DNA of 42,345 nt, taken from positions 1-42,345 of IMG/VR virus record IMGVR_UViG_3300025536_000023; one strand, written 5' to 3'. The notes beneath the pieces are model-generated. The model was not told the origin of the DNA and ran no database searches. It saw only the letters and a program-made list of their open reading frames with translations. Made by a program: the position numbers and the translations under genes. This stretch comes from a virus. Of this stretch, positions 1-42,345 are shown one piece after another (position 1 is the first letter of the stretch; the number at the start of each line of letters is the position of its first letter).

Positions 1-1359
1 GCCGTCGGTGTAGCGGACGAGCTCGAGCTTGGTCGCGGGGGTGGCGTCGTCACGGAATGCGATGAGCGCGTAGCCGGCGCCGGGCATCCAGCTTGCGCTG
101 GGGGCGGAGGTGCCGGTGGCACCGGTGCCCGCGATGCGGACGCAGATGCCTGCGGCGCGGTGCGGGGTGGGGTTGCTCGAGCCCGCGGTGCCGTCCGCTT
201 TCAGGGATGAAAACCGGACGCGCAGCGTGCGATTCTGGGAGCGCGCGTCGGTGGCCGGTCGCTGCGCGAGCAGGAAGCCTCCGGCCCCCGGCAGGGTGGC
301 AGAGCCCACCGGCTCGACAACCGGCTCGACCATGATCCGATTGGTGATCCCCGCGATTGCGCAGCGGCGCAGCTTCTTGTCGTAGGCCGTGACCGTGGAG
401 AAGTCTCCAACCCACGCCGACAACAGCGAGTTGCCCGCATAGGTGACCGAGGAAACGGTTGCCGTCGTTGCCTTGCCCGCGGAGCGCCAGATCCGCTCGA
501 ACGTGTCGCGGTGCACAACCACGCCCGCGTCGGTCAGGACGAACTCGTTGACGAGGCACGCCGTGCCCCCGCCAGGGGAACCGGCCGCGGTGATCTGCCC
601 GTTCATGATGAAGCCCACGCGCCCGGCCGCCGTCAGCTTCGATCCGCTCGTGTCGGTGTAGTCGAAGATGGTGGTAACGGTCGAGGAGCCGGAGTCGTCC
701 GGACGCGTGAGTTTGCCGATGAGTTGCACGTCGCCGGCGTCGTCGAGGATCTCGAGCGAAAGCCGATTCGTGCGCTTGGGGTTGAGCGTGAGCGACAGCG
801 CGGCGGTCAAGCCCGCCGCCGTCGCGCCGTTGAACGCGGCCGATTCGAGGACGGTGATCACGCCCCCGTTGATCCGGAGCAAGTACCACGTCGCCTCAAG
901 CCCGCTCGCGGAGAGGAACCCGAAGAAGTAGCCGGCCGCAACGTCGGTGAACGTGTGGTTCGCGCTGGAGTACGTGCCGCCCGTCACGCGCGCGCACACG
1001 AAGCACGCGTCGCTAAGCCGGTCGGGGTTGTGCCCGTTGCCCGACAGGACGCGCGCGCGCCACGCGAACTCCACCTTTTGATCGGCGGCCGAGTACGGCG
1101 TTCGCAGCAAGTACCCGCTGCGGTTCGTCGTCGGCGTGCCGCCCTTGCCCCAGGCTCCGCCGTCGGAGAACGCGTCGGTCAGTTCGCTCGCGTTGATCGT
1201 CGATGAGTACGAAAGCGTGATCGGGTGCGCGATCGTCTGCGACGTCCACATCGCCGCCATGACGTAGGCCGTGGGCCAGTCGCCGTAGACCGTCGTCTCT
1301 TCGGTGAACGCGTCCGCCTTCGGCAGAACCTGTTCGACGGGCGGGCGGATTTGCGGCAT
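1..1359 (-). CDS. Large virion-associated protein, C-terminus beyond the window
   Basis: An open frame of 453 codons runs from an ATG at 1359 to the left edge with no stop, so the gene is partial. It starts 21 bases after the tape-measure stop, with an AGGA about 10 bases upstream. The protein is rich in Gly, Thr, Ser and Ala. A segment around residues 130-205 (AAGYFFGFLSASG, LEATWYLLRINGG, LNPKRTNRLSLEILDD) alternates like the beta strands of a concanavalin/LamG-type sandwich. Its place after the tape measure is where distal tail or baseplate proteins are usually encoded. I do not recognise the family; a tail-tip or carbohydrate-binding role is inferred from position and strand pattern only. 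Confidence 0.75.
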   Translation of the reverse strand, partial: MPQIRPPVEQVLPKADAFTEETTVYGDWPTAYVMAAMWTSQTIAHPITLSYSSTINASELTDAFSDGGAWGKGGTPTTNRSGYLLRTPYSAADQKVEFAWRARVLSGNGHNPDRLSDACFVCARVTGGTYSSANHTFTDVAAGYFFGFLSASGLEATWYLLRINGGVITVLESAAFNGATAAGLTAALSLTLNPKRTNRLSLEILDDAGDVQLIGKLTRPDDSGSSTVTTIFDYTDTSGSKLTAAGRVGFIMNGQITAAGSPGGGTACLVNEFVLTDAGVVVHRDTFERIWRSAGKATTATVSSVTYAGNSLLSAWVGDFSTVTAYDKKLRRCAIAGITNRIMVEPVVEPVGSATLPGAGGFLLAQRPATDARSQNRTLRVRFSSLKADGTAGSSNPTPHRAAGICVRIAGTGATGTSAPSASWMPGAGYALIAFRDDATPATKLELVRYTDG

Positions 1360-1380
1360 GGGGTGGGCGTCCTGCGAAGC

Positions 1381-3213
1381 CTAGCGCGTCGCGCGAACCT
1401 GCTCGAGGAAGCGGCGATCGTTGCCAGAGAACAACGACGCCGCGAGCGCGCCCTGAATCTGCGGCATCGCACCGAGAACCACGTCCGCCGCCGTGCGCGG
1501 GTCGAGGGACTGGACGACGAGATTGATGGTCACGTTGCCGCCGCCCGCGCGCGAGGCGCCGAAGCCGCCGCCAGCGGCGCCGCCGCCGGAGCCGTAGATC
1601 GGTCCCGCGCTCGTGCCCGTCCCACCTCCGCCCGCGCGCGAGGCAGCAAAACCGCCGCCCGCCGCACCGAAGCCGGGGAACAGGAAGCCAACCGCCTGCA
1701 ACGCCAACCACTGCGCCAGCATGTCCGCGAGCCCGGCGACGACCGACGCCGCGAAGTTGCGGAAGGCTTCGCCCGCGCTCACCGTCCCCGACAGGATGTC
1801 GCGGAAGAAGCCACGGAACGAGTCAAAGGCAACGTCGACCGTCTGCCCGCCAATGTTCGAGATCGACTCCGCGATCTGCTTCATGCGCGCGTCCACCTGA
1901 CCCGCGAAGGTGCCGGTCGACTTCGCCGCCGCGATCTGCTTCGCCTCGATCTTGTCGACGAGGTCGAGGAACTCGCGGAGTTTCTCTTGGTCGCCGTCCG
2001 CGACGAACCGCTCGTACAGGTTGAGGCGTCGGGTTTCCGCCGTATCCGCGATCTGCACCAACGACGCGTTGAGTTGGTCGAACGGGTCCGCCGCGAGTTC
2101 GGCTTCCAACCGCGTGCGCTCAAGCGAAGTGGCGTAGGCGTCGACGAACTGCTGCGACAGCGCGAGATCTGCTTCACGCTGGCGACGCACCGTCTCCAAC
2201 TCGTTGAAGACCTTGACGCCAGCGCTCGCAACGAACTGGGAAACGGCGATGGCCTTCTGTGCGAACTGCTCAAGCCGCGCGCTGTCACGCTCCGCCGCCT
2301 TGATCTCTTCGCTTCGCAGGTTGAACGCGCGCTGGCGCGTGGCGGTGATGCCAGCCTCCGCAGCGGTCGCGCCGACGTTGGCGAAGGGGTTCGCGAAGCG
2401 GACGACGCCGGCTTCGGCGCGCGCCTTGGCCGAAATGGCCGCGCCGCGTTCGAGCGACTTAACCCAAGCGTTGTGAGCGTCCGTCGCGGCCTTAGTCTTC
2501 GCGGGAGCATCGGCAAACTCTTTTGTCAGCCCGGCGATTTCCGACCGCAGTTCAACGAGGATCTTTTCGTTTTCGATGCTCAGCATTTCATCGACGAATG
2601 CCCTTATCGCGTCGCTGGACTCCGCGTAGGACTTTGCGCCGAGATCCACGGCTGCGCTATCCGAAAGAGCCTTCAGCGCGCGCTGAGTTCGCTCGACAGC
2701 TTCAAGTACCTTGATGCCCTGCGCATCGTTCTCGATCTTCGGTATTTCAAACGGAACGCTATCCCGTGCGGTCAGCCCGAAGTTGACCACATCTGTAGTC
2801 CGCACGGACTTCCGAATCTCTGCGAGTCGATCGGCGATCCGTTTCAGCTTGGCTTCAGCATTGTTCTGCTCGCCACCGATCCCGAGCATTTGCTGGTTGA
2901 ACAGCCGGATCGCCTCCGCTGCCTTGTCCGTCGCCTTCGAAACGATGTCCATGATGCCGGAGAACCCGAGCACCTTCGCCGCGAGATCGAACGCGAACGC
3001 GGCGCCGGCCGCCTTGCCGATCGACGTGAGCTTGGCAACGAGGAAGCCGGACTTCTTCTCGACCGTCTCGATGCCGGCCGCCATCTTCTGCGTCGACTGC
3101 TCGGTCTTCTTCGCGGTCTGGTCGAAGATGACGCCCGCCTGCCCGAGCTGCTTCTTGAGCTGCTCGAGGTCGACTTCGAACTGGACCTTCAGTTTCTCGT
3201 CATTGACGGCCAT
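1381..3213 (-). CDS. Tail tape measure protein
   Basis: 610 aa. The N-terminus is a long charged coiled coil (VDLEQLKKQLGQAGVIFDQ), followed by a hydrophobic Ala-rich patch near residues 65-85. Helical coiled-coil sequence continues to about residue 470. The C-terminus contains FRGFFRDILSGTVSAGEAF, a hydrophobic segment and Gly-rich repeats (AAGGGFAASRAGGGG, then AAGGGFGASRAGGG), typical of lambda gpH-type tape measures. It lies directly after the frameshifted chaperone pair, the invariant tail gene order. Its ATG overlaps the end of the T frame by 14 bases and has an AGGAG 11 bases upstream. By the roughly 0.15 nm per residue rule the tail would be at most about 90 nm. The family call is firm. 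Confidence 0.93.
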   Translation of the reverse strand: MAVNDEKLKVQFEVDLEQLKKQLGQAGVIFDQTAKKTEQSTQKMAAGIETVEKKSGFLVAKLTSIGKAAGAAFAFDLAAKVLGFSGIMDIVSKATDKAAEAIRLFNQQMLGIGGEQNNAEAKLKRIADRLAEIRKSVRTTDVVNFGLTARDSVPFEIPKIENDAQGIKVLEAVERTQRALKALSDSAAVDLGAKSYAESSDAIRAFVDEMLSIENEKILVELRSEIAGLTKEFADAPAKTKAATDAHNAWVKSLERGAAISAKARAEAGVVRFANPFANVGATAAEAGITATRQRAFNLRSEEIKAAERDSARLEQFAQKAIAVSQFVASAGVKVFNELETVRRQREADLALSQQFVDAYATSLERTRLEAELAADPFDQLNASLVQIADTAETRRLNLYERFVADGDQEKLREFLDLVDKIEAKQIAAAKSTGTFAGQVDARMKQIAESISNIGGQTVDVAFDSFRGFFRDILSGTVSAGEAFRNFAASVVAGLADMLAQWLALQAVGFLFPGFGAAGGGFAASRAGGGGTGTSAGPIYGSGGGAAGGGFGASRAGGGNVTINLVVQSLDPRTAADVVLGAMPQIQGALAASLFSGNDRRFLEQVRATR

Positions 3214-4005
3214 GGCCCATCTCCTTCCGGCGCTCGCCGCGCACTCGTTCCTCGCGTTCGATCGCCGCCCGCTCGGCCGTCACGATGCTCACGAACTGCA
3301 CGAACGTTGCCGACTGATCGAGCAAACCGCCAGCAACGGGCATCACGCCAGCCTCGACCCAGTCGAGCGCCGTGAAGGCCGCGCTGATCTCGAGCGTCGC
3401 GTGCGACGCGGGGCACCGGTACACCGGTTCCCGGTCGCCAGAGCAGACCTTGCAAGCCGGATCCCCCAGCCCGCCGCAGGCGGTGCACGTCCGCCAAAAC
3501 ACGGGCTCGGGCGCGGGGCTGTCGCAGCCCCACGCCTTGCGCGCGCTCGGATCGGTTCGGCATGCGGGGCACTTAGCTCCTACGTCGCCGTAGCGCCCTC
3601 GGGTGAGGGCACGGACTTTCCCACGGTTTCGCTCGACAGGCCGTTGACGGCCATGATCTTGGTCGCGAGTTCGGCGCGAGCCCAGAAGGGGATCGAGACG
3701 AGCGTGTCGTCGGTCGGCAGGCCGTCGGCGCCGAACTCGAACTTGATCTGCTGTCCGTCCGCGCCGGGGAACTTGCGCCAGCCGTACAGGCTCTGCCGCA
3801 GGACTTCGACGATCGCCGCGTAGCGAGCCTCGCCGCGCTCGGCTTCGGTCGTGCATTCGTTCGCGCGCAGGAACGACGCGCGCACGGCGGACTCCTGCGC
3901 GACGGTCCAGCCGTGCGCGAGGAACACGGTCGCATCCTTGCCGCTCTCCGCCACGTCGGCGTCGATGGTCAGTTCGTGCGAAGCCTTGGGGTTCAGTCCG
4001 ATCAT
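3200..4005 (-). CDS. Tail assembly chaperone GT, -1 frameshift fusion product
   Basis: If ribosomes slip -1 at the GGGAAAG heptamer, the first 130 residues of G join an overlapping frame that stays open to 3200, giving about 268 aa. The added domain is Cys-rich: AKCPAC, then AWGC, CTACGGLG, CKVCSGD and YRCP, a pattern like the CxxCxGxG modules of DnaJ zinc fingers. It then reads VEAGVMPVAGGLLDQ, a motif I associate with T-frame proteins of many phages. The charged C-terminus ends EMGHGRQ and overlaps the tape-measure start. The T frame has no good start codon of its own before its conserved part, which supports expression only by frameshifting. Confidence 0.82.
3580..4005 (-). CDS. Tail assembly chaperone, G-like (unshifted product)
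   Basis: 141 aa, starting MIGLNPKASHELTIDADV and ending PSPEGATAT. It sits between the tail tube and the tape measure, the place of lambda G. It is the shorter product; a -1 slip at 3616-3622 would replace its last 11 residues with the T domain. The protein is a small mixed alpha/beta protein with no membrane segment or cysteine cluster apart from one Cys. The ATG at 4005 is preceded by a weak purine stretch (GAGACGA). The function, keeping the tape measure soluble and recruiting tube subunits, is known for lambda G/GT. It is inferred here from position and the frameshift signal. Confidence 0.85.
   Translation of the reverse strand: MIGLNPKASHELTIDADVAESGKDATVFLAHGWTVAQESAVRASFLRANECTTEAERGEARYAAIVEVLRQSLYGWRKFPGADGQQIKFEFGADGLPTDDTLVSIPFWARAELATKIMAVNGLSSETVGKSVPSPEGATAT
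3595..3610 (-). promoter_or_regulatory. Stem-loop downstream of slippery site
   Basis: GCCCTC-ACCC-GAGGGC: a 6-bp perfect GC stem with a 4-nt loop, starting 5 nt after the heptamer, the usual distance for a stimulatory structure. A further CGT/ACG pairing is possible across a bulge. The G stop codon lies just beyond it, at 3582-3580. Confidence 0.7.
3616..3622 (-). promoter_or_regulatory. -1 programmed frameshift slippery heptamer GGGAAAG
   Basis: On the minus strand the G frame reads GTG GGA AAG, so the heptamer G GGA AAG is in the phase needed for a -1 slip. It is identical to the lambda G-T slippery site. A 5-nt spacer (TCCGT) leads into a perfect stem-loop at 3610-3595. Confidence 0.88.
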
Positions 4006-4044
4006 CTGTCGTCTCGTTTATGAAGAGGTTTGGAGTCTTAGGAA

Positions 4045-4082
4045 GCGCGCGCGCCCCGACCGGGGATGGCCGAGGCGCGCGC
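4045..4082 (-). terminator. Strong hairpin after the tail tube gene
   Basis: In the 121-bp gap between the tail tube stop and the G start, arms at 4045-4061 and 4068-4082 (GCGCGCGCC core) pair with few mismatches around a short loop. No U-run follows. It could be an attenuator, a 3'-end stabiliser or a factor-dependent terminator that lowers expression of the chaperone and tape-measure genes relative to the tube. Confidence 0.55.
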
Positions 4083-4126
4083 ATGGTATCGACTGGAGAG
4101 AGGATCCGTCCGCGCGCGGCGCGCGC

Positions 4127-5818
4127 TTACTGCGCCGTGTAGATCAGGACGAAGTCGTTGTCGGCGCCCGGCGTGTTGCTCACGTTCGAGAACTGCCCGC
4201 CCGTGACCTGGCAGGAAACTTCGTGCGTCAGGTGCCCGTTGCGCTCGCCGTCCGTGATGCCTTGGTAGACGAGCCCCGGCACCTCGAGCGCGAACATGTT
4301 GCCCAGCGTGGAGCCGACGTTGAAGTTGAGCGCGATGGCCGAGCCCGCGAGCAGCGACCCGACGAACGGGTGCGACGACTCGAGGTCCGCCTCGGGGTCG
4401 AAGTTGAGCGAGCCCGCGCGGCCGACGATGCCGGCCTCGAGGATGCCAGTCGCCTCGTTCATGCTCTCGCGGAACTGGACGTCATGGCCCGCGTCCAGCG
4501 TGACCGAACGCACGCGCGGCGCGTAGGTCGTGCTCGACCCCTCCACGCGCAGCGTCATGGCCGTCGACAGGCACAGCGGCGCAACCTGCATCGGGTAGGT
4601 AACGCCCGAGAGGATCGCGGAATCCGCCACGCCCTCGGCCGCGCCGGTGAAGGTGAAATCGAGCATCGCCGGCTCGCCGTTCACGCACCCCAGTTGGAAC
4701 GTGCCGCGCGCGCCCTTCATCTTGTAGAGCAGGCCGTCCGAGTAGCCGGCGAGCGAGAGCGTCGGGATGTCGTCGTAGGCCACGGCCTCGGCCGTGCCGA
4801 TCGAGTCCGCGTCGGCGGTGCCGGCCGCGGTGAGAAGCCGCGCGACGGCCTCGCCTTCCGCGAGCCCCTTCGCGTTGTAGATGCGCGCCCAGATCGTCTT
4901 GCTCGCGGTGTCGACGCGCGTGACGACCATCGTCGCGCCGTTCGTCGCGCCCTGGTACACGTCGCCAATCGCGACGTCGGGCGAAGGCGCGGTCGTGTAG
5001 CCGAAGCGGATCGTCGCGTGCGTCTTGGGCCACCACGCGCGGCCGGCCGACACGTCGACCACGCCAATCTGAATCGTCGCACCCGGCGTCTCGTTGGCGA
5101 ACGTGAGCGACGCGGTCGTGATCGGGAGATCGGTCGTCGTAACCGTGCCCGTGACGATGCCGACGCCGTTGTGCGCGGGGTTGACCGAGCCGGAGATCAG
5201 GACCGCCATGCCGGTCGTGAAACCGTCCGTGACCCACGAACCGCTCGCGCGCACGAGCTTGTTGCCCGTCGCTGCGAAGCTGATGATGTTCGACTCGAAC
5301 GCCGAAGCCGGGGCCACGCTCGGCGTGCACGTCGCGCCAGTCGTCCCGCCCGTGATGACGTTGGTCGCGTCGAACTCGCCGATGATGTCCGCGAGGTAGA
5401 GCTTGGTCGTGCCCGTGTAGGTGTTCTTGACGACCGTGCCGGTGGCGCCGGAGGTCGCCTGCGTGACGCGCTCGCCGTGGCGCAGCGGGCCGCTCGTGAT
5501 CGCGCCGATCGTGAGCTTGGAGATCGGGGCCGAGCGCATGCCGCACCCGCGGAGGAACACGTCCCACGGCGGGGTGATACCCGTGCTCGGCGCCTTCATC
5601 TGGATCCCGAACGTCGCGCGCGCGTCCTTGCGCGTCGGCCGCCCCATGATCGGCGTGAGCGTCTCGCGCATCTCGTCCGAGACGTAGCTCTGCGGCTCGA
5701 ACACGAACTGCGCGTTACGCAGCAAGTGCTGCGCGTACGTGGCGGCAAGAACGTTCGTGTCGAAGGTGCCGCTCGTGGCCTCGACCTTGGCGGCAAGCTG
5801 CTTGATTCGGGCCAGCAT
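4127..5818 (-). CDS. Major tail tube protein with inserted beta modules
   Basis: 563 aa, starting MLARIKQLAAKVEATSGTFD, with an SD GGAG 10 bases upstream. It lies between the tail terminator and the G/GT chaperones, the standard tube position. Residues 1-105 and about 350-563 look like the tube fold (LLYKMKGARGTFQLGC; LDFTFTGAAEG; a C-terminal strand-rich part). Between them are at least two Gly/Thr-rich inserts (SGATGTVVKNTYTGTTKLYL; GATNGATMVVTRVDT). They resemble each other and a segment of the hydrolase at 9421-10833, and probably form surface domains on the tail. A typical siphovirus tube protein is 150-300 aa, so this one is unusually large. Gene order supports the call strongly; the fold assignment is inference. 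Confidence 0.82.
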   Translation of the reverse strand: MLARIKQLAAKVEATSGTFDTNVLAATYAQHLLRNAQFVFEPQSYVSDEMRETLTPIMGRPTRKDARATFGIQMKAPSTGITPPWDVFLRGCGMRSAPISKLTIGAITSGPLRHGERVTQATSGATGTVVKNTYTGTTKLYLADIIGEFDATNVITGGTTGATCTPSVAPASAFESNIISFAATGNKLVRASGSWVTDGFTTGMAVLISGSVNPAHNGVGIVTGTVTTTDLPITTASLTFANETPGATIQIGVVDVSAGRAWWPKTHATIRFGYTTAPSPDVAIGDVYQGATNGATMVVTRVDTASKTIWARIYNAKGLAEGEAVARLLTAAGTADADSIGTAEAVAYDDIPTLSLAGYSDGLLYKMKGARGTFQLGCVNGEPAMLDFTFTGAAEGVADSAILSGVTYPMQVAPLCLSTAMTLRVEGSSTTYAPRVRSVTLDAGHDVQFRESMNEATGILEAGIVGRAGSLNFDPEADLESSHPFVGSLLAGSAIALNFNVGSTLGNMFALEVPGLVYQGITDGERNGHLTHEVSCQVTGGQFSNVSNTPGADNDFVLIYTAQ

Positions 5819-5856
5819 GGTTCGTTTCTCCGGGATTCCTGGTTGCGCGCCGCTCG

Positions 5857-6345
5857 CTAGATCGGCGTGTTCGGGTCTTCGTAAAGGTAACGGTATCGGA
5901 TGCTCAGGACCACGTCGACCGCCCCGATGGGCGAGACGCCGTCCGACTGGTAAGCCTGCTCGCCGGTCACGGCTGCGACCAACGCGACGTCTCCACCTGC
6001 GTCAGCGAGCCGGTAGTTCGCGCGCACGGCCTGCGCCACGTCGGCCGCGAACTTGCGCAGCTCCGTCTCGACGCCATCACGCCGCGCGAGCCCGCAGCGG
6101 AGAACGACGGGCAGCACGCACTCGACCATCGGCCAAGCGCTGTTCTCGTCCTTCGAAACCTCGCCCTCCATGATGAGGATGGCCGGGTACTGCTTGAGCT
6201 CAAGGACGTTGTCGCCCTTGTTCCGGTGGACCCCGCTCGGGGCGAGCGTGGTGTAGAAGTTCGGCGCACCCGCGATGGCCTCGAGCGCCGTTTGCAAGTT
6301 CTGGAGCGCGCGCTCCTGGACGGGGGTTCCGGTGGGGTATGCCAT
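5857..6345 (-). CDS. Tail terminator-like protein
   Basis: 162 aa. The N-terminus has a helix (PVQERALQNLQTALEAI) followed by a strand carrying the KQYPAILIMEGEV segment. A middle helix (TELRKFAADVAQAVRANY) and a C-terminal strand (VDVVLSIRYRYLYEDPNTPI) follow. This helix/strand order and length match lambda gpU-like tail terminators and related minor tail proteins. It sits immediately before the tail tube. The ATG lies only 3 bases after the preceding stop, so translation is probably coupled. No SD is visible. Confidence 0.68.
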   Translation of the reverse strand: MAYPTGTPVQERALQNLQTALEAIAGAPNFYTTLAPSGVHRNKGDNVLELKQYPAILIMEGEVSKDENSAWPMVECVLPVVLRCGLARRDGVETELRKFAADVAQAVRANYRLADAGGDVALVAAVTGEQAYQSDGVSPIGAVDVVLSIRYRYLYEDPNTPI

Positions 6346-6348
6346 GGG

Positions 6349-6687
6349 TCAGAGCGCCTCCTCGAGTTGGGCTTCCAACTCCCAGCGTACCGCCGACACC
6401 CGCCGCCACTTGGGCTCCTCGGAGAACGTGACGCGGAGGGCTGCGCCGCTCTCGGGGTCCGTGAAGTCGAGGTCGAGCGCGCCGAACGTCAAATCCCACA
6501 GGTGCATCAGCCGCCACGCCTCGCCCTCGGTCGCGTTGCGGTTCGAGTAGCTGTAGCGGCGGATCGCGCGCGCGTTCGAGCGGGCCGAAATGACGACACC
6601 CTCGCCACGCCCGGTGCTGCGCCCGGGCAGTTCAAGCTCGGCGCTCCCGCCCGACGGGAACACGAGATCGAAGGTCGCGACGGTCAC
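6349..6687 (-). CDS. Small tail/connector protein
   Basis: 112 aa from a GTG at 6687, which overlaps the stop of the upstream gene by four bases (GTGA). The protein is compact and aromatic-rich: MTVATFDLVFPSGGSAELE, then RRYSYSNRNATEGEAWRLMH, LDLDFTDPESGAALRV and an acidic C-terminus (WELEAQLEEAL). The strand pattern with WxLE near the end recalls small minor tail proteins of siphoviruses, but I cannot name the family. Its place between the gp10-like protein and the tail terminator suggests a neck or tail-completion role. Confidence 0.7.
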   Translation of the reverse strand: MTVATFDLVFPSGGSAELELPGRSTGRGEGVVISARSNARAIRRYSYSNRNATEGEAWRLMHLWDLTFGALDLDFTDPESGAALRVTFSEEPKWRRVSAVRWELEAQLEEAL

Positions 6688-7427
6688 GAGGCGCCCCCGG
6701 TGCGCTTCGCGTTGTCTGCCGCGACCCACTCGCCCACGCGCGTGCGGATGCGATCGGGCAGCTCCGCCGAGAGCTCGTTGAACTTCTGGTTCCAGCGCAG
6801 GCGGCCGGGGACAACGACCTTGCGCACGAGCCGCCACAGGAACAGCAGGTCGCCGTTCGCCTTCTGCAGCACGATGTACTTCCCGCCCGACTTGGTCGTG
6901 AAGATGAACGCGTGCTCGCCGGTCGCGCGCGCCTGCGCGGACGCGGCAATGCGCGTGTTCGATGCGGAGCCACGCCCCTGCCGGAAGTACGTGTTCTTTT
7001 CGTCCTTGTTCCGCGCGCGCGTCACGGCGTACTTGTCCATGAACTCCCTCGCGCTCGAGTACCGCGGAATGCCGGCCTTGGTCAGGTTGTCCTCGATGGG
7101 GATCGTCAGGAACTTGCGCGGCGGCTTCGGCTTGATGACCCCGCCGTACTCCTGCATGTTCGCGTAGCTCGTGCCGGCCGAGAACAGCGCGAGCAGGACG
7201 CCGCCGCGCGGCTTGCGCACGATGGTCTTGTTGAACGACTGGCGCAGCATGCCCGTGCGCACGCGGAGCCCCGAGCCCTCGCCGCCGCGCGCGCGGTTGC
7301 GCATGCGGTTGAGGAACTCGTCCGCAGCCTTGCGTGTCTCGCGGAAAATGATCTCGTCCACGTTGCGGTCGAAGCGCCCGATAAGGCGCTTGACTCCCGT
7401 GGTGTCGACCTTGACCGCGAAGCTCAT
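6684..7427 (-). CDS. HK97 gp10-like head-tail/tail completion protein
   Basis: 247 aa. The N-terminus (MSFAVKVDTTGVKRLIGRFD; IIFRETRKAADEFLNRMRNRA) and the following LRVRTGMLRQSFN and SYANMQEYGGVIKPK segments match the gp10/gpZ family, which has an amphipathic helix, RTGxLRxS and a YaxxxEyGG turn. About 100 extra residues (EFMDKYAVTRARNKDEKNTY, then FIFTTKSGGKYIVLQK) make it longer than the usual 110-160 aa. The protein is strongly basic. It likely completes the head-tail joint or the proximal tail. It follows the head-tail adaptor gene by 21 bases. Confidence 0.75.
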   Translation of the reverse strand: MSFAVKVDTTGVKRLIGRFDRNVDEIIFRETRKAADEFLNRMRNRARGGEGSGLRVRTGMLRQSFNKTIVRKPRGGVLLALFSAGTSYANMQEYGGVIKPKPPRKFLTIPIEDNLTKAGIPRYSSAREFMDKYAVTRARNKDEKNTYFRQGRGSASNTRIAASAQARATGEHAFIFTTKSGGKYIVLQKANGDLLFLWRLVRKVVVPGRLRWNQKFNELSAELPDRIRTRVGEWVAADNAKRTGGAS

Positions 7428-7448
7428 GGCTGGATCCCGCGGAGCGGG

Positions 7449-8258
7449 CTAGGCCCCGATGTAGTGGCGCCGGAACGTGTCGAGAACACCCTTCACGCGC
7501 GGGATGAGTTCGACGCTGGAGAAGTCGAAGCTCGTGGACCCGCCCCCGAACGTCAAGTTCCCGCCCGGCGTGAAGCGCCGATTGAACTCGTGCACGCACT
7601 GCGTGTCGCACGCCTGCACCAGCTCGGGGTAGTTGAGCTCGAGTTCCGCCTGATCCTCCGCCATCCCGCCGACGAACACCACCTGCAGGAAGCCAGGCGC
7701 CATCTGCATCTCGACCAGGAACTCGATCACGCCCGTCGTGCCGTCCTCGAGGATCGCGTACGTCTCAGCGTCCATCGCAGTCGCGGTCGCGAAGCCCGAC
7801 GGGTTCTGGCAGTACTTGATCGAAGTCACCGACTCGATCGGGAACGCGTCGAGCGAAATGACCTGCTTCCAGCGGCGCAGCCGGATCTCCCTCGTGTAGG
7901 TCTGCTTGAGCAGCACGCGCCGCATGTAGCGTTCGAAGTAGCCCGAGAGCCCGGTGATCACGTCGCCAATGAACGCGTCCTCCGACGATCCGCTGATGCC
8001 GGTGAGCTGGGCCTTGACGCGCGTTGCGGTCGTGATGTCCATGGAGGATCCGTAGGAGGCGTAGAAGGGGACGTGCTCGATCGAGCCGTCTTGCTGCTCG
8101 ACAGGAAGCTGGCCGTTGGGCGGGGTCTGGTCGGGGTCGTTCGTGATCGGGTACGCGGTTCCGCCCTGCGCGGTCACTTCCACCCGCTGCGCAACGGACA
8201 AGCCGACAAGCTGTCGCTCGCCGGCTTGGTCCGTCACGGGGAGGTAGAAGGTGGGCAT
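7449..8258 (-). CDS. Head-tail adaptor (gp6-like connector)
   Basis: 269 aa from the ATG at 8258. After a short N-terminus it shows the connector signature: a helix with EDAFIGDVITGLSGYFERYM, a strand TREIRLRRWKQVISLDAFP, then VTSIKYCQNPSG and a C-terminal helix region (YPELVQACDTQCVHEFNR). This is the order in HK97 gp6-type head-tail connectors, where a helical core is followed by a strand-rich part reporting DxxpI/V. The C-terminus (VKGVLDTFRRHYIGA) is typical of a helix closing the ring. No clear SD; it starts 23 bases after the stop of the 65-aa gene. Confidence 0.68.
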   Translation of the reverse strand: MPTFYLPVTDQAGERQLVGLSVAQRVEVTAQGGTAYPITNDPDQTPPNGQLPVEQQDGSIEHVPFYASYGSSMDITTATRVKAQLTGISGSSEDAFIGDVITGLSGYFERYMRRVLLKQTYTREIRLRRWKQVISLDAFPIESVTSIKYCQNPSGFATATAMDAETYAILEDGTTGVIEFLVEMQMAPGFLQVVFVGGMAEDQAELELNYPELVQACDTQCVHEFNRRFTPGGNLTFGGGSTSFDFSSVELIPRVKGVLDTFRRHYIGA

Positions 8259-8281
8259 GAAGCGTGGCTCGCCTGGTTCGA

Positions 8282-8479
8282 TCAACCGCCAGAGGCGAGT
8301 TCCTCGGCCAACGCCGCGTACTCGGCCGCGAGTCCCGTGCACCCCATCTCGGTCGCCTTCTCCGCGCACGCTTCGAAGTGCTCGACCATGTGCGCACGCA
8401 AGGTGCCGGTGCCGTTGATCGTCTCGACGCTCTCGGTCTGGTTGTTGCACTCGACGGTGCTGTTGGTCTTGTGGCTCAT
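8282..8479 (-). CDS. Small hypothetical protein (65 aa)
   Basis: Starts at the ATG of an ATGA overlap with the preceding membrane-protein gene. The N-terminal half is Asn/Thr/Glu-rich and polar (MSHKTNSTVECNNQTESVET). The second half is a predicted amphipathic helix (LRAHMVEHFEACAEKATEMG, then LAAEYAALAEELASGG) with three Cys overall. No signal or membrane segment. Translational coupling suggests it works with the membrane protein; function unknown. Confidence 0.6.
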   Translation of the reverse strand: MSHKTNSTVECNNQTESVETINGTGTLRAHMVEHFEACAEKATEMGCTGLAAEYAALAEELASGG

Positions 8480-8976
8480 CGCTGCGTTTCCTCTGCGGCT
8501 TCCGCCGCCTTGATCGCACGGCGCGCGTGCTCGGCCTCGAACTCGATACCCGTCGCCCACGGCGGGCGGTGGGTCTTGATCGTGTGGGTTTGCTCTGCGC
8601 CATCCGCCCCCGCGGGGGTTGTGACTGTCTCGATGTAGTCGACGCGGTAGAAGGCGCTCGCGATGGACCCGGCGCAGATCATCACGGCGCAGAGGGACGC
8701 GATGCTGACCATGAACGCGGGGACGTGGAGCGAGCCGGACTCGCCGGTGTCCTTCTGATCCTCGCCGCTTTCGACCCGCCCGCGCCGCCGTTCCTCCATA
8801 CCGATGTCGATCCAGTCGAACATCGAGACGAGCACGCCGACAGTCAACGCCGCCACCGGCTCGGTGTCGAAGTGGTCGCAGGTGATCCACAGGACGGAGA
8901 GCGTCGCGCAGGACGCGTAGAGCCCACGCAGGAGCGCGCGTCGGTACATGCCGTTTGCGTTCGCGATGTTCTTCAT
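8476..8976 (-). CDS. Membrane protein with three hydrophobic segments (holin-like candidate)
   Basis: 166 aa. Hydrophobic stretches lie at about residues 14-32 (LLRGLYASCATLSVLWITC), 41-55 (VAALTVGVLVSMFDW) and 87-112 (VPAFMVSIASLCAVMICAGS). A charged loop separates the second and third, and a basic/acidic cytoplasmic-looking tail ends the protein. An SD GGAG stands about 9 bases before the ATG. The small size, multiple membrane spans and pairing with the adjacent membrane protein fit a holin or an accessory lysis protein. No family motif is recognised and no endolysin lies nearby, so this is only a candidate. Confidence 0.6.
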   Translation of the reverse strand: MKNIANANGMYRRALLRGLYASCATLSVLWITCDHFDTEPVAALTVGVLVSMFDWIDIGMEERRRGRVESGEDQKDTGESGSLHVPAFMVSIASLCAVMICAGSIASAFYRVDYIETVTTPAGADGAEQTHTIKTHRPPWATGIEFEAEHARRAIKAAEAAEETQR

Positions 8977-8993
8977 GGTGTGCGCTCCGGTTG

Positions 8994-9377
8994 CTAGTTC
9001 CCGCTGCGCCGAACGCGCGGGCGCTCCTCGCGGTCGAGCCCCAGCGCCTCCGCTACGATCTCCAGCGTCCTGCGGTTCTGCTCGTCGTTCTTGCGCAGCA
9101 TTTCCGCGAACTGGTCCTCTCGCGTCTCCGCGCTCTCGACCGACTTGCGCAGCGTGTCAAAGCTCAACGCGAGCTGCGCGCGGTCCTTGTCCTGCTGCTC
9201 GAGGTTGCGCTTGAAGATCATCGCGATGAACGAGCCCATCGCGAGAATGACCATCGTGAGCCATCCGAGTACCGCCGCGAGGTGCGTCGTGTTGATCGTG
9301 ACTTCCTCGGCAGACACGAGCGCGGCGGACGCCGAAAGGGCGAGCACCGCGAGCAAGGAGGACGGGTCGAAGGGCAT
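8994..9377 (-). CDS. Membrane-anchored coiled-coil protein (holin/spanin-like candidate)
   Basis: 127 aa. A signal-like hydrophobic N-terminus (SSLLAVLALSASAALVSA) is followed by a second span at about 33-55 (LAAVLGWLTMVILAMGSFIA). A positively charged FKRN stop and a long charged coiled coil (about residues 57-112) come next, and the C-terminus is Arg-rich. The layout, a membrane span then a heptad-rich domain, is seen in XhlA/hemolysin-type phage proteins and in some spanins. It lies between the hydrolase and the three-span membrane protein, so the pair may form the lysis or envelope-interaction unit. Confidence 0.62.
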   Translation of the reverse strand: MPFDPSSLLAVLALSASAALVSAEEVTINTTHLAAVLGWLTMVILAMGSFIAMIFKRNLEQQDKDRAQLALSFDTLRKSVESAETREDQFAEMLRKNDEQNRRTLEIVAEALGLDREERPRVRRSGN

Positions 9378-9420
9378 GGTAGCTAGGTTCCTGGGATGGG
9401 ATGGGTTGGTCTGCTGGGAC

Positions 9421-10833
9421 TCAGGGGAGAGTCACGCCACGTTCTTCCATCATCGCGAACTCGACGTCGATGTTGTCGTCACCGGAGAACCCGAACGCCG
9501 GGCCGTCGAAGCCCTGCGCGGAGCTGATGTTGAACGTGTACTGGTTGCCGACGTACCAACGGTCGCGGTCGGTGACCGGAAGAGACAGCGCTGCGGCAGC
9601 AGCGTAGTGCGCCTCGCGCTCGCGCTTGAAGGCGGGGACGTAGTTGACGTGGTGCTCGGTCGACGACGCGAACGGGAGATCGTCGGCGTCCCACGCGGCA
9701 AGCGTCTGCGCCGCCGTGCGGAACGTGCGGTAAGTGTCGTTCCCGTAGACGATCGTTGCCGTCGTCGTGATGTTGAACGAGCCGCCCGACCAAGAGCACA
9801 GCCCCGTCCAGTTGGCGACGATGTCGGATCCGCCCGCGCCCGCGTCGATGTGAAAGACCTTCAGCCCCTCGGTGTCGTCTTGCACGAGCCGCACGGTCCC
9901 GGTCGCGCCGCCAGCGGCGGAGATCGCGTCGCCCGGCGAGGGAACGGTGCCCGTGATGTCGAGCGGATCGACGGCCCAGAGAATGCCCGAGTTCTGGAAC
10001 GACGATTCGCCCAGCGAGATCGCGTTGCAGATCATCACCGAGACGTCGAGGTTGGACCGGTGCCGCGCTTCAGCAGCGGATATCGGGCTCGCGGCGTACT
10101 TCAACTCGCTCGGCACCTGACCGAATTTCGAGTAGGTGGACACGCCAGCGACGACCGAACTCGGCACGCTCGACTGGTACAGCGTCCCGGCCGGGGCGAA
10201 GTACGGCACCGCCGCCGCGCTCCCCTGGTAGCGGCGCAGGTCCGTCGCGCAGTCGTAGGCGAACACGCCGCCCACCCGATGCGAGCGCGTGTAGGTGAAA
10301 ACGCCCTTGGCGGTTGCCCGACCCGAAGGGTCGTAGTCGAGCCAGCCGTCGGGCTGCATCGCGACGAGCAGCGACATGATCGAACCGGCCGAGTTGCCTT
10401 TGAGCCAGTACGACGCATCCGCGTCGGGGAGGACGCGGGACGTGGAGCCGGTCGCGAGCCCGTCGGCGCGGTGCGTCTTGAGGAACTGGACCGCACGGCC
10501 GATGGCGCGCGGAATCTGCGGGTAGCGATTCGACGACGAGTAGCGCGAAGTGGAAGTCGTCTGCCACCCGTACGGGTACTCGATCCAAAAGACGGCGATG
10601 CCCGCGTCCATGTAGCGGTCCATGCCCGACTTCTCGAGCAGGATCGCGGTCGGCTCGTGCTTCCACGAATTCGCGTTGGTTTGCGCAATCCAGCCGCCGC
10701 CGTGCGCGTCGATGAGGACGGCGTTGATCGTGCCCGTCGGCAGGAAGCCAACGAGGACGGCGCGCGGGTCGTCGGCGTAACGCACGACGACGTCGGCGGC
10801 GATCATCGTGTAGGCGGCTCGGGTTCCGGTCAT
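9421..10833 (-). CDS. Alpha/beta-hydrolase (esterase-like) in the virion gene cluster
   Basis: 470 aa. Residues 39-48 (VLIDAHGGGW) carry the HGGGW oxyanion-hole motif of hormone-sensitive-lipase/carboxylesterase-type hydrolases. Residues 146-151 (GNSAGS) are a nucleophile elbow GxSxG with Ser148. A strand VSVMICN near 264-270 fits the late core strand. A Gly/Thr-rich insert (about 300-340, GGATGTVRLVQDD) resembles inserts in the tail tube, and STEHHVNYVP (391-400) could supply the catalytic His. The gene lies between the fibre and the membrane proteins. It may remove acyl groups from surface polysaccharide or act on lipid. Motifs are clear; the catalytic acid and the virion location are inferred. 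Confidence 0.72.
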   Translation of the reverse strand: MTGTRAAYTMIAADVVVRYADDPRAVLVGFLPTGTINAVLIDAHGGGWIAQTNANSWKHEPTAILLEKSGMDRYMDAGIAVFWIEYPYGWQTTSTSRYSSSNRYPQIPRAIGRAVQFLKTHRADGLATGSTSRVLPDADASYWLKGNSAGSIMSLLVAMQPDGWLDYDPSGRATAKGVFTYTRSHRVGGVFAYDCATDLRRYQGSAAAVPYFAPAGTLYQSSVPSSVVAGVSTYSKFGQVPSELKYAASPISAAEARHRSNLDVSVMICNAISLGESSFQNSGILWAVDPLDITGTVPSPGDAISAAGGATGTVRLVQDDTEGLKVFHIDAGAGGSDIVANWTGLCSWSGGSFNITTTATIVYGNDTYRTFRTAAQTLAAWDADDLPFASSTEHHVNYVPAFKREREAHYAAAAALSLPVTDRDRWYVGNQYTFNISSAQGFDGPAFGFSGDDNIDVEFAMMEERGVTLP

Positions 10834-10861
10834 GGGGTGCGCTCGTGTTCTGGGCCGCGCG

Positions 10862-13009
10862 CTAGCGCTTCCGGTTGCGGTTGAGGCGGGTGACGCCGCC
10901 GCGAATGTCGAGCACGTTCACGCCGTCTTGGTCGCCGCTCATCGCCGCGCGCAGAGCAAGCTGCGTCGTCTGTGGGCCAAGCCGGATGGCACCCGCCGTG
11001 AAAGAACCGGTCGCGCCAGCGACCGCGCTCCACGTCCCGTCGGCGGCGCGCTTGTAGATCGCGTAGTCGACCGTGTCGCCCGACTTGATGCGCACGGCCT
11101 CGCTGAACGGCCGGTAGCGCACGATGCGTCGCCCGTTGAGCACCTCGAGCACTTCGCCGCAGACCGTGCCGCCCACGCTCAAGAGCGTCGTCGTGGCCTG
11201 AACGTTGTTGACGCTCGACGTGACGCAGACGAAAGGCACCGAAGCGGACAGGTCCGCGCTCGTGCAAATCTCGTCCCACTGCCCGCCGTAGTCGTGCGCC
11301 GTCGTGATGAATGCGTCGGTGCCCGAGCCGTTGTAGTCGGTCGTCGCGAAGAGCAGCGGCGCGCCGGTCGCGCGGATGGCGCCCGTGTTACTGAACCCCT
11401 TGCCCGGCGACGTGCGAGGCGCCGCCGCGCGCCACGACTTCGCGCCCGTCACGCCTTCGGTCGCAACGACGGTCGTCGTCGTCGATCCGACTTGATCGCA
11501 GACTTCGAACGTGTCGAGTTGGCAGTACCAGAACACGCCATCCTCGGTGTCGCCCGAGCCGCGCCCGTCGGCGCAGCCCACGATGCGCAAGCGGCACGGG
11601 ACGAAGTCGGAGTTGGAGGTGTTCGTGGCGAGGTCGAACGCGAACTTGACGGCCTTCCACGAACCGTGGCCCGCGTAGCGCGTGACGAGGACTTCGTCCG
11701 ATTCTCCGGGGGTCGGGTTGAAGGGAACGTAGACCGCGCCAGCGACCGGAGCCGTGCTCGGCTTGAACGTGTCGTCGGTGATCTTGTCGACGTAGTACCA
11801 GCCCGAATCGACGAGGTCGGGCATCATCCCGATCGTGCGATCCGCCGTGCTCAGGAAAACGCGGTCGTCGTCGACGAGCCCGTGCGCCGTCAAGGTGATG
11901 AGGCAGTTGCCGGAGCCGTCGTCGGACACGACGCCGGGCTCGTGCGTCTGCACGCCCGACTCGGCCCCGATCACCTTGTGCCGCTCGAAAGCCGTCGTTG
12001 TGTTGTCGCCGCCGTACTCCAGCCGCACGTCGCCGTCCGGGTCGAGCACGACGTACAGCGTCCCCGCGCGGCCGATTTTGAGCGCGCCGAACAGGTCGAT
12101 CTCCAAGACCGCCCCGCCGGTGAATGCCCCCGGAGGGAGCGGGATGCCGTCGTCCCAGTACATCGACGCCTGGATGGGCGTCTCGGTGTTCGCGGGCGCG
12201 TTGCTCGCGGGGCTGTCGGTGTTCGGCACGCCGATGGGCGAGTAGAGCGCGACGTCCGAGGTCGAAGCGAAGGCGTTCGGGTACGTGCCGCCGAACACGG
12301 CCGGGAGTTCGGCGTAGAAGTACGCGCTCGCGTAGCCCGTCGTGTCGGTGCCGCAGCGCCATCGGTTCTGCCCGATGACCCACAGGATTTCCGGCTCGCT
12401 CGTTGCGTCGGGGTCGATGGGCGCCGAAGCCTGCGCAGCGAGTTCGCGCAGTCGCGCGACGTCGTCGATCTTGAGCTTGTCCGCGACCGCTGCGAACCCG
12501 GGCGAGTTCTCGCTCACGTCAGCGTGCAACGCCCCGCCCGCTTGCGTCCCGTGCGCGTGCGCGTGGTCCGAGCGAGCCGCGGTCGTGCCGACCCCGACCG
12601 CGCCCGCGGCAGCGACGTCGGCGGGGGTCGAGTTCGTGAGCGCAGCGGCGGCAGCCGCGATCCCGTCCAGCTTGGCCTTGTCGGCGCCCGTCATGAACCC
12701 GGCCGCGCCGGAGGCAACCGCATTCGGGTGGGTCGCCCCGCCGATCCCGAAATGGCTCGTCTGCGAAGCGAGCAGATTGGAGTCCGTCGCAAGCCGAACC
12801 GCCGCCTCAGCATCCAACTCGGCCTGCGTGACGGCCGGGGCTGCCCAATCGGCGTCCCCGTCCGTGCCGGATTGCTTGGTCAGGACGTCGCCCGCCACCC
12901 CGCCCGCGGGCAGCGCGTTCTCGCCGGGGATCGTCTCATCAGCGGCGATCTCGCGCAGCGTCGCCGGCGAGGTCGTCACATCGAGAACGATCGGGAGCTT
13001 TTCGGCCAT
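10862..13009 (-). CDS. Fibre/appendage protein
   Basis: 715 aa from the ATG at 13009. The N-terminal 170 residues hold two copies of a fibre-type motif: HPNAVASGAAGFMTGADK followed by AKLDGI, and later LHADVSENSPGFAAVADK. Between them is TTAARSDHAHAHGTQAGG, a pattern common in phage fibres where xxxDHxHxH precedes a trimeric repeat. The remainder is Gly/Thr/Val/Asp-rich with repeated short beta segments and many Trp/Tyr, as expected of a receptor- or glycan-binding region. No enzymatic motif was seen. Unusually, it lies between the capsid genes and the head-tail connectors rather than after the tape measure, so it could be a head fibre. Confidence 0.72.
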   Translation of the reverse strand: MAEKLPIVLDVTTSPATLREIAADETIPGENALPAGGVAGDVLTKQSGTDGDADWAAPAVTQAELDAEAAVRLATDSNLLASQTSHFGIGGATHPNAVASGAAGFMTGADKAKLDGIAAAAAALTNSTPADVAAAGAVGVGTTAARSDHAHAHGTQAGGALHADVSENSPGFAAVADKLKIDDVARLRELAAQASAPIDPDATSEPEILWVIGQNRWRCGTDTTGYASAYFYAELPAVFGGTYPNAFASTSDVALYSPIGVPNTDSPASNAPANTETPIQASMYWDDGIPLPPGAFTGGAVLEIDLFGALKIGRAGTLYVVLDPDGDVRLEYGGDNTTTAFERHKVIGAESGVQTHEPGVVSDDGSGNCLITLTAHGLVDDDRVFLSTADRTIGMMPDLVDSGWYYVDKITDDTFKPSTAPVAGAVYVPFNPTPGESDEVLVTRYAGHGSWKAVKFAFDLATNTSNSDFVPCRLRIVGCADGRGSGDTEDGVFWYCQLDTFEVCDQVGSTTTTVVATEGVTGAKSWRAAAPRTSPGKGFSNTGAIRATGAPLLFATTDYNGSGTDAFITTAHDYGGQWDEICTSADLSASVPFVCVTSSVNNVQATTTLLSVGGTVCGEVLEVLNGRRIVRYRPFSEAVRIKSGDTVDYAIYKRAADGTWSAVAGATGSFTAGAIRLGPQTTQLALRAAMSGDQDGVNVLDIRGGVTRLNRNRKR

Positions 13010-13056
13010 GGTGAGTGGGGTGGAACAGCTGGACGGGTGGGGTGGACGGAGCGCGA

Positions 13057-13467
13057 CTAGCCCTTGGCGGGGGCCGGCACGTTGGGCAGCGCGTCGACCG
13101 TCGGGAGGTTCGACTGGCCCGGGTTGCCCGCAGGCCGCACGGGAGCGCGCGGGACGGGACCGGCCTTCGGCTTGGCCTCGGGGGCGAGTTCCTGCGCCGC
13201 AGGCGCAGGGGCAGCGGCGGGCGCAGCCTTGGCCGCGTCCCGCAGGAACATCGCCACGCGCGGGAGCTTGACCGCGCTCGGCGTGGGGACGGATCCCTCG
13301 GGCGCCGGCTGGAACTTGTGCATCTGGCCCCTGCAGAGTTCGGCTTCGCCGGGCACGTCGAGGTCGATGATGTCGCCCGCCTTCGCGCGGACGTTCGTTT
13401 CGGACGACGCCCACATCGACTCCGGGATGGTGAGGACGAAGGGCGGCTTGACTTGCTGGAGGTTCAT
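13057..13467 (-). CDS. Pro/Ala-rich hypothetical protein
   Basis: 136 aa. The chosen ATG at 13467 gives MNLQQVKPPFVLTIPESMWA. A short globular part with an AGDIIDLDVPGEAEL segment spans about residues 1-75. A disordered tail of Ala, Pro and Lys follows (AAKAAPAAAPAPAAQ). The open frame extends further upstream, but that part covers the hairpin after the decoration gene and looks non-coding. There is no SD. A minor head protein or a linker for the following fibre is possible; no family recognised. Confidence 0.6.
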   Translation of the reverse strand: MNLQQVKPPFVLTIPESMWASSETNVRAKAGDIIDLDVPGEAELCRGQMHKFQPAPEGSVPTPSAVKLPRVAMFLRDAAKAAPAAAPAPAAQELAPEAKPKAGPVPRAPVRPAGNPGQSNLPTVDALPNVPAPAKG

Positions 13468-13588
13468 GGGAGAGAGGCTTTCGAGGTGAAGAGGGTTGAC
13501 GTTCGAGGGTTGGGCTGGTCTGCGCGCAAGCGCAGGCGGGCGAGGTCGGGGAAACCGGCCCCGCCCGCGTTCGATTGTGAGGTGTGCC

Positions 13589-13619
13589 GCGCGCGGCTCG
13601 ATCAACTCAAGCCGCGCGC
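13589..13619 (-). terminator. Hairpin after the decoration-protein gene
   Basis: Perfect 10-bp GC stem (AGCCGCGCGC / GCGCGCGGCT, arms 13610-13619 and 13589-13598) with an 11-nt loop, starting 8 nt past the stop at 13627. No U-run follows, so it may attenuate transcription or protect the upstream mRNA end. A second GC hairpin is possible around 13535-13566. Confidence 0.55.
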
Positions 13620-13626
13620 CGCAGGC

Positions 13627-14073
13627 TCAGGGGTAGAAGCCGGCGATTTCGGTGCCGAGGAACTCGGTGTCGACCGGGTTGAACAGCTCGACCGACACGC
13701 ACAGCTGCGACACCGTGAAGGTGCCCGTCTTGGTCCACGCGATCTTGAGGTAACGCTCCACCGCCGTCAGGTCGATGACGATGATGCGCGTGGCCTGATC
13801 GTTGGCCGCGAGGAAGGTGCCCGACGTCTTCGCCGTCAGGCTCGACTCGATGTCCGCGAACGCGTCGGCGCTGGCGTTGTCGCTCGACTGCTGAACCTTC
13901 CACGCCCAGCTCGTGCCGCCCGTCAAGGTGCCGGACTTGACGGTGACCTTGGCGAAGCGGAAGCCTTCGGTGTCGCAGGACACGTTGTCCGAGCCGGTCG
14001 GCGCGGTGTCGACGTAGTCCTTGAGCAGGGTCATGTCCGCCTGCTTCGTGTTGGAGGGATCCTGGAGAGACAT
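13627..14073 (-). CDS. Probable capsid decoration protein
   Basis: 148 aa from the ATG at 14073, with GGAG about 10 bases upstream. The sequence is strand-rich with alternating Thr/Val (FAKVTVKSGTLTGGTSWAWK, IIVIDLTAVERYLKIAWTK) and ends FNPVDTEFLGTEIAGFYP. It directly follows the major capsid gene. Like that gene it is followed by a strong hairpin, consistent with an abundant head protein. The jelly-roll-like strand pattern (xVQQSSDNASADAFADIES, then CVSVELF) fits a head-stabilising or decoration protein. The family is not recognised; the role is inferred from context. Confidence 0.65.
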   Translation of the reverse strand: MSLQDPSNTKQADMTLLKDYVDTAPTGSDNVSCDTEGFRFAKVTVKSGTLTGGTSWAWKVQQSSDNASADAFADIESSLTAKTSGTFLAANDQATRIIVIDLTAVERYLKIAWTKTGTFTVSQLCVSVELFNPVDTEFLGTEIAGFYP

Positions 14074-14146
14074 GTGAGAAAGCTCCTCGTTGGAGGTGTG
14101 TTGATCGGAATCGGTGAACGGTGGTTTGAACGGTGGGTTGATGGGC

Positions 14147-14177
14147 GCAGCCCGAAGGGATCTCCCCTCCGGGCCGC
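14147..14177 (-). terminator. Hairpin after the major capsid gene
   Basis: On the minus strand GCGGCCCGGAGGG-GAGAT-CCCTTCGGGCTGC forms a 13-bp stem (11 Watson-Crick pairs plus two G-U in RNA) with a 5-nt loop, 11 nt past the capsid stop. It lacks a U-run. Likely an attenuator or 3'-end stabiliser. Confidence 0.6.
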
Positions 14178-14188
14178 ACCGCGCGCGA

Positions 14189-15349
14189 TTACGCGCCCAT
14201 GCTGAACGACTCGCCGCGGCGCACCGCGACATCGAAGAATGCGACCGTGCGCAGGTGGCGCTGCACCGTGCGGAAGCCGAGCTGGTTCGTCGCCTCGACC
14301 ATCAGGCCGCCCCACTGGCCGATCAGCAGATCCGCCCAGTTGCCGAAGATCAGGTCGTTGGTGCCGAGCTGGGTCGTCGCCGCCTGCTTGTAGCCGCAGA
14401 TCGTCTTGGCCTGCTCGTTCCAGAGCTCGCGATTGCCGAGCGGCTGGATGTTCGCCTTGTTGTCGGTGCCGCCCGTGACGTCCTTCACCTGCTTGATCCG
14501 GTTCTTCGTCGCGACCGACAGCGCCCAGCCGAGGTTGCCCTCGAGCGCGTTGGCGTTCTCGACGTCGTTGATCATGTTCTGGAGCAGGTCGTAGGTCGGC
14601 GCGCTACCCGCGTTCGTCTCGGTCGAGACGCCGGCCCAGTTGATGAGGCCGAGCGGCTGCTGACCACCCGTGCCGCTGATGCCGGCGAGGTCCAGCTTCA
14701 GCGCCATCTGCGCCGCCTGGTCCGAGCGGATCATCGACTCGACGGCCGGCTGCAGCGTGTGCAGCAGGTCGCTCCACGGCGTGATCGTCGCGAGGATCTT
14801 CGGCGTCATGGAGAGCTGGCCCATGGTCAGCTGCGAGTCCGTGATGCTCGCGGCCTCGTTGAGCCAGTACGCCGTGGTGCCGCCCGTGACCTTCGGGATG
14901 TTCAGCGGCGAGACGGTCAGGCCGCTGAGCTGCGTCGCGCCGAGGTTGGCGAGCACGCTCTTGGCGTAGAGCAGCGGAATGATCTGGTCGACGGCGATCT
15001 CGGTCGGGACGGCGAAACCGCCGGCCGAGTCGGGAACCGTGCCCATCGCCTTGACGTTCTTGGTCGTCTCGTCTGCGATGGCCTTCTCCATGCCGGCCTC
15101 GGACCAGTTGTTGGTCCAGACGCCGCGGTAGAACTTGGCGAGCGAGAACTTCTCGCCCTTGTGCGTCGCCTCGGCCGAGCCGGGGAGGCTGAACGCGCGC
15201 TGGATCTCGGCCTGCTTGGCGAGGTTCGCGGCGACCTCGGCCTTGTGCTCGGTGACCATCTTCGAGAGCGCCTCGAAGTTGGCGGCGTGCCCCTTCTCGA
15301 CCTCGGCGCGGATGGCGTCGGTCAGGGCCTTCAGTTGTTCGGGAGTCAT
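14189..15349 (-). CDS. Major capsid protein, HK97 fold
   Basis: 386 aa. The N-terminal 50-60 residues are a charged helix (TPEQLKALTDAIRAEVEKG), a short delta-domain-like scaffold expected to be cut off by the prohead protease. The mature part contains hallmark segments of HK97-type capsids: TVPDSAGGFAVPTEIAVD (about 104-121), SGLTVSPLNIPKVTGG, AYWLNEAASITDSQLTMGQL, ALKLDLAGISGTGGQQPLGL and a C-terminal VRRGESFSMGA. It lies right after the protease and portal genes. A strong hairpin follows its stop. Confident. Confidence 0.95.
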   Translation of the reverse strand: MTPEQLKALTDAIRAEVEKGHAANFEALSKMVTEHKAEVAANLAKQAEIQRAFSLPGSAEATHKGEKFSLAKFYRGVWTNNWSEAGMEKAIADETTKNVKAMGTVPDSAGGFAVPTEIAVDQIIPLLYAKSVLANLGATQLSGLTVSPLNIPKVTGGTTAYWLNEAASITDSQLTMGQLSMTPKILATITPWSDLLHTLQPAVESMIRSDQAAQMALKLDLAGISGTGGQQPLGLINWAGVSTETNAGSAPTYDLLQNMINDVENANALEGNLGWALSVATKNRIKQVKDVTGGTDNKANIQPLGNRELWNEQAKTICGYKQAATTQLGTNDLIFGNWADLLIGQWGGLMVEATNQLGFRTVQRHLRTVAFFDVAVRRGESFSMGA

Positions 15350-15425
15350 GGGGTGTCGTCTGTTTCTCGGCGCCGTGCGCCGGGTTGAATCGTGGATCGG
15401 TTGGTTGGGTCGATTGGTTCTGCCG

Positions 15426-16766
15426 TCAGTTCTTCTTGGCGAAGCCCTCGCGCACGGCGTTGACCGCCTGCTCGAGCACCGCCGCGTAGAACTCCCCGCT
15501 GTTTTTCACTCGACTCTCGGGGCTCGGACCGGCTCCCGCAGGGCTCCCGCCCCCGGCTGCCGCTTTGGGCTGCGCAGGGGCCGCGCCTGCCGCGCGGCTG
15601 ATTTCCTCGAGTCGAGTGCTGAGCGTCACGAGGGCATCGCTCAGCTTGGATTGGGTCGACGCGTTCGCGCGGAGCGAGGCGTCCAGTTGTTCGACGAGCG
15701 CGGCGAGGCGCTCGGTGGGGTCCGGCTTCGCCGGGGTGGGCGCGGCCGGATCGGCGGGCGGCGTGGCATCCGAACGGACGTCCGCGGACGTCCCATCGGC
15801 ATCCTTGGCCACGGGAAGGGCATCCAGCTGGACGTCCGAAGCATCCGGGACGTCCGGCGTGGGCTCCGGCTCCAGCGCCGCAGGCGTGGGCGCGGGCGCC
15901 GGGATCAACTCCGCGCCGTCCCCGTCCATATCCACCCCCGCACGCGCGAGCGCGCGCCGGGCCGCAACCTCGAGCCCGCCCAACGCGTGCACCGTGCGCA
16001 CGCGCGACGGCGCGTCGAATGCCTTCGCGATCTCCGCGAGCACCGCATCGAAGTCGCGTTCCGCGAGCCGCTTCGCGGCGACGGCGCTTTCCAAGCTGCG
16101 CTTCAGCGCGTTCGGATTGGCCCCGATGCTCACGACCGACAGTTCGAGCAAGTCGCTCGCTTCGTACACCACGCCCCAGGGACCGAGCCCGAGCTTGACG
16201 CGCTCGTCCTCCGACTCCGGCCGGTGCGACGCGAGCGGCTGGAAGCCGACCGACACGGCCGGCAAGTCGCCGTCGCGCACGAGGTTGTAGAGCACGTCGT
16301 TGGACAGCCCGCCGATGCTCTTCTCGTCCTCGTGGATTCGCGAGGTGGTGAGCAGCGCGCGCATGCCCGCTTCGCTCTTGCCCTTCTTGGCGCTCGTCAC
16401 CCGCCCGATGGGGTGGTTGTGATCGTGCATCCACAGGAGCATCGGGTTGGACTTGAAGTTGGCGAGATCCCAGCCGGCGACGCGGATGATGTCGCCCATG
16501 CGGTCGGGCGTTTCGTCGCTCGCGACGTGGTCCACGCTGCGCGTGGCTTCGGAATCCGAACCGCCACCCTTGCCGCCCGCGGCCTTGCTCGCCCGGCCCC
16601 CGGCCGTCGGCACGTACCGAATGCGCATGTGCTCGCAGTCGGACTTGATCGCGAGCACTTCGGTTTCACCGAGCGCAAGCAGTTCGTCCTGCGTGGCCAC
16701 GCCGGTCCAGATCCGCTTGGCGGTCGCGTCGAACTTGCCGGGGATGAGAATGGTCGGGGTCGTCAT
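15426..16766 (-). CDS. HK97-type prohead protease with a long scaffold-like tail
   Basis: 446 aa from the ATG at 16766; AGGA lies 7 bases upstream and overlaps the end of the portal gene. Residues 81-121 (VASDETPDRMGDIIRVAGWD, then LWMHDHNHPIGR) and 164-180 (RDGDLPAVSVGFQPLAS) are the conserved blocks of the U35 family. His116 and Ser172 are the likely catalytic pair. The protease domain ends near residue 210. About 235 more residues follow: a helix, a Pro/Ala/Asp-rich linker and a coiled coil (LVEQLDASLRANASTQSKLS). Typical family members are 170-230 aa, so the tail may be a fused scaffold. Confident on the protease. Confidence 0.92.
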   Translation of the reverse strand: MTTPTILIPGKFDATAKRIWTGVATQDELLALGETEVLAIKSDCEHMRIRYVPTAGGRASKAAGGKGGGSDSEATRSVDHVASDETPDRMGDIIRVAGWDLANFKSNPMLLWMHDHNHPIGRVTSAKKGKSEAGMRALLTTSRIHEDEKSIGGLSNDVLYNLVRDGDLPAVSVGFQPLASHRPESEDERVKLGLGPWGVVYEASDLLELSVVSIGANPNALKRSLESAVAAKRLAERDFDAVLAEIAKAFDAPSRVRTVHALGGLEVAARRALARAGVDMDGDGAELIPAPAPTPAALEPEPTPDVPDASDVQLDALPVAKDADGTSADVRSDATPPADPAAPTPAKPDPTERLAALVEQLDASLRANASTQSKLSDALVTLSTRLEEISRAAGAAPAQPKAAAGGGSPAGAGPSPESRVKNSGEFYAAVLEQAVNAVREGFAKKN

Positions 16767-16774
16767 GGGTTTCC

Positions 16775-19444
16775 TCAATCCAACGGGTTCAGCACGCACC
16801 GGCAGTTGATGACCTCGCCAGCGGGCGCACGCGGGTCGTTGGGGTACGCGAGGTTCGGCGCGTACTCCGCACCGAGCGCACGCACCTCGCCATCGAGCGC
16901 GCGGTGTGACTCGCGCACCGCGTCGTCGCCAGCCGTCGCCCACTCGGTTTGCGTGACGCCCTCGGCCTCCATCTGCAACTGCCGCGCGCCGTTGGTCGCG
17001 TGCGCGGATTCGGTGCGTGCGATGGCGAGCGCGCGCGACTCGCGGTCGCGGAACGCGAGAGCCACGTTGCCCTCGAGCTCGGGCAGGTGCTCTTGCACCG
17101 CGAGTTGCAGGTCCGCGATCGACGACGCGTCCTTGAACGTCTCGACGAGCGCGCCGCGCACCTTGTCCGCGAGCGTCGAGTTGACGCCCTCGGACAGTTG
17201 GATGAGCTGCTCGCTGAGCTGCTTGACCACGCGCGGATCCTGCGTGCCGATCGAGACGCCGCCGAGCTCGTCCGCCATGTCCGCGAGCGCCGCGCTGGAG
17301 ATCCGCGTGAGGTGCGGCTTCATCAGCTTGGCGAGGTTCGCTTCCCACTCGGTGCGGTTGAGCAGGAGCTTCTCGAGCAGCGCCGTGTCGTTGTCGCTGA
17401 TGCGCTCGAACGTGACCCCTTCGAACCCGCGCGCGGCCTTGCCGTGCGCGGCGAAGTCGCGGAACCGCGCGAACTGCGAGCTCAAGTACTTGCGCAGGAA
17501 TCCGCGAGCCGCCTGCAAGAGCGCGCGCTCGCCAGGGAGCATGACGCGCTTGATGACGCCCTCGGCGTAGTCGAGGCGCTCCGCGCGCGACTGCATCGCG
17601 GAACGGGAAACAGGCGAGCCCGGCGCACCCTTGGCGGAATCGTCGGGCGAGTCCCCCGAGTCGGAGCCCTCTTCTTCTCCGGCCGCGACACCCGACGAAC
17701 CGCCGCCGGAAGCGCCGGACTCACCCGAGCCATCGTTGCTGACCGACGCCGGCACGAACGCCGGCGTACCGGCCGGCCCCATGATCGCCTCGGCCTGCAC
17801 GGGCGTGAGCCCGAGCAGCGTCTGCAGGAGTTGCAGGCCCGACTCGCGCGGCAGTTCGCCAGCGGCTACCTGCGTAACGATGTCGATCGCCACCTGCATC
17901 TGCGCGCCGTTGAGCAGTTGCTGCTGGACGCCGTCGCCCGCGAGCGGACTGTCGGGCGAGTTGGCCGCGACGTCAGCGCCGCTCGGCGCCGCGTTCGGAT
18001 CTGCGTTGGGATCGACGTTCGGCGAAGTCGGTTCGACAGGGTCGGGCGTGGCGCCAATGTCCACGTCCCCGCCCTCGGCGCGCGCGCTCACGCCGTTCAT
18101 CTCGAGCGCCTCGTTGAACGTCGCGCCCACGGCCATCGCCGCCACGCGCGCAGAGCTCTCGATGCGCGCGGACATGTCGCGCTGCAGCTCCGCGATCTCG
18201 TCGGTGCAGAAGCGCAGCGTGCACGCCGCGTACTTGCCATCGCGCAGCGACGGGAAGAAGAACGCGTTGATGCGGTCCTCGATCGAGCGCAGGAAGGTCA
18301 AGACCCCGTTGGGACCCTCCCACATCGCGCGCAGCCCGTTCTCGTAGTTCGAGTACGTCGCGTCCTTGAGGATGCCGAGCACCACGAGCGGCACGCCCGT
18401 CACGGCCGCGCACGCCCAGTCGTGGCGCTCCATGAACTTCTCGAACTCCATGTCCTTGGGGGACATCGTGTTCGCCTGGAACGTCGCGCCGCTCAGCACC
18501 TTCCAGCGCCCGCGGTTCGCGGCCTGCCCGAACTCCTCATCGACCTCGGCCTGCGCCTGCTTGATCGCGGCTTCGCTCGAGTTGTCGGGGAGGATGATGA
18601 AGCCGCCCGGGTCGCCGCCCTCGCGCGCCATCGCTTCGACGTAGCGCTGGACCTGATACGCGACGCCGAGCTCGCGCAGGATCGAATCGACCGCGCCGAG
18701 CCCACGCCAGTTGTTGTACGGGTCGTACTCGATGAACGAGAGGACCGCGTGCGCGGGGATCAGCCGCTTGGTCGAAGAGCCGATCGAGCCGTTGCCGCCC
18801 CTCGCGACCGGGTACGAGTACTCCGACGGGAAGCAGTTCAGGTCGTACTTCTCAATCGACATGATCGACGGGCGAACCTGAACGATCTGCGCGGGCGTGT
18901 CGCCCGGCTGGATCGCAGCGCCCTGCGCGTCGAGCAGGATCCACCAGTCCTCGCCGTGCTCGATGCGCGAGAACGTCGAGGCTTCCATCGCCATCGCCCA
19001 GGACGTGGCGCGGTTGGGCTTCTTGAACAGGCGGACCATCGGGTCCGTCGCCGGCAGCGCCTTGAAGCCCTCGCCCTCGCCCTGCCCGATTTCGTACTTG
19101 ACCGACGCGACCGCCGCGGCCTTCGCGCGCGTGCACGCGTAGAGAACCCAGTCCTCTTCCATCGGCCGCGAGATCGACTCGTTGCCGCCGAGCGTGGAAC
19201 TGAACGACGGCGCCTGCAGGATGTTCCAGCCGGCCGACTTCGCGACCGTCGACAGGGCGCCGACGTTGATGCCGTTCGCCGTGCCGACCAGCCGAAGCGC
19301 GGGTATGCCGAACTGGTCGCGGCCACCGGTGGGCTCGAGGACCACGCCGCCGTGGCGCTGCGCGATGGCCGAGGCGCGGCCCGCGAAACCGCCCTCCGCC
19401 CGGAGCGCAGCCCGGGTTCCGCGCGTGTCCTTGTGGTCAGCCAC
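16775..19444 (-). CDS. Portal protein fused to a MuF/gp7-like head morphogenesis domain
   Basis: 889 aa from a GTG at 19444 (no ATG in frame nearby, no SD; start uncertain). Residues about 80-460 look like a phage portal: EEDWVLYACTRAKAAAVASV, DPMVRLFKKPN, GEDWWILLDAQG, then YDPYNNWRGLGAVDSILREL and FEKFMERHDWACAAVTGVPL. A low-complexity linker rich in Pro, Asp, Ser and Gly (about 475-620) follows. The last ~100 residues carry the MuF/SPP1 gp7 signature: IARTESAHATNGARQ, WATAGDDAVRESHRALDGEV and EVINCRC. These are normally separate adjacent genes; here they are one open frame. Portal forms the DNA entry ring; MuF-type domains are minor head proteins. Confidence 0.92.
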   Translation of the reverse strand: MADHKDTRGTRAALRAEGGFAGRASAIAQRHGGVVLEPTGGRDQFGIPALRLVGTANGINVGALSTVAKSAGWNILQAPSFSSTLGGNESISRPMEEDWVLYACTRAKAAAVASVKYEIGQGEGEGFKALPATDPMVRLFKKPNRATSWAMAMEASTFSRIEHGEDWWILLDAQGAAIQPGDTPAQIVQVRPSIMSIEKYDLNCFPSEYSYPVARGGNGSIGSSTKRLIPAHAVLSFIEYDPYNNWRGLGAVDSILRELGVAYQVQRYVEAMAREGGDPGGFIILPDNSSEAAIKQAQAEVDEEFGQAANRGRWKVLSGATFQANTMSPKDMEFEKFMERHDWACAAVTGVPLVVLGILKDATYSNYENGLRAMWEGPNGVLTFLRSIEDRINAFFFPSLRDGKYAACTLRFCTDEIAELQRDMSARIESSARVAAMAVGATFNEALEMNGVSARAEGGDVDIGATPDPVEPTSPNVDPNADPNAAPSGADVAANSPDSPLAGDGVQQQLLNGAQMQVAIDIVTQVAAGELPRESGLQLLQTLLGLTPVQAEAIMGPAGTPAFVPASVSNDGSGESGASGGGSSGVAAGEEEGSDSGDSPDDSAKGAPGSPVSRSAMQSRAERLDYAEGVIKRVMLPGERALLQAARGFLRKYLSSQFARFRDFAAHGKAARGFEGVTFERISDNDTALLEKLLLNRTEWEANLAKLMKPHLTRISSAALADMADELGGVSIGTQDPRVVKQLSEQLIQLSEGVNSTLADKVRGALVETFKDASSIADLQLAVQEHLPELEGNVALAFRDRESRALAIARTESAHATNGARQLQMEAEGVTQTEWATAGDDAVRESHRALDGEVRALGAEYAPNLAYPNDPRAPAGEVINCRCVLNPLD

Positions 19445-19469
19445 CGCGGATGGATGTACGCTTTCACAG

Positions 19470-19793
19470 GTGACGCAGCACCCCTCCGAAGATTCCGGAC
19501 TACCGAAACCGCCCGTGGCGGGCCCGGGAGGCGTGGGCGGACCGGTGCAGATCGAAGGTCAGCCCGCGGAGCGCGTGCGGTTCCACGTCGGCGTGCGCCG
19601 GTCGAGCTCCGGCGGCCGACCGTCCCTGCCCGCGGAGCGGCGGCGCAGCGTAGTGGTGACCGTGCGGCTGTCGCCCGCGGAGTTCGAGCGCGCCTTCGGA
19701 TTGGCGCACGTGCACGGCGCGAAGAACGTGCGCGCGTTCATGCGCGAGGCCGTGCTCAAGTTCGGGGCGCAGCCGCGCCCGCCGCAGAAGTGA
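19470..19793 (+). CDS. Ribbon-helix-helix protein, antisense to the late operon
   Basis: 107 aa if the GTG at 19470 is used; a later start is possible, as no SD is clear. The N-terminal 55 residues are Pro/Gly-rich. Residues 57-98 read RRRSVVVTVRLSPAEFERAF then VHGAKNVRAFMREAVLK: a basic strand and two helices, typical of MetJ/Arc/MobC-type ribbon-helix-helix DNA-binding proteins. It lies on the plus strand between the terminase and portal genes, both on the minus strand. Its start is only 25 bases from the portal start. It may repress late transcription or bind a packaging site. The coding pattern and fold motif support a real gene; the role is unknown. Confidence 0.68.
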   Translation: MTQHPSEDSGLPKPPVAGPGGVGGPVQIEGQPAERVRFHVGVRRSSSGGRPSLPAERRRSVVVTVRLSPAEFERAFGLAHVHGAKNVRAFMREAVLKFGAQPRPPQK

Positions 19794-19796
19794 AGG

Positions 19797-19870
19797 GGAG
19801 CCCCGTGCTCCGTTTCGAGCGGAGTGCGCTTCCGGTGATGGGCCGGGGCGCGTTGCCTTCACGGGGCTCC
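19797..19870. terminator. Structured convergent intergenic element (branched hairpin)
   Basis: Eleven-base perfect arms (GGAGCCCCGTG, 19797-19807; CACGGGGCTCC, 19860-19870) enclose a second hairpin (CTCCG-TTTCGAG-CGGAG, 19808-19824) and a third GC-rich segment (19827-19852). Together they predict a three-way junction. It lies between the convergent ribbon-helix-helix and large terminase genes, so a bidirectional terminator is the simplest reading. The minus-strand T-arm-like hairpin (CTCCG-CTCGAAA-CGGAG) gives it a tRNA-like look, but it is not a canonical tRNA. Confidence 0.6.
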
Positions 19871-19889
19871 TGCGACCCGCGATCCTACC

Positions 19890-21614
19890 CTAGAGCCCCT
19901 TCGCGCGGAACGCGCGGAACTTGACCGGCTGGCAGAAAGCCAACACGTCCGCGTCCGCGTGGTCCGGCGAGCGCCCCAGCCGCTCCTGAATCTTCTCCTT
20001 CGGCTCGATCAGCACCTCCATGGTGCCCTGCGTGATCGAGTACGTCGTAGCCGTCAGCTCCTCCCACGAACGGCTCCACTTCTTCGGCAACCGCGCCGCC
20101 TTGCGCCGGATCAGCTCGCGCAGCACCCAGTACATCTCCGCGCGCCGGTTCTTGAACCGCACGTCCCCGACCAAGTCGCGCCAAGCGTTGCTCGGGGAAT
20201 CCCCGAAGCCGACCCGATCCAGCATGCACCCCGCCCGCGCAGCGGTGTCGATCACGCCCGCCGCCACCGGCGCGTTGTCGATGTGCACGTTGTGCCACGG
20301 AATCTCGCGGCCGATCTGGACGGCCCAGTGGTCGCGCAACGTGCGCAGCTTCTCCCACGTCGCGATCGTGTCCTGGGAGCGCCACTCAGCTTCGCTCACC
20401 TTGACGGAGTCGACCCAGAGGGCGGCCACGTTCAGGTCCGCGCCGGTCCACGCGGAGTCGAATCCGATGTGCGGGCCGCGCGGCACGAGCAGCGTGTCGT
20501 CGGTCGACGCCGCGGCTTCGGAAAGCAGGGCGTACGTGAGCACGCGCCCGCTCGTGTCTCCCTCGAGGAACTGCCCGAGCACCATCGGCTTGTGCAGCGG
20601 GTCGTCCTCGGGATACTCGGCCTCGAGCTCGCGCCAGTCGACGAGCCAGGTTGGCGTGATGAACGACGCGTCGCAGTCGATCGGGTCCGTCGCTTCCTTC
20701 GCCGCCAGCTTGACGCGGTGGTACCGCGAGCCCGGTAGGTGCGAGCGCGCGAAGTCGTGCGGCTCGTTGATCGAGATCGTCGGGTTGGCCTGCATCAGCG
20801 TGAACACGTTGTCCCCGAGCATCGAACCGCGCAGCGCGTCGAAGATGAACTGCGGGACGCCGGCCGCTTCGTCGATCACGAACAGGAGGCGCGTCGCGTT
20901 CGACTTGCGCTTTTGCGCGATGACGATCTCGCCGATGGCCCGTTCCGGGTCCACTTCCTCGGGGTCCGCCTCTTCGGTGTCTTGCCCCGCAGGGGCGTCC
21001 GGATCCGCCGGCACGTCCACGCCCGCGTGGAACCCCTGCATGCGGTCGCTCGTGTTCGTCGCGAAGCCGAGCGCGTAATGCTCCGGCCCGATCCACAGGT
21101 TCTTTTGCCCGAGCTTCCCGCGCATGGGGATGATCGAGCCCGAGAACATCGAGTTCACCTTGCCCCAGAGGAGCGTTTTCACCTGCACGTTGGACGGCGC
21201 GGTGGTGAGGCAAATCGTCGGCCCGGTCTGCATGAACGCGAGCACCACCGCCGCGGCGGTGTGCGTCTTCGACGTCTTGCGCGAGCCGCGAATCGAGACG
21301 CGCCCGTGCTCGAGCAGCGCCTGAACAATGTGCCGTTGCCCGGCCCACGTGCGCATTCGGATGACGTCGTGAATGAAGTCGAGCTCGCGCCCGGCGTACC
21401 CGAGCAGCGGGTTGGCCTCGCCGCCTAGGCGCCCGCGCACCTGAGCCCACGCGCCAAGCAGGAGGTCGGCGTGGCCCTCGATGAGCGGCGCGACGGCGTC
21501 CCCCTGCGGGAGCTGGAGAGATTCGTCGACCGCCGCGCGCGCGCGTTCCGCGTAGCTGTGCGCGATGCGACGCGGGCCGGAAGGGCGCCCACCCTTGCCC
21601 TTGCGCCCGCTCAA
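19890..21614 (-). CDS. terL: Terminase large subunit
   Basis: 574 aa if it starts at the TTG (21614) that overlaps the methyltransferase stop by four bases; this fits the spacing of neighbouring genes. Residues 110-117 (GSRKTSKT) are a deviant Walker A and 243-249 (LLFVIDE) the Walker B with catalytic Glu. An acidic insert of about 30 residues (ADPDAPAGQDTEEADPEEVD) lies just before the Walker B strand. The C-terminal RNase H-like nuclease shows HIGFDSAW (Asp386), NVHIDNAPV (Asp446) and DHADADVLAF (about 551-560). It packages DNA through the portal encoded downstream. Confident on function; start moderately sure. Confidence 0.93.
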   Translation of the reverse strand: MSGRKGKGGRPSGPRRIAHSYAERARAAVDESLQLPQGDAVAPLIEGHADLLLGAWAQVRGRLGGEANPLLGYAGRELDFIHDVIRMRTWAGQRHIVQALLEHGRVSIRGSRKTSKTHTAAAVVLAFMQTGPTICLTTAPSNVQVKTLLWGKVNSMFSGSIIPMRGKLGQKNLWIGPEHYALGFATNTSDRMQGFHAGVDVPADPDAPAGQDTEEADPEEVDPERAIGEIVIAQKRKSNATRLLFVIDEAAGVPQFIFDALRGSMLGDNVFTLMQANPTISINEPHDFARSHLPGSRYHRVKLAAKEATDPIDCDASFITPTWLVDWRELEAEYPEDDPLHKPMVLGQFLEGDTSGRVLTYALLSEAAASTDDTLLVPRGPHIGFDSAWTGADLNVAALWVDSVKVSEAEWRSQDTIATWEKLRTLRDHWAVQIGREIPWHNVHIDNAPVAAGVIDTAARAGCMLDRVGFGDSPSNAWRDLVGDVRFKNRRAEMYWVLRELIRRKAARLPKKWSRSWEELTATTYSITQGTMEVLIEPKEKIQERLGRSPDHADADVLAFCQPVKFRAFRAKGL

Positions 21615-22636
21615 TCGTCCGCCCGCGTGGCAAACAGGGAACCGCGCGCTTCCCGCTCGGCTTCGGCCTGCACCGCCGCGCAACGTGCGCGTGCGATTTC
21701 GACGTACTCGGCCTCGCGTTCGATGCCGAGGAAGCGGAAGCCTTCCAAGAGCGCCGCCTTGCCTGTCGAGCCTGAGCCCGTGAACGGGTCGAGGACGAGG
21801 CCGTTCGGCGGCGTGACGAGGCGGCAGAGGTAGCGCATGAGATCGGTGGGCTTCACGGTGGGGTGCGAGTTGCGCTTGAGCGAGTTTCGGTCCTTGAACA
21901 TTCCCTCGCCAGCGTCGCCGAGCCCGCGTTCGTAGCCCATCGCGCTGTGGCGCTTTTCCTCGCGGTCATCCAGCCCCTCGTCCCTATCCGCCTTGCTCGC
22001 CTTCGGGCAGTAGAAGAAGCGCGCGGCGTCGCCAAGAAGCTGCGTCACTTCCTCGCTGCCGTCGTGGATGAAGTTCGCGGGCCAGCGGCCTGCATCGAGC
22101 GGCAACACCGCGTGGCCAGTGCGCCATCCACTGTCACCGTAGGGCGCCTGACCGCTTCGCGTGGTTCCGCCTTCGCTCCCGATCCGCCCACCGTCCACGT
22201 TGATCGCCCCCGTCCCGAACTGCATTACGTTCGCCGCGACGGTCCCCGCCAGCGGCTTGCGCGCGAGGATGATCGGCTCGTGCGCGGGCTTGAGCGCCGT
22301 GCCCCAGCCCTTGCGTTCGCCGTCGAGGTTGTGCGACTTCGGAAACCCCGAGCCATAGACCCACATGATGCAGTCCCGCACCTCCCAGCCCGCGTCCTCA
22401 ATCGCGCAGGCGAGCCGGTGGAACGTGCGCGAGCCTCCGAACGCGAGCAGGTGCGCTCCCGGCTTCGCAACGCGCAACGCCTCGGTCCAGAACTCCACGC
22501 CGGGCACGCCGTGATCCCAGCCCTTGCCCATGAAGCTCAAGCCGTACGGCGGGTCGCTCACGATGGCGTCGATGCTGTCGGAGGCGAGCGTCGCCATGAC
22601 CTCGCGGCAGTCGCCGTGTCGAACGTCGAAGTTCAC
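21611..22636 (-). CDS. DNA adenine/cytosine-N4 methyltransferase, beta class
   Basis: 341 aa from the GTG at 22636 that overlaps the stop of the preceding gene (GTGA). Residues 26-32 (VSDPPYG) hold motif IV and 282-291 (LDPFTGSGST) hold motif I, FxGxG. The order IV, then about 230 residues with a target-recognition region, then I marks the beta class of amino-methyltransferases. SHPTVKPTDLMRYLCRL just before motif I is the usual motif X helix. No restriction partner is visible. Lying between the two terminase genes, it may protect phage DNA or mark packaging sites. Whether it makes m6A or m4C cannot be told. Confidence 0.92.
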   Translation of the reverse strand: MNFDVRHGDCREVMATLASDSIDAIVSDPPYGLSFMGKGWDHGVPGVEFWTEALRVAKPGAHLLAFGGSRTFHRLACAIEDAGWEVRDCIMWVYGSGFPKSHNLDGERKGWGTALKPAHEPIILARKPLAGTVAANVMQFGTGAINVDGGRIGSEGGTTRSGQAPYGDSGWRTGHAVLPLDAGRWPANFIHDGSEEVTQLLGDAARFFYCPKASKADRDEGLDDREEKRHSAMGYERGLGDAGEGMFKDRNSLKRNSHPTVKPTDLMRYLCRLVTPPNGLVLDPFTGSGSTGKAALLEGFRFLGIEREAEYVEIARARCAAVQAEAEREARGSLFATRADD

Positions 22637-23571
22637 GCCGTCTCGCTCCCGTCCGCCCGCGCAGCGTCTCGCGGCCCGCCGAGCAGCGCCACGTCCTGCG
22701 AGTCCCGATGCTCGGCCGCGCGCCCCGACTGGATCATCAGCGTGTCGATGGCCTTCGCCACGCGCAGCGCCGCCTCGCCCGTCACCTCGGCCTGGATGAT
22801 GTCGACGATGCGCTGGAGGATGAGCGCGAGGTCACGCGCGTTGATCGCCTGCTTGCGGTCGAGCTTGGTCTTCCAGTACGCGTCGACCCGCTCGCCGAAA
22901 GTCTTGATCGCCTCGATGGCCACGGCGTCGGATTCGTCGGCGCGCACGCCCTCGCGCGCGAGCTTCGTCAGCGCATCGAGCGCCGCGCGCAGCGCGTCGA
23001 GGTCGCCCGCATCGAGCGCCTTCCCTGCGGACTCGGCCGACTTGAGCAGCGTCTCGCGGTACTCGGGCACGTCGAGTTCGCTCGCGCGCAGGATTGCGCG
23101 CCGCGTGAACGCATCGAGCGCCGCGAGCGGCTCGCGCGTGTCGGTCAGCGAGCCGTCCTTGAGCGCGTCTTGGTAGACCTGCGCGAGCTTGCCCATGCTC
23201 TCGAAGTAGCGGCCCGTCTTGCCGCGCACGTCCTTGGCGTCGCGGTTGCCGCCGCGGCCCTTGGCCGGCCGGCCCGTGGTCCGGCCGCCGTGGAACTTGC
23301 AGCGCTCCTTGCCCTCGCACGGCTGGTTGCCGCAGCGCTTGCCGGTCTGCGTCGAGCGCCCGATGCACTGGCGCTTGCCGCGCTTGTGGCCCGGCTCGGG
23401 CTTGTCGGCGTCGTACTTGGGCCACGGCGGGCGCGTCGCGTGCGCGATGTCGTGACGCGTGGCGGTGGCTTCGTCCAGCCGCTGCGCGGCGCGCGGTGGG
23501 AGGGGCGCGTCGAAACGGGGGATGGGCTGCGCCACGGGGGCGGGCGGTTGCGTGTCGGGTTCGTCGGTCAT
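22633..23571 (-). CDS. Candidate small terminase / DNA-recognition protein with HGG zinc motif
   Basis: 312 aa from the ATG at 23571. Residues about 72-108 contain RQCIGRSTQTGKRCGNQPCE, then GKERCKFHGGRTTGRPA: the C...C...C.HGG pattern seen in many phage proteins encoded just before the large terminase. The rest is helical (about 125-290), with a region ALDALTKLAREGVRAD and a C-terminal coiled-coil-like part that could oligomerise. The two terminase-type genes are separated only by the methyltransferase, and all three overlap by four bases. The function is inferred from position and the HGG motif; no winged helix is obvious. Confidence 0.62.
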   Translation of the reverse strand: MTDEPDTQPPAPVAQPIPRFDAPLPPRAAQRLDEATATRHDIAHATRPPWPKYDADKPEPGHKRGKRQCIGRSTQTGKRCGNQPCEGKERCKFHGGRTTGRPAKGRGGNRDAKDVRGKTGRYFESMGKLAQVYQDALKDGSLTDTREPLAALDAFTRRAILRASELDVPEYRETLLKSAESAGKALDAGDLDALRAALDALTKLAREGVRADESDAVAIEAIKTFGERVDAYWKTKLDRKQAINARDLALILQRIVDIIQAEVTGEAALRVAKAIDTLMIQSGRAAEHRDSQDVALLGGPRDAARADGSETA

Positions 23572-23611
23572 GGTGGAGCCGGGAGAGGGACCGGCGAGGT
23601 TGGCGGGAAGT

Positions 23612-23851
23612 CTACTTCGTGCGCGTGATGCCGTGCGCCGCGGCGCGGGCCTCTTGCGAGGGCGGGGGCCACGCTGCGCGGGCCATCGTTGCGCCGCACC
23701 TTCGGCAATAACCGCGCGTGTCGGGCGCACCATGATGGCCGCAATAGGCGCAATCCCGGTAGAGGGGCCGTGTGTCCGGTTTGTCCGGTTGCTGCGAGCG
23801 CGGCGGATCGAGCTCGTTCGACGGCGCGCGGCCGGCGTCGGGGATGTTCAC
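23612..23851 (-). CDS. Small zinc-ribbon protein
   Basis: 79 aa from a GTG overlapping the upstream stop (GTGA). After a polar, Pro-rich N-terminus, residues 35-52 read CAYCGHHGAPDTRGYCRRCG, with four Cys as two CxxC knuckles spaced 12 apart, a rubredoxin/zinc-ribbon layout. The C-terminus is Ala/Arg-rich. Too short for an enzyme; probably a protein- or DNA-binding accessory of the packaging genes that follow. Function unknown. Confidence 0.65.
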   Translation of the reverse strand: MNIPDAGRAPSNELDPPRSQQPDKPDTRPLYRDCAYCGHHGAPDTRGYCRRCGATMARAAWPPPSQEARAAAHGITRTK

Positions 23852-24354
23852 GGGCTCACCCTCGCACTCGCGATCGCCTCGCTCAGCGCCCGCAGCACGC
23901 CCGCAGCGCGCTCGCCAAGCACTCCCTCGCCGCCGAACGCTACGCCCGCGTCCGCAAGTAATCGCTCGGCCAAGAGGAACGCGCCGCGCACCTCGTTGTC
24001 GGTGAGCCCGGCGTCGTCGAACAGCGACGACAGCGGGCCACCTCCGGGGGCGGGGCGCAGTTCGCCGGTCGCGAGCATCGAGACGAGCGCGGCGAGCATG
24101 GCCTGGCCTTCGGCGTCCAAGCCGCCGCGGTCGAGCGCGATGCCGACGGCGATGCCTGCGGCGCTCGCGCAACGATCGGTGAAGCGCGCGAGCTCGGGCT
24201 CGCTCATCGACTCCAACCCGATCGGGTCGCTCGGGCTCGATCCCGGCCCCGCGCAGCTCGCGCCCGTCGGGCACAAGGCCAGCGCCGCGAGCAAGAGCCC
24301 GAGCAGCGCGAGGCCGAACGTCGATCCACAGCCCTTGCCGTTTTCGGTTCGCAT
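23848..24354 (-). CDS. Probable exported lipoprotein
   Basis: 168 aa. The N-terminus is a signal sequence: MRTENGKGCGSTF, then a hydrophobic core (GLALLGLLLAALALCPTGAS) ending at CAGPGSS, where GASC is a possible lipobox, though Gly at -3 is unusual. The mature part is rich in Ala, Leu and acidic residues and predicts as helices (LDAEGQAMLAALVSMLATGE). It follows the lyase-like gene by 12 bases and is coupled to the zinc ribbon. It may be an outer-membrane phage protein (superinfection exclusion or a spanin-type partner), but no family is recognised. Confidence 0.6.
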   Translation of the reverse strand: MRTENGKGCGSTFGLALLGLLLAALALCPTGASCAGPGSSPSDPIGLESMSEPELARFTDRCASAAGIAVGIALDRGGLDAEGQAMLAALVSMLATGELRPAPGGGPLSSLFDDAGLTDNEVRGAFLLAERLLADAGVAFGGEGVLGERAAGVLRALSEAIASARVSP

Positions 24355-24366
24355 GGTCAGTTCTCC

Positions 24367-26718
24367 CTAGGGGTTTCCCATCTGTGCCGCCGCGTGCAAC
24401 GGCGCGCAATCGTCGAGCAGCAGCTTGTACGCCGTCTGCGTCTGCATCCAGAGTAGCGGGCTGGCGGCGCCGCCGCACCACCGTTGCTCCGCAAGGACTT
24501 GGCCGAGCGTCGGCGCGACGCCGCGCAGCTTGCGCAGCAAGATGGCCGAGCCGAGCGGCGAAGCCACCTCCTCCCGGTCCGCGTTGCGCCGCGGGGCCGT
24601 GCCGGCCGTGCCGAGCGCGAACGGCGGCCCGCCCTTCGGCGCGATGCCCACGTAGTCGGTCGGCGAGCCGCCCGCTTTTCCCCCGTTCCACAGGTAGACC
24701 CAGAGCGCGTCCGTGGCCCAGCGGTCCACCGCGTCGACGAGGTCGGCCGACCGAACCCCCGCGGAGCGGGCGAGCCCCAGCGCGCCGTTGGCGAGCAGCG
24801 CTTCCTCGGTGCCCTTCGACAGCGCGTACTGCCCATCGAACGGCGGCCCCGCCAGGTTCTTGCTCGCCTCGTCCCTCCGGAGGAACCCCGAAGGGGTCTG
24901 GCCTTCGGCGATCACGTCCGCGCAGTCCGCGAGCAGCCCGCCCCAGCGCGCGCGCCAGCCCTTGTCCCCGATGGCGAAGGCCACCGACGCGAAGCGCAGC
25001 CCGTGCCCGTGCGCGCGCCCCCAGGGCGAGCCCCACGCGGGGCGGGCCTTCACGCCGGCGAGCGCGCCCGCGAGCCGCCCCTTGCTCAGCATGGACATGC
25101 GCCACGTCTCCGCGTTCATGCGCAGCCACCAAGCGGCGGCCGGGTCGTTGGCGAGCCACACCAGCGCCTCCGCGTCGCAAAGCGCGCGGTCCCAATGCTG
25201 GAAGTCGATGGGCGAGTAGGCGCCTGCGGCGCTCGAACCGGAGATCGGTTGCTTGAAGGTAGCGAGCTCGGGCGGAGTGCGCGCGCCGGCGTTGACCGAC
25301 TGCACCGCAGCGAAGCCGAACGGCCCATCGCTCGTCCCGTCGAAGCGCGCGCTCGCGGCGCTCATGCTCCAGCCGCGCGGGTTGCCCGCATGGTCGCACC
25401 ACGCGTCCGCGTCGATTGGCATCCCGTTCGGCTGGACGATCGCGACCGCGTGGCGGTCCATGATGAGCGCGAGTCGCGCCTGCATGGTCAGCAGCCCATC
25501 GGGCTCGGACGTCGCGGCGAGCTCGACCCCGTGCCACTGGCGACGGAAGCCGCCACCCGTGACCCCGCCGTACTTCGGGTTCCAGCCGTGTTGCCAGTCG
25601 AGCCGCCCGGGGCCGGCCGCGATGCCCACCGGTGCGCCGTTGGCGAGGGCGGAACGGAGCGTGCCCCACTCGGCCCGAAGGTCCGAGGCGAGCGCGGCCG
25701 CGCGGTAGGAGAGATCGGGGAGCCGCAGCGCAGCGGCGGCGTACGCGTCCACGCGCTCCCAGGAATCGACCGCGCACCAGCCGCCAGCGGTCGCGAGTGC
25801 ACGGGCTTCGCCGGGACCGGTGCCCGAACCGCCCGACAGGGCGACGCGCCACGCGTGCGCGCCGCGCTGGACGAGGGCGTGAGCAAACCCGTCCGCGCGC
25901 GGCGCGACCAAGACCAGCCGGCCGTTGGCGACACGCGGCGAGTGCGGTGCCGGAGCGGGTGCCGCGCTCTCCACCACCCCAACCGGCGTCGGCCCGCTCA
26001 TCTCGATCGAGTCGAAGAACCAGTCGGGCGAGCCCGGGTGGCCGTTGTGCATCACCAGCGAAAGCTCGAGCGCGTCGACGCCCGAGTACGCCGTGAGCCA
26101 GCCCGTGAAGCCCTGCGCGAAGAACCGCCGCGTGACCGCGACGGGGCCGGACCGGTGCCACACCGAGCTCCAACTTGCAGCGCGCGCCTCGCCATCCACC
26201 CACAGGGTCGGCGCGGCGCCAGCCGCCCACGACGCGGCCCACGGGCCGGGGCGCGGGCGACCGTCGGTCGATGCGACTCGAGAGACGACGTACTCGCCTG
26301 GGGCGAGCACTCGAGCGGCGCCGGTGGTGACGTCCAGGTCGACGGCGAGCAGCTCCACGATGCGCGCGCTGCCGTCGGGCCACGTCGCCACGCTCTCCCA
26401 CTGCGTTCGCAGGGCTGCGCCGCTCGGAGCGGTCACGGTCCATGGCGAAGCCACGCCCGCCGCGAACTTGATCCGCTCGCCTTGCGCCACCGGCAGGGTG
26501 CATCGCAGGATCGGACCGGGGCGCATCAAGAGCGCGCGGCCGGCGATCGACACCGGTGCGGGCGGGGCCGACTGCCCGGAGCCCGGCGCAGCCGCTTGCA
26601 CCAGCGAAAGGCCGCGCGCCAGCGCACCATTCGCCGCAGCGAGGAACAGCGCGGCAACGGCGAGAATCACAGCCCAAGGGATTGCGGACGACAGGCGGTC
26701 TTTCGTTCGTTGGTTCAT
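24367..26718 (-). CDS. Membrane-anchored protein resembling exo-rhamnogalacturonan lyase (YetA/PcRGLX-like)
   Basis: 783 aa from the ATG at 26718. Residues 13-31 form a signal anchor (IPWAVILAVAALFLAAANG). An N-terminal beta region has SVATWPDGSARIVELLAVDL (about 109-128), a WxDGS motif I know from the YetA/PcRGLX family. This is followed by SGPVAVTRRFFAQG and LTAYSGVDALELSLVMHN, which also fit its second strand block. The centre and C-terminus are helix-rich with many Trp (FQHWDRALCDAEALVWLAND; WWLRMNAETWRMSM), like an (alpha/alpha)6 barrel. A role in cleaving or binding acidic polysaccharide is inferred; the catalytic residues were not identified. An enzyme this long at the start of a late operon is unusual. 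Confidence 0.55.
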   Translation of the reverse strand: MNQRTKDRLSSAIPWAVILAVAALFLAAANGALARGLSLVQAAAPGSGQSAPPAPVSIAGRALLMRPGPILRCTLPVAQGERIKFAAGVASPWTVTAPSGAALRTQWESVATWPDGSARIVELLAVDLDVTTGAARVLAPGEYVVSRVASTDGRPRPGPWAASWAAGAAPTLWVDGEARAASWSSVWHRSGPVAVTRRFFAQGFTGWLTAYSGVDALELSLVMHNGHPGSPDWFFDSIEMSGPTPVGVVESAAPAPAPHSPRVANGRLVLVAPRADGFAHALVQRGAHAWRVALSGGSGTGPGEARALATAGGWCAVDSWERVDAYAAAALRLPDLSYRAAALASDLRAEWGTLRSALANGAPVGIAAGPGRLDWQHGWNPKYGGVTGGGFRRQWHGVELAATSEPDGLLTMQARLALIMDRHAVAIVQPNGMPIDADAWCDHAGNPRGWSMSAASARFDGTSDGPFGFAAVQSVNAGARTPPELATFKQPISGSSAAGAYSPIDFQHWDRALCDAEALVWLANDPAAAWWLRMNAETWRMSMLSKGRLAGALAGVKARPAWGSPWGRAHGHGLRFASVAFAIGDKGWRARWGGLLADCADVIAEGQTPSGFLRRDEASKNLAGPPFDGQYALSKGTEEALLANGALGLARSAGVRSADLVDAVDRWATDALWVYLWNGGKAGGSPTDYVGIAPKGGPPFALGTAGTAPRRNADREEVASPLGSAILLRKLRGVAPTLGQVLAEQRWCGGAASPLLWMQTQTAYKLLLDDCAPLHAAAQMGNP

Positions 26719-26790
26719 GGTGGGATGGGCTTTCGAGTTCGGCGCGACGGGCAGCCGCGCGTGCGTGGGGCAGGGGATGGTGGGGAAAGC

Positions 26791-26817
26791 GGTATGTACG
26801 TAAGTGCCGCACATACC
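26791..26817. promoter_or_regulatory. Inverted repeat upstream of the lyase-like gene
   Basis: GGTATGT (26791-26797) and ACATACC (26811-26817) are perfect 7-bp arms with a 13-bp spacer in the 136-bp gap between the 225-aa gene and the lyase-like gene. ATACCAT here (26813-26819) recurs at 27597-27603, upstream of the 225-aa gene. A plausible operator pair; on the minus strand TGGTATGT could double as an extended -10. Confidence 0.4.
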
Positions 26818-26854
26818 ATGTTTTACGGGTGAAACGCAACCGCGCGGGTGCGTG

Positions 26855-27532
26855 TTACTCGGTGGTGAGCGCAACCTCGGGTGCCACCTCGGATGCCGCT
26901 TGCGTGGCGATCGGGTTGCCGTCGGCGGCAAGCATCTCGAGTTTCCAGAAGATCTTGCCGTAGGTCGTGCGAGAGCTCGTGGCCCGAACGTTCTGTGCGA
27001 GCAGATCTCGGGTTGCCATCCGGACCCGGCGCGCGAAGTGCTTGGAGGACATGAAGGGCCAGCCGCGGCCGAGGTCAGCCTGGTAAGCGCGTGCGTGGGC
27101 CTCGAGGTCGAGCACCGAAACCGTAACGGACGGCACGTTGCGCGAGACGAGGTAGCTGATGACCGATTCCACGATGCACTCGAGGATCGCTTCGTCAGTC
27201 CCGCGCAGCGCCGGGAGGACTTGCTGGCCTTCGGCGACGTGAGGGGTGGAGCCACCGCGGAAGTCGAACTCGGCCGCGTCGCGTTCCGCGAGTTCGGAGG
27301 GGTGGGCAGCGGTGCCACGCGATCCGGGCGGCCGGCCGAGGCGGACACCACGCTCCGCGGCCTCCAGTCGCGTAGCAGCACGTTTGAGCACGTCGGCGAG
27401 GTCTTCGATCGTGCGCCGCAGCGCGTCGACCGTGAGGCCCTGGGAAGCGGTCTGGACCTCGAGCGCGGAGAGGCGCGCGTCGATGTGGGCGAAGCCGGGG
27501 TGGGTCGGGTGCGGAAGGTGGATGCTGGTCAC
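26855..27532 (-). CDS. Possible regulator, first gene of the late arm
   Basis: 225 aa from a GTG at 27532 (no SD). Residues 15-65 are a coiled coil (DARLSALEVQTASQGLTVDA; LADVLKRAATRLEAAERG). A basic linker (RLGRPPGSRG) follows, then an alpha/beta region at about 105-205 (ILECIVESVISYLVSRNVPS; FARRVRMATRDLLAQNVRA) that could be a winged helix. It is promoter-proximal in the leftward arm, beside the inverted repeats, and the same ATACCAT word lies on both sides of it. A DNA-binding regulator is plausible; no family is recognised. Confidence 0.6.
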   Translation of the reverse strand: MTSIHLPHPTHPGFAHIDARLSALEVQTASQGLTVDALRRTIEDLADVLKRAATRLEAAERGVRLGRPPGSRGTAAHPSELAERDAAEFDFRGGSTPHVAEGQQVLPALRGTDEAILECIVESVISYLVSRNVPSVTVSVLDLEAHARAYQADLGRGWPFMSSKHFARRVRMATRDLLAQNVRATSSRTTYGKIFWKLEMLAADGNPIATQAASEVAPEVALTTE

Positions 27533-27535
27533 GGT

Positions 27536-27569
27536 GGGGAGGGGGGGGCTTGAAGGGGGTGAGGAGGGG
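27536..27569 (+). other. G-quadruplex-type motif 1
   Basis: Four G-runs of 4, 8, 5 and 4 bases with loops of 1, 6 and 6 on the plus strand, just upstream of the 225-aa gene start; the leftward transcript would carry the C-rich strand. Confidence 0.45.
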
Positions 27570-27620
27570 TGGAGGACCGAGGTTCGATCTATCGGGATAC
27601 CATACCCGAAAGTAGGGCGC

Positions 27621-27693
27621 TCGATTCAGGATAAATCGAACGAGTTTTACCCTGTTTCTGCCGAGCGGATCGAAGGTCGTTCGATTTACCTGA
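27621..27693. repeat. Spaced inverted repeats, candidate operators
   Basis: TCAGG-A-TAAATCGAAC (27626-27641) is the inverse of GTTCGATTTA-CCTGA (27679-27693), 15 of 16 positions with one base inserted. Each half also sits in a smaller dyad: TCGATT-N7-AATCGA (27621-27639) and TCGAA-N5-TTCGA (27670-27684). TTCGAT occurs once more at 27583. The layout is typical of cooperative operators. Confidence 0.55.
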
Positions 27694-27745
27694 GCAGTAA
27701 AGTGAGCGCTGGAAAGGTATGCCTCCCCCTAGGGGTTTTTCCTGA

Positions 27746-27769
27746 GGGGGATTTTGGGGAGGGGGAGGG
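27746..27769 (+). other. G-quadruplex-type motif 2
   Basis: GGGGG-ATTTT-GGGG-A-GGGGG-A-GGG on the plus strand: four runs of three or more G with loops of 5, 1 and 1, a compact quadruplex-forming pattern. The palindrome CCCCTAGGGG followed by five T (27726-27740) lies just before it. Confidence 0.5.
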
Positions 27770-27849
27770 TCGTTTTCCCCTCGGAGCCGACCCCTACACG
27801 CGAGAGACCTCTGGGGCTCAGTTGATCGCTCAGGTAGCGCACTAAACGC

Positions 27850-27897
27850 CTCTTCTTCTTCTTCTTCTTTCTAGAAAATATATATAGTATATATATA
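27850..27897. other. TTC-repeat tract beside an AT-only island
   Basis: About six TTC units (27850-27871), a pure pyrimidine tract, abut AAAATATATATAGTATATAT and a few more A/T bases (27875-27897) in otherwise very GC-rich DNA. The island contains TATAGT (plus) and TATACT (minus), each a 5/6 match to a -10 box. No -35 is clear. It could be a promoter or a DNA-unwinding element of an origin. Confidence 0.45.
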
Positions 27898-28642
27898 GAG
27901 GGTGGCGTGGCGCTAGCGTCCGGGCCGATCCGGCTGGCGGCCGGGGGTCCGGGTGGGGTGAACATTTTTTCGGGCCGAGCGAGTGCGATAAGTTGGCGTC
28001 TGAGGCTGACTTTCGGAAATTAACTGCGATAGAACCGCTTTTACTGGTGTTGTAGAAGCTGCGCTGGCGCAAGGCTTCACAGGAACTCGCCAGGCGCGCG
28101 CGAGCCGCTGCGCGGCTTCGGAGTCAGACGCGAGCTCGAGCGCGCAGCGCGCGGCAGCGTGCGAAGCTGAGGAGGCAGCGCGCCGCCGGCGCCCATGCCG
28201 GCCGCAGGCCGCTTGACTCCCGCCCCGCGGGGGCTACCTTGAATCCCTGAGCCGCGTCCGCGTGGCGGGAGGTGCGAGCCCCGCTTGCGCGCCGGCGGCA
28301 TGCGTGAAGGACTCTCTCCCTGCGGGAGCGGCGAACACGGTAGCCCTGCGGGGGCCGAGCGCCGCTCCCGCCCTTGCTCCGCAGGTCGAGTGCCCCGCAG
28401 GCCGTGCCCGTGGTTGCGCCCGCGCGGAGCGCGTTGCGCTGGCGGAAGTTGCGAGAAAGCTGCGCGCCCGACATTTTTTTTTCGTTTTTCTCTCGACTAC
28501 CGCGCAGCGGGTGCCGTAGGTTGCTCCCAGTCGCGCGTCGCACCGCCCGACGATCGCTCCGCGAGGCGGGGCAGGACGGGCGGGCGACACGCGGACTCGA
28601 CAGGCAGGCGGCACCGGCCGCGCAGATGAGAGAGAGACGACC

Positions 28643-28837
28643 ATGGCGAAGCGCACGACGACGACCGCGAAGGCCAGCGACTACGGCGACCTGATCGACT
28701 ACCTGACGGGCGACGTGGTTCGCCCGGCGACCAAGGACGAAGCGCGCGCGTCGGAACGTGCGGCGCGCTGCGACGGAGGAGCGGGCGTGATCGAGGTCGA
28801 CCGCAAGCTGTGCTACGTCGAAGAGGTGATCGCGTGA
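28643..28837 (+). CDS. Small early protein (64 aa)
   Basis: First gene of the rightward arm; the purine-rich GAGAGAGACG before the ATG serves as its SD. The sequence starts MAKRTTTTAKASDYGDLIDY and continues LTGDVVRPATKDEARASERA. It then has DGGAGVIEVD and CYVEEV. The 'YLTGexxRxAxxxExxxS' then 'DGGxGvIxVdgxxxYV' pattern recurs in small phage proteins I have seen without an assigned function. No membrane segment. Confidence 0.72.
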   Translation: MAKRTTTTAKASDYGDLIDYLTGDVVRPATKDEARASERAARCDGGAGVIEVDRKLCYVEEVIA

Positions 28838-29163
28838 GCGCGCGCAAGTCCGAACGCTGGACGATCGAGTTCTCGACGTTCGCTGACTGTGACGCCTACG
28901 TTGCAGCGGAGTGGGGTCACAGCGGAGTCCAGCCAATCCCGATCGTCACCACAAGCGGCTGGTATTCAGTGCCGTGTCCGCTCACTCCGATGACGACTCC
29001 TCCTTGTTGGCTTACGAAGTCCAAGCGCAGCGCGCAGCGCACGCAGATGCAAGCGTTCCTGGATCGCGTGATCGCTATGGTGGCGCACGCGCAAGGCGCA
29101 GCGGGGAAACCGCTGACGAAAAATGGAATCCGGATTTGCCGGGATGGGCAGGTGGTGCTGTGA
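28834..29163 (+). CDS. Hypothetical early protein (109 aa)
   Basis: Starts at the GTG of a GTGA overlap. The N-terminus MSARKSERWTIEFSTFADCD suggests a small strand-helix domain, with a Trp/Pro-rich middle (GWYSVPCPLTPMTTPPCWL). A helical C-terminus (MQAFLDRVIAMVAHAQGAAG) is followed by a strand (IRICRDGQVVL). The first 15 bases of the gene, GTGAGCGCGCGCAAG, are repeated exactly at the start of the next gene. Not recognised. Confidence 0.65.
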   Translation: MSARKSERWTIEFSTFADCDAYVAAEWGHSGVQPIPIVTTSGWYSVPCPLTPMTTPPCWLTKSKRSAQRTQMQAFLDRVIAMVAHAQGAAGKPLTKNGIRICRDGQVVL

Positions 29164-29402
29164 GCGCGCGCAAGCAACCGCGCGACCCCGGCCGCGTCGA
29201 AGGTCGCGACGCAGCGACGATGTTTTTCGCGGCGGGATGCTTCGAACGCATGGCGCGCGATCACGCCAAAGGCTCGGACCGTTCCCCGTGCATCGCGTAC
29301 TACATCGAGACGTACTACAAGAAGGCCGCCCAATGCCGCACCCGCGCCCGCGAGATCCGCGACTACCTGCGCGCCGCGAAGCGGGAAGGCGGTGCGTCGT
29401 GA
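29160..29402 (+). CDS. Hypothetical early protein (80 aa)
   Basis: GTG start in a GTGA overlap, with the same 15-base start as the preceding gene (MSARK). The rest is helical and charged: RDAATMFFAAGCFERMARDH, then SPCIAYYIETYYKKAAQCRT and REIRDYLRAAKREGG. It probably forms a helical hairpin. Not recognised; expressed by coupling within the early chain. Confidence 0.65.
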   Translation: MSARKQPRDPGRVEGRDAATMFFAAGCFERMARDHAKGSDRSPCIAYYIETYYKKAAQCRTRAREIRDYLRAAKREGGAS

Positions 29403-29716
29403 GCAAGCGCAAGATCAAGGATCCGAAGTGGGAACTGGCGTTCGTCACCCGCGCAGACGCGAAGCGGTATCTCGCCAACAAGGAAGCCCGAGCGATCAAC
29501 GCGATCGTCAAGGACGGGCATTGGTACAAGGTGGAGCTTCTCGACGTCAACGACTGCTGGGAGTGCGGACGTCGGCACGTCAAGGATCTAGCGCGAACCG
29601 TCGCGGAGAACGAACGCACGGCAGCGCTCAAGGCGATCTTCTACGCAAGGGGATCTGCAGGAGAATCCACGGACGACTTCGCATTGATGCTGCTCCGAGA
29701 CGGGAAGCCCGCATGA
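29399..29716 (+). CDS. Hypothetical early protein with CxxC (105 aa)
   Basis: GTG in a GTGA overlap. Starts MSKRKIKDPKWELAFVTRAD. It continues with a strand-rich part (KDGHWYKVELLDVNDCWECG), a single CxxC followed by RRH that could be half a zinc site, and a C-terminal helix plus LMLLRDGKPA. The N-terminus again begins with a short basic SxRK stretch, as in the two genes before. Not recognised. Confidence 0.65.
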   Translation: MSKRKIKDPKWELAFVTRADAKRYLANKEARAINAIVKDGHWYKVELLDVNDCWECGRRHVKDLARTVAENERTAALKAIFYARGSAGESTDDFALMLLRDGKPA

Positions 29717-29889
29717 AGCGCCGAACCCACAGCAGCACCGTAACCGGCCGCACCGCGCCGCACTACCGCGGTTGGATGAACGCGATGCAGTCCGCTGGCG
29801 GCTGGGAACTCTTGACGACGACCCGCGCATCCCGCGCGAAGCGCGCGCGCCACGCTGCGCGGCCGAACGGCCGCGCGAAAGGCCGCTGA
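29713..29889 (+). CDS. Small basic protein (58 aa)
   Basis: ATG in an ATGA overlap. Strongly basic (MKRRTHSSTVTGRTAPHYRG, WMNAMQSAGGWELLTTTR), with an Arg/Ala-rich tail encoded partly by palindromes CGCGCGAAGCGCG and GGCCGAACGGCC (about 29846-29875). It could bind nucleic acid. Too short to classify; the tail may owe its sequence to the palindromes rather than to selection on protein. Confidence 0.5.
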   Translation: MKRRTHSSTVTGRTAPHYRGWMNAMQSAGGWELLTTTRASRAKRARHAARPNGRAKGR

Positions 29890-29893
29890 GCCC

Positions 29894-30694
29894 ATGCCCT
29901 CCTCCCTGTCCCTCGCCCTCCACCGCATCCGCTCGCGGCCCGACCTGACCCCTTCGGAGAAGGACGCGCTCTGCATCGAGCGGCGCGCGGCGCACACGGC
30001 CTACAACACGGCTTGGCGCAAAGCGAAGTGCGAGCGCGACCCCGAGTACCGTGAACGCATGCGCGAACAGCAACGGCGATCGAAGGCGAAGCGGCTCAAG
30101 GATCCCGAGCAGCGCGCGCTGGTGATCGAACGCGAGCGCGAGCGCCAGCGGATCGCGGCCCAGGAGAAGCGCGCGGCGATGAGCGAGCAGGCGCGGATCC
30201 GCGCGGAGAAGTACGCGCGCCGGAACGCGGCGGCCCGTGCGCGGCATGCGGAAGAGAAGGCGCGACTCGCGAGCGAGACGGAAGCGCGGCGCGCGGCCGG
30301 AGTCGCGGCGGCCGAGGAATCGGAGCGCACGATCGCGGAGCGACTGAGCGCCCTGCGGGCGTTGCACCGCGAGCGCGCCCGCATCCTGGAGGAGTTGAGC
30401 GAGCTCGCGCTGCGCGCCGGCGTGGGCTTGGCGAGCACGGGTGAGACACGCGCCGCGCGGACGCGACTGGAGAAAGCCGCTGCGCGGCTGGCGGAGCCGA
30501 TCCGCGCGGCGCGCGCGGCGCTCGATCTCCCCGAGGTTCTCGACGGGGACGGCGCGGCGACACACACGGCCGGCGAGAGCGCGATGCGTGGCCCGAAGGC
30601 CGTGCGCGCCGCTGCGCGGCACTACAAGACGAGCAACGGCTACGCCGCTGTGGCGAAGCCCATCGACAGAGACAAGAGCAACAAGGGAGCCTGA
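29894..30694 (+). CDS. Arg/Ala-rich coiled-coil protein (266 aa)
   Basis: Residues 40-215 are a long, highly charged helix with heptads (AQEKRAAMSEQARIRAEKYA; LSALRALHRERARILEELSE). The composition is very rich in Arg, Ala and Glu, and net basic. The N-terminus (SEKDALCIERRAAHTAYNTA) resembles the arginine-rich start of some HNH-associated proteins, but no HNH residues follow. The C-terminus (GPKAVRAAARHYKTSNGY) is basic. A nucleic-acid-binding scaffold is plausible. Not recognised. Confidence 0.65.
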   Translation: MPSSLSLALHRIRSRPDLTPSEKDALCIERRAAHTAYNTAWRKAKCERDPEYRERMREQQRRSKAKRLKDPEQRALVIERERERQRIAAQEKRAAMSEQARIRAEKYARRNAAARARHAEEKARLASETEARRAAGVAAAEESERTIAERLSALRALHRERARILEELSELALRAGVGLASTGETRAARTRLEKAAARLAEPIRAARAALDLPEVLDGDGAATHTAGESAMRGPKAVRAAARHYKTSNGYAAVAKPIDRDKSNKGA

Positions 30695-30697
30695 GCA

Positions 30698-30793
30698 ATG
30701 CGACCGATGCGACCGATCATCCGACTGGGCAAGTATTTGTGGGGCTGGATCACGGCGATTGCCGCGGCGACCTTGTGCGTGATGGGGAGCTAG
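30698..30793 (+). CDS. Single-span membrane microprotein (31 aa)
   Basis: MRPMRPIIRLGKYLWGWITA, then IAAATLCVMGS. The basic N-terminus is followed by one hydrophobic segment of about 17 residues, predicting an inner-membrane anchor with the N-terminus inside. AAGGGAG lies about 11 bases before the ATG, and the next gene starts 3 bases after the stop. Its place in a tight operon and the SD support translation. Confidence 0.55.
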   Translation: MRPMRPIIRLGKYLWGWITAIAAATLCVMGS

Positions 30794-30796
30794 GCC

Positions 30797-31423
30797 ATGA
30801 ACGAACAACCGAGAAAGCGTCCGAACCTGCGATACCTGTGCTCAGACTACGAAGCTCCGCCCGAGTCGCAGGAGTACCCGTACCACGAGAGCCCATCGCT
30901 GGAGAAGCCAGGCCTCGCGAACGTCACCGAGAGCGAACACCAGTCGAAGTTCCCCGAGGAGTACGTCGTCCCTCAGAGATCGTCCTGGGCTGACATTCCG
31001 AGAGAGCATCTGACCATCCGTGAGCGGTACGCGATGGCTGCGCTGCAAGGCATGCTCAGCAACTCCCGATTGGACATCCGTGAAATCGGAGACAACTGGA
31101 TCTGCGATCGCGCATGGGAGATCGCAGAGGAACACATCCAGTGGCAGGACTACGACGCTCAGAAGCGGATGGAGCGCGCGTTCCGCAAGAAGGAAGTCGA
31201 AGCCGGTGAGGACGAGGAACTCTCCGAGAGAGACGACGCGAACGGTGATGTCGGCCGTCTCGACGCGCACGACAGAATCCGGCGCGTGAACCGTACGCTC
31301 GCGAGCGCGCGAGAAGAGTGCAGGAAGTTGGCCGCCGAACTGGAACGCGAACGCGAGGCGTCGAAGATGCTGCGTTGCGAGTTGGCAAAAGTGAAAGCGA
31401 ACGAACCGAAGGAAGGAAGCTAA
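30797..31423 (+). CDS. Early phage protein with LTIRERxAMAALQG motif (208 aa)
   Basis: The N-terminal 70 residues are Pro/Glu-rich. LTIRERYAMAALQGMLSN (about 75-92), followed by WICDRAWEIAEEHI, is a motif common in short phage proteins of unknown function (TLRDYFAAxAMQGxLA ... AYxxADxML). The C-terminal half is an acidic then basic coiled coil (ECRKLAAELEREREASKMLR). GGGAG stands about 8 bases before the ATG. Function unknown. Confidence 0.68.
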   Translation: MNEQPRKRPNLRYLCSDYEAPPESQEYPYHESPSLEKPGLANVTESEHQSKFPEEYVVPQRSSWADIPREHLTIRERYAMAALQGMLSNSRLDIREIGDNWICDRAWEIAEEHIQWQDYDAQKRMERAFRKKEVEAGEDEELSERDDANGDVGRLDAHDRIRRVNRTLASAREECRKLAAELEREREASKMLRCELAKVKANEPKEGS

Positions 31424-31427
31424 CCCC

Positions 31428-33077
31428 ATGGCCGAAGCAAAGATCGACGTGCGGATCAACGCGAGCGACCTCGAAGCGCTGCGCGGGCTCGCGGAGCGGA
31501 TGGAGAGGGCTGCGCATGTCGCTGGCGCGACGCTCAGTCCGACCATGCGCCCTGCGATGCAGCCGCCGCAGGCGGAGCAGACAGCGGGCGTGGAGCCGGA
31601 AAACGCGTACACCTCCGCCGCCTACTGGCGCTCGATCGCGGACAAGCGCGGCGACCGTACGTACAGGCTGGAGACTCGGCTCGCGGAACTCGAGCGCGCG
31701 TGCGAGACGAAGGACCGCGAGTTGGCAGACGCGCGCACCGAGATCGCGAAGCTCAAAGAGGAGGTGGACGACCAGCGAAGCTCGCTGGAAGCGTTCGACT
31801 ACGCGCCGACCAAGAAGCAACTGGAAGACCAGATCACGAAGGCGAGCAGGCTGGAGATCGAGAAGGGCCATGCGCTCAATGAAGTGATTCGGCTGCAAGG
31901 GCTGATCGAGAATTGCAGGTCCGCGTTCAGCGAGGAGCGCGCCGCGCATAACGTCACCCGCGAGTCCCTCAAGGCGACGACGCGGAAGGAAGCGCACTTG
32001 GAGCAGGAGTGCGAAGCGCTCAAGAAGGTGAACGACAACGCGCTCGCGGAGCTTCGACGGCAGCGCGGCGTATTCGAACGCGAGAGCGCGGAGCACTTCG
32101 CCACGCGGATCGCGCTGCGCGACACGTTGCGCGCCGCGGCGGAGCGCGCCAGGGAGGTGGCGGACTATGCGGAGGAAGCGAGCGAAACCGCGTACGGGAA
32201 AGACGTTCGCGAGATCGCTGCGACGTACGACGAGACGCGCGCGGCGCTGGGTCTCGACACAATCACGCTGCCGCCTGCGGCGGGCGAGACGACGAAGCAC
32301 ACGTCGCGCGAACTCGGCGCGTCGAAGCTGCGCGTGCGCGAGATCACCCCCGACGCGTCCACCGCGGAGGAGATGGCGCGGCTGTTCGACGAACAGGTGA
32401 TGGGCTACGCCGAGACCAAGGGCGAGGCGGCTGCGCCGCAGCCCGCGCGCAAGCCGTTCCGCGCTGGCGACATCGTCAAGCACCGCAGGTCCGGAGAAAA
32501 CTGGGTGCTCGCGTGCGATGAGCTCGACGGGTACGTGATGCCCGCTGGCTGGCCGGATAGCGTCGAGCCTGCGAATGGCTGCGACATCGTCAAGCCGGCG
32601 ACGGACGAGGAACGCGTCGCGATACTCAAGCAAGCGGCTGATTCCACGGGCATGCGCGCGGCACGCGCCAAGGGACAACTGGAAGCGAGCGCGCACGAGC
32701 AGCCCACGCCGGAGCCCGCGCGCCGCAGGCGCTTCCGCGCCGGCGACCACGTGCGGCTACCAGCGCAAACCACCGTGTACTCAGCCGTTCTCGACGAGAA
32801 CGACGCGGGCAGCGTCGCGATCGAAGTCTCGCGCAACGAACTGAATTGCATCAGCACGAGCGCGCTGACGTTGATCGAGCCGACGCACCGCGCGCGCCGG
32901 AATCGCGAGCTCGCGTTCCACTTCCACCGCTGGAGCATCAGCACGGACGCGGACGCGATGGACTCGGTCCCCGAGTTCGTTCGCGTCGCTGCGGAGCAGT
33001 TGCTGCGCGATCCCTTCGGGACGGAGTACGGGAGCGTCCTGGCGGACGCTGGCGCGAAGACTGGCGGTGCCAAGTGA
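31428..33077 (+). CDS. Long coiled-coil protein with two FRAGD domains (549 aa)
   Basis: Residues about 70-260 are a long coiled coil (LETRLAELERACETKDRELA; LKKVNDNALAELRRQRGVFE). Two short beta-barrel-like modules follow: PFRAGDIVKHRRSGENWVLA (from residue 343) and RFRAGDHVRLPAQTTVY (from 435). They share FRAGD and the following Val/aromatic pattern, recalling SH3- or KOW-like folds. The first continues with GYVMPAGWPDSVEPANGCDI, like small phage proteins with GWPe..a. The largest gene of the early chain; perhaps a scaffold. Not recognised as a whole. Confidence 0.68.
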   Translation: MAEAKIDVRINASDLEALRGLAERMERAAHVAGATLSPTMRPAMQPPQAEQTAGVEPENAYTSAAYWRSIADKRGDRTYRLETRLAELERACETKDRELADARTEIAKLKEEVDDQRSSLEAFDYAPTKKQLEDQITKASRLEIEKGHALNEVIRLQGLIENCRSAFSEERAAHNVTRESLKATTRKEAHLEQECEALKKVNDNALAELRRQRGVFERESAEHFATRIALRDTLRAAAERAREVADYAEEASETAYGKDVREIAATYDETRAALGLDTITLPPAAGETTKHTSRELGASKLRVREITPDASTAEEMARLFDEQVMGYAETKGEAAAPQPARKPFRAGDIVKHRRSGENWVLACDELDGYVMPAGWPDSVEPANGCDIVKPATDEERVAILKQAADSTGMRAARAKGQLEASAHEQPTPEPARRRRFRAGDHVRLPAQTTVYSAVLDENDAGSVAIEVSRNELNCISTSALTLIEPTHRARRNRELAFHFHRWSISTDADAMDSVPEFVRVAAEQLLRDPFGTEYGSVLADAGAKTGGAK

Positions 33078-33247
33078 AGTTCGCCTACACCATCGCGTCG
33101 TACATCTACGGCGGAGTCGCCGCCTGCGGCTTCCTGATCTGGTTCAACGGCGAGCCGGGAGCCCGCTACGGATTGATCGGCGGCTTGGCCTGCTTCGTCG
33201 CGTCGGTCGCTTCAGCGCTCGCGGCGGACAAGGACGGTGCCAAGTGA
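33074..33247 (+). CDS. Two-span membrane protein (57 aa)
   Basis: GTG in a GTGA overlap. Two hydrophobic segments: YTIASYIYGGVAACGFLIWF (about 4-23) and YGLIGGLACFVASVASALAA (about 32-51), joined by a short loop (NGEPGAR) and ending DKDGAK. Such a hairpin resembles small holins and inner-membrane modulators. It lies among early genes, not beside a lysin, so a role in host takeover or exclusion is equally possible. Confidence 0.62.
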   Translation: MKFAYTIASYIYGGVAACGFLIWFNGEPGARYGLIGGLACFVASVASALAADKDGAK

Positions 33248-33543
33248 CCACCACCCCCGACAAGTCGGCGCTGGCGCAGGCGCGGGAGAGGCTGAGCGAG
33301 TTCGAGAGCGGGGCCAGAGGCCCCTACTCGAACATCGCCTCCGACCTCCGCCTCGTGCTCGACGCGCTGGCGGATGCGGAGCGCGTCAACGTGAAGCTGA
33401 TCGAGTACGTCAAGGGTGCCGCCTACTGCCCGTGCTGCGAGCAGTACGACGAATGCCTCGACGGATGCACGTTCGTCAAGGACGACGGCGACGCCGCCTG
33501 TGCGATGGAACACGCCCGATCTCTGCTCAAGGACTCCCAATGA
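33244..33543 (+). CDS. Hypothetical protein with Cys cluster (99 aa)
   Basis: GTG in a GTGA overlap; 12 bases at the junction (GGTGCCAAGTGA) repeat the preceding junction. The first 60 residues form helices (LAQARERLSEFESGARGPYS; LVLDALADAERVNVKLIEY). CPCCEQYDECLDGC then places four or five Cys in a possible zinc site. Not recognised. Confidence 0.62.
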   Translation: MTTTPDKSALAQARERLSEFESGARGPYSNIASDLRLVLDALADAERVNVKLIEYVKGAAYCPCCEQYDECLDGCTFVKDDGDAACAMEHARSLLKDSQ

Positions 33544-34112
33544 CCACCCCCAACATCGACACGAAGGCGCTGCGCGATCTGGTTCACATCGCGTCCGCCA
33601 TCGAAGATCCGCCGTCAGCGGCGCAGCTTCGGGCAATCAATGCGCTCGCGGACGCCGCCCCCGCGCTGTTCGACGCGGCGGATCGGGCTCAGGCGTCCGA
33701 GGCTATCGAGAGCGCTCTGCAAGAGAGCCGCGATGGCTGGGTCAAGCTCTACACGGACGCCAACGCCGAGCGCGACGCGCTCAAGGCCGAGGTCGAGCGG
33801 CTGCGCGCCGACCATCTTCCGCACGGTTGCCGTGACGATCACCCGTTGCTTCGGCACGGCGAGAACACGGAGCCCGAGGAACTGTCATGTCCAGCTTGCG
33901 GCATCAGGGCCAAACTGGAAAGCGAGGTAGAGCGGCTGCGCGAGGCGCTCGATGGCGCGTGCGGAGCATTGTTCTCCGCTGGAAACATGCTTGACGCCAT
34001 CTGCAAGACGGACGGCGACAGAGATCGTCGTAGTTTGAGGGACCGCACTCAAACGGCTTGGATTGCGGCTTGCGCCGCCCTGCGCTCCGAGAAAGGCGAG
34101 GTGCAGGCGTGA
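33540..34112 (+). CDS. Hypothetical protein, helical with CPAC (190 aa)
   Basis: ATG in an ATGA overlap. Helical N-terminus (TKALRDLVHIASAIEDPPSA), a coiled coil at about 65-95 (RDALKAEVERLRAD), then HGCRDDHPLLRHGENT and LSCPACGIRAKLESEVERLR: a CPACG-plus-His motif that could bind zinc next to a second coiled coil. The C-terminus reads TAWIAACAALRSEKGEVQA. The coiled-coil/Cys layout is common in phage early proteins of unknown role. Confidence 0.62.
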   Translation: MTTPNIDTKALRDLVHIASAIEDPPSAAQLRAINALADAAPALFDAADRAQASEAIESALQESRDGWVKLYTDANAERDALKAEVERLRADHLPHGCRDDHPLLRHGENTEPEELSCPACGIRAKLESEVERLREALDGACGALFSAGNMLDAICKTDGDRDRRSLRDRTQTAWIAACAALRSEKGEVQA

Positions 34113-34339
34113 GATACCGAGATCCCGACTGGATGCGGACCTTTCAGCAGCCGAACATCACATGTCCATACTGCTGGCACATTGACGTTGATTCATGGGA
34201 GGTCCGTAGCAACGAATTGGAGTTCGACGAGGATGAGCACGAATGCGGCGACTGTGGAAAGCTGTTCAAGCTGTCCCGCAACGCCAAGATCACCTACACG
34301 TCCGAGAAGATCAACGAGGAAGGCGAGGTGCAGTCGTGA
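34109..34339 (+). CDS. Zinc-ribbon protein (76 aa)
   Basis: GTG in a GTGA overlap. MRYRDPDWMRTFQQPNITCP begins it. CPYCWHIDVDSW and, after an acidic stretch, ECGDCGKLFKLS give two CxxC knuckles about 30 apart, a classic zinc ribbon. It ends EEGEVQS, almost the same as the EKGEVQA end of the preceding gene, because the gene junctions share sequence. Probably protein- or nucleic-acid-binding; function unknown. Confidence 0.68.
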   Translation: MRYRDPDWMRTFQQPNITCPYCWHIDVDSWEVRSNELEFDEDEHECGDCGKLFKLSRNAKITYTSEKINEEGEVQS

Positions 34340-34752
34340 CGAGCACCACATACCAGACCGACCCTGATCCGAAGTGGGACGCTTCCCTCGCGGCGCTCCC
34401 GCCGTGGAAGTGTGGGCGGCTCGATATCTCGACATGGCTTACCGAACCCGTGCAGGCAGGGCGCGTCTTGTCCGATGTCGTCAAGTACGTCTACTTTGAG
34501 GGTGGTGAGGAGGTCATCGTCGTCGGCAAGCACGCCGACTCGATCGCCTACGCGGCGGCGCAGTACCGCAGGCTCGCCGCCGAGGTCGCTCGCCTGTCGA
34601 AGCCGTCCCCCGCCGTCGCGCGGCTGGTGGAGGCGTGCCGCGACCTGCGAGCGTTCCGCGAAGGAGCGGACGGCGCAAACCTCAACGGAACGACGCTGCT
34701 CGGGCCTCTTTGGCTCGCCCTCGCGGCGGTCGAGAAGGAGATCGGACAATGA
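34336..34752 (+). CDS. Hypothetical early protein (138 aa)
   Basis: GTG in a GTGA overlap. The N-terminal half is strand-rich (PKWDASLAALPPWKCGRLDI; VVKYVYFEGGEEVIVVGKHA). The C-terminal 60 residues are helical: KPSPAVARLVEACRDLRAF, then LWLALAAVEKEIGQ. The same C-terminal module recurs in the Lar-like gene at 36468-36791. Not recognised. Confidence 0.63.
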   Translation: MTSTTYQTDPDPKWDASLAALPPWKCGRLDISTWLTEPVQAGRVLSDVVKYVYFEGGEEVIVVGKHADSIAYAAAQYRRLAAEVARLSKPSPAVARLVEACRDLRAFREGADGANLNGTTLLGPLWLALAAVEKEIGQ

Positions 34753-35189
34753 AGTACCGATATGCAATTGACGGAGAGGTAGAGGTCGAACGATTCAACG
34801 GACCGGACGCGCCGATTCCGAAGTGGGCGACGCGCTGCACGCCGACGCTCGATTCGGAAGGCGTCTGGTTCCTGTGGTTCGGTGGAGACGACACGCTCCG
34901 TCACCGTGTCTCCATCGGCGACTGGATTGTTACGTGGAAGGGCGTTCCTCTTCGCTACAGCGACGAGGAGTTCCGTCTGTGGTATCGAGCGGATCGCAGA
35001 GAAGCCGACGCCCTCCGCCTCGCTGACGCTGCCGTGATCGCGGCGGCGAATGCGATGCTCGAACCGGACGCTACCGAAGCGTGGATCGGATGGCGGAGCA
35101 ACTTCCCGAAGCTGGCGAAAGACCTCGGGTTGGCCGTCCTCGCTCGCCGCAAGGCGCTGGCGGAGCAGGCAAAGGAGCGTGCGTCTTGA
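34749..35189 (+). CDS. Hypothetical early protein (146 aa)
   Basis: ATG in an ATGA overlap. MKYRYAIDGEVEVERFNGPD starts a strand-rich domain with VWFLWFGGDDTLRHRVSIGD, WIVTWKGVPLRYSDEEFRLW and Y. The 'GDWIVxxxGxxxxYxdexFxxxY' pattern is common in short phage proteins of unknown function. The C-terminal half is helical (ADALRLADAAVIAAANAMLE). Confidence 0.66.
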   Translation: MKYRYAIDGEVEVERFNGPDAPIPKWATRCTPTLDSEGVWFLWFGGDDTLRHRVSIGDWIVTWKGVPLRYSDEEFRLWYRADRREADALRLADAAVIAAANAMLEPDATEAWIGWRSNFPKLAKDLGLAVLARRKALAEQAKERAS

Positions 35190-35446
35190 ACGACAGCGCC
35201 AACGTCGAGCGCGACCCCGAGACGGAAGCCATGCGCCAACGGCTGCTCGCATCCGGCGCGAACATCTACCGCAACTGGGGCGCGGAGGTGAACGGCCCGT
35301 TCTGCGTCGCCCTGCCCAGCGGGGCCTTCGTCGTGGAGCGGTACGAAGATCACCCGACGCGGGCCGATGCTCGCAACGCCGGGATGTGGAGAGCGGTCAG
35401 GGCGCTTGACGCGCAGGAGCAGGCGAAGGAGGCGAGCCGTGGCTGA
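35186..35446 (+). CDS. Hypothetical early protein, TTG start (86 aa)
   Basis: TTG start chosen because it overlaps the previous stop by four bases (TTGA), like its neighbours, and GGAG lies 10 bases upstream. A helical N-terminus (ETEAMRQRLLASGANIYRNW) is followed by a short strand pair (GPFCVALPSGAFVVERYEDH) and a C-terminal helix. Not recognised. Confidence 0.6.
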   Translation: MNDSANVERDPETEAMRQRLLASGANIYRNWGAEVNGPFCVALPSGAFVVERYEDHPTRADARNAGMWRAVRALDAQEQAKEASRG

Positions 35447-35777
35447 CCGACCGAAGGCGATGTCGCTGCGCGAGGCGGTGGAGATCGTGGCGCTTGGGCG
35501 GCTCAAGTACGGCGAAAAGGTCTATTGGGACGCTCCGAAATACACGACGCCAAGGGGGCGAAAGGAAGCCGAGGCGAGGGGCTTCGTCGACTGGGACCGC
35601 GCCCGCGCCATCGTTGACGCGGCGGTCGAGGCGCATGAGGCGCGGATCAAGTGCGGGGAAGTGCAGGACGCAGAACCCTTCGACGGCGAAGCGTTCCGCG
35701 TGTCATGGGAGCGACTGTGCGATCTGGACGACAAGCTCCGCGCCCTTGAGCTCGGCCAACCCGAGGTGCAGCCGTGA
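35439..35777 (+). CDS. Hypothetical early protein (112 aa)
   Basis: GTG at 35439, eight bases inside the previous gene, with AAGGAGG about 6 bases upstream. MSLREAVEIVALGRLKYGEK is followed by VDWDRARAIVDAAVEAHEAR and a C-terminal helix (WERLCDLDDKLRALELG). Mostly helical and acidic; ends QPEVQP. Not recognised. Confidence 0.62.
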   Translation: MADRPKAMSLREAVEIVALGRLKYGEKVYWDAPKYTTPRGRKEAEARGFVDWDRARAIVDAAVEAHEARIKCGEVQDAEPFDGEAFRVSWERLCDLDDKLRALELGQPEVQP

Positions 35778-36133
35778 CCGACACGCCGAACACGAGCAGG
35801 CCGAGCGAGGCGATACAGCGGTACACGGCGCGGGTTGGATACTCCGACTACAGGACGAACTTCTGGGTTGAGATGGACGCACACGAGCAAGGTGGCTGGG
35901 TGAAGCACTCCGACGCCCTCGCGTGGGTCGCCCGTGCCCGAGATGAAGCGCGCAGGGAGGCGTGGAACAACGCGCTCGTCTGCGCCGAGAACGCCGTGCT
36001 TGAAGTTGCACGCTCGCGCAAGAACAAGCGCACCAACGCATTCACCCTGCCGCTGCAAGATATCAAGGCGATCCGCGCGCTGGCAGTCCCCACCCCCACG
36101 CCGCAGGGCGAGACGAAGGAGCAGCAGCCGTGA
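35774..36133 (+). CDS. Hypothetical early protein (119 aa)
   Basis: GTG in a GTGA overlap. After a polar N-terminus: RYTARVGYSDYRTNFWVEMD and GWVKHSDALAWVARARDEAR, then a helical segment (NNALVCAENAVLEVARSRK) and a Pro/Thr-rich tail ending GETKEQQP. The YxxWVxxxDAxxw layout is reminiscent of short phage proteins that accompany Lar-type genes. Function unknown. Confidence 0.62.
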   Translation: MTDTPNTSRPSEAIQRYTARVGYSDYRTNFWVEMDAHEQGGWVKHSDALAWVARARDEARREAWNNALVCAENAVLEVARSRKNKRTNAFTLPLQDIKAIRALAVPTPTPQGETKEQQP

Positions 36134-36471
36134 TTTCCGCCGGGCATGCCGCACTTGCACGCGCCGAAAACGGCGACTCGCGCGGGCTGGATGATGTTCC
36201 CCCGTGGCAGTTTGCGATCTGGTTCAATGAACTGAGCTTCCATTGCCCAGACAAACTCGGAGCGCCACGTTGGGAAAAGCAGCGCAACGCCCTCAGGATC
36301 GAGGTTGTGCATTCTCCTGGCGCTCGTTGCTCTCGACGTTCACCGGACGGTCGAGGCCATGCGTGGGCCGCGTCTGGCGGTTCGACGCTTGTATACGCGC
36401 CATGTCTGGCGTGTGAATGTCCGCGTATCCACACGCGCTTGGACCATCAACCGATGAAGGAGCAGCCGTGA
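36130..36471 (+). CDS. Hypothetical early protein (113 aa)
   Basis: GTG in a GTGA overlap. Contains PPWQFAIWFNELSFHCPDKL and HSPGARCSRRSPDGRG. The C-terminus CLACECPRIHTRLDHQPMKE has three close Cys and a His. Weaker composition than its neighbours and several rare codons suggest recent change or acquisition. It fits the chain exactly, with an overlap at both ends. Confidence 0.5.
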   Translation: MISAGHAALARAENGDSRGLDDVPPWQFAIWFNELSFHCPDKLGAPRWEKQRNALRIEVVHSPGARCSRRSPDGRGHAWAASGGSTLVYAPCLACECPRIHTRLDHQPMKEQP

Positions 36472-36791
36472 GCAGCGAACTGAAGGCGTGCGAGCATTGC
36501 CGAGGCGTAGCGAAGTACGAAACGGACCTCCGCAACGCGCGGGTGATGTTCTACGTCAGGTGCGATGCCTGCGGCGTTGGGACGATGGGCTACAAGACTG
36601 GTCCTGAGGCGGCAGCCGCGTGGAACCGCCGCTCCCCATCGCCCGCCGTGCTGGCGCTGGTGGAGGCGTGCAAGACGACGCTCCGCGCTTGGATGCCGTG
36701 CGGCGATCAATGCGAGTGCAGTTCGTGCGAGCAGCGCGCGGCCATCGACGACGCCCTCGCCGCCGTCGAGCGCGAGATCGGGGGTGCGTGA
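36468..36791 (+). CDS. Lar-like zinc-ribbon protein (107 aa)
   Basis: GTG in a GTGA overlap. Residues 6-55 match the restriction-alleviation Lar layout: LKACEHCRGVAKYETD, VRCDACGVGTMGYKTG, EAAAAWNRRS. That is two CxxC knuckles followed by the A.aWNrR end. The C-terminal half (SPSPAVLALVEACKTTLRAW; ALAAVEREIGGA) matches the C-terminus of the gene at 34336-34752 and is not part of Lar. Many phage proteins with this ribbon have no shown anti-restriction activity, so only the fold is claimed. Confidence 0.7.
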   Translation: MSSELKACEHCRGVAKYETDLRNARVMFYVRCDACGVGTMGYKTGPEAAAAWNRRSPSPAVLALVEACKTTLRAWMPCGDQCECSSCEQRAAIDDALAAVEREIGGA

Positions 36792-36794
36792 TCC

Positions 36795-37241
36795 ATGCGG
36801 CGCGCTCGCCAGTTCAAGTCGGACCCCGATTGGATGTCGCTCAAGGAAGCGGTGTTCATCATCAAGGGGTATGACGAAGGCGAGCCAAACATGGTCGACC
36901 GTCAAGTCGACTCGGAGCGTTACACCATCGCGCGCCGCAAGCTCTTTGCAAAAGCGTGCGAGGCGATCGGGCGCGGATACAGCGTTTCAAACTACTGGTT
37001 CCCCGCGTCTCGTGAGTCGCACTGGAAAAACACTGGCTGTTACCAGTGTGGAAAAATTGAATGCTGCCACCTTGGGTTGCGCGAAACCGAACCGCACGTG
37101 TGGAGGAGTGTGTTTCTTTGTCGCACGTGTTCCACGCAACGGAGCCTGCCGATCGAAACGGAGTGGCACGAACCTATCCCGCTGCATCAGTGCGGGCAGT
37201 TGACACCTCGACAGATGGAAAAACGGAGACGACTTTCATGA
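36795..37241 (+). CDS. Cys-rich early protein (148 aa)
   Basis: Starts MRRARQFKSDPDWMSLKEAV, followed by FIIKGYDEGEPN; the N-terminus resembles the RDPDWM start of the gene at 34109. A cluster CYQCGKIECCHLG then CRTCSTQ and HQCGQL holds seven or eight Cys and two His, enough for two zinc sites. Some GC-poorer stretches (36900-37100) differ from the neighbours. The ATG is 3 bases after the previous stop. Not recognised. Confidence 0.62.
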   Translation: MRRARQFKSDPDWMSLKEAVFIIKGYDEGEPNMVDRQVDSERYTIARRKLFAKACEAIGRGYSVSNYWFPASRESHWKNTGCYQCGKIECCHLGLRETEPHVWRSVFLCRTCSTQRSLPIETEWHEPIPLHQCGQLTPRQMEKRRRLS

Positions 37242-37774
37242 CCACCCTCCCCGCGAACAAGTATCCCGGGCGCTGCGCGTGCTGCTGCGAGCACGTCGAA
37301 GCGGGCGCCGGCGTCCTGGCGGACGTGGTGCTGCTCGAGTTCGCGCACGCGACGGTCGACACGCGCGGCCCGGTTCCGATGGGACAGTCGGCCGGCCGAT
37401 CGACGCTCGCGCGCGCCGTCTACTGCGCGTTCTGCGCGGCGAAGCGCAACGAGACGGCGCTCCCGCCCGACGGGCACTACGCCGTGCACGACAAGGACGG
37501 CAAGCTCCAGTTCTTCAAACTGGCTCGTTTCCCGCGCAGCGAGCGTAGGGGTGTGACCGCGAGCCCGTCGTGCAAGCTCGTGCTCGGCGGCAAGCCCGAC
37601 ACCCGCATCGCGGGCACCTTCGCGGCCGAGCTCGTCACGCGCGCGCTGGAAAACCCTGCGGGGGCGGCGATGCGCTACGCGCAGGAACTGGGCCGCTGCT
37701 CAAGATGCAACCGCACGCTGACCGATGAAGCGAGCCGCGCGCGCGGGCTCGGGCCGGAGTGCGCTACCCGCTGA
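37238..37774 (+). CDS. DUF6011-like zinc protein (178 aa)
   Basis: ATG at 37238 with GGAG about 10 bases upstream, overlapping the previous stop. The N-terminus has CACCCEHVEAGAG and later YCAFCAAKR, a likely first zinc site. The middle (LQFFKLARFPRSER, ASPSCKLVLGGKPD) is strand-rich. The C-terminus GRCSRCNRTLTDEASRARGL followed by GPEC is the DUF6011 signature, which usually ends phage and actinobacterial proteins of unknown function. Confidence 0.72.
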   Translation: MTTLPANKYPGRCACCCEHVEAGAGVLADVVLLEFAHATVDTRGPVPMGQSAGRSTLARAVYCAFCAAKRNETALPPDGHYAVHDKDGKLQFFKLARFPRSERRGVTASPSCKLVLGGKPDTRIAGTFAAELVTRALENPAGAAMRYAQELGRCSRCNRTLTDEASRARGLGPECATR

Positions 37775-37837
37775 CGCGGGTTGACCGACAAACAGACCAA
37801 CTGGCCCACCCTCAACTATCAAACCGGACCTCGAACC

Positions 37838-38224
37838 ATGTCCCTCGCTCACCTCCTCTCCGCGTCCCTCGCTTCGCCCGCCGCATGCGCTCCGCGCATC
37901 GAGCCCCTCGAGATCCTGGACCACTGGCACTTCAAGTCCTACCGCCGCCTGCCTGCGGCATGCCCCATCGGGTTCCGCTTCGCGGACTTCGAACGCGAGC
38001 GCGACGGCGGCGCCGGCCGCATGACGACGTACGCCTTCGTCGCGCGCGGCTGCTACGGCATGCCGAAGTTCGTCGAGGTCGGCTGGGACGGGATCGTACC
38101 GCTCGACGCGCCCGACGTTTGGAGCGCGCGGCTCGAGACGATCGCCGCCGCGGCGTGGGAGTCGAGCGAGACGATCGCGAGCGCGCGGAAATTATTTGTT
38201 GCTTCCACCTCGGCGCCGCACTAG
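37838..38224 (+). CDS. Hypothetical protein (128 aa)
   Basis: ATG at 37838 preferred over an upstream in-frame TTG at 37781. MSLAHLLSASLASPAACAPR leads to strand-rich sequence (ILDHWHFKSYRRLPAACPIG; MTTYAFVARGCYGMPKFVEV). It has no SD, so translation may rely on a weak site. Not recognised. The chain of 4-bp overlaps ends before this gene. Confidence 0.58.
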   Translation: MSLAHLLSASLASPAACAPRIEPLEILDHWHFKSYRRLPAACPIGFRFADFERERDGGAGRMTTYAFVARGCYGMPKFVEVGWDGIVPLDAPDVWSARLETIAAAAWESSETIASARKLFVASTSAPH

Positions 38225-38234
38225 CTTTCGCACC

Positions 38235-38570
38235 ATGAAGACCAAGCCGACCAAGGACGCGCGCCGCGCGTCGACCAAGAGCGCGCAGCGCAAGGCTCCT
38301 ACCCCCGCGTCCGGTGCCGTAGACGACGCGCCGCGCACGTGGAACACCCTCGGCGTCGCGTCTCTGTTCGCGACGACCCCCGCGCGCGTCATGCGCGCCG
38401 TCGCGTGCGGCGACTTGACTTCGACCGTGCGCATCGTCGGCGGGGACCAGAAGCCGCGCTTCGCGTTCACGCTGTTCGACGTGGCGACGTACGCCCGCCT
38501 GCTCGTCAAGCGCGCCCCCGAAAGCGAAACGGGGGCCGCGGCCAAGCGGTTCCTCGACAGCGTCCAGTAG
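38235..38570 (+). CDS. Basic protein with possible helix-turn-helix (111 aa)
   Basis: A Lys/Arg/Ala-rich N-terminus (MKTKPTKDARRASTKSAQRK) precedes WNTLGVASLFATTPARVMRA, which resembles the first helices of an excisionase/MerR-type winged helix. It continues with TVRIVGGDQKPRFAFTLFDV, fitting a wing, and a C-terminal helix. It may bind DNA. No SD is visible before the ATG at 38235. Confidence 0.52.
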   Translation: MKTKPTKDARRASTKSAQRKAPTPASGAVDDAPRTWNTLGVASLFATTPARVMRAVACGDLTSTVRIVGGDQKPRFAFTLFDVATYARLLVKRAPESETGAAAKRFLDSVQ

Positions 38571-38659
38571 CGTCTGCGTTCGTGTCCGTGTTCGCGCGCG
38601 TCGCACGCGCAACCCGAGAGCCCCACCGGGGGCCATCCCGTCAACCGAAAGAGAGAGCC

Positions 38660-39655
38660 ATGTCCGCCACTACGCCCGCGCTGCTCACGCACAGCAGCTC
38701 AACCTGCGCGAGCACCTGCCTCCGCCGCTACTTCTACCGCTACGAATTGGGCCTCGTTCCCGCTCAAGAGGAAGAGGCGACGCACCGCGGCTCCCTCTTT
38801 CACCTCGCGCTCGAGATGCGCGACCACGGCGAACCGGACGACGCCATCGCCGCGCGCATCCGGGCTCAGGCGCAGACGCCGCACCTCGCGGAACAGGTGC
38901 TCGTGATGTGGGCCGCGCACGCGTGGTACTGGCAGAACGACAAGCTCGAGGTGATCGAGTCCGAGAAGGGCTTCGAGCTTCCGCTGACCGACCCCACCAC
39001 CGGCGCCGTCGACTCGCGCTGGCGCATCGCCGGCAAGCGCGACCGGATCGTGCGGCTGGCGGACGGGCGGCTCGCCCTCCAGGAATACAAGACGACCACC
39101 AAGGACACCGCGCCGGGCGGCGCGTACTGGGCCAGGCTTCGCCTCGACCAGCAGGTCAGCCGGTACATGCTCGCGGCTCGTGCCGAGGGCCTCGACGTCT
39201 CGACCGTGCTCTACGACGTGGCGCGCTGGCCCGGAATCCGCCCGTATAAAGCGACTCCGCTTGACGAGCGGCAGTACAAGAAGGACGGCACGCTCTTCGC
39301 GCGCCAGCGCTTGCTCGACGAGTCCCCCGACGAGTTCGCGAAGCGAACGATGGACCTGATCCTCGAGCGCCCCTCCGACTTCTTCCAGCGCATCGAGGTT
39401 TCGCGCACGGACGACGACCTCGCGGAGTTCGCGCAGGAGCAGTGGGATCAAGCGCAGATCCTCGGGCTCGCGCGCCAGCGTGGCCTGTGGTACCGCAACA
39501 CGTCCGTGTGCATCGAGCCGTATCGCTGCGACTACCTCGGCATCTGCGCGGACCGCGCGTGGGCACCGATCGCGGCCGGCGCCGAGCAGCCCCCGCAGGG
39601 GCTGATGTTCGGCGACAAGCACCCCGAGCTGCGTCCCGCAGGGGACGACGTTTGA
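38660..39655 (+). CDS. PD-(D/E)XK nuclease, RecB/Cas4 type
   Basis: 331 aa; GAGAGAG lies just before the ATG. Residues 13-26 (SSTCASTCLRRYFY) and 42-50 (HRGSLFHLA) give the N-terminal helix with G-xxxH. Asp128 (AGKRDRI) and Glu142-x-Lys144 (LQEYKTT) form the PD-(D/E)XK core. The C-terminal CIEPYRCDYLGIC matches the Cys positions of the Fe-S cluster in Cas4/AddB-type nucleases. It is expected to trim or resect DNA ends and is followed by the Sak4-like and SSB-like genes, a phage recombination set. The family is clear; an iron-sulphur cluster is likely. Confidence 0.88.
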   Translation: MSATTPALLTHSSSTCASTCLRRYFYRYELGLVPAQEEEATHRGSLFHLALEMRDHGEPDDAIAARIRAQAQTPHLAEQVLVMWAAHAWYWQNDKLEVIESEKGFELPLTDPTTGAVDSRWRIAGKRDRIVRLADGRLALQEYKTTTKDTAPGGAYWARLRLDQQVSRYMLAARAEGLDVSTVLYDVARWPGIRPYKATPLDERQYKKDGTLFARQRLLDESPDEFAKRTMDLILERPSDFFQRIEVSRTDDDLAEFAQEQWDQAQILGLARQRGLWYRNTSVCIEPYRCDYLGICADRAWAPIAAGAEQPPQGLMFGDKHPELRPAGDDV

Positions 39656-39702
39656 GGGCAACGTTTCGACTTCAACTTCGACTGACCGATTGACCGTTTG
39701 AA

Positions 39703-39722
39703 AGGAGTGCCCCGCAGGGGGC
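39703..39722 (+). promoter_or_regulatory. SD separated from the start codon by a mini-hairpin (Sak4-like gene)
   Basis: AGGAG (39703-39707) is 22 bases from the ATG at 39730, too far for normal initiation. GCCCC-GCA-GGGG with a closing G-C (39709-39722) lies between. Folding it would cut the effective spacing to about 8 bases. Confidence 0.5.
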
Positions 39723-39729
39723 CAACGCG

Positions 39730-40698
39730 ATGACCGAAAGACCTTCCCTCCACCCGACGCCGGCGCCGACGCCGGGTCCGAACTCGAGCGCGGCGAACTC
39801 GCCGCCCGGCTCGAGCCCGGCCGCAAGGCCGGCCCCGCCCGGCGCCGCGCCCCGCTCCGCGCCGCCCGCGCAGACGTCGCGCCCCGCACCCGCCGCGACG
39901 CGCCAGATTGGCGACGCGCCGACCGCGCCCGCGAAGGGCTGGCAGGTCACGCGCGGCAAGCAGCAGACGGCCGAGCGCATCCTGCTCTACGGCGCGGCCG
40001 GCATCGGCAAGACGACGCTCGCGAGCTACATGCCGAACCCGCTGTTCCTCGACCTCCAGGGCGAGACGTCGCACATCGACGAGATCGCGCGCGTCGACAT
40101 CGACTCCTGGGACTCGCTGCGCGCAGCCGTGCGTGACGCGAACCTCTGGGGCCAGTTCTCGACGCTCGTGATCGACAACCTCACGCGAGCACAGCAGATG
40201 GCGGTCGCGTGGGTCTGCGCGAACGTCGCGGACAAGGGCGGCGAGAAGCGCGACTCGCTCGAGAAGTTCGCGTACGGCGGCGGGCCGCAGCTCCTCGCGG
40301 ACACGTTCCGCACGCTCCTGCCCGACCTCGACCGCGTGCGCGCCGCAGGCAAGCACGTCGTGTTGATCGCGCACGACATCGTCGACAAGGTTCCGAACCC
40401 CAACGGCGAGAACTTCCTGCGCTACGAACCTGACCTGTACCAGTCGGGCAGCGGCAAGAACACGACGAACGTCCGCAGCGCGGTCGTTCAGTGGGTGGAC
40501 CACGTTCTCGCGGTCTACTACGACGTGGCCGTGCTCAACGGCAACAAGGCGCGCGGCTCCGGCTCGCGCACCATCTATCCCAATCCCCTCCCGAGCCACT
40601 TGGCAAAGTCCCGTGTGGCCTCGGACCCGATCCCCTACGACCTGTCTGACCCCACCGCCATTTGGAGAGCAATCGGATGTCTTCCCAGCAGCAACTGA
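39730..40698 (+). CDS. Sak4-like RecA-type ATPase
   Basis: 322 aa. The first 60 residues are a Pro/Ala/Ser-rich disordered tail. Residues 87-96 (YGAAGIGKTT) are Walker A, and 145-150 (TLVIDN) Walker B. VVLIAHDIVDKVPNPNGENF follows as in the phage AAA_24/Sak4 family, which anneals ssDNA in recombination. The start at 39730 is set by the AGGAG and hairpin upstream. It overlaps the SSB-like gene by 22 bases. The N-terminal tail may bind DNA or SSB. Family call confident. Confidence 0.88.
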   Translation: MTERPSLHPTPAPTPGPNSSAANSPPGSSPAARPAPPGAAPRSAPPAQTSRPAPAATRQIGDAPTAPAKGWQVTRGKQQTAERILLYGAAGIGKTTLASYMPNPLFLDLQGETSHIDEIARVDIDSWDSLRAAVRDANLWGQFSTLVIDNLTRAQQMAVAWVCANVADKGGEKRDSLEKFAYGGGPQLLADTFRTLLPDLDRVRAAGKHVVLIAHDIVDKVPNPNGENFLRYEPDLYQSGSGKNTTNVRSAVVQWVDHVLAVYYDVAVLNGNKARGSGSRTIYPNPLPSHLAKSRVASDPIPYDLSDPTAIWRAIGCLPSSN

Positions 40699-41435
40699 CC
40701 CCCGGCACGTACTACGCTTCCGCCACGTCCGCGCAGTGGACGCGGCCCAAGGAAGGCTCGCAGTCCGTCGGCATCGTGTTCAAGTTCAACGCCTACCACC
40801 GCATGGCCAACGACGGCCAGTGGGAGGCGTTGCCCGAGCCCGTCGAAGTCGAGGGCGTGCTCTACCTTGTCGGCAAGGTCGGGCAGCCGCTGCCCTCCGG
40901 CATCGAGCGCATGAAGGAAGTGTTCGGGTGGAACGGCGACGTCGACCAGATCACGCCCGAGTGGATCTCCGCGCCCGAGCGGGCCGAGTGCCAGATCAAG
41001 CTCGAGGATCAGGAGTACCCGCAGGGCTCCGGCAAGTGGTCCACGAAGTTCGCTTCGGTGCACCGCAAGGACTGGACGGGCGGCGTCATCCCGGTCGCCG
41101 CGGCGGAGGACCAGCGCAAGATCAAGATGATGCACGGGCAGACCTTCCGCGCGATGCTCGGTGGCGGTCGGCCCGCGCCGGGCGGTGCGCCGAAGCCGCC
41201 GCCGCCTCCGGCGTCGACTCCCGCGCCGGGCGTGAAGCAGACGACGCTTCCGCCCGCGCGCGGTGCGGTGATCGCGGCGCCGCCGCCGGCGGTCCAGCGG
41301 GAGCCGGGTTCGGACGATGGCGAGGCGTCGCCACCCGCGCAGGCGAAGATCCTCGCGGACCTGTCGAGCGTTATGGACGCGTTCTCTGACGGGCGCGCGG
41401 CAACCGAAGTCCCGATCGATGAGACGCCCTTCTAG
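40677..41435 (+). CDS. SSB-like protein with acidic C-terminal tip
   Basis: 252 aa from the ATG at 40677 (GGAGAG SD 7 bases upstream). The first 150 residues hold beta-strand sequence (GIVFKFNAYHRMANDGQWEA; KLEDQEYPQGSGKWSTKFAS) like the phage proteins found with Sak4. A Pro/Ala/Gly-rich linker follows. The last residues, VPIDETPF, match the acidic D-D-I-P-F tail that bacterial SSBs use to recruit partners. The ATPase gene just upstream supports a ssDNA-binding role. Some homologues are annotated as unknown proteins. Confidence 0.72.
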   Translation: MSSQQQLTPGTYYASATSAQWTRPKEGSQSVGIVFKFNAYHRMANDGQWEALPEPVEVEGVLYLVGKVGQPLPSGIERMKEVFGWNGDVDQITPEWISAPERAECQIKLEDQEYPQGSGKWSTKFASVHRKDWTGGVIPVAAAEDQRKIKMMHGQTFRAMLGGGRPAPGGAPKPPPPPASTPAPGVKQTTLPPARGAVIAAPPPAVQREPGSDDGEASPPAQAKILADLSSVMDAFSDGRAATEVPIDETPF

Positions 41436-41458
41436 GAACGCGCGAAGCGCGTGCACGC
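41434..41458 (+). promoter_or_regulatory. SD separated from the start codon by a mini-hairpin (ERCC4 gene)
   Basis: AGGA (41434-41437) is 21 bases before the ATG at 41459. CGCGC-GAA-GCGCG (41439-41451), a 5-bp stem with a GAA loop, lies between. Folding it would reduce the spacing to about 8 bases, the same geometry as at 39703-39730. Confidence 0.5.
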
Positions 41459-41911
41459 ATGGCCCAAGGAATCCAATCCCTGACCGTCCTGGTAGACACC
41501 AGAGAGCAGACGCCTTGGGCCTTTGGCCCGGGGGTGGTGACGCTTCGCGCGTCGCTGCCCTCGGGCGACTACTCGCTGCCGGGGTTGGTCGAGAAGGTCG
41601 CGCTCGAACGCAAGTCGCTTGCGGATCTTGTGGGCTCGCTGACGTCCGGCCGCGATCGTTTCATGCGGGAGATGGAGCGGCTCGCGCTGTTCGACTTCGC
41701 CGCGATCGTTGTCGAGGGGAGCCTCGAGAACGTTCTGCGCAAGGAGTACAGGTCGGACGCGAGCCCGTCTTCGATCATGGGAAGCTGCGCGATGATCCAC
41801 GCGCGCTACGGCGTCCCGACGATTTGGTGCAGCACGCGCTCTTGCGCGATTCTCTACGCGGAGAAGCTGCTCACGCAGACTTGGAATGCCGCGCAGGCGG
41901 CGAACAGCTAG
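41459..41911 (+). CDS. ERCC4-type nuclease (XPF/MUS81 family)
   Basis: 150 aa. Residues 10-20 (VLVDTREQTPW) and 36-39 (GDYS) with 50-56 (ERKSLAD) are the GDX(n)ERKxxxD catalytic signature of XPF/MUS81/Hef-type nucleases. No helix-hairpin-helix follows, and the length is typical of the phage single-domain version. It probably cuts branched recombination or replication intermediates. It lies 23 bases after the SSB-like gene and before the RecD2-like helicase. Confidence 0.88.
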   Translation: MAQGIQSLTVLVDTREQTPWAFGPGVVTLRASLPSGDYSLPGLVEKVALERKSLADLVGSLTSGRDRFMREMERLALFDFAAIVVEGSLENVLRKEYRSDASPSSIMGSCAMIHARYGVPTIWCSTRSCAILYAEKLLTQTWNAAQAANS

Positions 41912-41930
41912 CACGAAGGAAGAGGGAGAG

Positions 41931-42345
41931 ATGAGCAACAGCAAGAACTACCGACCGAAGGCCGCGAAGGCCCCCACCGGGGGCGAAGGCGAGTCGGTCG
42001 AAGTCGCCGGCGTCGTCTCGTTCGTCGCCTACTCCAACGAGCGTTGGATGGCGGGCAAGCTCATGACCGCTGCGGGCGAAGTCAGCTTCGCTGGGAATTG
42101 CGCGGCCAAGGTGGGCGAAGAGATCCGGCTGCGTGGCACGTGGAAGCACGCCGAGAAGTACGGCATGCAGGTCGCGGTCCGCGAGATGGTTCTCGACCTT
42201 CCGGTCGACCAAGAGGCGATAGCCTCGTTCCTCGCGCGCTCCGCGGAGTTCGCTGGCATCGGTCCGGCGCGTGCGCGCGCGATTGCCGAAGCCGCGGGCG
42301 ACGACTTCGAAGCTGCGCTGCGCGACCCTGCGGGGCTCGCGGCTC
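41931..42345 (+). CDS. RecD2-like helicase, N-terminus only
   Basis: About 138 residues before the right edge. SVEVAGVVSFVAYSNERWMA, then GEEIRLRGTWKHAEKYGMQV and REMVLDLP give the OB-like N-terminal domain of RecD2. IASFLARSAEFAGIGPARAR and AIAEAAG show the helix-hairpin-helix start (GIGPxxAxxI) that precedes the motor domain. GGGAG lies 2-6 bases before the ATG. The Walker motifs would be downstream and outside the window. RecD2 is a 5'-3' DNA helicase. Confidence 0.82.
   Translation, partial: MSNSKNYRPKAAKAPTGGEGESVEVAGVVSFVAYSNERWMAGKLMTAAGEVSFAGNCAAKVGEEIRLRGTWKHAEKYGMQVAVREMVLDLPVDQEAIASFLARSAEFAGIGPARARAIAEAAGDDFEAALRDPAGLAA

Follow-up and report, generated by a model that had tools for sequence, protein, structure and literature searches.

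Organization of the tail gene region

The window (the whole stretch of DNA that was analysed, 42,345 nt) carries on its minus strand two overlapping reading frames, G and T, that lie between a tail tube gene and a tape measure gene, with a slippery heptamer and a hairpin near the end of G. The order tail tube, G, T, tape measure is the same as in the related phages described below. The features are as follows, in the order of transcription.

4127–5818, minus strand: upstream neighbour, tail tube protein (563 aa), with tblastn matches to phage proteins that adjoin G/T, one of them annotated as a tail tube protein
3580–4005, minus strand: gene G, zero frame (141 aa; ATG at 4005, stop at 3580), G profile match with E=1.5e-8
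3616–3622, minus strand: slippery heptamer GGGAAAG, in the G-frame register G GGA AAG, 36 nt before the end of G
3593–3612, minus strand: hairpin of 8 bp starting 3 nt after the heptamer (-15.5 kcal/mol), a possible stimulator
3200–3616, minus strand: T region in the -1 frame (138 codons plus TGA), predicted C-terminal domain of GT, T profile match with E=2e-11, containing invariant cysteines
1381–3213, minus strand: downstream neighbour, tape measure protein (610 aa), matching PHROG tape measure families (best E=1.4e-13) and Pfam Tape_meas_lam_C

A preliminary description of this DNA had claimed a lambda-type -1 frameshift at GGGAAAG in the G frame, and its anatomical details are accurate except that it omitted the strand. 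The heptamer is exact at 3622–3616, and the -1 frame runs without interruption from 3616 until the TGA at 3202–3200, just inside the tape measure gene and overlapping its ATG at 3213. The predicted GT product of 268 aa is likewise the right count (129 residues, a lysine and the 138 residues of T). Elsewhere in the window (14189–17348, minus strand) two adjoining ORFs encode the capsid protease and the major capsid protein; both match one and the same PHROG (617), in which the two seem to be fused.

As a string of letters GGGAAAG is ordinary, occurring three times in the window against 3.7 expected. The slip site is the sole in-frame heptamer of the form X_XXY_YYZ (Y = A or T) in 13 minus-strand genes, which together offer 5,439 in-frame positions. 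When the codons of G are shuffled, such a heptamer falls within the final 60 nt in 1% of the shuffles. The open -1 frame taken alone is weak evidence, because the sequence is GC-rich and the same frame is also open back through all of G, with the third frame open alongside. Codon-position GC shifts frames at the site, third-position GC being 0.91 for the G frame upstream of it and 0.82 for the T frame downstream.

Homologues of G and T

No direct relatives of G, T or the tape measure protein were found among the viral contigs and phages searched, and the collections searched contain no close relatives of this phage. Searches with the capsid proteins retrieved no genome, only a single short viral contig that breaks off in the capsid gene. 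The tail tube protein opened the route to relatives, which are phages of Rhizobium, Rhodobacter, Agrobacterium and Synechococcus, and searches with the T proteins of two of these brought in RcTiptonus and RHph_TM16. One alignment (A3) was too divergent for pattern searching and another (A5) yielded the contigs L016–L018; among 385 genomes of one class the additional matches were all weak. The similarity of the tail tube proteins is confined to about the C-terminal third; the N-terminal part of ~330 residues (window 4840–5818, minus strand) has no match in these phages.

Profiles of G and T were built from seven phages of Rhizobium, Rhodobacter and Agrobacterium (JP1, RcZahn, P11VFA, RHph_I4, RcTiptonus, RHph_TM16 and RHph_Y1_11), with the window left out. 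When compared with all six frames of the window, the G profile matches only the proposed G frame and the T profile only the proposed T frame, for which the next best value is E=0.18. The T sequences in the profile are the -1 extensions of each G, so that its start was chosen by the analyst; the match to the window lies deep within T, in its cysteine-rich body and C-terminal part. At the level of sequence these matches to both frames are the decisive result, and homology makes the T frame real. A chance open frame was considered as the source of T and was rejected, since the T profile matches the T frame and the relatives share both heptamer and T.

Neither G nor T of the window matches any Pfam, PHROG or NCBIfam model. 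The same is true of the G and T proteins of the relatives that were tested, the close group included, with the exception of G of the more distant Synechococcus phage S-CBS1, which matches tail assembly chaperone PHROGs. Because low sequence similarity between phages is normal for these proteins (PMC5009743), the missing match concerns the protein family and not the mechanism. AlphaFold models have a mean pLDDT of 42 for G and 50 for T, too low for a fold search.

Four cysteines, in CxxC, GC and CP motifs, are invariant in the T proteins of this group, and they look like a zinc site. The window T has in addition an insertion with a second CxxC pair, CTAC and CKVC (3430–3500, minus strand), which the other T proteins do not have.

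The position of these cysteines bears on whether T could instead be a separate gene with its own start, expressed by re-initiation or internal initiation with no frameshifting. Public records of several relatives do annotate T as an ORF from an internal start, and GTG codons are present within the window T. However, the T frame contains no ATG, GTG or TTG between the heptamer and the GTG at 3502, which lies past the conserved CxxC and GC, and the nearest in-frame ATG upstream of the slip site is at 3856, deep inside G. With no start codon ahead of the conserved cysteines, the conserved T domain could hardly be made without a frameshift. The T sequences of the relatives can also be aligned upstream as far as the slip site, and a separate T would leave the conserved heptamers unexplained. 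We consider an independently initiated T very improbable.

Slip sites and downstream structures in related phages

In each of the 13 relatives where both G and T could be located, a slippery heptamer stands at the end of G and the -1 T frame is open. The preliminary description had suggested such a comparison of homologues, and none was found in which the heptamer is destroyed and the T frame closed. The heptamer is A AAA AAC in JP1, RcZahn, RHph_TM16 and RHph_Y1_11 and in the Synechococcus phages S-LBS1, S-CBS1 and S-CBS3, A AAA AAG in RcTiptonus, and G GGA AAC in P11VFA and RHph_I4. The remaining three are contigs, with G GGA AAC in L017, A AAA AAG in L018 (an Acetobacteraceae MAG) and A AAA AAC in L022, which is counted although its G is a weak profile match. 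All of these differ from the GGGAAAG of the window. The relatives are not all independent, as P11VFA, RHph_I4 and L017 are mutually close and so are the Synechococcus phages. Two further sequences stand outside the 13: in CRP-406 the heptamer is accompanied by a short -1 ORF (55 codons), and in L021 an A AAA AAC precedes a T-like frame, with a G that is not established.

The recurrence of this arrangement also speaks to the reading of G and T as parts of one gene, split through decay or an error in sequencing or assembly, with a coincidental heptamer. The window comes from an IMG/VR virus record of unknown quality, which would leave room for such an error; independently sequenced phages nevertheless have G and T divided in the same way, with a heptamer where the two meet, and a broken gene is thus scarcely credible as the explanation.

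The heptamer of RcZahn (L005:5401–5407; MW677529.1 at about 23927–23933) is an in-frame A AAA AAC near the end of G, with the T homologue in the -1 frame. According to its published description, RcZahn shows no clear sign of a frameshift site (PMC8601537); the sequence suggests that, contrary to that description, the phage has a candidate site. In the Rhizobium phage records (L006, L007, L008, L011 and L004/L009) G and T are annotated as separate hypothetical proteins or T is omitted, and none of the records read has the two joined. The RHph_Y1_11 record is without an annotated T, which crosses the start of the record.

The preliminary description placed a 6 bp stem-loop (GCCCTC-ACCC-GAGGGC) after a 5 nt spacer, and this is exact at 3610–3595. 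It is the core of a longer hairpin, GUGCCCUC-ACCC-GAGGGCGC (3612–3593), in which one G-C and one U-G pair extend the stem to 8 bp and bring it to 3 nt from the heptamer. On this strand only 0.6% of positions are followed by a gap-free stem of equal stability at a spacing of 2–7 nt, and by folding energy the 30 nt segment ranks at p=0.018. Once bulged structures count as well, 25% of the positions sampled on the strand are equally stable. An upstream Shine-Dalgarno-like stimulator is weak in the window (-2.2 kcal/mol) and variable in the relatives. The exact pattern of heptamer plus hairpin also occurs in two viral contigs, neither of which has G or T, and these occurrences were taken as chance.

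Strong structures recur at the site in S-LBS1, S-CBS1 and RHph_TM16, and by some measures also in S-CBS3 and RcZahn, whereas a strong hairpin is missing at this place from JP1, P11VFA, RHph_I4, L017 and CRP-406. Combining the clades roughly by Fisher's method yields 1.5e-5 to 3e-4, with measures picked after the hairpin had been seen and clades that are not fully independent. The earlier proposal that the hairpin acts as a stimulator is partly supported, in that the structure is unusual for this genome (about 0.6–2% of positions) and has strong counterparts in some relatives but none in others. A role in stimulating frameshifting is plausible. There is nonetheless an appreciable, if lesser, chance that the frameshift is real and the hairpin is an idle by-product of GC-rich coding sequence, as the frequency of bulged structures of equal stability and the five sequences with no strong hairpin would allow; the rarity of gap-free stems with this stability and spacing, and the recurrence of strong structures in S-LBS1, S-CBS1 and RHph_TM16, argue against it.

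A probable lambda-like G/GT gene pair

Phage lambda makes gpG and gpGT by -1 frameshifting at G_GGA_AAG (PMC7618472). The G:GT ratio is about 30:1, with the tape measure protein bound by G and GT and the tail tube protein by T, and this organization is widely conserved among phages despite low sequence similarity (PMC5009743). The window shares with lambda the heptamer and its register, the location between the tail tube gene and the tape measure gene, and a T in the -1 frame; it differs from lambda in its cysteine-rich T and in the failure of G and T to match family models. On every feature that sequence can address, the window case works like lambda.

Closer comparisons are provided by RHph_TM16, RHph_I4, P11VFA, RcZahn, RcTiptonus and JP1, which share homologous G and T, the gene order, a heptamer near the end of G and the CxxC, GC and CP motifs of T; they differ in the heptamer used, in having no CTAC/CKVC insertion and in a hairpin that is variable or absent. 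The Synechococcus phages S-CBS1, S-CBS3 and S-LBS1 also have G, a -1 T and a tape measure gene, with A AAA AAC followed by strong structure, and the tail tube homologue of S-CBS1 matches that of the window. Their T proteins, in contrast, are without the cysteine motif and give no significant match to the T profile.

The locus is therefore best described, with high confidence, as a G/GT tail assembly chaperone gene pair that would be controlled by -1 programmed ribosomal frameshifting, and the lambda-type frameshift of the preliminary description, with its 268 aa GT, is strongly supported by homology in both frames, synteny and the heptamers of all 13 relatives. Most ribosomes would read G through to the stop at 3580. 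A minority would slip by -1 with Gly-tRNA and Lys-tRNA on G GGA AAG, re-pairing on GGG AAA, and would continue in the -1 frame to add the 138-residue T domain and give GT. The hairpin plausibly raises the slip rate. If lambda is a guide, many copies of G and few of GT would coat the tape measure protein, with T recruiting the tail tube protein. A more specific proposal, in which T is an uncatalogued zinc-binding family, recruitment of the tail tube protein is metal-dependent and the hairpin starting 3 nt beyond the heptamer determines the slip rate, is tentative and, taken as a whole, rather unlikely.

The mechanism is a known one, carried by G and T proteins that, as judged from their sequences, lie outside the catalogued families. 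The novelty is modest and consists of an uncatalogued T family marked by four invariant cysteines, the extra CxxC pair of the window T and the candidate site in RcZahn. The locus adds a well-supported example of G/GT frameshifting from an uncultured phage and links this phage to a set of phages, of Rhizobium, Rhodobacter and Agrobacterium, in which most T proteins carry the annotation hypothetical; it also brings to light a T family that is missing from Pfam, PHROGs and NCBIfam.
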